A stretch of DNA of 64,000 nt, taken from Diprion similis (Eukaryota > Arthropoda > Insecta > Hymenoptera > Diprionidae). Every line of letters starts with the position of its first letter. The first letter of the stretch is position 1. Below the pieces are notes generated by a model that had not been told where the DNA came from, ran no database searches, and saw nothing but the letters and a program-made list of their open reading frames with translations. Made by a program: the position numbers and the translations under genes. Shown here piece by piece: positions 1-64,000 of the stretch. Location of the stretch: positions 10,354,001 to 10,418,000 of the forward strand of contig NC_060112.1 of the NCBI RefSeq assembly GCF_021155765.1. The letters are read 5' to 3'.

Positions 1-2217
1 TAGCTTGTTAATTAGGTTGCTCGGAGAACAGTTATGGAAATGAAATAGAGCAATCTCAGAGCGTCGTTCCAATGCAATTTTTCAAAGCGAACATTTATCC
101 TCACACAGCTCTATTTTTTTTTTTTTTGGTTTTTTTTTTTGTTTTTTGATACTTCGCTTTCAGTACGTTTTTTTTTATCATCCATTTGAACCTGCAGAGG
201 TCGAGAGTGTTCAATGTTTCTCAAATTCAAGAATAAAGGCCAAATTATTACAGAATGAAAAGCAGGTTTGCATGAATTTTTGAATTTGGTGACTATCATT
301 CATTTTTCAGAATATATTTCAGCAAATTTAAATACTACGAGCTAAAACAAGAACGATTCGAGCTACGGTCTTATAATTAGAACGTTAAGAATAATTGAAC
401 CTTGAAGCTTTTGATCCAATTCTGTAGACTGTTTATAAAAATTCATTGTTATCCAGTTTGGACATACTTGTTCGTAACAAATATTCTTTAGACAACCGCT
501 GGAGATCTCTATGATGGATAAAAGAAGCCCAAAAACATCAAAATTTAAAACACCAGAGTTTGATAATTTCAAACGTTTTAATTATAAAACCTTGTATCGC
601 ATTACTGTTATTGCTTGTGTTATTCAAATTTGCTAAGAGTAAAATCTACTAAATGCAGTAGAAAGCATTGTTTCATTCGTGCAAATAACATCGCTGAAGA
701 TTTTTTAAGCAGTTTTTCACCTTTTAACAATGTTATGAGGCACGAGAAATTTTATTTACTCATGTATAACTACAATAATTTAATCAAAACTGCCTGTATA
801 ATTCTACACATCAGTATAAAAAAAAACTATTCTTCAATGTCGACTTTGATCGTTAGAAGAATCAGTAAAGCAATATTCTTCAGTCACGCACTTAGTTTTT
901 CTGTGATTTCATAATAATTTGTAATCTATGATTTTTCAATCGTGCCGTGGAAGTAGTACAGATTGCTTTTTGATCAAGGATGACGCCGCAATGAAACAAG
1001 AATCCCCTACACTCAAGTAAGGCTTGGCTTTTTGTGCCGATTTTTGTAGGCACGACATTCCTGCGGTCATCGGAAGTATTGCGTTGTATACAGGTTGTGA
1101 AAAGAAATGACGGAGAGCTCGCGACTGGTTCCTGCGGTAACGTGACAAGCCTCAAAGAACAAATAACGCGCGTTTTTACGCCAACGAAGATTAGAAATTG
1201 TTGTTCTTGTGGCTATTTTACATTTTACCTCTACAAGCTACTTGCCTTCGAATGTATTAGCTCACGTGACGGAAGGTATAATTTGCTCACGTCAAACAGG
1301 AAGATGTGATCACTGCTAAGTACTTCTAGCCGCATGCGTACCACGACATGTGAATAATACAATTAGTAATACGCTAACGCAATTATCCTCGCAAGCATCA
1401 CTTTTGTCTTTAGATCAACATCACCATTTCCGAAATGGTCCCTATTTTTCAAACTCATTCAGACATTCTTCATTCGTAAATATGGGCCGATCCGATACAA
1501 CTTTTGTCTAGTTTTTTTATAGGGTAAAAATTTTGATGTAGCTGTAGTTTGGATACGTTATACTTGGTAGTTTACACTTAAATATGAATATCTACCGATT
1601 TTCTCGAAAAAATTCTCGGATCAAGATTCGTACAATCAGACAAAATTCTGAGAATCTCACACGCTGCGATGGTAAGTTGAATCAAAACTGACGGTGCAAT
1701 TCCAGTCGATAAGTACATTAACTGTCGCAGAAAGTTCGAACGCGGTTTCTCCCTTATCGACATCGGTAACTGGACGAAGCATTTCAAATTCTTACCATCG
1801 GCAAATTTCTTCAGTCGAGTATTAATTTCTATGAATTTTTAGCGATCTCTGACGCAGTTTTTTCGGTTCATTCATGGGGTGAAAATCTTTAATGAGAACC
1901 CCCAAGGCGTATACATTCATTTGATTGACCGCGATTAATTATCGTTTTGTACGAACGTATGTATTATATATTGTACAAATTACGATCGAAGAAATTCCTA
2001 TCGAAAGTGATACAAATTGCGAATATTTTGGTCACTTGAGATCAATTTACATTAATTATAAACTTTATAAATTAATTTCTTATTTCAAAACAGAGTGGCA
2101 GTTAATAAATAAATTTGTTGTTTTCTTCTATATAGAAAATAAGACTTATCACGCTTTAAACTATGCAAATGACGAGTTATGGTGTCTGCGGGAATGCAGG
2201 ATTACGATCTATTGTAA
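1..2217. other. Gene-less flank left of lipocalin A
   Basis: AT-rich DNA with T-runs near 115-175. I see no coding exon. A short open stretch on the minus strand near 1578-1787 has no recognisable domain and no convincing splice context. The segment next to 2217 should contain the 3'UTR of lipocalin A, but I could not pick a clear poly(A) signal. Confidence 0.5.
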
Positions 2218-4574
2218 CTAATACGTCGCTGGACAATTCTTTTGGTCCGTTCTGAGGAAATACGCTCTGCTTATCTTGTTTTTGTCGATTGTTCGGTACG
2301 CCTCTTCCAAAACTGCGACTGACGGGTTCCGTTCCCTCGTCAAAACCCAAGAATAGCGGACACTACAAGAAATAAAATGAAGACATGATTTTTGTTACAA
2401 ATTGAAACCGTTCGATCAAGTGATTTAAATTGATTGAAGGAAATTTATCGACCCATAATTACCTGAAGACACCGAAATTCGTGCAACTCCATACGACAGC
2501 CCAATTATCGTAGTCCGTGTCGACGATCCAATATGGCGCGTCTATTCCAACCGGAAGTGACGGAAACACGACTGACAATTTTGCGTCATCTGCCCTGCCG
2601 ATGAGTCTGCCTATACCGTCGAGACTGGAGGCAACTCCGGTTCTGGATAAGAATAATTCGAGGGGCCATTTACACGAAGATATCATAGACTTAAGACTTG
2701 GAAATTGAATTGTAAATTAAAGGAAATCGAATGACTGCAATATTTTTTGAAAGAAACGAGAAATCACTGCGGATACTTGAAATTATATGATATCGATGAA
2801 GAAACTTCGCAGCAAGTGTTAGAAATCGCGGGAATTGTTCTAAGGAATTCAAAGAATTTCTAATGATTTCTAATGATATCGAGTGAATGGTTGTGAGAAC
2901 TCCCATGGTCTTATCCTGTCTGGAAATCACTGATAATCGCCAAGAACGATCGGAAATCATTCGAAATCAGGGGCAATATTGGTAATTAATAGAAACTCCA
3001 CGATGAGATAGAAATCGGTAACTTTTGTTGCATTCCGCGAAATAAGCGTTGTTGCAAAAATTTAAATACAGCTACGTAATGGAGGCATTGAAGATTGAGA
3101 TGCATGCCTTTACTTACTGCAAAAATTACTGGATGTTGTATTGATAAGATTTGCTAGAACATCAACTTTTAATTTATGTTATCAATCGAAGAATTAAATA
3201 GAGAAGTTGTGAACTTCTGTGTTCTTCACTTACGTGTGCTTCACGTGAAAAGTGCACTAATGCTTTGAATTTCTATTCATTCTACAACGAAGGTGCAACA
3301 TCTTTTCAAATAAAATGATGAAAATTCTTATAGAAATTTCAAATCTGTTAGCAATATAGTCAAACTATATAAGAACGCAAGAGCGTTTTTAGAAACCTAT
3401 CACTTAGAACAACGCCAAAGGCTGACGATGAGTGTTTTCTCAAACATACATAATGTAGATAATTTCCTACATTAGCAATCCAGAAACACTTTCTCCCATA
3501 TGGGTAGGTATATGCGCATTATACTCACATGGATGATATCTGACTGTTTCGGATCTTGATGGATCCATTTTCACTCAGTGCGTAGTTAGCTGTCACGCAT
3601 TTACCACCGAATTGAAATAGGGCGAAGTACTTTTCAGCTTCGTACCATTTTCCCATGTACTGAAACAGGAACAAAGTTTATTAATCCCGCCATCCCACTG
3701 TTTATTGTTTGAATTATCGTTGCGAGTTCTTCCACTATTATTTCCAATGAAGTAAATTTCGGTAAATTTGAAGTCCATTTGGTTCATGTTAGAAAGAACC
3801 AAAGATTCCTTTGAATTTATAAGTAACGGTGGCTTCTAGCGTCATAATGAGCACATAATCGTTAATGGATTGGCAAAATAGTATTATTACAACACTTCAT
3901 CGGATTACGCCGATACCGTCACCGTTGCGCATTATGCCTCTTTTTCATAACCTGATTCCCGTACAACGATTAAACCTGTCAAGCTTAACAGTCCATAGTC
4001 GTTCCATCTAAAAACTTAAAGCCCCTAGGGCAATGGAAAATCATTCAAGGCCTGCAGTTCCACGGCAAATTGCACATTGTAAGAACGCTGATCATAATGG
4101 AAGAAACAAACAACGTAATAAATATTATAACGATGCCCAAGTTTTATTCGAGAAGTTTTTTCGACCTCCGTCAAGTTTTTGGGAGAATTCCCATGATATT
4201 CTACAAGCGAAACTTACACGTCATTCAGGCGTTTGGAACGCTGCATCGATGCGGAATTTAACAGTAAATACACAATATGCGGTCATTCGGTAATGCGATG
4301 CTCGGTTGTGAATTCAGTACAACTTTCTAAAAGCTAAAAGTACCGCACCGTGTAGAGTGTATAATAACGCATGTATTTACAGATTTTCTCGCCTCAAATT
4401 CGTACCATCAAATTACAGAGGGAATCACAAGTCGGTAATTGAAATTTTCAGAAAACATCTTACCCTCGCAGCATCAAATCCTGGTACAGTCTCAACGGCT
4501 GGACAAACACCCAGAAATGGAACCTGCGCCAAGGAACCACCGACAAAGAACAAGACCAGAGTAATCCACAGCAT
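2218..4574 (-). CDS. Apolipoprotein D-like lipocalin (gene A), 4 coding exons, 188 aa
   Basis: Secreted lipocalin, expected to carry a small hydrophobic ligand (bilin, lipid or pheromone-like) in an eight-stranded barrel. Coding exons on the minus strand are 4464-4574, 3529-3659, 2463-2642 and 2218-2362; every junction is GT-AG and the 567-nt total is in frame. Exon 1 gives a signal peptide starting MLWITLVLFF and cut near GGSLAQ. Exon 2 carries the hallmark GKWYEAEKYF. Exon 3 has DTDYDNWAVVWSC. Exon 4 has WVLTRERNPS and RTDQKNC before a TAG stop. Four cysteines (GVC, GKC, WSC, KNC) match the two conserved disulphides of apoD-type lipocalins. Length is normal for the family. The start is the only in-frame ATG next to the signal peptide; a TTCCAG acceptor about 10 nt upstream suggests a separate 5'UTR exon. 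Ligand is unknown. Paralogue of genes B and D. Confidence 0.92.
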
Positions 4575-7500
4575 TTTTTATCTGGAAGTCAAATATACAT
4601 TTTTGAACGTCACTTATCAACGAACCTTTATCGAGAGTTTCAACCATCCTGAAATAGCTGTCAAGGTTCAAAGGCTCACGAGTATTAATCACATTTCGTT
4701 TCTACACAGAAGATGGACAGACATTTTTCTTCTCGTGTCAGATGACAAATGAGCGAAAGTCTTACGCAATCGGAGCCTGAGAGCCCATTGATCGGATACA
4801 TGAATCAGAAGATTAGTGTTCTAGAAATGGACTTTAGCGTATGATTTCTGGACTTCCAGAGTTGGTCAGAATCTTTATTCACGAATAAGCGCAGTTTTCT
4901 AGTCACTACCCCATACCGATGATGATAAATATTGATAAAATCTATCCGCGTGACACAAAAATCTAAGTCTAAGTCAAACCTTCAATTATGGGTATAAGAG
5001 TATGAAATCCCGTTGAAGATTCGATTCTCTGAAGTAGACGCGAATTGCGAGTTAAAGTTTCGATGTGAGGTTGGAACAGGCAAATGTTTGACTGACTCGC
5101 GTCGCTTTTTCAACTAGTATATATACTTGCTTAGTGAAAAAGTGATTACATAAGGATGTTAAGTGTTCAAGGTAAAGTAACATTATGTATGTGTCATTTG
5201 TATTCTTGCTAGATAAATACTACATCGTCGATATCGTTTCCCGGTCATAGCTCTGTGAAAAAATGCTGCAACTTTAGTTCTGCTCATGTGGGTTTCTATC
5301 GTAAATGCAATGATACAATGTATTGTATTTAATACCTCGGATTTGGCAATGCAGTTTCAGTTGCATACACTGACAGTGGGAAAGATTTCATTCGCCACGC
5401 TTGCAAAAAAAATTCTATTAAAATCCCATTGTTTGCACAATAAAGATTTGATAATTTTTGGAATTATTTAGGTGATGAAAAATGGTCATTTTTGAATATT
5501 GACAACCATAATTACCCTGAGAGGTTCAATTTACTATATTTTTTTGTAATTCTAACTACATTTAAAGCATTATTACAACGACCGACCATAATTTTCTGGT
5601 AACTATAAGGAAAAAAAAATTTTCCTCGGTGTGGACTTCCGGAATAATTTACAGTTAATTCGCTTGACTGAGAGTTTTAGAAGAATTTTTCGTTTTCACT
5701 TTTAATTGAATAATATGCTTTAGAAACTTCACAAGTTTCTAAATTTCTATGCATATTTGAATCCCAATTCATTGAATGCGATTCAAATATATTCGGTTTA
5801 TTAGCAAGAAAAATATAAGAGTGATCTTCTTTCCCGAAAGAGAATATCCAATTGAGCCTCTTCATGTTGACTTGTTAGAATAAATTCACTAGATTACATA
5901 AAGTTGAATGTAACTGAATTGGATCACTAAAATTACTATTCACATCGGTGGTTTCCTTCTCAGTGTACTGTATGAAAATCAGTTTTATTCTATTTTTGTT
6001 TTACTTCTTAACGATTATACTGAGTAATTCGTTCAAGGAAACTTTCAAAATTTCGACCCAGATCACAGCAAACAAAATTGCAGAAAATCTTAAAGAATGA
6101 GGATTTCTTAGAGAACTCTACGAAAACTTGAAGATCCAGTGAAATTTGGAAATTTACAGCAAACATTGGTGCATTTTGAAGGCAAATAAGAAATGGATTT
6201 AGAATAATTAAAACCACTTTGAAGACTAAAAAAGTAAAAAAGAAAAACTACGGAAGAATGCATGACGCATACACGAGTAAACAACTCGAGTTGTTTTGCA
6301 TAAAAATCACCGAATAATCACAGAAATAATTGTTTGTCAGTGTTACTGTAATATCTTGCTTCTTGGCTATCTAGCCAGCTTTTTATTGGTGGTAAGAATT
6401 TCGGTATAATTACGATTCAAATATATTACAGTGTAAATTATAAGGTATAAAAATCTTTCAATTTTCAGGCATTACCATCGATGAAAAACACGCGGTCGAC
6501 AAATTTTATCGCCTTTCCAAATTGAACATTTATTTTCTTAGAATTATCAGCATTTTTTGCCATCAAAAACAAAAATATGATCGAATTTCTTTTTTGTGTC
6601 AAAAAGTTTGATCTCTTGTATGTAGTATGAAATCCATTTCAAACTAAATCTTTGAAAGCTACGAAAAAAAAAAAAAAAATACTTTCAACATTTTCATTCC
6701 CATAAATGCGAAGGTGAAAACAATATATTCTTAATAATGATTTTTTCTTTGGATTGCATCCAAATAGAAATTTCGATCCTAAGAATCTGGTCGAAAGTTG
6801 GTGAATGAACGCAAACACGAAATAAAGATTGTTTAAATTGATTGAAAAAAAAAACGACAAAGAAAAAAAAACGAAAAACCATACGTACGATATAGCCGGA
6901 AAGAAGCGTATCCTCAAAGGATGATCCCTCGTCGACGTATTCGATTAACGAGAAGGTAAATTACGTATTTGAAGCGGGAACTCGCCGTTCCAGACTCGTA
7001 ACTCTAATGACTAATGATATATCTAGGCGTGGATAGGTAAATGGCACTAGACGTTGCGGTGGAGCGAGAATGGCCAAGAGATGGACTTCCTCCGTAAGCC
7101 GTGGGTCGTCTGACAGTGACCGCAGACCGAGCATGTGACCAGGAACGCGGTCGACACTTATTTGTTGTGTCGAAGACGCGTCTTTCTCGACGCACTGGGT
7201 TCGATAGTGGGTCAGTAACGGGACGCTTCGGTTCAAGGAACCCTTCTCGACACAAATCCACATTTGACCAATAAAGCCCGGCGCACAGTAGCCATTCCGT
7301 CTCCCGGAACACGGGGTTGTGATAAAATGTGTGGAGAAAAGGAGGAATTTTAAAAAAAAGGTAAAGAGAAAAAACAAAAAAAAAATACAACCAAAGGAGC
7401 CGAATTTTTACCGCTTTTTCAGATCACGTATGCAGTTCTGTTATCCCACGTACCGTGTGTAACCCAGCTCTCGAATTACGTCACGTTCTCCTTGTTTGTT

Positions 7501-9689
7501 TTCGAATTTTTACTTGGTCGTTGACAGTTTTCTGCATCGCGTTTTGCCACTTTCTCACCGGCTGCGGAATCGCTTATAACAGGGATTTTGGGCACCGTTT
7601 GGAAAAGGTTTGTAATTCTCTTTGTCTCTCCTGATTTTTTATAACGTTTTCTTCGGTTTTTAGATCAATTTTTACGGTGACTGTGAGTCATTGGTATGCT
7701 TGGCTAACGTTCTGCCACTCTGCGTGGTGGACCTCTGGGATGAGTCATGGAGCGATACTAACTTCCGGTGTAGACCGTGGTGAAGACCAGTCTTTTGAGT
7801 TATTTTAAGAAATGTTTTTGCAAAAATTATACTACATGTGCGAAAATGTAAAAAGTATTCATTTCTTTTGATCAGAAGTTTTTTTGTTAGTAGATAGATT
7901 AATTCGCGATTTGACTGGCTACAGATTGCAGCTGCATCAGTATTAAATGTGAAAATAATTATTTCAAATTGTAAAATAAAATCACAAACACCACAATCAT
8001 ACTTTTAATGTAAAATAGAAGCAGCTTTAAACAAATTTGGATGAAAAATTGAGGTTCATTATTTGTTTCTAGAGCAGATCACGATTAGTAAACGATAACA
8101 CGAATATGAGATCTGAGTAAATGCATCCGAAATAATTTTTCATCGTTTAAAGTTTCCTAAAATTAATCAAGAATGAGTATTTGACGGCAAATCTTATTTT
8201 AATTCAAACTGACATCGGTTATAAATTTATTAAAGGACGAATTTATCACAGGATTGAACCTATCGAAAATATTTTCGGATATTTCTGCCTACAAGTTGTA
8301 TTGAAACGCTCTGTTGACCGACGGATTCTTCACCCAGATAACGCGGTGTTAGGAGGTAACGAAAAAAGGAAATGAAAAGATGATTGCCTTGAACGATAAG
8401 ATCATAGATATTTTCTAAAGGAACAACGAACATCTCTCCGGTCAAGGTAACGATACGAAAACTTATGTATAAGTAAACGTGAGATAATTGCGGCGTTTTA
8501 AAAAGTTATACAACTCGAATAACACCGGTCAAATTCGTGATTCTACAAGATTTTAAGTACGGCTATTACCTTGCTTAGTTTCACACATATATATAGATAT
8601 ATATATATATCTACTGTGTAAAATCGCGGTTAATCTCGGTTGAAACGCTTCGTCGAAGCGTGGGACTATTTTTCTCAAATTTATATGTTCTCTCAAACAG
8701 CAGGATAAAGCTATCAAAAAAGTATACAAATTTACAGAAGTTTCCGTAATGTTTGAAGAAGCTAAATTCTCATTATATATTTGCATTTTATGGTACAACT
8801 TACGGAGTGTCTTTGATTAAAATATTACAGCACTAATATACGTTACGTGATATGCGAAATGCGACATCATCGTACAGTCAATTGAATTTATATGGCGTAG
8901 AGAGAGGAGCTTGAATTCACGGTGAGGATTATTTAATATTCACATCTGAAAATGCATTTTATCATTTCTTGAGAAAACTTACACTTACTTTTGGTTAAAA
9001 AAAATTCGATAGTTTTGAAACATTCTTGCAGACATAAGAAAAATTTTCGGATCAGTGGATTAATTTTAAGAAAGCGTATCGTATTTCATTCTGATTTATT
9101 AGATTATGCGTACATCTATCGTATAAATATTGAAATACGTATTAGATGCTCGATTACTCATTACAACAATCGTATCATCAACGTTATTCACGCTACACTA
9201 CTTATCGCGTATTAATGGGGAAAATACTTAATGAATGACTTACTTCATCTCAATTGTGATTTACTACGAAAAACAACCATTATGCACTAGACAAGAACAC
9301 GATAAAACAGTAATTTCTAACGTGAAACCGTAATTGATGAAGGTGAATTTATTCAAAACGATGTAACCATGGGCGCGAAAAAATGTGGAAACCAAATTTC
9401 AACTGTAATGCAATATCATTTTCATATTGCTGTAACTTTAATGAGAGTACACAATTGAATTATTACCACAATAGGCAAAGCTCAACGTTTGAATAATTTT
9501 ATTGAATCGGGTCTCTGCGCGGGGAAAATTATATGCAAACCGCTGAAGTCGAATTTTATACTACGCATGGTCAAAGCATTACTTCACTTTCTTCAACCTA
9601 TGATTATCTATTGATATTTCTTATAAAATGAGGAACTTGACTGCGATTGTACGGATATTTTTTATCCAGCTTGTACTTTGACTAACAAA
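4575..9689. other. Intergenic, no recognised gene
   Basis: Mostly AT-rich noncoding DNA apart from the gene A promoter. A GC-richer island at about 6961-7330 leaves two overlapping minus-strand frames open (138 and 128 codons), but neither shows a domain, signal peptide or convincing splice context. A TA microsatellite lies near 8588-8612. Nothing else is supportable. Confidence 0.5.
5088..5127 (-). promoter_or_regulatory. Putative TATA + initiator promoter of lipocalin A
   Basis: On the minus strand TATATATAC (5126 to 5118) is followed about 32 nt later by the arthropod initiator TCAGTC (5095 to 5090). This is the standard spacing for an insect core promoter. It lies about 520 bp upstream of the gene A start codon, which fits a 5'UTR exon spliced to the acceptor just before the ATG. 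The 5'UTR intron is inferred, not shown. Confidence 0.5.
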
Positions 9690-11901
9690 AGGATCATAAT
9701 TGAATAGGAAAAAATGTTGAGCATGTAATCAAAAATAGCTGTAAACTAATTTGAAGTTGAAGATTTCGGAACTGCGATTCCACGCAGAACAAAATATTAG
9801 TCATCTTAGCTATTTGACTCACTATCCAGGGCCTAGAATTTTCAAGTGTGTATAGAAGTGTTTAAGAATGTTTACTATTTGACTACTACAAACTATTGAA
9901 CCATGAGCAGTAATGTATGTATACGAGTTAATGGTTAAACGAAGGAGGTGAATTTCGAGAATTTTTATTTCGATAACCGTTCATTTGAATTGTTTTTTCT
10001 TATATGCTGAATCCGATTTTCTTCGATATATTCAAGAATCTTCGCATGGAAATTTACAAACTCAAACTGTTCTGGTGACATGGTTTGCGTTGATCACTAT
10101 CTATATCTCGCGACAGTCTCGACGGATTTACTTCGATTGTAGGGTCAATGTATCTGTACACTTTATCCCTTTGACCTAAATCCATAATATATTTTTATAA
10201 TGATAACTGTTTTTTGCTTGCCTAAAGAAGAACGGATACGTGGACAAAAGAACGAGCTTAAATTTTGACCAGCCAGCATCTTATAAGAACCATTTATCCT
10301 CCTAACCGGGTTCGAGGAAAAAAGTAAAGCATTAAAAAATATCAGACCGAAAATCGATCGAAACGTTCTCGACTTACCGAGATTTTTCTGTGAAACTTAC
10401 CGCTCAACGCCAGCAAAAGAACAGCGAAACCAACGTTGTCTATTGCTCAGCCCTGTGTGAACCTGAGCCGTCGATCTCGAACAGGCTCGATCGAAAATAG
10501 TTAAATGATAAACGAAAATATGAATACAATAGTGAGTCATTGATATGCGTCCAGTATTTTAATTGCTTCCTGCACAACGACAATAAATCAAATTGTTGAA
10601 TTGATAACAATATCATTCTCTATATAGTAAAGATTGAACGTTTGAGCTCCTTATCAGTTGAAAATGAAATTTTACGGTAATCAAAGTGAATAATATGTCC
10701 GTCATGAATTTTGAGATGCAGATAGAATAGACGTGAAGATGATGCATACTTCACGCTTTCTATTTTCTTCAAGCCCTTGATTCTTACCTAATGCAGCCAC
10801 TATTCATTTATTGATGTGAATCTTTCCTTGCGTTATCGGAGCTTTGAAGTCTTTTCGCCTCGGCTGGTACGGCAAATTAACGATTTTCCATTCGTAGACA
10901 TTGTCCACGTTTGTAGATCAATTTCCTTCTCCGTAGTCGGCTGAGCAGGATCCTTCGCAGACTACACTCGTTGATTGTTCAGTGGGTAAAACAGATTCGA
11001 AGATAAGATCCTCGGTCGATCTTTTCACGGCTACCGACTCACTCGCTCGCGTTTGAGTGAACAGTGCACGAATCCAGCGCCAAATTATCAGACTTTACAT
11101 CTTCGTATAGCGTTCAATTTCGTTGATAAGTTTTCAGAAGAAAAATTACTGAAATCCGTGTTTCGATAATTAAAATTGTGATGACGTAATTTATGTTTGT
11201 TATATCACGATTTATTAATGGATAGAGGAAACAAATTCGTAATTTTGACAAACTCCGAGCTGTGAAAATCATCACGTGAAACAGTTGTAGAGGAATCCGT
11301 GATTCGAAACGTGGGTATATGGAGTGATCAAAGTCCATCACTGTATGTGTAAGAATGTCTTTATTGTGGCCACACATTGCCAATTAAAAGTGCTCCCCTG
11401 TCAGTGATATCAGATTTGCATAGTTGAAACAAGCCATTAAAACAAAAAAGTGCAAGTAAGACCAAGTAAGATAACTGAGTAGTTATCCTCACAGTCTCGT
11501 TAACACGATCCTCGTGACCAGCACGAATGTAAGGATTACTACTGCAATCGGGGTATTTTCACGATAATCATCCTGTTATCACGACTCACGATTTGCTAAT
11601 TTCATCAACACTTCAAACCTCCTTCAGATTCAGGCGTGTAGTTGAAATGGAAACTTTCTCTACAGAATAATTTGGTATTGTTTGACATTAAACGTTGTCA
11701 CTTGTCATTGTTCAAAAAGCCTTGAGGTGTGTTAAATCACACCACATCCACTTCAGAATGTATCGCGCGCATACTTTTTCCTCGCAATCATTGATATCCA
11801 AATTATGATTTAGAAAAATGATTCTATCTATTTCCCAAGGTTCTTGTACCTCAAATATTATCCCCCAGCATATCATACTTGAATTTGCAGACGAGACTTA
11901 C

Positions 11902-12379
11902 TCAGCGCCGGACTTACCTATAGGCCCGAGAAGCCCGGGCCTAGAGCGGCATTTTCTAGGAGCGCCAAAAATGGGCGCTGGAAATTTAATAAACCAAAAA
12001 ACTGTAGGTCTTGTACCAAAGTCATATAAACTGAGGAAGAGATACAAGCACAGCTTTGCGTTAATTGTTACGGCCGTCTTCAATATGTATTTCAAATTTG
12101 ATCGAGTCTCAAAAAATTATTTAAAAGGAATTATACTGAGAATACGTTTACCATCAACACTGTTTATGAAGAACATTTTTTCAAACGGCATTTATGCTGT
12201 CCGTAAAAATCCCCTCGGGAATCTTATTACATTTTCATTTCTGTTGAATTTTTGTAATCTTAACTTACCGAAGACGCCACAAAATTCGTCATCTTGATCA
12301 CCGTAGGACAGCTGTCCCAAGCTATCAGCTCAGCGAGTGAGCCACTTACGAAAAGGAACGGTAACGTGAACCATAGCAT
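11902..12379 (-). pseudogene. Decayed mirror copy of lipocalin B
   Basis: Inverted paralogue of gene B. Exon 1 (12269-12379) is intact: 37 codons with a signal peptide starting MLWFTLPFLF, the conserved Cys in DSCPTV, and a GTAAGT donor. At exon 2 (12030 down to 11902) the acceptor is kept, but the Gly codon of the G-x-W-Y motif is TGA. After about 30 nt the homology stops and an unrelated block of near-equal length follows, up to the old donor position. Exons 3 and 4 are missing: sequence homologous to intron 2 joins directly to the region after the stop codon, near 11575. A functional barrel is impossible; a short secreted peptide from exon 1 cannot be excluded but has no support. Confidence 0.88.
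11903..12000. mobile_element. Foreign block inside pseudogene exon 2, possibly a transposon terminus
   Basis: This GC-rich stretch has no counterpart in exon 2 of gene B. It contains CGCCGGACTTACC and GGCCCGAGAAGCCCGGGCC, the second being a palindrome. It resembles degraded ends of cut-and-paste DNA transposons, but I cannot name a family. It could also be a conversion patch from elsewhere. Confidence 0.3.
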
Positions 12380-12468
12380 TTTCAGGAGTGATTGCAAATT
12401 ATTTGCAGACCTCCAGGAAATCTTCGAAAGAATTACAAAACACAAGCAACACTGCCGGAGATGGACTT

Positions 12469-12510
12469 GACTGACAAGTTTTGGACTGACTCTTCTTCAT
12501 CATATATATG
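12469..12510 (-). promoter_or_regulatory. TATA/initiator copy upstream of the pseudogene
   Basis: CATATATATG (12510 to 12501, minus strand) is followed by two TCAGTC initiator-like motifs (12489-12484 and 12474-12469). The second lies at the same distance from the TATA element (about 37 nt) as in the intact right-arm gene. The promoter therefore survived although the coding part decayed. Confidence 0.4.
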
Positions 12511-12873
12511 TTCGCAGCATAAAAATTCGTACGAGGCCATGAAAAATAGATATAACTGGTTATCGTTTTTGGCTCGTAATAACTTTGGACACGGATGCGA
12601 ATAATTGCACCAACGTGCGCTCTTATCGTCACAAAAGATTTGAAGAAAATCGTGAAATGCGCTGCACTTACGATCAGAAACCCGAACATGTGTTATCAAA
12701 TGGCACGTGAAACACTACCCGAAGAATATAAAAATACGTGGGGGCAATCAGGATCGTCCGAGGAATGCAGTATATGATAATTAGCACAGAATGCGAAATA
12801 ATCAAAAATCAAACGAACTTACCTGTATGTGAAGTTCGATTGGAATTATATGAGAGTCTCGCTCCAGATGATT

Positions 12874-13032
12874 AAAACCCACCCATAATTTCCAGCCCAG
12901 TTCTCACGTTATTCTTTATTTTATCAATTAGTTCTAGATTATGAAAGACTGCAAGATAGCGGTGATCGTTTTTCACGGTTATTCTGTGTGAATATGTGAC
13001 TCAAACGGCGGGAAGTAGCGTTACTATCATTG
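12874..13032. other. Unique spacer at the centre of the inverted duplication
   Basis: About 160 bp between the two arms with no mirror symmetry I can see. On each side, immediately outside it, the arms carry a mirrored CAG|GTAAGT donor-like motif (near 13084 on plus and 12823 on minus). That may be a shared upstream 5'UTR exon or chance. Confidence 0.5.
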
Positions 13033-13401
13033 TAATCATCTGGAACGAGACTCTCATTTAATTCCAATCGAACTTCACACACAGGTAAGTTCGTTTGATT
13101 TTTGATTATTTCGCATTCTGTGCGAATTATCATATACTGCATTCCTCGGACGATCCTGATTGGCCCCACGTATTCTTATATTCTTCGTGTAGTGTTTGCC
13201 GTGTCATTTGATAACACATGTTCAGATTCGTGATCGTAAGTGCAGCGCATTTCACGATTCTCGAAAGATTTTGTGTAACGATAAGAGCGCACGTTGGTGC
13301 AATTATTCGCATTCGTGTTCAAAGTTATTACGAGCCAAAAACGATAACCAGTTATATCTATTTTTCGTGGCCACGTACGTATTTTTATGCTGCAAATGTA
13401 G

Positions 13402-13442
13402 TATATATATGATGAAGAGAAGCAGTCAAAAACTTGTCAGTT
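13402..13442 (+). promoter_or_regulatory. Putative TATA + initiator promoter of lipocalin B
   Basis: TATATATAT at 13402-13410 is followed by TCAGTT at 13437-13442, an arthropod initiator match. Transcription from about 13439 would give a 5'UTR of roughly 93 nt with no need for an extra intron. The same pair occurs in mirror image before the pseudogene. The spacing (about 35-37 nt) is slightly longer than the usual 31. Confidence 0.45.
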
Positions 13443-13531
13443 AAGTCCATCACCGGCGGCGTTGCTTATATTTTGAAATTTTTTCGAAGATTTCCTCGAG
13501 GTCTGCAAATAATTTGTAATCATTCCTGAAA

Positions 13532-15137
13532 ATGCTGTGGTTCACGTTACCGTTGCTTTTCGTAAGTGGCTCACTCGCTCGGCTGGTAGGTTGGGGCAAC
13601 TGTCCTACGGTGATCAAGATGACGGATTTTGCGCCGTCTTCGGTAAGTTAAGATTACAAAAATTCAACGGAAACGAAAATGTAATAAAATTCCAGAGATG
13701 ATTTTTACGGATAGCATAAATGCCGTTTGAAAAAATATTCTTCATAAACAGTGTTGATGGAAAATGTATTCTCAGTGTAATTCCTTTTAAATAATTTTTT
13801 AAGAGTCGATCAAATTTGAAATACATACTGAAGACGGCCGTAACAATTAACGCAAAGATGTGCTTGTATCTCTTCCTCAGTTTATAGGATCTTGGTACGA
13901 GGCCTACAGATCCTCATCCATCTTTGAAGCAGGTGGATCATGTGTCACTGCAAAATATACGCTGAACGATAACGGCACAATCACAGTCTTGAACACCGCA
14001 AAATTAGCTGAGTAAGTCTTGTCTGCAAATTCAAGTATTATATGCTGGGGGATAATATTTGAGGTACAAGAACCTTGGGAAATAGATAGAATCATTTTTC
14101 TAAATCATAATTTGGATATCAATGATTGCGAGGAAAAAGTATGCGCGCGATACATTCTGAAGTGGATGTGGTGTGATTTAACACACCTCAAGGCTTTTTG
14201 AACAATGACAAGTGACAACGTTCAATGTCAAACAATACCAAATTATTCTGTAGAGAAAGTTTCCATTTGAACTACACGCCTGAATCTAAAGGAGGTTTGA
14301 AGTGTTGATGAAATTAGCAAATCGTAGTTCATATTTTGAAACTAGATGTTTGTGCTTGGTTTCTAGAAGTATTGCTTCGACAGCTCTTTTTTCTCATCCA
14401 AATTACCGATCTCTTGATTGCCATTTTTATCTATTTCCTGAAAGAAAAAAAAAATAATAATAATGACAATAACATGATGGAAGTATTTTACCAGACAAGG
14501 AATAACCGTTGCAATCGAAGGTATAGCTACGGTCGTAGGTGACTCGGCAAATGGCTTGCTGTCCGTCAAATTTTCTTCGTCACCAACTGCCGCGCCATAC
14601 CAGGTCCTCGGTGTCAAATACGGGCATTGGGCCGTCGTGTGCTCCTGTACGAAGATTGGCTTGATCAAGTAAGTACTGGTTCTTAATCATCAACACGGTT
14701 ATCTTTAATATGATGTCAGAATTTCCATGTACTGTAAGAACAATACGATGTTGACGTCTGCATGCTCAAAATTGGCGATAATCTAACACTATCGAATGCT
14801 GAGTTACGAATTGAACACGAAAATTGCTCTGTAGTGTAGTTCAGGTCAGCCAATTTTGGTCAATTTTGCTACAACATTTTTTCTACAGTCTATAGTCACA
14901 ACTAACAAGAAACAAAGTATGTAGAAGCAAAACTTTGATTGCTCTTCGTAAGACAAATATTAACGTGTCTTAATTTTGCTTAACCACCTTTTCAGCTTCC
15001 AATTTACTTGGATCTTGACACGAGAACGGAACCCTTCACAATCAGTATTGGACGAGGCATTTGCGGTCTGTGAAGCCAACTCTTTGAGTACTACAGACTT
15101 GCTTCCAACGGACCAATCGAACTGCGCGATAGCGTGA
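13532..15137 (+). CDS. Apolipoprotein D-like lipocalin (gene B), 4 coding exons, 185 aa
   Basis: Secreted lipocalin. Coding exons are 13532-13642, 13881-14011, 14495-14668 and 14996-15137; all introns are GT-AG and the sum of 558 nt is in frame, ending in TGA. The signal peptide starts MLWFTLPLLF and ends near GSLAR. The family motif reads GSWYEAYRSS; later blocks are GHWAVVCSC and WILTRERNPS. Exon phases equal those of gene A, which makes them direct paralogues. It departs from the family in three ways: extra cysteines (VVCSC and AVCEAN), loss of the conserved R/K-T-D-Q block (here LPTDQSNC), and an acidic/serine-rich C-terminal stretch. An altered disulphide pattern is likely. It lies in the right palindrome arm. 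Ligand unknown. Confidence 0.9.
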
Positions 15138-15348
15138 TCAGGCTGATTATCGTGAAAATACCCCGATTGCAGTGGTAATCCTTACATTTGTACTGATCAC
15201 GAGGATCGTGTTAACGAGACTGTGAGGATAACTACTCAGTTATCTTACTTGGTCTTACTTGCACTTTTTTGTTTTAATGGCTTGTTTCAACTATGCAAAT
15301 CTGATATCACTGACAGGGGAGCACTTTTAATTGGCAATGTGTGGCCAC

Positions 15349-15354
15349 AATAAA
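15349..15354 (+). promoter_or_regulatory. Poly(A) signal AATAAA after lipocalin B
   Basis: A canonical AATAAA lies about 212 nt past the stop codon of gene B, a normal insect 3'UTR length. It lies inside the tract that is identical in both palindrome arms. Confidence 0.5.
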
Positions 15355-17050
15355 GACATTCTTACACATACAGTGATGGACTTTGATCACTCCATATACC
15401 CACGTTTCGAATCACGGATTCCTCTACAACTGTTTCACGTGATGATTTTCACAGCTCGGAGTTTGTCAAAATTACGAATTTGTTTCCTCTATCCATTAAT
15501 AAATCGTGATATAACAAACATAAATTACGTCATCACAATTTTAATTATCGAAACACGGATTTCAGTAATTTTTCTTCTGAAAACTTATCAACGAAATTGA
15601 ACGCTATACGAAGATGTAAAGTCTGATAATTTGGCGCTGGATTCGTGCACTGTTCACTCAAACGCGAGCGAGTGAGTCGGTAGCCGTGAAAAGATCGACC
15701 GAGGATCTTATCTTCGAATCTGTTTTACCCACTGAACAATCAACGAGTGTAGTCTGCGAAGGATCCTGCTCAGCCGACTACGGAGAAGGAAATTGATCTA
15801 CAAACGTGGACAATGTCTACGAATGGAAAATCGTTAATTTGCCGTACCAGCCGAGGCGAAAAGACTTCAAAGCTCCGATAACGCAAGGAAAGATTCACAT
15901 CAATAAATGAATAGTGGCTGCATTAGGTAAGAATCAAGGGCTTGAAGAAAATAGAAAGCGTGAAGTATGCATCATCTTCACGTCTATTCTATCTGCATCT
16001 CAAAATTCATGACGGACATATTATTCACTTTGATTACCGTAAAATTTCATTTTCAACTGATAAGGAGCTCAAACGTTCAATCTTTACTATATAGAGAATG
16101 ATATTGTTATCAATTCAACAATTTGATTTATTGTCGTTGTGCAGGAAGCAATTAAAATACTGGACGCATATAAATGACTCACTATTGTATTCATATTTTC
16201 GTTTATCATTTAACTATTTTCGATGGAGCCTGATCGAGATCGAAAGCTCAGGTTCACACAGGGCTAAGCAATACAAAATGTAGGTTTCGCTGCGCATTAG
16301 CTGGCGTTGAGCGGTAAGTTTCACAGAAAACTCTCGGTATCTCGAGAATGATTCGATCGATTTTTGATCTGATATTTTTTAATGGTTTACGTTTTTCCTC
16401 GAACCCAGTTGCGTAGATAAGTGGTAAGTTAAAATGCTGGCCGGTCAAAACTGAACCTCGATATTTTGTCCAAAAATCAGCCTTTCATCACGCCAGCAAA
16501 AAACAGTTCTTATTCTCAGAAAATATTTTGGATCTAGGTCGAAGAGATAAACTATCCAAAAACATTGTCCCTACAATTGGAGTAAATCGGTCAAGACTGT
16601 CTCGAGATATAAGTAGTGTTCACCGCAAACCGTGTCACCAGAGCACATGGATGACGTTGGCTGGAATAGCAACGCTTTGTGATTGTAAATTTCCTTGCGA
16701 CGATTTGTAAATATACCTGAGAATCTCGAATTTATAATATAAGAAAAACCAATTCAAATGAACAGTTATCGAGATGAAGATTCTCGAGATTCACCTCCTT
16801 CGTTTATCCTTTAACTCATATACATGCGTTACTGCTCAAGGTTTAATAGTTTGTGCTAGTTGAATAGTAAACATTTTCAGACACTTCTATACATACCCAA
16901 AAATTTTAGGCCCTGAATAACGAGTCAAATAACTAAGATGACTAATATTCTGTTCTGCGTGGCATTGTAGTTCCTAAATCTTCAACTTTAAATTAATTTA
17001 CAACTGTTTTCGATTACATGCTTAAACTTTTTCCTTATTCAATTATGATT

Positions 17051-18996
17051 TCCGGCATGCAGCTATCACGTGATTCTTTCCTTATTTTTCGCGATTGCCA
17101 ATTGGCCCAGCAGGACACGTGCTTCATGCACGACCCTGTACGCAATCTAGGTATTGGAGCTTTTCGAGTTTCATGCACTTTTTCGTTAGAAACATGCGGT
17201 CAGAAAAAAAGGGACATAGCAAATTTTAATGCCTATCATTTGAATGTGAACTCGCGTGGATTGCAAATTTTCTTGTCAAACCCATTCCGGGATCATCCCG
17301 GGAGTTTATCAGAACAGACAAACTGAAATTCTTCTAGAAACCTGTTTTTTCGATACAACAGGTCCATAAAGTTTGGAGTTTATCGAAATTGGAAAACGTT
17401 ATTTCGGACCGAAACCAACACTTTTCCTGCATCTCCTTAGGGGGTGATAAGTAAAAATTCCATATCTGTATAAAGCACCCATATTTTCGAATTCTAAAAT
17501 ATTCTTCGTGTAAAATTTCACCTACACGTTGTTCTTTCGTGATTACATCCTTGGAAGTGAAGATGATAATTCGTGAATCAGAGAAGTCGAATGTTTGCAC
17601 TGATTTTTGAATTACAAATTATTACGAAGGCTTTTTGGATGCAAGGAATGACAGATGGAGCTGTAATACGCGAAACAATAAATTAGTTACCTGTTACTCT
17701 CCACATTTGCGGAACAGTAGTTTCGGAAATCTTCCAAGTAAGTTGACGCGTAATGCCACCATACATAAAGATTCTATTATCTCGAAAAGGTCCATTTTGA
17801 CAACTGGTGAGTCTGTGTACAATTAATAAAGGACCCGATTGAGAGTAAGCCGGCTTACGGAACACCCGCCAAGTTGCGCTCATCCGCACTCGTTCACTGC
17901 CGAAACTTATCTGCCAAAATCCACGTGCTCGCGGTTATCAAGTCGTCAAGCGACACCCGCCTGCCCTCTGGTTTTGAGGGTTGAAACTGGAGACTAATCT
18001 CGGGGCACCACGCGATGAAGGCGCGAACAATCATCATGATTACGAATTAGTTGAACAACTTGATTGATTCGTTGCAATCAAATACTTCGTGCTCAAACCG
18101 TTAGCCGTATTAACTGCAAAAGCTTCATCCAATACCGATTTATTCAATAGATATGGAAGCTGGAAAGAGCAAGGAATCAAAAACGGTGCAACGTATTGAA
18201 ATTAACTAACGGTCTCATAGGAAAAAATCTTCGCTATATCGATAAACATTGATACGAAGTACCATCGTGCGATTTAGTCAAATTATAAGGCAATGTATTT
18301 ACGAATTTCGAATTGTGGGAAACGACAATTTTTTGCAGTCGCTGGATGAAGTTCGGAAAATCGACGAGAATCCTGCGTAGACATATACGTACACCAGATT
18401 CACACTCGCTTTAAGGTTACAGTTATGAGCTACTGGTATCTGAACCCCTTGTTTTCATTACTCTTAAAGCCATTGTCGAAACTTTTCTCAATTAACACAC
18501 AAGCAGAATATCGAACACTATCATCTATGTATTTTCAATTTGAAACGGTTTCTTCATACTTGTAAGCAAAAAAATTATGAATCTTGATCAGCTGAAACTC
18601 ACTAATGTATAAGTACCATACCTACGTAGAAAAAAACACATTGTTCAAAACTCTTAAATTTCTGCAGTAACCTTAACGTACAAAGTAGTCCCATTAAAGT
18701 ACTCACAAGTGAGTATGTAGGTATACTTGTATAGGATAAAATGTAGGGATAGAAGAATTGTCTGTTGTCTGCTCTCCATAAACCTTTTTCACTCGAAGCT
18801 TTTCAGCAATATTTCTCAGGTAAATTTTTACGTAACACTTTATTCTTTTTTCTTGAATCATCTTTCCATTATGAACGTACAATTTATTTTAATTATATTG
18901 TATTTTTGTTTGTTTTGTTTTTCTCGCTCTAACCATCAAATCTTTCACACATATACGTACGGAATTTTTGCATCATTAGATAAATACAAACCTAAC
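17051..18996. other. Intergenic between palindrome and lipocalin D
   Basis: No coding exon recognised. Moderate AT content; open frames at 17018-17326 and 18727-19002 show no domain, signal peptide or splice support. Confidence 0.5.
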
Positions 18997-19014
18997 TTAT
19001 GAAAATAAATTATT

Positions 19015-19105
19015 TGGCACTTGTGCGGCGAGACTGGCCGGAATCGAACTCCAAACTGTTGTCCAAAGCCGAAAACCAGCCGCTACGAGCCACGTGGAAT
19101 TATCG
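19015..19105 (-). repeat. tRNA-like sequence, possible SINE head
   Basis: On the minus strand TGGCTCGTAGCGG resembles a Pol III A box, and GAGTTCGATTCC about 35 nt later is a near-perfect B box. The arms do not fold into a complete tRNA cloverleaf and I cannot assign an anticodon, so a tRNA-derived SINE or a decayed tRNA is more likely than a working tRNA gene. It lies just past the stop codon of gene D, in its presumed 3'UTR or flank. Confidence 0.3.
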
Positions 19106-19184
19106 TCAGCCTTTCGGGATGAGCCTAAAGTCTTGTGGTGTACCAGATTCGGTGGCTTATTCGGGGTATCGAGCTGCGCCAACT

Positions 19185-22100
19185 TCAAGGCTTCGGTTCC
19201 ACGATCTTCGCCGGCTCGGCGACTACCTTCGGCTTCGGTTCTTCAACAGCGACTTCTGGGTTCTTCACCTGAATCTGAGGGGCAAGCGGAGTTTCCGGCA
19301 CTGCCGATTCTGCAGCTGGTAACTCGGGCTTAACGGCCTCTTCAAGCGGCGCGGGCTTCTCAGCAGCTTCCGGTGCGGCCATCGGAACCTCGGCGAGCTT
19401 TTCCTTCTTCGCAGGTTCGGGCAGTGCAGATTTTGGCGGCAAGGCTGCGGCTTCCTGTAGCGGAACGGCGGCGACCGGAGTCTCGATCTTTTCCTGTTTG
19501 ATCGCCGTAGCTTCCGGAACTGGTTCTGCTAAATTTAGAACAGGAATCATCGCCGCTGGTTTTTCCTTCGGTTCTTCAAGCGCGACTGGTTCCTCCGGTT
19601 TGACAGTTTCCGCCGGTTCAGCGTCCTTCAGCACAGCTTCCGATTGCGGTTCGGCAACGACGTCCAACTTTACTTTCTCCGGTTCAGCACTCACGACGAC
19701 CTCGTGGACCTTCGACTCCTCGGCGATCGGCGCTGCTTCCGGCTGTGGATCTGCGGCTGGTTTCGCGGTCTCAGCGACCTTCAGAATAACTTCTGGGACC
19801 GTTTCCGGTGCGACAGGTTTCGGCGATGCTTCTTTAGCTGGTTCCACACTAGCAGGTTGCACTTCTTCCGCCAGTTTCTCCGCTGCTGGACTTGATTCGA
19901 CGGCGATTTCTTCCTTTGGCATTTCCATCGCTGGCTCAGCCTCTTGCAGAAGTCCGCTCGACCTCAAGAGCACCCCCTTTTCAAGCCCGGGTTCCGGCAC
20001 TACGGTTTCCTCCTTGATCGGGGTAGCGGGTGCAGCTGGAGCCACGGCAGGAATTGGAGCTGCAGCTGGAGCCACGGCTGGAATTGGAGCAGCGACTGGA
20101 GCTGGAGCTGCAGCAGCTGGAGTGGGCGCCAGATCGAAGGCACACTCAGCCTGGTCTGTCTTCACGAAGAATCTCCTTGATAGACCGTGTTTGTCCAAAG
20201 CGCCATAGGCCTAGACAGTCAATTTTACGGTGGAGACAAAGCCATAAATTTTTGGAAAGATACATGTAGGAGAATTCCAGAAAGCAAAAAAAAAAACATG
20301 ATTGAAATGATGATCAATCTCAGTGAATTGATGAGAAGTCACAGACATCGCTTCTTTAAATCATCATTTACCCAAGCAATTTTGGAATTTTGATTTAATT
20401 TAGATATTAATGTTTATTCTACGAATTTTTATTTCGTACACTTGATTTAATTTATTGATAGTCAACATCATCAAATCGTGTGCAATCGAAATTTCTTTAA
20501 AGTGACTGAACACCTTCACTGAACATGATGCCCAAATTCTAGTAATGATCGAAAATTTTGATCATTTTAGTTCCACTGAAAAGAAGTTGATATTAAAGTT
20601 TCATGAAATTTAACTAAAATCTTATTGTGACACAGTTGATGAAGCTTTTTCCCCTACAAGAATACTCTCGATGATAAATAAATTTCATAACTTCAACACT
20701 CGAATCCAAATTGGAAAGATTTTTGCATTGATTTCATCATATACGCCTACGTTTGCTATGATTTTTTAATTTCCTTTCAAACTGACGAAATTACGAGATC
20801 AAACGTGCTTCACCGGTGATGAAGTACGGTGTCAAACTGATTGTGAAACATGCATTACGCCTATTACTGTTTCAAATTACCATCTGCATAGTTGCCGAAG
20901 ACGGGTTACGGTTTCGGGTCATCACCCAAGCGCTCTGAGTGTGGGCGAGTCCGATGCTCTGGCAATTCCAGAGGAGTGCATAATTTTCGTAGTCGGTCTC
21001 CAGTACCGTGTACTGGGTCTCAGGAGTCAAAGGAACAGTCGTGTATTTCACGTTGATTCGTCCTTCCTCAGCCTTTGTTGGTGAGGGTTTAACCTCACCC
21101 TCCAGGACGCGTTTTATTCCAGTCCTACGGCCGTTCAGTTGAGTTAGAAATTGGAAATCACCGTCAGAAATTAAATATTCAAATCCACTTACAGTCGGTT
21201 GGTAACCTCGTTGCTGACGCGCACTTTTCCGTCGAATCCTTTGGTATAGTTTGAAACGACACATCGCGAGACGAGTTCGGTTAGTTGAAAGTACCTTTCG
21301 GCTTCGTACCAAACACCCAAGAACTAAAGAAAAAAGGTAACATTTAAAGAGAATAAATGATCAATGATTTCTTTTTCAATTGTTACTCGAGTACTTTTTT
21401 TTTAACAATTGTCTTGCACCAGAGCAAAGCAGTACGACTTTATTCACATCCGTCCTGACAGGTGTTCAATAGTGACGACGCTCTGATATAACTGTTTTCA
21501 ACTTTCGAGCACGGTTCGTCGGTCGCGTATATTCGGTCTCAGAATTCTTAAACCGGTTGACAAGAATTTGATTGATTTGAATTAATTTAATTTCAAATTT
21601 TGAATATTTCATACAAATGTGACGCGAAAAGATTCAAACGTTCGTCGCGTCTGGTTAGGAATCTGCATCAATTTGAATATTACATGCGGCGATAATTCCT
21701 CTCTAAATTTATTATAACTTTATATAATCAAGTTTATGTACAGTTATTTTCATTGATAGGTTTCCAGTGACTCATTATTTTTTTGGAATCGAAGCTGAAA
21801 AGAGTTTTTTTCATATAAAAATTGGAAGAATACGGAAAACAAAAATAATGGAATAACAGAGCATAGATACCGAGGCTTCATTTAAAATCGATGCAAATAA
21901 TTGATTCGAGGATCTCGTATTGTCAAATTGAATATTCAACGATGCCGAAACGATGAAGAAGAAGTGTTTCAGTGAGTTTGTAGAATATCGTCTTCCGAAT
22001 ATAACGAACCATCACAGAGTAAAATCAAACGAATCCAATAAATTTTCAAGCATTTTGAGTTACTTTGAAACGAAGCATTACCATCTAACAAAAGCTCTAA

Positions 22101-22410
22101 CTTTCAACACCGGTATCTATTATTTTCATATTTTTAACCAGAATTTCGTAGTTTACGATTACAACACTTTGGTAAAACATATTCAATGTAGGATTATCTT
22201 GCAATAAAATTGCTAAAACGTTTCGGTTCTTGGCCAATAAGCCGGTTTGGCGATGAATAAAAATAAGGCGGAGGAATATTGTGCAGAAAGACTTACCTTG
22301 GGCAAGTTAAAGCCAGCCATGGGGACTTGATCGGGACACCATCCCAGGTTGGGGATTTGGGCCTTAGCCAAAGCTAAGGCCGCGAATACGAGAACAATCT
22401 TCTTCAGCAT
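19185..22410 (-). CDS. Apolipoprotein D-like lipocalin with long PEVK-like tail (gene D), 504 aa
   Basis: Coding exons on the minus strand are 22297-22410, 21193-21323, 20881-21124 and 19185-20210; all introns are GT-AG and the 1515-nt sum is in frame. Residues 1-17 are a signal peptide (MLKKIVLVFAALALAKA). The barrel runs to about residue 189, with GVWYEAERYF, TGIKRVLEGEVKP, DYENYALLWNC, WVMTRNRNPS and FVKTDQAEC, plus the four usual cysteines. The last exon then continues without a stop for 315 residues. This tail is built of Pro, Glu, Ala, Val and Lys, has no Cys, Phe, Trp or Tyr, and includes a duplicated APIPAVAPAA unit. Lipocalins normally end near residue 190. The tail is probably disordered and extended, giving a tethering, spacer or matrix role; its function is unknown. 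Intron 3 is placed differently from genes A and B, so D is the more distant paralogue. Confidence 0.9.
20038..20097 (-). repeat. 30-bp tandem duplication in the gene D tail
   Basis: Two adjacent near-identical 30-bp units encode the repeated APIPAVAPAA peptide at the start of the tail. Local slippage of this kind is a likely way for the tail to grow. Confidence 0.7.
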
Positions 22411-22447
22411 TCTTAACGATCTGGCCGCAAGATTACAGATCTCTGGG

Positions 22448-22456
22448 CTTTATATA
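22448..22456 (-). promoter_or_regulatory. TATA box of lipocalin D
   Basis: TATATAAAG on the minus strand, about 38-46 nt upstream of the start codon. It predicts a very short 5'UTR (about 15 nt). No clear TCAGT initiator is seen at the expected position. Confidence 0.5.
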
Positions 22457-22459
22457 CAT

Positions 22460-25400
22460 TAACCTGCAGAGGGGCAGGAGCGATGACCGGAGGATCTCCC
22501 CACCTGTGGGCCTCATGTTGCCATGCTCGTCCCCGGGGACCAGCCGGGCGGAGATGGACACTGGTCAACGGGGTGTACAATAGCTCTTGTGGATACAGGG
22601 CCTTTCACGTGCAGGTTATACCTGTAGATAATGAAACATCTTTTTTCCCTCCGATTCCCCTCGCAATTTCACGGGCTCACCTCCGTTCTTATTCTCCATT
22701 TTGCCTACACACTACCATCGATAATATCGGATCAAGCACGTGTCGATCGCTTTGTTTTTCACCCGTTATTTAAGCCTCCTAGTTGGATTTTGAATGCGGA
22801 TCAGCTCCATGATGATGACGGGGCGTGTATAGATAGGTATACATAACCACTTCTGACAAAAGTCACGCGGTTAACACCCGTTATTTAAATAAGAAATTTT
22901 CTTACCATCTTTTCTATACAAGAATAATATCTCGCCGTTAAAAATGCTTTCGTGCCCAATGAAAAGAAGAAAGAAAAAAACCACGTCAACCATGCTATCT
23001 ATGGGTGGGTATACACCCGATCCAAACGCCCCGAGTATACTTCGTCTCGATAAAACAAACACGCAAAACAGATACACGGCACGGGGGGGAATTCATAGAA
23101 ATTCATGGAGAATTGCGAAAGGGGACGTTTAGCGCGAGTCTGCTAACGACGATGGAGGGGCGGAACAGGGATTGTATGGTGTGGAGGATATGTCCGCAGG
23201 AACATCTAACATAGACACACCTACGCACACATGGAAAGGATTAAAATAGCCAACGTTCCCCTGCGTTGAGCCGAATAATTATTATACCGTGCAGAAAACA
23301 GAGAGAGAGAGAGAGAGAGAAGCTGTTTCCTTCCTCTCGCTGGTTGTATCATGTATACTTAATTGCTGAACAAAACAGCCAGCGTTGCAAGGGTATATCT
23401 GAGTGTCGATTAAAATTCTCGCAATTCGTGACGGATCGCGAAACGGTGAATTCAAAAAAAAAAAAAAAAAAAAAAAGAGATGCAGGTATCTAAAAAGTTG
23501 CAGGCATTCTTAGCATCCTCCTGAGTACGTATTTCAAAAAGTATATTATTAGTTGGAAACAAAAAGTAGAAAGATAAAAAGAATAAGAAAATTAACGCGG
23601 ATTCCACTAGGCTAAATGTGTGGCCAACATAAATTGTCCTGTCACACTATTCTCGTGAATATTTAACAGTCGACATTGCCATTTTTGTAGCAGGATCAAC
23701 CATAACTTATGGTAGAATGACCCATAATTTGATATCACTGCAATTATTTTTTTTCATACGGATCAACGTTTCTGAAATACGATTTTCCATCGCGCAGTTA
23801 AGTTCTGAGAATGTTTTCTTCGGGGAATCGATTTAGCCTGTCAGAATTGGAATTGGAATACATTGAGAGCAAAACTCGAATCGTATCACCACTCGAAGAT
23901 GTTAACCTCGATAAAGAGATGAATGCTTTAATTCTTCGGTAAGGTCAGGTGACTCGATTTTTTAGCAATAATTCATAATCATCAGTTGAATTCTCTGTTT
24001 GACAATTTCAAGAATCTTTGCATGATCGTTCGCAACATATTTATGCATTTATGAAATTTGTATATAACTGTGTCTTAAATGGGAGAAAAAATTTCTAAGA
24101 ATCGAATTTTGCGTGTCAGAAATTTGTAACATCGAGTTGAATGTAATTTTAACCGATTCCAGATAAAAACTAAAAAACAAATATTTGAAGTGAAATTTTT
24201 GCGTGATTTCGTATCGATTTGACTACTGAAGTTGACTTTTGGTAAGTGCCGATTAACTTTCGACTGTGATAGACTTGCAATTTCACATTTGGATCGAGAA
24301 TGAATTTCGAATCGTAACCTGGTCTGAAAAATCAGCTACCTGGGTTCGTAGAAGTTACTTTCGGATCACTGAGTCCACGCTGTAAAAAATACCGTAAATT
24401 TAACAACAACAACACAATTTAAATTTTCAATTAAAGTTTTTAAAACAATAAATTCAACACACTTAATTATCTAGTCCATTAATGTGTAATATTTCCGTCA
24501 TGCTTCTGACAAAAAATGTATTTTTAACAAAATTATTCGCTTTGTAACGAAAAAAAATCTTTTACCCTCAATGATCTGCTACGCTGAGAGAAATTTCGAG
24601 TTACAAATTACTATACAGTCCTTTATTTTCATATTTTACCAGAAATAAAGATGTAGGTATGGGTACTTGCATTTTCTGCCAATAACTACCAAATACATTC
24701 TGTGTTACTATTCTTGTTAGTTCCTTGTAACTATTGCAATGATTTTATGTTATTGGAATAACGAATTAGTATCAAGTCCTTATTTGAGAAACTGAACTAA
24801 TCTCGATAAACAGATTTATTGTTTCAATAACCAATACTGACGACTGTAATCACATTATAAATAGTTTATACTTGTACCAAATTTTTTGACAATTGCGACA
24901 ATATTTAAACCATATTATTATTATAATAATACCAAATTCCTGGTAACCCAGTAAAAATCAGTTTATTCTTAGTGTAGGGTTGATTAAAAAACAACAAATA
25001 AATGAAAATATTATCTCAAAGTAGGATCTAAATTTTTTTTTTCAGTTCTTCAATATCCCATCTCATTAAAACCGATCGATGGAAATCGATCCTCCGTCCC
25101 GTCACGATTCCGCCTTTGTTTAAGCTCTGCGCCTCGGTTTATCCCGGTGCTATAGAGAGAATATAATTACGTAGGCTGTGTGCGGTTCTAGCCAGGGAAG
25201 CCGATAGCTCTCGAGAGCAAGAGCTGCACGCGTCTTTGGCATCGTCTTAAAAGGGCCTTTATCCCGTCTACGGTTATCCCGTAAAAAGGTGGTGTTCTCC
25301 AATGGCTATTGAACTCTCTTGTGCAACTTGCATAAAAACTAGCGGGAAGCCTCGCGGATGTGTTTGTGTGTCCGTGTGTGCCTGCAGCCTTCGGCTCAAG

Positions 25401-25676
25401 TTTACACGCGGGACCCTCTGCGTCTTCCTCCTCCAGGAGACCATCTCCGCCGTCTTATTGGCCTTGCCTAGGCCCAGCACGTAGTGCTGCTAACGCCATG
25501 GAACCCCTTCTCCTCCGTATCCCGATAGCTACACGTATGCTCCTCGTGCTATAAACCATGCTGATCTATACGCGGTGCCTGGGAAAAATGACTCTTCACA
25601 AAGCTGGCGCATAACGTGGTTATCGAGATGGACATTAGGGGACTGGTGGAGATTCTTTGAACGAAATTAACATAGT
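22460..25676. other. Intergenic upstream of lipocalin D
   Basis: No recognisable gene. A moderately GC-rich stretch directly upstream of gene D (22480-22860) may hold its regulatory DNA. A (GA)n run lies at 23300-23321 and a 23-nt poly(A) run at 23454-23476. A second GC-richer patch at 25060-25560 is open in several frames, but none looks like a protein. Confidence 0.5.
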
Positions 25677-26060
25677 TAAAAATCGACTTCTTTGTAAATT
25701 GAAGTTTTTTTCACATCGAAAATTGTTTGGATGGAAAAATTCGTGTTGCAATTTTTCCACGCCAACGTGATTGCCAAGTACTTTTTTTTGACGCCTTGTA
25801 TCCTTCGATGAACCATTCCTCTTCGTATGAATATGGGGTAATTGTGGAAAAAATGTTTTACCAGGTTATTCGTGAGAATGTGGAAAATTGATGATAAGCA
25901 CTCGTATAATTTTTTGGATTTAAAACACTGTGTACAAAGAATGGTTCATCGAAGTATGCGAGGCATTAGAATGTGTGGAAAAACCATTGCAACGCTAACT
26001 TCACTTTGAAACAGTTTTTGAAGTGAAATGAAGTTTGATTAAAAAATAAGCCGATTTTGG
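25677..26060. mobile_element. Foldback / MITE-like element with long terminal inverted repeats
   Basis: Arms of about 120-150 bp are inverted copies. AAAATCGACTTCTTTGTAAA at the left end mirrors the right end, which finishes TTTGATTAAAAAATAAGCCGATTTT when read in two parts. Farther in, CCTTCGATGAACCATTC (left) mirrors GAATGGTTCATCGAAG (right), and GTTGCAATTTTTCCAC mirrors GTGTGGAAAAACCATTGCAAC. The loop is about 110 bp with no coding capacity. This fits a non-autonomous DNA element; the family is unknown. Confidence 0.75.
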
Positions 26061-28289
26061 ATGGTGTCGATTTTCTCTGATAGAAATAAAGCATCTCCAT
26101 CCAGCATTTTCTATTTCTGCATTTTCCAACAGAGATCCTCGGAGCTTACGAAAATAAAAATTTTATAAATACTCAATGCGGATTAAAAGTACAGACTTTT
26201 AATCAACCAGCCTCCTTTAGCCGGGTGTTTTTTTTTATATCACAGACAAGTCAAACAAACCTTGCTGTGTTAGAACAGGAAAAAGGTGCAAGAATCGATT
26301 AAATTTTGAATCAATGAAAATTTCTTGAAGGCATTGTGAATTTTACGAACATGTAATATCTACTTACATTATGACACAAATAGAAACATTTATTATTCTT
26401 CCAATTTGGTGATCCATAATTTGATTGCAAGATAAGACAAAGAAGTGAAAAAAACAGTCTCAATTTGGTACAGACCTGCACAAACTCCGCATTTTGAGTT
26501 AAAAATATATTTCATCATAAAAAATTTACTAACAACCCTACTTTGTTGATGCTTTACAGTATGCTACATATTTTTACAATTATTCTTTATTTTCTTTTAT
26601 TATTGTCACAATTGCAAGAAGATAAAAATTACACGGCATCAGTTTCTTAATGGATAGTTTTTGAATAAGGATCAACGGAAAGGATGTTACCATTGGCAAT
26701 CTGACGTTTAAATCTTGTAGTATATAACCAGAATTGCGAATGCTACCAGCAGCCGACACGTTGATTTGAGCAAAGAACACACGCCTGGTATTTCACGGGA
26801 TGCTCTAAGATCTCCATTTCATTTCAAGTCTGCTTCTGACCAAACGCCAGCGAATGTTTAAAGAGTACGTAGGTACTGGTTTTTCGTTGACCAGCAAATA
26901 TGGAATAATGAAGATTCAAAGACGACTCAACAAGTGACAGTTGTTCGTTATGAATTTTTCAAGTACTTGAGTACTACGAAAGTCAACACGCATCTGAGAA
27001 ACTACTGATTTACTCACAGCACTTACAGTCACTCACGGTTTTGTTCGGCAAAGATGAGCCGCGGTGAATCGAAATATTCTTTACTCTCTCAGTGTGATGC
27101 AACTATGCAAGCACGACGTCTTCACAACAAAATTTGTTAATAATCGTGGGAACTCGATGAGACTTTCTCCATTCATCGGAAGATTTGAACCTTCGTTAAT
27201 GTCGTAGATTTTTTTAGTTTGAAAACGTTTAGTGAGCACTTCGGATATAGACTTAGAACGCGACTGCATCTATTGTATTTTATCTATCGGTCAGAACTGA
27301 CTCATCTCCATAAATCTGACATCTACAAAAATGCCGTTTCTTAGGATTTTCTTCTTTAATGCTGGCCAATCGATAACACCGTATAAGATAGCTAATTACA
27401 ATTGATCGATCAGATTACACGGATAAATGAATAGAAAATAATTTGAGATGAACGAATGCTCCATTTTTATCGTCCGTGTTCTCAGATCGTATCTACCGAA
27501 TTGGACGTTCAGAGAAATGACGATGTAAAAAAAAGAATATAACTGGAAGCGGCGTTTATCTGTTGTTGCATCTTGGACATGATCGATTAATTTTTTCTCA
27601 TCCATGTCATGTAAAAGGGTTTAGCGCCGTAATAAACGCACCTGCGTACACATGTAGCGCACAATTTGCGTGTATAAAAAACGCGTTAACATACCTATCT
27701 TACCGCACCTAGTTCGTAAATGCGGGCAGTAAATAACTGCAGACACGGTACGCGGTTGAAAATAGAAGAGCTAGTGAAAGATCGGATAAATCGGGCCTCG
27801 GCAAGGATGCTGAAGGCGCCAACGGTACGTACGTATCTGCCGATAACGGGATTCCTTATGAAATTAAATGGCCGCTCGCTTGGACCCTTCTCTATGAGAA
27901 TGCGCAGTGCAGCGAGGTTTTGATTAAGTCGTAGCTTAGGATTAATTGCTCGATAACTCGTCCCGAGAACCGGCTTGCATACCCTCGCGAATTCGCCTCT
28001 ATACGCACATCCCGTTCGGGAAGATTATTTCAGTCTGGGTGGATACCTGTTGACCTTGAACTCTGAAATGCCTCACAGGAGAACAGAGAGCCACCTCGTC
28101 TATATAATATATGGAAAATTTCTCCCATCTTTGACCGGCTCCGAAGAACTGGTCGGACACATACCTTTAGGACGATTTCTTCACGATATTCTGGTGAGAA
28201 AAATGTGCTAATTGAATTGTTTTCACCTGGAGAAGCCTGTATTTGAATATTGTCACAAGGTTGAGGCTCGTCTAATTCGGAGTATATCT
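26061..28289. other. Intergenic, no gene recognised
   Basis: AT-rich with a GC-richer patch at about 27600-28200. The open frame at 27720-27923 shows no domain. Nothing supportable as a gene. Confidence 0.5.
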
Positions 28290-28570
28290 TCACTCGGGCG
28301 CATACGTACAAAATGTCTCATTTTCCGAGAAGAAATGGTGAAACTTGGCAGCCTGAGTGATCGACTGCGCATGCGTGAAATAATCGGAATCTATTGGCCG
28401 GCGAGGTTGTACCGCAGCAATGTTTTCGTCTGCGAGACAGGAGAGCCAACTTCTTCGAAACGGGTCAGGGGATGTCAAATTATCTCAGGTCAAGTGACAC
28501 ATTGAAATTATGTTCTCATGGTGACTCCTAGCAGTTATTGTTTATAAGATAGTCTACAGTAAAAGTTTAT
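28290..28570 (+). repeat. Dispersed repeat, copy 1 (3' part)
   Basis: Similar over roughly 250 bp to 47510-47780: shared blocks include GTGAAAC[C/T]TGG, TCTATTGG, GCAATGTTT, AGCCAACTT and TTCGAAAC, then ATGTCAAA and GAAATTATGTT in the same order and strand. It is likely an old non-autonomous transposable element. Confidence 0.7.
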
Positions 28571-31500
28571 CAAGCTTTTCCGTACATCACCATATGAAGT
28601 ATTTGAGATATGCTCAGCCCAAAAAATTAATCTCACCTCAGAAGTGGAAAAGGAATGTTTTTCAGCTTCAGGGAATTACGAGAAATTAATGGTTGAAAAA
28701 TTGGTCTCAAAAATAATGTAACTGCGTTCTCCAATTGAGACATTGGTATACAAAAAATCGAAAATACTGCATCTGAAATCGCTAAGGTTGAATAATGTTA
28801 GTCAGAACAGCACGAAATGCAACATCGATTTTTTTTTTTGTGTAGAACACAGTTTCTCTACGAACCTAAAACTACTCGAAGCATTGAAATCCGTTAGTAA
28901 ACATTAGAATGATGTTTTTAAACGTGACAATTATTTAAGATATCCTTTCAACGATAATTGTATTCAAACTGGTTCAAAATAGTACACCGATTGGTAAATC
29001 TTACGATCAGTATCACAATGAATTACGAAATTCTCTGCTAATCATAAGACCTAAAGTAGAGCAATGACCAGAATAAAAAAAATGTATTCCGTTACAGTCG
29101 TGCCATAATTCTAAAAATTCAATAAAATTTGTTTGCTTTGAACGATTCTATAGTTTTCTCTCTGGAAATTTCCTGGATCGAAATAGATCTATAAATTATC
29201 TATAGTTGTAGATCCGATCGGATGAATACCGAATTCAAATCTAATTGGATGTGTTGATAATTTTCCCGGGCTAGAGAGAAAAAGTACAGTTTTTCGTCGA
29301 CACAGTTAAATTGAATAAAAATTTGCGAATTCCTGTCAAATTTACCGTATGACACACTTTCTAGAATTTATGCGAGTTTAACAAAATGCGGGGGAAAAAA
29401 TCAACGACAAAAACGTGTTAATTGCCACACAAAAATCTCAACATCCACACAAGCTATTTACTACATACATCCACGTCCGATAATAAATGGAGGCTGACGT
29501 TCTTTGAGCATTCACGCGATTTTGAAAGACGACCTGTGAATCCACCTGCTCGTTACAGAGCCGATCGCCTGGCCTTCGATCTCGCGTAGAATCGCATCCT
29601 CATCGATCACAAGGATTGAAAATTTACAACGTTAATACAGTGAGTTTTCTGTGAAGCTCGCTAGTGAACGCCATTTCTAAAAAGAAGGCAATTCAGTTCC
29701 TTTTAGAAATGGCAGTACATACCTCAAACGCAGTTTCGATCGGCTATCTGCAAGTGCTGAGCAGCAGGTTTCGCAGACAATTTTTAGTATATCTATATCG
29801 CATGCGTTCTTCGTTCTGCAGGCACGATGCTCGAGTATAAATCAATCGATCGAACGCCAGACGCGATCGAATGCCACAGCTAGGCGCCTTTCGCAAGGCG
29901 TCTAGTCATTATTTTTTTCCACCATCTACCCAGCCAATTTTTGTTTTCTTATTCTTCGACCACGTGATTTTTGTTTCGTTTTTCATTCCTATGGTTGTGC
30001 GGGGTTCTGTTCGTTTAAAAAAATCATTTTCTTTTTCTTTTCATTTTCTCTCGTCAATTTAGCTCGAGTCAAATACGTACAATAAGTTATTATTCACCAC
30101 GCTGCACGGGCGAACGAGCCTCGTGACGTACTTTAGCAGCATCCTCGGCTGCTCGAACGAGCGCCGTCCATCATAACGGGTCTAATAGTTTTTTTCTTCC
30201 TTCTACTTCTTCTTCTTCTTCTTCTTCTTTTTTTATTTGATGTTTTCTTTTCTTTCTCTTTTTTCACTTCTCAAGAGTAAAACTCGGACCGTTAGAGAAG
30301 GTTTATACCGAGATGCCGATCCTTCTGATATACGTGCCGCCGTTCTTGCAGCCTCTTGTCTAAAAATCAGGCATTCTGCAGTCTTGGCCAAAAGAATATC
30401 GTAGATGTAATGTAGTACAGAGTAGCCAGCAGGCTGGATGACGTGCGAGATCTCTTTTCCGGGTACGTATGATTAGTGGTGATTGCTTCGTATCGACTTG
30501 TCAGGTACGGAAAGACAGAGATATGTGTGCAATTGATAGAGAAAAAGAGAGAGGAAGATTCGGTCAGAATCCGGAGCGAGATATGATCTTGTTTTCTTGG
30601 CGTATTTTTTCCATACTAGGGTTTTTTTTTTCTCCTTTTCTTTAAATCCAATTGTTTTTCGTAATCCCATTTCGAATTTCTTCACGCTTGACGTGCCGGT
30701 TAGTTAAAATAAATACTCGACCAAATACAATTATACTAAGTTTTGTCAAATTTTGTAACGAATGCTACGACTTATAAATACGAAAATTTCGAAAAGAAAA
30801 TCACTATCTTTATACATGTTCTTTAGAAGAATGTATTTAAATTTGCTTTTTTTCAGACAAACTTTATCTTAGTTTGAATAAACAAGTTGTTTGTACATAA
30901 TTATAAAAGCAAAGCGACGTAACAAATAAACACTTGACCTTGATTTTAGTCGTTGATTTTTTTCCGTTCGTCTGAGGCACAAATTTCCTTTGAAAATATT
31001 TCTAATGTAACGAAATCCTTATTTTTCATACTTGTTGAATAATAATAGTTAACTCGTACACTGGGATATCGCACAATGGGATTAATAATTACATCTTATT
31101 CAATGGATTAATCAGCATTGACAACTATCTTATTAAAGAATAATACAGCGAGAGACATATTATAGAAATTATTATTAAATTTTCAAAATTGTGCATATTG
31201 TACGCATATACAAATATTCTAATTTGGAGTTGAACGATGTGCTTTTTGATACATATTATGTCTCTCGTGACAGTCGGGTGTGTAATAAAATTTGAGGAAA
31301 TGTGGCATGACCAAATAATTGGGTACGAGACATTCAACTATTCGACGCTATCAATTTTCAATAACAGTAATGCACTTGCAACATGAACATATGTACAATG
31401 ATAGATAAACGTCTATGAGACGAAATATGATGTGCCTGGTGTACAGTATTACATTACTAGTTTATATATTTTCTACATTTATCATTTAGTATCAGATTGC

Positions 31501-34500
31501 GTTCACCTTTGTTCCTGGCCGTTTTCGTCTGGCGTATGAAATGTAAAAATAATTGTAAAAGTTGAACACAATCCTGAAAATAGAAATATATGTGGTGTTT
31601 CGTGTAATCTGAACTATGTCCTGGACGTAATATTTTTTGTTTACTCCGAAATTTGGTAAGAATGTTGTAGGCCCTCGGAAACACCTAAATTAATTTCCAT
31701 ACATTTTTCGGAAAAATCGACCATGAGCAAAGATTTTCGAAAATCATGAAAATATCCCTAAATCATAAAATCAGAAAAAATACCAAGTGATACTGCATTT
31801 TATTCCACTCATTTTTATACAAAAACCACGATGCCAAACGATCTCTCTCTACGTTTCCACAGACCTAGAACATTTTTGATTCGACCGAAGGGTGAAAGTT
31901 GCTGTTTTCGATTCTTACGATGCGTTCGAAAGTCGATAAATAGTTTTTTAAAAATCGAAAATATAGGAACATAACTTTTCGAAGGTATTTTAAAAGATTT
32001 TGGCTGTGAGCGACAAACGTATAAGATTAAATTTGAATAATTATTATAAAAAAAATGACATTTCGTTTATCAATGATGTCGAGGCACCTGGAATGTGTGA
32101 GTTTGCTATTATGGGTCTTGTGCTAAAATTATTGAAATAAAACGCAGCTTCTTGGATATTTCTTTATTTTCAATTTTACGATATGGGCATTTTTTTACGA
32201 CTTTCAACAGTCATTGGCCGTAGAGGATTCGTCAGAAGAATGCAATAAAATGATTTCAGGTGTTTTTGCGATCCGACTAAATAAAAAGAAATTGGAAAAA
32301 ATAGGAGGGTTAGGACCTGGTATAGTTGACATGAAATGCACTATGTATGCAAATATTTAAAAAAGGTAAAACTATACGAAGAAAAAGTGAATGGGTTAAA
32401 TTATTCATTCGATCGATGCATATTTAACAGGGGGTTTAGCCCAGTATCGCAACAATGTTGCTTGCAATAAAAAACAACCGAAATAAACATCCGTTGTCCT
32501 GTTTCAGAAATTTAACTGAGGGTTAGGTACCGAAATAATTCATACCAAACACGTTGCAAATAATAATTTTTTCAAGCGAAGCTTAGACAAAATATAAGAA
32601 AAGTGAAACATACGAATAAAACTCCAAAATATGTTTTTTTCTGTACAGAGCAGTACAGTATATTTTTTCCCATCTGCAATTACAAAAAAATTGAATAAAA
32701 TTAAATTCATAATAAGATTACCATTTGGAGATATTTTTCAGCTGTGTAATTGAATGCTTAATTCTTACAACATATATAGTTGTAATTATTTTTTGAAAAG
32801 TCACATTTTTTCCACTATTCGAAAACAATCGATGATATGCACAGAAATTCGATCTTTCTGAAATCCGTTTCAGTTTATCAATTAATCGTTAGTGATTGAT
32901 CACTACTTTTCACATATAGTAATTCAGTTATCATAAGGCTCCAGTAAAGTGTTCGTGAGATTTACTTGGGAATATTGACAGAGACTGTCACATTCGAGAA
33001 ATTGTTGGTTGTTTTTTAGATATTTAACGTTTATCGTACGAATGGATAAAATTTGTCGACATTCGTTTTACCCAGAGAAATTTACGACCAAATTTTTCTG
33101 TATGGATACATAAGAGAAAAAGTAGTGTGAATACATACGAAGGCTGCAGGAATTTGTAGCGCTGCGTCGAATATTGCAAAGTTTCTGCAAAACAGGTTTT
33201 CCAATTCCTAGAGATGCAGTGGACGAACAAAAAATTCAACCACATTATTTGTAAAACTTCTTCTTTTGAAACCAGTGTTTTTTACTTTCTCTAGAACTGT
33301 GCCAGGTGAATATTTTTAACATGTAGAACCTCCTGTTTAACGGTTTAATTAAAGACTGAGAATCCAAATCAGCCTGATTATTATAAACTCGGAATAAAAT
33401 CATGTCGAGTTAATTAAGTAAAAAATCGTGAAATGTACATTTTTGTGAACTGAAATTACGGTCGGAAATTCCGGACCCTTCATTACGGAGGTTGGTTGTT
33501 CAAAAATCGATACTTTCTATTAATTTTATTACAAGGTAGTCGTACCATGAGTACCATAGTGGAAATAATTTCGTCGGTTGACTACAAATTTGCTTTACGA
33601 TTAAGCAGCGGAATTTGGATACTCTCATAGTTCTTTCATACAATTTTTAGTAAGTTATTTTTAGTATTATTTTTTTCTAGATAATTGTTGAATGACTCGC
33701 ACTTACGCGATTGTTTTTCGTATATCAAATACTGAAATGGATATAATTTGTTATAGAATATCGTAAAATTCCTAGCTTGGAAATGTAAGGAATGTTAGTT
33801 TTTTCATAAGAATTGAAACCAGGTGAAGTCAAAAATCCACGATTCTATAAATCTGTCCAGATCAACTTCACAGGATGATAAGATTAATCTTGTAACGTGG
33901 ACCCAAATTCTGCTCGGTACTTGATGTGTCTGTCATAAGTTTTCCTTGTGAGAGAGATACGCCATCTAACGGTGGTTCAAAAATTCATGGGATTCAAAAA
34001 AAATTGGACTTTTCAACGAACATCTAAGAATACTTTGAGAAAAAAACATTTATGTTGTCTGAATCCGAAATTTTAATTATCTTTTATAAACAAATTGTGA
34101 CAAGTTTCTGCGAAAAAAAAACTTATTTTATTAAATTGTAATCATCTTTTACAGAAAGTTCTAGATTTTTATAATTCTTCGAAGAAATTTGTAATTTCCT
34201 ATGCAAAACACCACCATTTTCGACGATTTTCCAAAATGTTTCACGCTTTCGGACATTTTCCTACAGTTTTTGAATTTTGAATGTTTCATAAAATTCCCAA
34301 CGAACTTCACTTTATTGTAGTTTGGCATAGAAATTATTTTCACCAGAGTATTCATAAAAATATGATGATTGTGAGCTACGAAGTTTTCTTTGTAAACAAA
34401 AAAGTAGAAAGTATTGAAACTTTAAAGAAAAGCTGTATAAAGATCGAAGATTTCTACGAATTGGCTTCGAAATATTAAAGATATCACTAACCCTTCGGAT

Positions 34501-35400
34501 TCCACTCTACAATAACGCATTTTATCAGAATACAATAATTTCTACGAAGTTATCGTCGAATATCTTTTTTGCCTTACAATTAGTCGACTAATTATTCGAC
34601 GATGCCAACATGATGAAAAAAAGTGTTTCAGTGAATTTTTTGAATTTCGGCCAATGAATCTCAACAATACCCTCGACTTCTTTCGTTTCCTGAACAATTG
34701 GGTCCAATTACAGCAAATGCAAATCTGTATTTCCTTAATTCGTCAAGTTCAATTCTATTCTCGGCTCGTAACCCGATTAAGTGTAACGAAACTCTTCGAG
34801 TAAAAATGTAAATATATGAAAATCCCGTTGTCTCCGTGATCGAATGACAATATTATTTCCTTCCATCGTTTGTCCAAAGGAAAAAAATATTCAAGAATTC
34901 AAAGCGATTCGCAAGTACGTATCCATGCATAACAGTAGCAGGATATCCCAATTTAGCACCGTACACGCTCTGAAAGATAATTCGGTAACTCCAGCGGAAC
35001 ATGCACGCATAGCAGTTTTATAAATTTCTTGAATTTCAAATTTTCGGGCTGAGATAACGTATTACGTAAACCGGTAACGTGCGGTATAAACGCGACCACT
35101 TCAGAGCTCGTAGGCATCTACATACTAATATGTGTCTCCGTCAAATGACCCGTTACTCTTCATCGTTCAGTGTCAAGTTATATACACACATCGTGTTACC
35201 AGTTTCTTGAAAATTCTCGAAAACACCCTATAAAAAAACATGCACGTACGTATATTTTGTATCAGCAACTATAAAGTACGTTATAATACTTATACACATA
35301 TATATATATAGTGGTAAAGATCAGTGCGAAATTAGCCGTTATCTATACCAAGTTTTATTCAAATTTATACAGAAATGCGACACGAGAATGTTGTTACTTT
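28571..35400. other. Intergenic, no gene recognised
   Basis: Mostly AT-rich. A CTT run lies at 30206-30230. GC-richer islands occur at about 29480-29890 and 30080-30480 without coding features. A 60-bp stretch at 34595-34655 resembles 21935-21990 (GATGCC...GAAGTGTTTCAGTGA), perhaps another old repeat. Confidence 0.45.
29670..29713. other. Short hairpin
   Basis: GCCATTTCTAAAA pairs perfectly with TTTTAGAAATGGC across a loop of about 18 nt that can extend the stem by GAA/TTC. It is too short for a typical microRNA precursor. Confidence 0.5.
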
Positions 35401-36055
35401 TTTTTTACGGTTCTTTAAATTATCGTTTCATTTTCAAATTCTTTGCTTCTTCGAGTCAATCTTTAAGTTTTTTTTTTTTTAATTTTTTTTTCCCATTCCA
35501 GCTTCTTCTGCATTTTTATAATATTATATACACTAAACTATCGCTCTATACAAGCATTGTACAATAATTTTCATCACCGACGTAGTTTTTATTTTTTATT
35601 TTATTTATTTATTTATTTTTTTTTCATTTTCTTCTACCTCCCTCTTATATATTCCTTTCTCATTCTCTTTTTTGCGCTACAAATTTTCGCGTTATACTTT
35701 TTGTTCTCTGTTCCCGAACACTGGATGTATTTAAATGCCAAATCTATATAATTATACACAGTCGTTTAAACAATATTGTAATTGATTATGCGGTATCTGT
35801 TGCAGTTGAATAATTATTATTGTCGGATTGAAAAAATAGAAACAGAAAGGAAAGATCTAACATAATATAGAATAAATAAATTCCAGGCTCTCGTTGTTTA
35901 ATACATTAAATATTGTACATCGACTCTCTTTTATGTGTGTATGTGTGCGTGTGTGTGTCCGTGTGTGTGTGTGTGTATATAATAATGTAGTTTGCGTATT
36001 AATTATAGATATTTTCTCATTTTTAGTGTGTGCTCTTTCTCCTTCCTTACAAACG

Positions 36056-36090
<35 letters not shown>

Positions 36091-37611
36091 GTCATCATCA
36101 TCTCACCCCTATACAAACATATATCTTTGGTGTACTGCTCGACATAACGAAAAAAAATCACTATTATACTTTGTGCTATTGATTATGCATGTCGTTTCTC
36201 GTTTCTCCTTCTCCCTTCGTCTTTCATATATATGATTTTCGTTTATCTTCATCTTCTTCTTCTTCTTCTTCTTCTTCTTTCATTCGTCGGGTTTGCTGCG
36301 GGTCGAGCGCAGGAAATGGGGTATAAGGGGATATTGCGCGGCACGATCATATATAATATCACCATTCTCTTAATACCGTTTCTTTCATTATCTATATAAC
36401 TTTATTTAATCGTAGTTTGTAACTTTTGTGTTATTTTTTTTTTTTTTATTTTAATTTTTTTTTTTTTTTATCGTACGTTTTTTTTTTGTTTTTTTTTTAT
36501 TTCCTATTACTCTTCTTAAATATTATATACTATGCAGGGTTCTTTTGTAAACTTTTTCTTCTTGTTATTTACGATCATTTAGCTCGACTTCTCTTACATT
36601 ATAAATATCATACACATACGTTTACGCGTGACATATATACATACACTATATTTATGTAAATAATATGTTATCACATAATTATCGTATATATTATATGTAC
36701 ATTGTATTGTCAAGTGTTGGGGTGGATTTGAATCGTTTACCAAAACGAGGATATTAATCACTCGCGAATGGGATTTCACAATTTACATGTTAGGTATAAT
36801 GCATATATATTATATATATACAAGGTACAACGATATGTTGGTATTTCACATGTGTGACTATGTAAGCATGTAATAAAGACACGCAATTACGAATTCGTCA
36901 GCTGTCCGTGATATTGGAACAGATCGTGTTATGCGTAAGGTTTACTGTTTTTTATTGTTTCAAAAGAAAAGAAAATATATTTATATATATGTATGTATGT
37001 ATATATATATATATATATAAAGATATAATATACATATATAAATATGTATATATATATATGTCGTCCATATGTTGCAATCAACTCGTGTTAATCCTGCCCT
37101 CAAGGCACCTAGGGCACGATCTAAATATTACACAATATTATAATAATTATAATGACGTCCTGCGCCAGACTGAACTATATATTTAAGAATTGTTTAAAAA
37201 CGCTTTTAACGGTGAATTCCTGTTGGTACTATTATTACTATTATTATTATTATATTTCATATACTTATCCTATGAACACATGAAATCACTGCCCAATCGA
37301 CCAATTTGGACCCATGTAAGGCACTCGAATTGGAAAAAGCAAAATATATATGCTGTAGCAATAGTATATACTATAAAGAATTATCACGACAATTTCATGT
37401 ACTCTTTCACCCTTAAAAAACAACTTTTCCTCTTTCTGTGTTTTTTTTTTTGTTTTCTTCCTTAATCATTCTTGCTTTCCCTATATAGTTCCGAAATAGT
37501 CGCGGCTGCAACACGATGTTATGTATACATTATTTTGTTAAATTTTTTATTCGAACTGATATCGTGGGCGATTGCGGGCAGATCTATACTAAGATCTATT
37601 TGTCTCTATTT

Positions 37612-37644
<33 letters not shown>

Positions 37645-37673
37645 ATATTCTTGTTGTTATTACTATTTTTATT

Positions 37674-37707
<34 letters not shown>

Positions 37708-38000
37708 TTGTTGTTTTTGTTGTTATTATTATTATTAGTATTATCATACATATATATTTTTTTTTAGACAGAAATCGGTGGAAAGTCGGTTGGTCCCTTT
37801 GAAAATATAAAATAAATTAATATTCCTCGTATATAATATAATATAATATAGTAAAATATATATATATTTATATATATGTATATATATGTATATATATATA
37901 AGTTTATATATATATATAGATATATGTATATATATACATGTAACATTATTTACAAATCAGAAATTGAGGGAGAAGAAATATAATAAAACTATGATCGTAA
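35400..38000. repeat. AT-rich, T-skewed block dense in microsatellites
   Basis: Contains GT repeats (35933-35977), TCA repeats (36056-36103), CTT repeats (36246-36279), long T-runs (36430-36500), TA/TATG repeats (36966-37061, 37830-37941) and TTA/TTG repeats (37594-37745). The plus strand is consistently pyrimidine/T-rich outside the TA runs. Open frames here are low-complexity artefacts. It could be a long 3'UTR of a plus-strand transcript or simple heterochromatin-like DNA. Confidence 0.6.
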
Positions 38001-39345
38001 TAATAAGCGATAATAATAACAGTAATATTATTAATATTGAAATGTTAAAATTAATAGAAGTAAATCTTAAAAATATATTATACCTTACATTACATGATAA
38101 TTCACTAACAATTAACTGGGCATCTGGTACTGGGAAGTTAAAAAATGATTCCCAGTTATTTTATTATACTCTTACGATCGCCATCGTGACCTGGTTACGA
38201 GCTCATATAATATGCCTATGACGAGCGTTTTTATACGGTTCCGCTGAATTATAGTTTACACGAATTCCGGAAAGATCAGGCTTGAACGCAGCATACATGC
38301 AAATGGCAAAATATCATTTATTTTCTCGTTTTTCGACAATTTTGCAGAATTTTCAAGGGGTAATTGTATAACATTTAATCGCAAGAATACTCGTTGATTT
38401 TCATATTATGAAAATCAACTCGCTCCGTTTTGCTTTGTCATTAAAAAACTGTAAAACTGTAAAGAAACTACATTTTCCACCCAATTCGACCTTTCATCCA
38501 TCGATTGATTTGGTCACTACTCTGTCTTGAGATCGTGAAAAATTAATTTAATACCTCGTTCAGTGACTGAATAAAAAACTTAATCCGCCTAATTGACGAG
38601 TAGACTTATCACTCGATGGACTTGCTTGAAAATCTATCAAATGCTTCAACGTCGAGAATAATGAATCATTCTAGTTTCAAGTTTTCCAATTGAAGTTCGC
38701 GTTCAAGTTTAACAATTAAAAAAGTTATCATTTGTAACATTTTAATCGGAAAACAACTAAACGACTAGTTTCATTGCGTTCATTCGATCTAGCAGTAACA
38801 GTTACGGGTTTAATTCGACTGGCTTTCATTTTACTAGCTAAACAGTACATTCCGTTTCCAAGTTGAATAATAACGGGACGCGCATGATATAATGGCTATA
38901 AAGAAATAAAAGCAATTCCGGGCCGTTACCGAAGTAGTGCATTTGCCTCTGTGAACATATGTAGCGACAGTAGTAACAACCGTAGTTATAGTTCAAAGCG
39001 CCGGAATATTTTGCCATCGAGTATCTTTGATTCAATTCTCTTTCCCGATTCTTCCACGGAATACGCGTAATGAATTGTCATTCGTTTGTCGTCGCGTTTT
39101 TCCACAAAACTCTACAGAATGAAATCATTCATCTAAAGTTTTCCATAAAAATTCCTAGTTAAAATTATACGGGTAAAATGTTTCCAGTTTAAAAAATGAG
39201 AATTTTTTCTTCTTGAGTAAATATTTGTCGAATGGAAGATAACAACTTTGATCGCAGATAAATATGCCCATGTACGGGATGAAGCAATTATCTTTTACTT
39301 TACTCGGTGAAAATGTCAAGGCACAAGGTGATATATGTATATACC
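38001..39345. other. Intergenic, no gene recognised
   Basis: AT-rich sequence without coding or repeat structure that I could recognise. Confidence 0.45.
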
Positions 39346-39631
39346 ATTTATGTGGAGCATTCCACGGCAACTCAACCAGGGTTTGACTCTCGACCTCTTG
39401 GATTTGGTCCGCAATTTTCTATAATGTTGTTCCAACTCTAAAAAATTTTTAAGTTACGTGAAAAAACTAGTTACTTTTCAAAAAGTATAAGTAAAACAGA
39501 TTTGCTTTGAAAAATTTGAATAAAAAATTGTGATTACTGTTTGAATTCGGAACAACATTATAAAAAATCATGAACCAAATCCAAGAAGCTAAGGGTCTGA
39601 TCCTGGCCGAGGTGCCATGCAATACTCAAAT
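39346..39631. mobile_element. Second foldback / MITE-like element
   Basis: Inverted arms of about 85 bp. Left blocks CTTGGATTTGGT and TATAATGTTGTTCC reappear as complements ACCAAATCCAAG and GGAACAACATTATA on the right; the outer parts CAACCAGGGTTTGAC and GTCTGATCCTGGCCGAG also pair imperfectly. The loop is about 110 bp. Unrelated in sequence to the element at 25677. Family unknown. Confidence 0.65.
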
Positions 39632-40004
39632 AGAAGCTGTGGAATACTTTTTTCCATAGACACTATTGTTAATTTGAAATTTTTATCGTCACTACCGTGA
39701 CTCGGAAGAAATTATAGTTTATATCTTTCGTTTGTGCATAGAACGGCTTCCAATTGCTCGACAATTTTTTGTAAATAAATGTTAATTTTTTCTGAACAGA
39801 GCTTGACAATTGCTGTAGACCTCATCATTAAGCATTAGATGTACCTAAGACAGGTATATTTGAATGATAAACGACTCGTCGATCATGTGGGTGGAAAATG
39901 ATTACAAACGTAGAGCGGTAACACAGTTGAGGGGTACTAAAATTTCTCGTAATACAATAATAAATAAAAAAATTTCAAGTATATGCTAATTATATAATCG
40001 CTAT

Positions 40005-40387
40005 TAAACCTAACGGAAAAAAATGTAACAAGTGTCATCCGGCGTTAGATGCTCTTAGAAAAATAGAAGATGAGGTGAAGAAGGAACAGAATTTGAGAAA
40101 TTAAAGAAAAATGAAAGAGGTAGAAGGTAAAGATGAAGAAAAAAAGGGTAAATCAATCACTGAGACAGAAGATGATTATTGCTTGGAAACAGAACCATTT
40201 GCGTGTAGGTGACAAATTAATTTTGCTTTCACTGCAACTTAATTTGATTCAACAAAAATTTAATCTTGGAAAGAAAGTATCTCTTTCACCAACACTAGCA
40301 AACAAAAGAACGGCTTATTTTAGAAAAGCAGCCAAGTCACTTTCGGCTAATTTTCGTAATGAAATAGGTACTCTTAAGAAAATGTAA
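40005..40387 (+). pseudogene. Decayed coding fragment, probably transposon-derived
   Basis: Three successive plus-strand frames read as protein-like pieces: first GKKCNKCHPALDALRKIEDE, then KGKSITETEDDYCLETEPF, then LGKKVSLSPTLANKRTAYF ending in EIGTLKKM. The shifts and stops between them indicate a broken gene. The charged, lysine-rich composition suggests a domesticated or transposon-borne ORF. I cannot name the family, and chance is not excluded. Confidence 0.3.
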
Positions 40388-41339
40388 TAAATATCAACTC
40401 AAATTGAAATTAGTAAAACCTCATAGTAAATTAATAAAATTCATTATCCGAAGAAAAATAGGGAAAACTCTGTTTTACAGACGAAACTCAAAATTTTTCT
40501 CTGGGGTGTGAAATAAATGACCACGTTGAATTCAAACCTTGGAATTAATATCCTTCACCGAATCCTTTTTTCACATTCCAATTTTCAATTTTCATAAAAT
40601 TTAAAGTCACAATTAGTGAATTTTAAATTTGTTTTACCAGAGAAAAGTGGCTGACTTTTTTTTTAGATAAAGCTATTAAAATCGAAGCAATTAGTATCTT
40701 TTTGCAACAGAAAGGCTCAAGAGTACTTATGATATAAACACTATGATTCAACTACCTGAGATAATCAACAACTGAAAAATCAGCTCGACGTATTCACTTT
40801 CATGGCTCATGATGATTTTGAAATATTTAAAATAATGAATGAGATCCTGATTCGAAAAGAGGTCATCGTCTGTCTTAGATTGATCAATCTCTGCTCCTGA
40901 CAATAAAACAAGGTTCAGAGTAAGTCATAGCCGTGACTTTTTCGATACATGTACACAAGGGCAGATAATTTTTCGAGCTAAATTCGTGGCAATGAAGAAG
41001 TGTTTATCAATTATTTGGCGCGAAACATCGTCCCGAAATTTTAGGTTCGCAATATCAAGGAAAACATTGTTCGCTACGATATTCGTGAGACAAAATCGAA
41101 CCTAGATGCAACATCAAATAGTCGCTATTAGACGCATTTGTAATTTTATTTTGGCTTTACACTGGTTTTCGAAGCTCATTATTACATCAAATGCCATTTC
41201 ACAGCAGACAAAATGTGAGCTGAGACAACTAAAATATAATTTAACCTTGAAATAAATTTTAATAACTGCGAATTTGCCAGTTGAAATGACTAGAACTTGT
41301 GTACACGTACTGCAAAAATAAATGGTTATGGTTGGCTCT

Positions 41340-41600
41340 CAAAGGGGTATAGAATACGATTAGATGGCTGAAAAAGTGGGTGCATTTTGAGAATTCGCAA
41401 CTCGACGAACAATATTTAATTCGATTCGGGTTTGTTATATTCGCAAGTATGCCAATCGAGCTTCATTTACGTACGTTTTTTTAATAGCATTGATTGGATG
41501 AAAGCATTATTATTTATAATAATGTCAACCCTTTCACTTAATGACATGTTTTGCGGTACCCAGGATGTATTCTTGTATAGTTCATCCTCTTTGCCACAAT
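41340..41600 (+). repeat. Dispersed repeat, copy 2 (5' part)
   Basis: Matches 47345-47500: shared AAAAAGTGGGTG, a region of TATGC[C/G]AATC, TAATGTC/AACGTTGACC and GACATGTTTTGC in the same order. It covers the 5' half of the element whose 3' half is seen at 28290-28570. Confidence 0.6.
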
Positions 41601-41841
41601 GCCGCTTTTTCTTAATTATCACATTGTTTCGGTTAATTAAGTTTTAAAAATTTCGTACATTTTTTCACGAAATATAGAATTTAACTTCGTGTAGTCGCCA
41701 TTTTGTTGGGAAAAAAACTGTTCTACAGTGACTGAGGGAAAAAAACAACCCAAGAATGGTGTTTTCAAATTTGAAGTAAATCGATTCAACCGTTTTTGAG
41801 GTATAGTGGTCTCAGAAAACGTGCTTCTCAATAACGAGGCT

Positions 41842-41847
41842 TTTATT
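41842..41847 (-). promoter_or_regulatory. ken: Candidate poly(A) signal for ken
   Basis: AATAAA on the minus strand about 272 nt past the ken stop codon. Other sites farther on are possible; ken transcripts in other insects often have longer 3'UTRs. Confidence 0.3.
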
Positions 41848-42118
41848 AATTATTTTCAATATGAGAAATACTTGTCAGCCGATGTACAAATTCCCGAAAT
41901 TCAAATTCCCACCTTTTCAACCGTCTATCCATAATACATCCCCCTTTAAAGAAAGAGAAAATGTGAAGGTATGAGAAGCAACTAAGGTAATGCACATCGC
42001 AGACAGCGTAAAACACATTATGATGCTACTGCAGATGAACAACGGATTCACTGATCGTGATACGAAGAGTTGTAAATTAACGAGGTGTCCCTAGAAAGGA
42101 ACAGCCTTAAAACTGTCG

Positions 42119-45100
42119 TTAGTCGGCTAGGTTTTTACTAAGCAGTAAGTCGTTGTGCGGCCCCGACAAGTGCCTGATGAGCTCCTGCAAGCTCTCGAAG
42201 CTCGAATTGCAGAAGCAGCAGGAAAACGTGTTGTCGGGGGCGGCGATGACGCCTCTGTGAACTGAGCAGAGGTGCTTGAGGAGGTGGGCCTTCTGCTTGA
42301 ACATCGCAACGCACAAGCGGCAGGCGAACGGTTTTTCCCCCGTGTGAACCCGCAAGTGCGTTTTCAGATTCCACGACATGCCGAACTGCTTCCCGCAGTA
42401 CGAACAACGATATTCGCGGACGGGGGTCGATTTTGGGGGGTCGTCCGAAGGCGGAGGCGGCGGGGCCCGACTCGGGGGCAGCGTCCACGCCCCCCACTGT
42501 GTTTCCAGGCCCCCTACTGCTACCGGATCCGCGCTTGGTGGCCTGTGCGACGCTCCTGGCGGCGTCACCGGTCTGTCCTGTTGAAAGGAAAAAGGGTTAT
42601 TAGGGGTTGACCCGTTCAGTTAGCTGGGGAAAATAGTTAGGAGTCAACTTCAATTTCTTTTCATGCGGCATGTGTCGAGAGACTGACGATTTTCTAAATT
42701 CAGTGTATCGTTCCGAGGTGGATTTGAAGTGATTCAAGGCCAACAGTATCGTCTGTTGTGCCGGTTAAATTGATGCGTTGACGGAAGAATTTACACACGG
42801 TTACCCCTAGGTAATTTATCGTTACAACTGGGCCCGGCTCCATACAAGGCCGTATTAGGGATCCGGTACCTTCTTTATCGGCTGGAAATTTCAACTGGCT
42901 GCACTGAGTGCGTCTTCTCTACGATTTCGCCATTGCTATTGGTTGAAAACTGGGGAGATCGCACTGAGTGCAGTCAGTTGAAAACGCTATGACAGTTTTC
43001 ATTCAATATAGATCGCAGCGATCGACACCGGTGGCCTTGAAATGGGCAGAATTCCCCGCGTGAGGTGTACACCAGTCATGGAATGATTTGAAATCTCTGA
43101 AATTGCAGTTTGTTCGAAGTTCTGAAAAAAGTGCAGACTTTTCCGCATATATCTGTGTTCAGATAGATAGACTCTCTCCTTGAAATGCATTCTAATTTGC
43201 AGATAAGAAAGTGATTTTGTATACAATGAGAATGCAATTACATGTATTATATACCAAAATGCAAGTCAAAGAAAAGTTGCTCTCAGCATAAAGGATCCGC
43301 ATGTAGATTCTCGGGCACAGGGATAAAGGAGATATTGACTTACTAGGTAAGGCGGGGCTGATATGCTGTGGGGATGAGGCGCCTGCAGCCTCCGGGGCGT
43401 TTCAAATCCAGGATTGAAGGGAACAAAGGCCGGGTTCTGGGCAGGGGCGTTGTGAAACCCTGGCCTTCTCTTTCTGTGAGGCGTTACTACATACGCTTCC
43501 GCCGGGGGAAGTGGCAGCTCTTCCGGTTTCCGTTTGCCCGGCTCCAGGCCGAGCGCCAAACGAGCCTGGAGCTGCCTTCTCCGCTCCTCGACTTCCTCCA
43601 ACGACTCCCGTCGCTCCAGCAGCGGCTTTTCTGGCCTGGGAAAGTAAGAAATATCTCAGGAATACGAAAGAGTCAACGTTCTCGAATATTTCGAATGAAG
43701 TATTATTTGCTGATATTATTTAATAAAACAACAGAACGTTATAACGTCATCTGAATAGTTTCAAAAAGTTCAGGATTCGTTCTGTAATGCTTATCCTTAA
43801 TTGAAAAATATGCGAACGGGAGATTGTTTACAAAATCCTTAATAGATCCTATGTTATTTCATCAACGTTCAAAGTTCCCGCCCTTCTCTGCCGGTAATAC
43901 AGTTTCGAAAATCACTAGCACGAGCGGTATAGCAGTTCATTTTCCTGTTTTGTCGACGGATTTACGTGCGCAGCATAATCGACTATTGATGAGCGAACGC
44001 TGAGTAGATTGTCGCATTTCGAGTCAAACGCGAGTCACAATTTCGTAACTTAATACTTATTAACTTGTTTCATACTTCTGCTGAAACACCGTCACTATTT
44101 CAAGTCCAAGTTTAGTGCCGCCTATGTGTATTTCACCATTTAGCCGGAAGGTGGTAATTAATACGATCATCGACCTCCTCAAGGCTTTTCCTTTTGCGAC
44201 GTATCGGGCGGCGATTAACGCCCGCTAACGATTCCCCGTGCTCAGATACCGCAACGCATCACGACCCGAATACATGAATCTGCATGTCCAATTTGATGAT
44301 CCGAAGCAAGTTGCAATTAGGAGCATAGTGTATGTATGTGTGTGTTGTTGATACTACCGGTTATCGCCGATAGGTTAAAATACTGCATCACGCCTTCACG
44401 TGTAACTTGTATTAACCAAGTCTGACAGCATTATGAAGGACAAGATTGATTTGAAAACTTTTTTCAACTAGGTGATGCTATAACGTCTGACTTTAGCAAC
44501 CTCTTAATTTAACCATACATTTTCCGAAAAATTGGACTTCACAATCCAAGCAATGATTTGTAAAAAAAATTACCGATGTGATCTCGAAATTAACAGACTT
44601 TCGGAAATCATCCATAATACTTTCTAATTTCATCTACAAGTACAGGAAAAAAATCCTTCTAATTTCTTCGAAGCGAGAAACGGTTAAAAAATGGACGGAA
44701 ATTACAAACAATAAATAAATGACCGTATAATGAAAACGATATACTCTGATCTTGCCGTTCTTCAACAAGAACAAACAATACACGCAAACCTTTGAGACGC
44801 CTTACCTGTGAACGACGTCGTGTGACCCTTCGCTGGTTGTAGAAGCGCCGGAATTTAAACATAGGTTAACCGGATCGGAGCTGTCCCTCCTCCGGGGAGG
44901 TTCGAGACTCCCTTCTCTATTGTCGCTTAAATGGTGGTGGGTCTCCCCTTCGACGCCCTCGACGTCGACTTCCGTTTCGTCTTCACATCCCTCGGTTTTT
45001 ATGAGAACCGAACAGCAGTCGGCCGGATTATTAGACTGCCTACTGTTAAACATTCACAAACACCAAGCTGGTTAGAAGGGCACGACATAATTTGTTCAAT

Positions 45101-47155
45101 AAAAATGACCTTCACATAATATTGTGTTTCCAGAATTATGAGACTTTTGATGGGTATAGAATTACGCATAAAATAAAATTTGTAGCATTCGTTTGGATGG
45201 AAAATTTATTGCTGAGCAGTAAGTTGAATGAAATTTTGAGAGCACAATTAGCCAACTATTAAAAACGAAGGCAACAAGTATAATATACAAATCTCCTACG
45301 GCTATTTCAGACACACAAGACAAATAGAAATGTACGAAATCCATTTAATTAATAAGACCATTGAAAACTTGTTGGCATTTTTGTGACGAGCCCTCAAAAA
45401 ATTCGCAAACCTGTTAGTTGAATTCATATTCGGGTCTTCCCCTTCAGCAGAGCAAAGAGCGAACTGCCTTATCGACGACAAATGAAAGCAGCTGGGCAAC
45501 AGCCGGTAACTAACCTGCCGTCGTACTGTGACTCATAACTCGAGCTCTCCTGACTTTCCGAAGGCTGGGGCGTCGGTATCCTCTCCTGATCAGACTTGCT
45601 CGAAGTCTGCGGATGGTTCGACTCGGAGAGCTCCGACTTTATCTGGAGCAGCTCGAACAGTTCCCGTAGCGGTATCAGCTCGGAAGACTGGCGACGGCGG
45701 GGAAAAAAGATAACGTTCAACTTACGATGAAAACGGATGAGCGGAAGAGTCGGAGTTGAATATGGCAATGGAAATATTTCTTAAAGTTCAATGGAACGCC
45801 ATTTGAAAAGTGTCAAAAAGTAGTCAAAAAGAAAAAATGTCTCGATATATATGGTAAATTTATCAATGTTTTTTTTTTCATGCCTTTGTTCGCGGGAATG
45901 TCAAATATTGAAAATGTAAGCTTGATTGAACACTTAAGATACCGTGATTACTGTTTTATAACAATAAATCTCTGAGGAATAAATTAAATCCTGTTATTTA
46001 TATTTTGAGAGTACAAAGACATGGTTGAATTATGGTAGATCCAGAATCGTTCAGTTTGTGGCCATATCCGTAACACTCAGATGAAGGCTTGGTCACAGAT
46101 AATACAAAGAAATTACGGACGGCTTTGATCAATGTTAAAATTTGACTTTCTAACAGCTGAATGCTAAAGAGTTCTGGTCATTATTCACAGCGTAGGAAAT
46201 TTTTTTGTGATTAATTCAATAATTGAATAGATTTGTATAGTGCCAGAAGCAATAGAAATAAAACACAAACGACGCCTCTTATATCCTACGGTTAAATATT
46301 TCACTGATATGTTGGTTTATAACGAGGGGCTATCCGCTCAAAAATACGTAAACTTGACACTGGGAAATCAAATTGTAAATTCAAGGACCTTGTAAGACCG
46401 AAATTTTCTTTGAATTAACGACGAATCAATCGAGATTACTGAAATGATTAAAAATCGTAGCAGATAAGTTGAAATGAGGAATCGCGTGGCAAGGGTTGAA
46501 AATTACGAAAATTGTTTTAATCAATTCATTAGCATTCCATTGATATCTATCTCATCGTATGATTTCGTTGACTTTCAGTTCACCAAGTTATTTCCATAAA
46601 TTTTTCTAGTTAATTTCCTGTGATTCTATCCAAGCCCAGAGCTTTGAGAATGATTGAAGATCACTTGGTACGTCGGAGATTAATAAAACTGAGATAATAA
46701 CGTAGAAATCAGACAAAATGACTGCCGATGAATTGGAATCATTGATTTAGTGATCAAGTGGATAGCGCCCCGGGTTATTACCGAACTTATTTTCGGTAGA
46801 TCCTGATCGATCGAAAGTGCATTCCAACTGCACATGGGTATAGTTGCATCAATTTGACATAGCTCACCGGTATCAAGGCTTCTCCGTTGTACAGGAACTC
46901 GAGGAGGTAATTAAGCTGGGGCTTCCTGACCCCGGACAGGTGGACGACGTGGTCCAGGGCGGGGTCCCGGAGGAGGTCCGCCAGGAGCGGACTCGCAGCG
47001 GCGAGAACAACGCGGTGAGCTCGGATCACCGAGCCGTCGTCGCAGGCCAGGGCGACGTCCACGTGCTGGTCCCCGCTGTACCAAGCGCCGACTTCCGCGG
47101 CCAAGGTTGCGGGGTGTTTCCCGTAGTGGAGGGTCAGCAGACCGTCCGTATACAT
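42119..47155 (-). CDS. ken: Ken (ken and barbie) BTB/C2H2 zinc-finger transcriptional repressor, 5 coding exons, 481 aa
   Basis: Nuclear DNA-binding repressor. In Drosophila, Ken is a BCL6-like factor that dampens a subset of JAK/STAT targets and is needed for genital development. Coding exons on the minus strand are 46868-47155, 45515-45687, 44806-45039, 43344-43635 and 42119-42577; all introns are GT-AG and the 1446 nt are in frame. Residues 1 to about 110 form the BTB/POZ dimerisation domain (starts [14 protein letters not shown]; core [14 protein letters not shown]). The middle is a disordered Ser/Pro/Glu-rich linker including [16 protein letters not shown]. The C-terminus has three C2H2 fingers: [19 protein letters not shown], then [19 protein letters not shown], then [19 protein letters not shown]. 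The finger order, linkers and terminal LLLSKNLAD match my memory of insect Ken. The ATG follows a CCACAG acceptor at 47158, so an upstream 5'UTR exon exists. Confidence 0.87.
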
Positions 47156-47339
47156 CGTCTGTGGAGGAAAGAGGAAACGAAACCGATTGTTAGAAGGCGA
47201 ACAACTCTCTCGATAACGCGAAGACGGTCGTTAAATCCGCGGATTGCTTAACGACCGGACCGAATTATTATGTAAAATCGACATCCAGCGTGGTTCATAT
47301 TCGTGTTAGTTTCTCACTTAATGCTCATTGCCGGGGTGC

Positions 47340-47780
47340 ATATGCGAGTATGTTAAGGTGGTTAAAAAGTGGGTGAATTTTAAGGATTTATGTCTTTCGT
47401 ATGAAGATAAAGTATGCGAATCAAGCATTTTTTTCATTCATTATTGTCACAATAACGTTGACCTCTGACATGTTTTGCTCTGCCCACGATACTCAACTTC
47501 ATGCTCGCATGAAGATGATTGTTTGTTCCAGCAAATACCGAGAGGAAACGGTGAAACCTGGTGGAATGAATGAACGACTGCAATGGGCAAAATAATTGAA
47601 CTCTATTGGTTGGCGATATTGTACTGCGGCAATGTTTCCGTCTGCTAGCTAGCAGGAAAGCCAACTTATTCGAAACAGGTTATGAGATGTCAAACTCTGC
47701 CGCGTCAAGTGGCGAATCGAAATTATGTTGTTACGATGACTCGCAGCAGTCATCAGTCAATCAGTGATAGAAGCTTGCCA
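47340..47780 (+). repeat. Dispersed repeat, copy 3 (most complete)
   Basis: About 440 bp in the presumed 5' intron of ken. Its 5' half resembles 41340-41600 and its 3' half resembles 28290-28570, so it appears to hold the whole element. No coding capacity, no obvious terminal inverted repeats. Old, since copies are clearly diverged. Confidence 0.65.
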
Positions 47781-50700
47781 ATCCTTCCAAAATCACCATA
47801 TCAACTGTTTGAAGTCTGCCTAGCCTGAAAAAATTGTCACCACCTGCGTAGCATCCACAAGTTAACCAGCCTGTGTAGAATTACGAAAAGCTCGAGCATG
47901 CATTGTAGAATGCTCTATCTGATAAATTTCACCGTTTCCTTTTAGTATACATGCATGTATACTTGACGAAGATAATGTTTCGTTAATTGAAATGAATGTG
48001 ATTTGAGTTAACGATAAAAATTGTTGTTATTACGATGACTTTGTTTTACCATTTTATCGAATCACAAACACGTTCCATTTACAAAATTTGTATGTGAGAA
48101 AATTAGGCGAACCGTATGTACACAGTCTGTCGCCTCGTTTAAATATTGGCACAATTGTTGGTACTGAATTTTCCACTACTAGAAAACGATTCACAGTGGC
48201 TATATTTTCTGGCGACAGTTACAGAACTTATTTTCAACTTCCACACCGAAAGCTATTTTCAGTTCAGAAGGTGAAAAATAAACATCTTTAAGAAACTAGC
48301 ATATCCACAGCTATAAATTTTCTTCGCTGGCCGTTTATACAGAACAATTAGTACCGTGTCACATAACCGCGACATAATTGTCCGACTCGGTGTTACAGCT
48401 GCAATATACGTACGTATGTAACGCGTGTGGTGCATTGTGGGGTAAAGTTTGCACCGCACGAGACTGTATAATATCGCGAAGAAAAAAATTGTAATTGCAC
48501 GACCGAGGAGCGGGAATGAATCGCCATTACGAAGTTCAGGGTCAACTGCCGATCGGATGCTATGCGATTATTCCATTTGCGTTTTCCTTATTCTATTTGG
48601 GCCTTGGCGACGGTGACGACGCCGCGACTCGGGGCCTGAAGCCGAGTCGCCGCGGCGCTGCGCGAGTCCCTCTCATCGGTAGAGAATGCCTTTTACTTTA
48701 CAGGTGGGTTCTATTTGCGCTGTAACCGGTTCGGCTGCTTGTGTAATCCGCGTTTTTATCATCTGTGATTTATACCGGTATTGAATTCTTTCCCTCGTAT
48801 ATTATGCCTATACGTATGTCATATGTTGTGGCTAGCCGGTGTGAGACTTTACGTTACCGAGCCCAAAGCAGTTCCTTTTTCCGTTTATCAAAACAATTCG
48901 GCATCGTTCAACATACAAATAAATAATATATATCTTTCCAAGTCCTAACCGGTTTTCAGAAGCCATTCAAGTCACGCAACTCGTCCATTATATACACACA
49001 TTGCTTCTCCGGCGTGAAAACTTTGGTTACGCATCATAAATTATAAATTTTCACCGAAGTTATGTCATTATTCGGAAATCTGTCTCTCATTCATGCGCCT
49101 CTTCGACTGTAATGCTGAATGTGATGATGACCATGATGCCGCTTCCGCATTATGCTGTTGTGTACAGTATTTGCAAACAATCGTCACGCACTTTGATATG
49201 TCATGTATGCCAGAGAACAGCCTTGCAGAGAACTTTACGTAGAATTCCTCTCCTCTTACGGTGAAGTAGAGGATATGATCTTCGTGCGATTGTTTCGATG
49301 ATAGCTTTTATCGTTCCTCGATGGCCGATGCATGCAACTTCGAGGGAGCTGTACGGTTCAACTTTGACAAGTGAGGGAAATTATGGATACGGATTCGGCT
49401 TCACGTTGAAGATTACTTTTTGAAAAGTTGAACCATTGCTATTCATCGAAGATCGGTCAGCTTAACAATAAGCTGTAAGTCGACCATCGGTCCAGTTACA
49501 AAGTCTCTGGTACATTCGAGAATTGGGCATTATTTTTTTTTATTTGAACAAACTTATTCTTACAGAGTTATATATGATTGTGATAGAATTGGATTTAACT
49601 CTTGTTAGAAAATCTTTCGGGAAACATATTTCTTTTCTAATGACTTACACAGCCTAAAAAGCTAACATTATTGACGAATAATGAACTTGGAATCTTTCGT
49701 CGACCTATTGATTTCTATAAAAAAATCATAATTTAAATTCACTTACGGGTAACTATATATCTATAATCAATCGCTGCTCATAATGAAACGACAAACGAGT
49801 TTCCCTATAACGCTTGAGCTGGGTTCAAGAGTCCGATTTCTTTCATTATTCTAGAAAATGGACGATGTTAAAAACTAATCACAACGCAACTGGATCGTTG
49901 ATTCATTCGTTTCTAAAAATCGAATCAGTCTGTTCTCCGTAAGAAAAACATATTCAAAGAACTACGTGTTCTCGAAAAAAAAATAAAGTTTTATGTCAAT
50001 TAGAACGACTGAATAAAATTTCCAAATATGAAGCGGAGTTTTCACATCACTGGAAGAAAAGTTAGAGAAAAATTATAGACTGGATAAACTTTTGCAAAGG
50101 GTGGTCGAAAAAATACTCAAAATTTCTAGGTTCAAAGTTGCATCAGCGATAGATGTAGAAATGTGTCGAAAATTTGCAGACAGCCATTGTCCGTGAAAAT
50201 ACCGATAATAAATAACGCGTACTATAAATTATACTTTCGTTTAACATTAATCCAACAACTGCGTTAAATTCGGAGTATCGAGGATGATTAATTGCTTATT
50301 GGAGTATAAAAAAATATGAAACATTCAGCGAAGAATGTGGCACTGTGCCTGACAGACCTCACATGGTCGAACATACATGACATATATTATTTGGTCTAGC
50401 TACGTACCTAAACGTGTTTGAGGCTCGTCGAGACGATGATAAAGTTCTGCCACGGATAATAACGAATTAATTCGCTTCATACATATGTGCGAGCTTTTGC
50501 TAGATAGAGGCGAAGAAATTTCAGTGTTTCTCTCAGGTAAAGTCGAGAAACGTCTTTATCGTATAATCAACTACGCGGCTCTTGCAATAACTTTGTTTAC
50601 ATTAGACTATTACCCAACTCGGTGTACGTAACCATACGTTGACTCGTGATCGGGTTAATCTCTTCAATATCGCTCACCATTTAACGCCCGAGCAACGAGC

Positions 50701-53700
50701 AGCGACATTATACCCGGTGAAATAATGTTATTTTACACCAAGAAGAATGTATCTCGATCTACGTACGAGGGAATATTAGTGAGTCGCGCGATATCGCGGT
50801 TTCATTGATATGGGAATTCTTACAAACGATACGCAGTGGAACTGATCAACTATCGCGACTTTATTATAAGCCTTACTCGGACCTAATCAATGAATCACTA
50901 TCTCGACACCTTCGCGGGTGTATTAGGTTGGTATAGACTCCCTTTCACGGAGGCGATCGGTATCCGATGACTTTGAGAAATGAGGAAAACAAGATTTCTT
51001 ACACCGATGAAAATATCAAGGCTATCAGTGGTCGAAAACTTCTTTCCAACTTACTGATCAGTACCGATTGAAGATAGTCAGACGGAAACGAACAGATAAG
51101 AATTTTTAACTTACACTAATCAGTTGCAGGTATAGGTATGTTAAATTGGACAGTCGTCGGTGGAGCCTGAATTTACAGTCTCGTGAATTATTAGAATATA
51201 ACAAAGCTTTCGTCGTTTGAACGAAAGTAAATTTTCATCATATGACACCTCTTACGAAAAGTAGCATGTTTCAGATTTCTATCGTCGATGCTATTCTATG
51301 GACCGAATGCAAGCTATGCACTGAAATTTACATCTGTTTTGTGATAAGATTCCTGTTTTTTCCTTGAAATATTAGAGAAGCTCGGACGGTGGAAATCAGG
51401 CTATAGTCATGCATTTGATGTGCTTGTAAATCACATTGAGTTTTGAAAAGCTTGAACTTTCCTTCGACATCGGTGACCTACTTCGTTCCTTCGAAAAAAG
51501 GGTTTCTTGGACAATTCACGTTTACAAAATGACTGGAACCGTATGTTCCTCATTTCGGTACTTTCACTTCGATCAAGCAGAAATTTTTCGCGCTATTTTT
51601 GCACATGAAATGATTTGATGATTTTTCTTGGGTTACATCTATGCAAGCGACATGAATATGGGGTTCTTCGGTTTTTCTTGAAAACAACTTTTCACAGCTA
51701 CCAAATGAGTTCTCAATGACCAAATGTCGTTCGTGTAATTATCAGAAAGTATCTACAATTCACAAATGTATTATTAACACGTCTGCCCATGCATGTCGCA
51801 CTGTCTTAACGAAAGTCTTGCGAAATAATTTGACCGTTTATTATTCTGGCCATCAAGCCTCCTCGTCGGCAACGTCACGCTACGATTTAATCAACGACAC
51901 ATATACACGTATATACACATGCACATAGGTATACATATATGTGTAACTATGTAAATTCAAGTCAGCCAGCCATATGCGATAGAAATTTCAATGAAACATA
52001 ATCAGATTACATTCTAGCGCAATCAATGAAACTGGCCAACGCGATTACAGCAAGAATTAGCTATCAAATGCCGTTCAGAACTAATAAGAAGCATACGCTC
52101 GATTCTCTTCAAGTTCCGACAGCTCAGGTTATACGTACTAGTTTAGTTTTCCTTTTTTCTCGGTTAAGGGGTCGAGTTTATTCACCCACGCATATGACAC
52201 CTCGTTAAACCGTCATCAAGACTATAAATTTCATGAAAGTATAATTCCGACTTATTTTTATAGTTCGATAAAAATTCTGTTATACCAGCTGTGCTGTTGT
52301 CTGCGTTCCGTAATAGAAACAACCAGACTAAAAGAAGAAAAAAAATAATTATATCGTGAGAAAAGATGGAGTAGATATGAAAAACAAAAAAAATTAGACT
52401 TCAAGTTTTATATTCGCTAAGCATTGATTGAGGATCCGGTTTGATCGGAAACGCATTTAAAAACGAGTAATGTATACAATCGCTGTCGCTAATTCAAACT
52501 CGATTTAGTATATCTTTTTTTTACGCTCATTGAAACAGGTGTGCGTGTAGAGCAGGTTCAAGATTACGTTTGTTGAAGATGGAAATAAATTTATATAGAC
52601 GAAATTCTGACCAAGCACTACACACTTCCGATCCGAACATCTCTGTAGATATTTTTCGAAAAAAGAAACACCTCGAAACCTTGAAGTCCAGATCGCCATC
52701 TCGTCTGGTGAAATTAATCTGATGATCGTTAAGTTAATATCGTGTTCCAGTATCGAGCTAATACGAACCGATAACAATCGGTAAAAGTAAACGTCTATTA
52801 TGGATATATATATATATATAAATGTAATTGAATTGAAATGTAAAATCGAAAGTGAACTTTGTACGTGGACACAATTCAAACACGCTTATCAATTCATTTT
52901 ACGAGTTAGAAATTATACGTATACTTATACGAGATGGATAAAACATTTCTTTGATATGGGAACGTTCATAGCGGCCAAGTCGTGGGGTGTTGTTCTAAGG
53001 ACCGTTCCAAGTATATGCCAGCAGAAATATCACGTAGAAAAGAAAAAAAAGGTACGAGCAATAGAGAACCAGGTGTAATAGGGCCCGCGATTTCCGCTCC
53101 ATATATATATATGTATATATGTATAGATTTGTTCTGTTTTTTTTCATCCTCTTCTTCTTTTCCTGTATTTTTTTTTCTTTGTTTTTTCTTTTTTATTTCC
53201 TCTCTCCCGTTCCCAATTAGGGTTTCGCCAACATGAATAGATCCTGTTTTATATGGCCGCCTTGAACGCCGCTCTGATTTCGCTCGCAGGGCTTCTTCTC
53301 ACACCGAAAGCCCGATTTACACCTTTTCATTTCTGTTTTTTTTTTCTTTTCTTTTCTACCGCAATATTTGCCAGAGTAATTTTCGATTCCGTAAACCGTT
53401 TTTTCGAAATTTTTAGTCGGACACTCCGCTTTCGAGAGCATTCCTTGGTTATTGAATGTCGAAATGGGTTAGTTTTTCGGTCGTGATATGCACAAGTCGT
53501 TCTCACCGTCGGGTTTGTGATGCGGTGTTCGCTGGCCGGAAGAATGAGCAAACAATTGATCTCAGCATCCGCATCTCACGGCTTCCGGTACAGTGAGCGC
53601 CGATCGTACGGCCGCCAGCAGCTGCCGATTAAAGTCGCTCTTTGCTCTTCGTGCCTGCATTTCAATAATTTTTCCTCCCGGCAATTACAACTCGCACGTG

Positions 53701-56700
53701 TCCGCATGCATAGACGCAATGAGAAAGAATCGGGGAGCAAATTTCTATAGAGTCACGAATAATAGAAATGAGATCTAGGCGCTGATAACGAATAGTCGTG
53801 AGTAAGACCTCGGACCTTTTTCTACTCCTTTAGCGCGTTGGCGTTGTTGCCATTTCTTTATCACTGTCAGAACACCGAGTCGAGTGTATGGCAATAGAGT
53901 TTGTGCGTTATCCACGCGTGCTATATCACTTTCCGGTATTCAGACGTTTCAATCGTTCTGACTGCTAAAGGCGGCTGGTTCGATTTTTATGTTCTGCAAA
54001 GAATCTTCGGCCATCCGTGTCTAAGAATATCGAATTATCATTCTATCGGTCTCAAACTTCATCTTGAAGAATAAATCTTGTACGTTAATTTTTCAGTTTT
54101 CTTGTTGCGAAAAATCTCTCCATATCAACTATGTAAACTCTCTGTTTCAACATTATAGCAGGTTTAGTTACTCTCTTGCAACCGTTTCTCAACATTTTTA
54201 GACATGAACGTTACAAGTATGTTACTGCGTGTACGGAAACTAGTTTACGAATAGATCGGACCCGAAAGAAATTCGTCTGCGAAGTCATGTACTCGATGTG
54301 CAGATCCTCTATCTCCGGCCAGGAAGTAGAAACTATTTTTACTTCAAAGAATTTGACAATTTCAGAGGTTGTCAACAGACCTCTGCCAAACTTTGCCGGC
54401 GTAAGCATTTGCTATTCAGTTAAATCTACTGATCATCATTTAGAATTTCGAACGAGGTTCGAAACAGCGAAATAAAGTTTGATAGCTGGTTGAAAGATTG
54501 CGATACTATAATTAGCAGTGATTAAACTAAATGTGACGAGTGAATGCTGATGCTCGGAAAAAGTGATTTCATTGAGATATCGCAAAGCTTTCGAATGTAT
54601 TTTCTATCGTGTCAATTTTCGAAGCATCGTCACCAATCGTACGTTTAATAGAAATTTATTAATATACCAACATCGCAAGTTGTTCCAAAGTTGGACTCAA
54701 ATACATTAAACGTGTTATGAATATGATAATTCATTAAGGTTTGACGCATAAAATTCTCTGAAAGTATCACTAGCTTTACACGAGGTTTGACAAAATTTTG
54801 CCCACCCAACTTGACTGTCTTACTTCACTGAAAACAACGAGTGCTACCTTCGACCCAATGGAAGACAGAGTTGCAAACTGCACCTCCTCGTCGAAAACTA
54901 GCGATGATCCCATTCTTGCCCATCAAGCGTATATATTCGACTCAGCAATTCCGTCGTGGCTGGATATATTTTTCGCAGATGGAAATATGTCGCACCTAGT
55001 AAGCAGCGTAGGTGGGAACATGTTACATGCACATACTGAGTCACTAGAGGCAAGACTATCGGCAGATCGGCAGATAGATAAATAGATAGATAGATAGATA
55101 GATAGACTCGTAGATAAAAGGAAGCTTGGGTGAAGTCGTTTAAACGTGGACACTAAATGGCACATTGCGACAATACATGCACACACATGACACAAACGCA
55201 GGATGGTTGGGTATCTACATATCGTCGAGGCGAGTCCCCGGCACGGGACTGTAATAGTGACGGCGTATACATTTCGTTCAAGGCCAAAAGTAACAGCCTT
55301 TTCAAACTGCACTTACCGAGCGAGTTACGTATAGAGTTAGGCATGGTAGGATAGGATAGGACAGGACAGAACAGGACAGGAAAGCACATAGTGTGCGGTT
55401 CGCGATAGGTGAGCAGGCAGGCAGGCAGGCAGGCAGGCAGGCTGGCAGAGGCGAGTGTATTCGCAAAGTGGTGTAGCTACGTCACGCACCCCACCCGACA
55501 AGCGGCAACTGTATCAGGTTATAGGTGTAAGCCGAACGAACGAGCACTCGGAGACAGACGGGCGTAAGGTGGCGCACACGAAGGTACATCCGTGAGACGC
55601 TGTACAAGAGTAGGTATATTGACAGTTGAGCACACAAATAAATGTGCACGCAACGCCGAGTAGTTGTTACATGATCCAGTCATTATGTAAGAACAATCGG
55701 CCGACTAATAAATAGACACTCCATCATTGTGAATCTGAAGGGCACATCCATACCCGCGAATAACCGAGTGCGCGGCTTCGGAACACGTACGTGCGCACGT
55801 ACGTCGACGAATACAAGTGTCCGGAGAGCGCAGGAGAACAAGCGCAATCCGCACACAACCGCGTGTTGTACGCACAGAGAGACGCCCGCCCGGCCTCGCT
55901 CAATTATTACCATGAACATAAACGTGCCAGTCTCTCCTCTACGATGTGTCCTATGCGCTCGAGGTCCCCTCGCCCCTCGACCCGCCATTCGCTCGTCTAT
56001 TCAAGTATTACAGACACTCTGTGCTGCCCGGTTGCGTAACGCCAGTGATCTCACGTTGTGGGTGGGACATGCTCTATGATACGAACGAGTACAGGGTGTC
56101 CCAATGGTCCCTTGTTCCGACGTCGTCAATGCGAAACGGCGACATTCAGCCACTTCTTTTTCTATACCCCTATTCTCTCTGGTCCCTCTGCAATCAGTCA
56201 CCCAGGACCACCGAATGGCGGAACTCTTCTCCTGGACCAGGCAGCCGCCATTCTTTCCAACCTCACTCACATCCTCGATATTTCAACGTTCGAAGTTCAT
56301 CCTGATCACCTCGAACCTCCTTGTTTCGCAGTTTTCAACGATACCGAGGAAGAACTTCAGCTTCGAGAGCTACCTCCGGGGTGACCAGAAGCGACGAAGG
56401 TGAAAAAGCGCGGTGACTCTTTGCCGGAATCAGGTGTTAATCGTTCTAGTCATTCATCTGTAATTCAGGATGCAAAATTCACCGCGTTCGTGCGGTTCGG
56501 ATCAACAAATCCATGACTCAACATTTTTATATTTTTCAAGACAAAAATATTCTGGATGCTTAACATCTGCGGTGCGAACCGAGGCGATGGAATATTTTGC
56601 GATTACTTAAAAGCCTCGCGGGAATATCTGCACCTTGTATCCGGCAGGGATGCACTTGTTCGTCAATCGCCTGTCTATGGCGTGTAACGCACGGTGTGAG

Positions 56701-58600
56701 CGTAACCGGCTGATTCAGTGACGTACAACGGCCGTCATTTTGACAAATAAGCCAGATGTCGCTTGTGATGATTGTCAAGGTCGCTTGTTTGGGCTACTCT
56801 TATCATCGCTGTCAACGAGAGTGGGGCCAACGCGTGTCCTAGGGGCCAGCTGTGGCCACCGTTAACAGAGCACGTCTCCATTACATCCACGGTTCCGTAC
56901 GACCCAACGAACGAATGTCACGGCCTTTAAGCACCCCTCACTGTACTGGCACTTAAGTATCGAGTTATTTTCGGCTTTGCGAGGATAAAAAGAGAAGGTG
57001 TAACTCTCGTCTTGATCTTCCGGGTCGCGTTCAGACACAACAAGCGTCTCGAATCCGCGCTCTATAAAATTGCTGCATAAAATCTTTTTATCGACGACAC
57101 GGAATCGCTTAGTTTACCAACAACGTAGAACTGGCAGATGTACAGTACGATTTTCAATTGATGATGCAGCAGCAAGTGTTTTTCGAAGATCATATTTGGC
57201 TCGAATCGTTCCACGAAAAATGGATCTACTCCTCGGAAAAAGCACCACTTCAAAAGCTAGTTACGTTTCTTACGGACAACGAAAAGCTGAAAATTCGATG
57301 TAAAACATCGGTTTTAACTCCGGCGTGCTGCAGCATACTATTCTACGATCACTCAGAATTGCCACTTAGTGTATCAAAATTATGAGCATACGAAGTAGGT
57401 GTAAAGCCCTTATCCCGAAGGTCAGAGACCTAAATGCTTTATGATTTTGAAAAATCAGGATTAAATCGTCTAGCGGCTGTCCAACTCATTTCGTTTCGAT
57501 TTCTTCGACCAAAATAAGTACAGTTTACCTTTTACGGAGATATAATCCAAGATAAATAAACGTAGCTGTGTGAATTTGTATAATTCGAGCAGTTAAGATA
57601 CGCTCTTTGATGAGTTACGATGACGGCCTGGACGCAGTTCCGACCCTTGAGCCTTCGTTCAGGGCTTAGAGGAATTAGATTTCGAGACAGGTCTTTCTCG
57701 TATCTATCTTTCACAATTTAGTTCGCCTATCTCATTGACCGTGAGCTCTATAACGAGGCGTCTGTATCAGTGCGTACACATCACTCGTACGTATACACGT
57801 TTTGGGACATGTGTAGAACAAAGAGGCGTACAGGCTTGTGTAAACGCGTTACAACTCTTTTTTACTCCGAGCGTAAATTAGACCAGTCTGTATCGGAGTA
57901 GTGATAAACATTTTCGAGTCACACGTAGCTTTACGCGCCGGCGAAACGACCTTCGACTAAATCGCTGATTTAATATTAGCCGATTTCTAGAAAATGGATG
58001 AACGTGCGCGCGTGTGCGTGAATGTGAGCGTGTCTGGTATTTACGAGCGAGTGAATTTCTACGCAGAATCTAGCGCCAAGACTCGCGTTAGATATACTGC
58101 GAAAACTTTTTTCCTCGGTAAGATTATACCGCTATAGATACCGTAGAGACGACGTATGCGAAGATAGATATGCGCGTAAATAACGAGACCGCCGCGGTGC
58201 AAAAACAATGACGAGAAGCAAATAAAAAAAGAAAGAAGAAAAAGGTTAAGAAATAGAAGAAATATCGTCAGAAAACTAACAAAAAGAAAACCTCCCGTAC
58301 CATTGTGCATGCACAAGACTACACAGGTATTTACAAGCAGTGTTGTGTAACAAATGCCATAATGTGGGTGGCGTGGAGCAGCGTAACCGGCAACCAACCG
58401 GCAGGCTGCCACTGCAGTGCTCTTTGCGAGAGAAGGCTATTACTAAACGCGCGCGAAAGCCATTATGCGCCAACTTCGGACCGAATCAACTCGGATGAAT
58501 CTATACGAAATTCACTGTTTTTTTTTCTCCCCTCCTTCGTAGAGCTTTTCTCCTTGTAGGTACTATGCAGCATGTGAAAAAAAGAAGCGGAGGTTTATCC
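47781..58600. other. Upstream region of ken, no coding exon recognised
   Basis: Probably 5' intron or upstream DNA of ken. It includes a GC-rich patch at 48590-48690 with a strong hairpin, a GATA microsatellite (55072-55106), GGACA-type (55346-55382) and GGCA (55412-55445) repeats, and a GC-richer stretch at 55680-56400 open in several frames without a domain. A CTATAAAATT on the plus strand at 57060 lacks a supporting gene. Confidence 0.45.
48624..48650. other. GC-rich hairpin
   Basis: GCGACTCGG pairs perfectly with CCGAGTCGC around a 9-nt loop, with further pairing of flanking GCC/GGC. It stands out in an AT-rich neighbourhood. Confidence 0.55.
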
Positions 58601-61600
58601 AGAGACGAACGTTCCCTTTCCAAGGATGCGGCGGCGTTCGAGGTTTGACGAATCGGATTATCGCAAGAAATTCATTCCTCTTGGGGCACGGCCCGGTTTT
58701 TATTTTATTCCGTTCAGGCCCCGCGTTTCACAACAGAACTCGGGAATCGGTTCGAGTCGGACGGCCGGTTTACGTAACGGCATCCTCCCATTGGCGACTG
58801 TGAAATTACGTCGGCGGGAGCCGCATGCGTGCAGCAGTCCATCAGTAGAGAGAGCTCGAATCGTTTCGGCCGAAACTTACACTGTGTGGGCACTCACTCG
58901 CTCTCTCACTCTTTCGCTCTCTCGCAGCGCAACGTAACAGGAGCGCGCTAGATCGTTAGAATCGGCCGAAGGCCGGCTAAATTACAAGAGTCTTCAATGT
59001 CACGAGTCCCGCCTCCCCCTCCGTCTCTCTCCGTTTCGATCCCCGTTTCCACCTCTCCACCGCCGTCAAAGACGACCACGACAACGACGACGACGACGTG
59101 GATGAGGAGCACTCTCCGCTGGTCTCACCTCCGCTTTCCTCCACTCGTCATCCGCTTCTTCTCGCCCATTCTCCACGTGATCAGCGCAGCGCGGATTTCA
59201 CAGCCGGCGCAGCGCAATCGGTGCTCTCGGGCTGACCTTGACTGCGCCGCCACATCGATCGCCATACAGACGTCGATCGCCGATCGGCGGACACACTCGA
59301 CGGCGAAACCACGGAGGAATTTCAATTTCACGGAGCGATCGAGGATCGAGACGCTTTCCGATCGGCCGGCCTCGCGGTGCAAGGTCGGATTTCGTGTGCT
59401 TGCTTTTCCAATAGCAGCGAGAACACAGCTAATTCTCTCTATAATCTCGCGTTTCGTTCACCTTGAAGCGGCGCTTACGATATACCTATTTGTACACGCA
59501 ACGAAACGGCGAGAAGTATCAACCCGCAGCAACGCTCTGCAGGCGCATTTCTCGATTGTGACATTTTGGGCATGGACACGCGGCCGCGAGGCTGCCTGCC
59601 GAAAACCAAGGTGTGGAAACCCGGTGCATAAACGTTGACGAAAATTGCTTCAGGTATCGACACCACGGCCCATACCGTGCCGTCGGTTCGAAAGTCTTTC
59701 AGGCTTCGGCTTCGCGTCGATCAACCATGCCGCGCACGAATTCAGCGCTGCGCGCACGTTCGAACCAGCGACGATAGGCCCCGATAGACGAAAGTGAAAG
59801 GGAGGGTGGAAAGGGTCCGACCAGCGTTGGGCCCCGGCGGTTCACAACCTCCGGATCGTTCGCGCTTTCCTGCCTACCTAGAATCGACTCAAGCTTTCGC
59901 ACGGCTCCTTGTGTATCACTGATAAATTATATGCGAGTAATTAGAAGACTCCAGTGCCAAGCCTCCTCAAGGCCTCGGCTTCGCCGAAGCGTACTTCCGG
60001 TTCCGATCGACTTCCTCTTTTCTCATCGCGAACGCTTCGCGAGGCTGGATCGAGGCGCAGGCGCCACCGCGTCAATATTTCTACTCCAAGGGCTCCGACC
60101 AATTACCTTCGATTCGAGTTTCCCGCTCCTCGGGGCGGCCTGATCAGCTGATCATCGTCCGCGTTTTGGCGCGAACGCGAGGAAAAATGTGCGCGCAATT
60201 GTGCGTCGACCGCGCGGCGGTAAATTTAGGCGTCAACTGCCACTCCTTACATACGAATGAACCCGCTTCTCTCCCTCCGTCCCTCTCCATCTTGGAAAGA
60301 TTCTCTTATCAACACAAGCTCCGACTCTGCACGGCTTCGGTGACAGTAGCGCAAACGATTTACACTCAGGCGCTTCGGACGTGCAAACGCAAAAACTCGA
60401 CGTTGGTATATTATGCTGGAATTCCCGGAAGATATTTGTCGTTCTTTTTTTGATTTTATACTTTGCTTGTTTTAGCCAGAAATAGACACGGTGACGTGTT
60501 AATTACGTTGCAAATCTTGTTGGTAGGTATACCAGCCTTGGGCAAACATATAAAGACTGTGCGATAGTGAAAAACGTGCGAGATCAATCACCGCGTGGTG
60601 TGTCTTAGTCAAATTTTTGTTTACCTTTCAGTAGTATCCTATATCCAATCCAAAGTGTGCACCCGCAGGCGGGTTTTACGTTTCTCTCGATGAGTAGGGA
60701 TACATCTCTGAATGTCGATCGTCAAATCTTCTTCCGTGTAATCCAAATTGGCAAATATAAGAACAACACGTATACGATTATATAATATTAGGCACGGTTA
60801 ACTGACAAACATTTGAAATTCACTAGATATTCTTTTATTCTTTACTTTCCTCTCAATTTTACGTATTCGTCAACTTTTCAATTTATCTTTATTTATCTTT
60901 ACTTCGATCCACGATCGGTTTAGATTAGCCACTGTCACTTCACCAGGTTCACGTTCTTCTCCGCATAGTCACTGTGTATCCTTTATTTTCAGACTGACAC
61001 CAGTAACCGCGGCCAATCACGAGTGCCGAGAAGAAGATAAAAACAAACAAAAACAAAACCTATTTCAACACACCGTCGAATATCGATCGACTCGCTTTGT
61101 CACACTGTACAAATAATTTAGTCGAATTTAAAGAGGCACGCTGTTGTACTCAAGTTTCATCGAAGTTACTTCACTCGTTTCTCTTTCCGTCGTACGCCGA
61201 ACGCCAAACTATTCCTCTCCTCTCCTCACTTGCTGAAACTGTGATAACCGCACCATGGATTCATCACGAATGAACGCTGTTCACTCCTCGTCGTGTGCGG
61301 AAAATAGAACCTTACAATATCCTCTAATTCGCTGATGCGGCTTGCTAATGTTGCATGGGTGTCGCGTCAAGGTCAATCCGCCAGCTCGTGGTCTCGGCGT
61401 CACCTTATCACTCGCGAGGACCAGCGTACGCGCTTTTTTTCCGCTTATACAATCCCCGTGTGTGAAAGAACAACGTATGAGAGTTTGGTCGAGACGCGTA
61501 GCGTGAAATGGAGAATCACTCGCTACTCGCGTTCGAATTCCCCGCGCGAATAAGAAAGAAGATCGCGCCGCGAGGTCTCTCCTTTGGTAGGTACGAAATG

Positions 61601-62592
61601 ATGTCGTTGTCGGCTTGCCGCCTTCCTTCCTCCGCTTCTACTTTTTCCTCTCTTCTTTTCCTGCTCGCCTGGCTTCGCGCGAGTGTGTGCGTGTTTGTTG
61701 CGTTGTTGTTTTGTTGTTCCCCTCTGCTTTTTTCCTTTTCCCTCTTTTTCTTCTTCCTCTTCGGGCCTCCCAGCGGCTCCAGGGTCAGCCGGCTGGCTTA
61801 GCACTTTTACTCGCTCGTGTCCCAAGGACTTGCCGCGCTTCTATCCCTTTCTCTTATCCTTTCGCGCGCGCGCGCGCTCGCTCGCGCTTGTTTTTTATCC
61901 CTCTAACCTTTTTAGCGGACTTTTAATTCCAACCGTTGCCAGCGTTACTTATGATCACCGCTGCCCGCTTCAAGGTAAAGAAAAGGTAATATTATAGAAA
62001 GGCGTTTACATCACACAGCTATATTAATGTATCGATGAACGCATGTGTGTGCATACACATATATACATACACACTCCAATATCCAATATCTCCGCATGTA
62101 TGCACGTACAAAGTGTATTATACGTACACCTCGTTTTAAATGTCAGATAAATGTTGCCACTCTTTTTTTTCTTCCTTTCTTCTTCTCCTTTATCTTCACT
62201 TTTCGATCCTTGTTGCTTTTGTTTTTACTCTTATTCTTCTTGTTATTACTATTAAAAATATCGTTCAAGGATCGTCTGCTGCACTCGCGGTGCATTCAGA
62301 TGGCGAGATGCGTGTATTACGTTTCACGATTTAAATTCCTTATCGCGGTGATGTGTGGGAGTGTGCTTGCGTGCGTGTATCTGCGTGAGTGTGTTCGTAT
62401 ATTTTTCACTAAACCCCCCACCCCCCCTCCCACCCCCCTCTCGCGACAATTTTCGCCGGTCCTTTTTTCCGTTCTCCGCGAAACCTTTTCTCTTCGATGC
62501 TTCGTCAAAGTGCGCCAGACACAAGTTCTTGAATTCGATTCGACGCAGGTCCGAACGATCCGCGGTTGTTTCGCGCGCCGAAAGTAACAGCG

Positions 62593-62593
<1 letters not shown>

Positions 62594-62635
<42 letters not shown>
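62594..62635. repeat. (CT)n microsatellite
   Basis: About 21 uninterrupted CT units, a possible GAGA-factor-type site on the minus strand. Confidence 0.9.
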
Positions 62636-62639
<4 letters not shown>

Positions 62640-63713
62640 CTGTTTCTTTCTCCGTCTATCAGCCCGTCTCTTTCTCTCTCTTCTGGTTTTGTAACGCTTT
62701 ACGAAACTCCGCGCCAAAGTAAAAGTCCCGCGAGCGAGGTTGGATCGTGCAGCAGCTAGGCGGACTACTGACTATACTATACGGTGAAACAGAACAACGC
62801 GGTGCCCGATTATTAACGATATTTAAACCGTCAGGCAACCACCTTGCCGATGAATTCGGATTGCGCTGTATTTATAGTTCGGGATTAAATGAATTTATGT
62901 AGCTTTATTGATAAAAATCACGATGCACTTTTAACCGTCGCTACTTTTCATAATTTTTGTTGTTGTTGTTTTTTTCTTTTTTTGTTTCTTTTTTTTTTAC
63001 GGAGGGAAACACTATCGTTACCACACAAAAGGCACACCGTCGTAATTTGCAATACCGTATTCACTTTTCCACCTCGTTGTGTGTTACTTCGTGCACACAG
63101 GAGGAAAACACTCGAGCCGCGGACACACTGAGAGACACAGGGAGACAACACACACTGAGGACTCCACCGCACACTAAACTCGGGGTGAAAACGGCTCGCT
63201 TCGGCACAGAGAGACGCACTGAAAGTGAACACAAGAGAGACACACACACATACACACACACAGAGCGCTCGTTGCCGTGTGTTTTGACGACGGCGAAAAC
63301 TTGACTTTCGCAAATCCGCAATTCCGCGTAACCGCGCGGTTTGTGAAACGAATCCTTGCAGCGGGTAGAAATCCTGCGGGTACCAACGTCGTCGACACGG
63401 TTCGCATCCGCTCTCGGTTTCGGCTAAAACCCAACGATTGCTTCGGGGTGGGTGTGTTGGATCAGTGATTTTGCAACATGTCCGATGCGATCATCGTCCC
63501 TGCTCCCCGACCGCTCGGCGGTGTTTTCTTCCTCCTTCTCCTTCTCCTCCTCCTCCTCCTCCTCTGCAGGGGGGCAATTCTTCTCGGCTGGCTTCGCTCG
63601 CGCTTTCCGAAACTAATAAAATCCTCGATTCCGCTCCTACTTGTCGAGATGGTCCGCGGCGAGAAGGGGGGCGTTTCGCCGTCGTTGCCTTGCGATTTCA
63701 ACGCGCCCAGTCG

Positions 63714-63813
63714 ACGCCGCCGCCGCCGCTGCTGCTGCCGTTGCTGATGGTGCTGGTGCTGGTGCTGGTGCTGGTGGTGCCGCTGCCGCTGCCGCTGCCG
63801 CTGCCGCTGCTCC
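63714..63813. repeat. CCG/CTG-type triplet repeat
   Basis: Imperfect GC-rich triplets (CGC, CTG, GTG, CCG). Translated as poly-Ala or poly-Arg/Leu depending on frame; I see no reason to call it coding. Confidence 0.8.
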
Positions 63814-64000
63814 GTCGAGTTTCAACTTTTACTTTCAGCTCTTACACAACACCGGACCGCCGCCGCCGCCGTGTCGTACCTCCGGTGTCGGTGTGCCTTT
63901 GTGTGCGTCGGTGAGTGAGCCCGTGCATTCGCACGGTTGCCCCGACTGCCGCGTGTCTCTCGTGAGCGTTTCGTTTCGGTGGCTTGAAGCCTCCTCCTCC

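Follow-up and report, generated by a model that had tools for sequence, protein, structure and literature searches.

A lipocalin gene of Diprion similis with a long, acidic Ala/Pro/Glu-rich tail that may act as a spacer

We wanted to know what the last exon of one lipocalin gene of Diprion similis encodes, and what the protein could gain from it. The gene, called gene D here, lies on the minus strand of the 64,000-nt stretch of DNA that was analysed (the window). Its four exons comprise 504 codons, and their GT/AG splicing gives one protein of 504 residues in the spliced model. Exon 4 forms an open frame on the minus strand from 20210 to 19185 (341 codons, closed by a TGA). The first 23 codons finish the lipocalin domain, and the tail follows in the same exon and in the same frame. 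The features of gene D and of its two neighbours are as follows.

22449..22456, minus strand: likely TATA box TATATAAA, read by eye, its role being presumed; 38 nt to the start codon
22297..22410, minus strand: exon 1 of gene D in the spliced model; donor gtaagt
22410-22360, minus strand: likely signal peptide MLKKIVLVFAALALAKA, codons 1-17, judged by eye
within exon 1 of gene D, minus strand: QIPNLGWCPDQVP with Cys 25, after the likely signal peptide
21193..21323, minus strand: exon 2 of gene D, with the lipocalin G-x-W block (FLGVWYEAE) and Cys 59
20881..21124, minus strand: exon 3 of gene D, with lipocalin strands, the ETDYENYA block and Cys 136
20142..20210, minus strand: exon 4 of gene D, end of the lipocalin domain (AYGALDKHGLSRRFFVKTDQAEC) with the last Cys, 186
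19188..20141, minus strand: tail of gene D, 318 residues rich in Ala, Pro, Glu, Val and Lys
20019..20141, minus strand: first 41 codons of the tail, a Pro/Ala block almost without charge that contains a 30-nt tandem repeat
19185..19187, minus strand: stop codon TGA of gene D
18839..18893, minus strand: candidate polyadenylation signals ATTAAA (18893-18888) and AATAAA (18844-18839), by motif match only
2218..4574, minus strand: paralogue A, a tailless lipocalin; exons 4574-4464, 3659-3529, 2642-2463 and 2362-2218
13532..15137, plus strand: paralogue C, a tailless lipocalin; exons 13532-13642, 13881-14011, 14495-14668 and 14996-15137

G-x-W and TDY are the names of lipocalin motifs, and we observed both in the spliced barrel (G41-x-W43 and ETDYENYA), together with four cysteines, C25, C59, C136 and C186, which are common to paralogues A and C. 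Compared with Pfam, the barrel matched PF08212 (Lipocalin_2) with 43.6 bits (cut-off 24; 3.7e-11) and PF00061 with 37.9 bits (cut-off 23), and all families matched in it were of lipocalin type. The closest solved structure was human ApoD (2hzq, residues 21-186, E 4.1e-21, the best of 20 distinct sequences), and the identity of the barrel was 35% to paralogue A and 31% to paralogue C. Gene D shares the barrel, the four cysteines and the G-x-W and TDY blocks with human ApoD, insecticyanin (1z24) and bilin-binding protein (1bbp), but the chains of these proteins have 173-189 residues and gene D has 318 extra. Judged by sequence, the membership of gene D in the ApoD-type lipocalins is firm. An earlier note on this DNA had described a lipocalin with four conserved cysteines and a long tail in the same exon, and the Pfam, ApoD and paralogue matches together with the 341-codon frame bear this description out.

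The earlier note had also proposed the 20881/20210 junction between exons 3 and 4. The residues flanking it align with paralogues A and C without a gap, and the junction is supported because of this ungapped homology. It is very unlikely that the tail is missing from the main product because the gene, through a splice form that escaped notice or a faulty assembly, really ends after the barrel. We found three donor-like matches in exon 4 (one of the GTRAG type and two of [AC]AGGT[AG]), which would suit such an ending, but a scan that covered exon 4 gave zero matches to the acceptor pattern (8 pyrimidines followed by YAG). Neither does a stop codon lie near the end of the domain, and the composition by codon position is coding-like (GC of 0.77/0.47/0.52).

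The GC content was 0.58 in exon 4 and 0.31 in the adjoining intron. It remained high for approximately 165 nt beyond the stop codon (0.545 over 19020-19184), and therefore high GC is not peculiar to the coding tail. On its minus strand the 19020-19184 segment carries a B-box-like AGTTCGATTCC and looked tRNA-like by eye. This reading was not backed, as ARAGORN detected no tRNA in the window and Rfam no family. The segment matched itself alone in a genome search that skipped simple repeats and very common words.

We compared gene D with its relatives, since the earlier note had stated that ApoD-type lipocalins stop near residue 190. Paralogues A and C agree with this: A ends TDQKNCPATY and stops 4 residues beyond the last Cys, and C ends TDQSNCAIA and stops 3 residues beyond it. 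Gene D is unlike its neighbours in gene structure too, since the position of the last intron is shifted: it follows NPSSATMQM in gene D, and in A, as also in C, it lies ahead of the VRYSWVLTRERNP block, approximately 20 codons earlier. Beside these genes, we noticed a large imperfect palindrome around lipocalin C (11500-15214). It consists of four inverted arm pairs of 492, 367, 319 and 76 nt which are 91-98% complementary, and its left arm holds a reversed copy of the first exon of lipocalin C with its flanks.

Further, we searched the host genome (269 Mb, 60 contigs) with two Pfam families, the barrel, the tail, paralogue A and part of a lipocalin found on C6. The lipocalin exons fell into at least four genes: A, C, D and the one on C6. 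The search was exon-wise and only the best candidates were scored, so lipocalin exons may have been missed. One more C6 hit, at 19255495, looked by eye like a fatty-acid-binding protein and was discarded. The C6 lipocalin (18180211-18183062, its exons read but not joined) carries an extension of 87 residues past the last Cys of its final exon, which contains KAGEKIGDGVEWVASAGGKVYHKL and has a polar end. It resembles gene D in its ApoD-like barrel blocks (TDYDNYA) and in having an extension after the Cys, but this extension contains aromatic residues and Gly and is not rich in Pro and Ala. Extensions were thus present in two of the four lipocalin genes that the search recovered.

Extensions have been described in other insects as well. 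Lepidopteran ApoD2 is reported to have a 'distinctive C-terminal extension'; it arose by tandem duplication, and Hymenoptera are said to retain it (PMC13373240, EMBO J 2026). A survey from 2021 mentions longer C-terminal segments, for which stop-codon errors could not be excluded (PMC8214410), and insect ApoD homologues anchored to membranes are mentioned in PMC8530192. Extended ApoD-type lipocalins are therefore already known from print, and the statement on residue 190 holds for paralogues A and C but is not general, given the C6 lipocalin, the reported ApoD2 extension and the segments mentioned in the survey. Gene D and lepidopteran ApoD2 share an ApoD-type lipocalin with a C-terminal extension, a likeness drawn from the published description. 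The C6 lipocalin might be an orthologue of ApoD2 or ApoD3. The titles and abstract starts listed by one open-licence library gave no report of a lipocalin that carries a Pro/Ala/Glu tail of such size.

We then assessed whether the open frame of the tail is more than chance. In 2000 dinucleotide shuffles of the 954 nt none stayed open in the tail frame (mean of 8.9 stops). The residues C, F, W, Y, G and R together occur 5 times in the tail; across 500 shuffles they averaged 79 and never fell below 60. The longest open frame in other GC-rich segments had 228 codons (median 151, 71 segments), these controls being overlapping 954-nt segments of the window with GC of at least 0.50, some of them perhaps real exons. 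The opposite (plus) strand was open across the tail too, for 309 codons, and the antisense frame was open over the whole tail in 235 of 2000 synonymous-codon permutations. Since antisense openness can survive the permutation of codons, biased composition opens frames cheaply; the plus-strand frame is a by-product of composition, and open length alone is therefore weaker evidence. The case for the tail is carried by its composition, its codon phase and its fusion to a homologous lipocalin exon. The codon preference in the tail (GAA for 37 of 53 Glu, AAG for 19 of 28 Lys, p = 0.002) was only suggestive. The tail is a real feature of the sequence. The earlier claim that such an open frame implies selection can be kept in a moderate form: no shuffle stayed open, but the antisense frame is long as well.

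Searches of the host genome with the tail, both as DNA and in translation, located it once. An origin from a repeat or a transposon was not supported, as the tail DNA matched only itself in the genome (in a search that skips simple repeats and very common words). Pattern matches in collections of viral, bacterial and archaeal contigs, which have no bearing on insects, were not confirmed in any case: 17 for the exon 3 frame in viral contigs, 13 for the exon 4 frame in viral contigs and 170 for the exon 4 frame in genome contigs. The exon 3 query frame ran into both introns by a few residues, and one of its six patterns was intronic.

We determined the composition of the 318 residues past C186, the first three of which are A-F-D. 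The most frequent were Ala (68, 21%), Pro (58, 18%), Glu (53, 17%), Val (36, 11%), Lys (28, 8.8%) and Leu (20), while Ser made up 3.5%. There was no Cys, Trp or Tyr, and there was one Phe (the second residue), one Arg and one His. The earlier note had counted 315 residues free of Cys and aromatic residues, and from LAPTP on this stretch does contain no Cys, Phe, Trp or Tyr; the number 318 is obtained from the last Cys. The net charge of the tail is -28 and its pI is 4.5, compared with a pI of 8.4 for the mature barrel, and its mass is 32.7 kDa, compared with 19.2 kDa for the barrel.

The PEVK region of titin is rich in Pro, Glu, Val and Lys, and it is extensible and unfolded. It has PPAK motifs and a Lys-rich basic composition, and within its sarcomeric protein it is flanked by Ig domains. 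The tail of gene D shares the richness in Pro, Glu, Val and Lys, but Ala comes first, Lys is low, the tail is net acidic, and there are zero PPAK motifs and no Ig context. The likeness to PEVK that had been suggested for the tail was thus not supported. Of the 28 Lys, 8 stand before Pro. A closer comparison is offered by engineered Pro/Ala/Ser (PAS) tails, random coils which raise hydrodynamic volume; a PASylated Fab' measured ~416 kDa by size exclusion and the Fab' ~30 kDa (PMC7595094). PAS tails resemble the tail of gene D in that a compact domain is joined to a long chain rich in Pro and Ala. They differ from it in being artificial and made of Pro, Ala and Ser only, whereas the gene D tail has abundant Glu, Val and Lys, little Ser and an acidic character. 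By analogy, an Ala/Pro/Glu random-coil spacer similar to PAS tails would fit better than the PEVK label.

Pro occurs once per 5.5 residues of the tail (median gap of 3), and the longest Pro-free run is 18 residues, which makes long helices and a folded core less likely. The TOP-IDP mean was 0.34 for the tail and 0.08 for the barrel. The charge-hydropathy plot, in contrast, put the tail on the folded side (H of 0.482, boundary at 0.445). We therefore call the tail disordered from its Pro spacing and TOP-IDP, against charge-hydropathy.

The order of residues in the tail was compared with that in shuffled tails. Pro-Pro pairs were avoided: the whole tail has 1 where 10.4 would be expected, and none of 2000 shuffles came so low. 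Charge segregation was below that of every one of 500 shuffles. A charged residue directly before Pro was enriched (22 against 15.7, 49 of 2000 shuffles, whole tail), and directly after Pro there was no clear enrichment (19 against 15.7, 341 of 2000, whole tail). Neighbouring opposite charges, pairs of the Glu-Glu and Lys-Lys type, Ala-Ala pairs, the longest Pro-free run and hydrophobic triples were shuffle-like. These features suit an extended polymer, and repeat ancestry could also produce them. We detected 49 near-repeat pairs (15 of 18 nt matching), all spaced by multiples of three, where 100 codon shuffles gave 4.7 on average. As many as 37 of the 49 lie inside the first 41 codons, a number reached in 0 of 500 shuffles. 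Internal periodicity was not convincing (best lags with z of 2.6-3.0 among 59 tested).

The tail could in principle be a real protein that arose by a tolerated, nearly neutral repeat expansion and has no selected function. We consider this rather improbable. It would agree with a tail that was located once in the genome and is absent from paralogues A and C, and with the 30-nt tandem repeat and the strong near-repeat excess of the Pro/Ala block. Codons 42-318, however, show a weak excess only (12 near-repeat pairs, reached by 23 of 500 shuffles), Pro-Pro pairs are avoided in them (1 against 7.4 expected, 5 of 2000 shuffles as low), and 318 codons stand without a stop.

We propose, with a probability of approximately 0.45, that gene D encodes a secreted ApoD-type lipocalin whose unfolded acidic tail acts as a hydrated entropic spacer. 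Expression, secretion and unfolding are predicted here from DNA and the conceptual protein. Like its relatives, the barrel most likely binds a small hydrophobic ligand. The nearly uncharged first Pro/Ala block would act as a PAS-like linker. The later, evenly charged stretch would enlarge the carrier, keep it in solution and at a distance from other molecules, and slow its loss from the fluid in which it works. The tail probably arose when repeats expanded in frame in a single gene of a tandem lipocalin cluster, or this holds at least for its first block. The simplest mechanism may be a physical one, as a hydrated chain heavier than the barrel would add size and solubility. We infer the spacer function from the likeness to PAS tails. 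A stricter version, in which the tail is a natural counterpart of PAS, a selected acidic random-coil polymer that raises the hydrodynamic size of the lipocalin and its residence time in a body fluid or secretion, seems doubtful.

Charged, Pro-rich tails of low complexity can bind in a multivalent manner. The tail might thus hold the carrier on matrix, cuticle, silk, mucus or a protein by multivalent weak contacts, an idea that is also in line with the different pI of tail and barrel (4.5 and 8.4). We regard such anchoring as rather unlikely, as the tail alone had no match in PDB (E up to 0.01), Pfam or PHROGs and the exon 4 frame had none in Pfam or NCBIfam, and as one Phe and no Trp, Tyr or Cys leave little for sugar stacking or cross-links. 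Lazarillo-type lipocalins are GPI-anchored via a hydrophobic C-terminal signal. The end of the tail (AEPAKIVEPKP) has no hydrophobic anchor signal by eye, and we did not assign gene D to this type. A motif scan of the tail gave no N-glycosylation sequon, no R-x-[KR]-R site and one Lys-Lys pair. With no Cys, Trp or Tyr, no sequon, no R-x-[KR]-R and no hydrophobic end, the tail has nothing that would point to cross-linking, N-glycans, release or a GPI anchor.

The acidic tail could also fold back onto the basic barrel, which speaks against the spacer. Through an interaction of the two it might tune how the barrel binds its ligand or a membrane, a role that has been suggested for the C-terminal domain in lepidopteran ApoD2 (PMC13373240). 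Such tuning is unlikely, more so than anchoring, since a longest Pro-free run of 18 leaves little room for an amphipathic helix and the ApoD2 tail is likened to that of gene D by description.

If the tail is expressed and selected, it would mean that the small single-domain plan of lipocalins leaves room for a polymer-like tail which exceeds the domain in size. Such a protein would be a natural model for the effects of a tail on solubility, residence time and lipid delivery. Together with the reported ApoD2 extension, C-terminal tails might then be a recurrent route of specialisation for insect ApoD copies. The longer C-terminal segments that were inseparable from stop-codon errors in the 2021 survey (PMC8214410) would in this case merit re-examination.

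We also observed other features in the window. The region 58952-63911 has a GC of 0.50, and each of its strands carries open frames, which range over 131-228 codons; none of the six frames tested had a Pfam match. On the minus strand we identified a C2H2 zinc-finger exon (42122-42619) and a BTB/POZ exon (46790-47230), which possibly belong to one BTB zinc-finger transcription factor gene.
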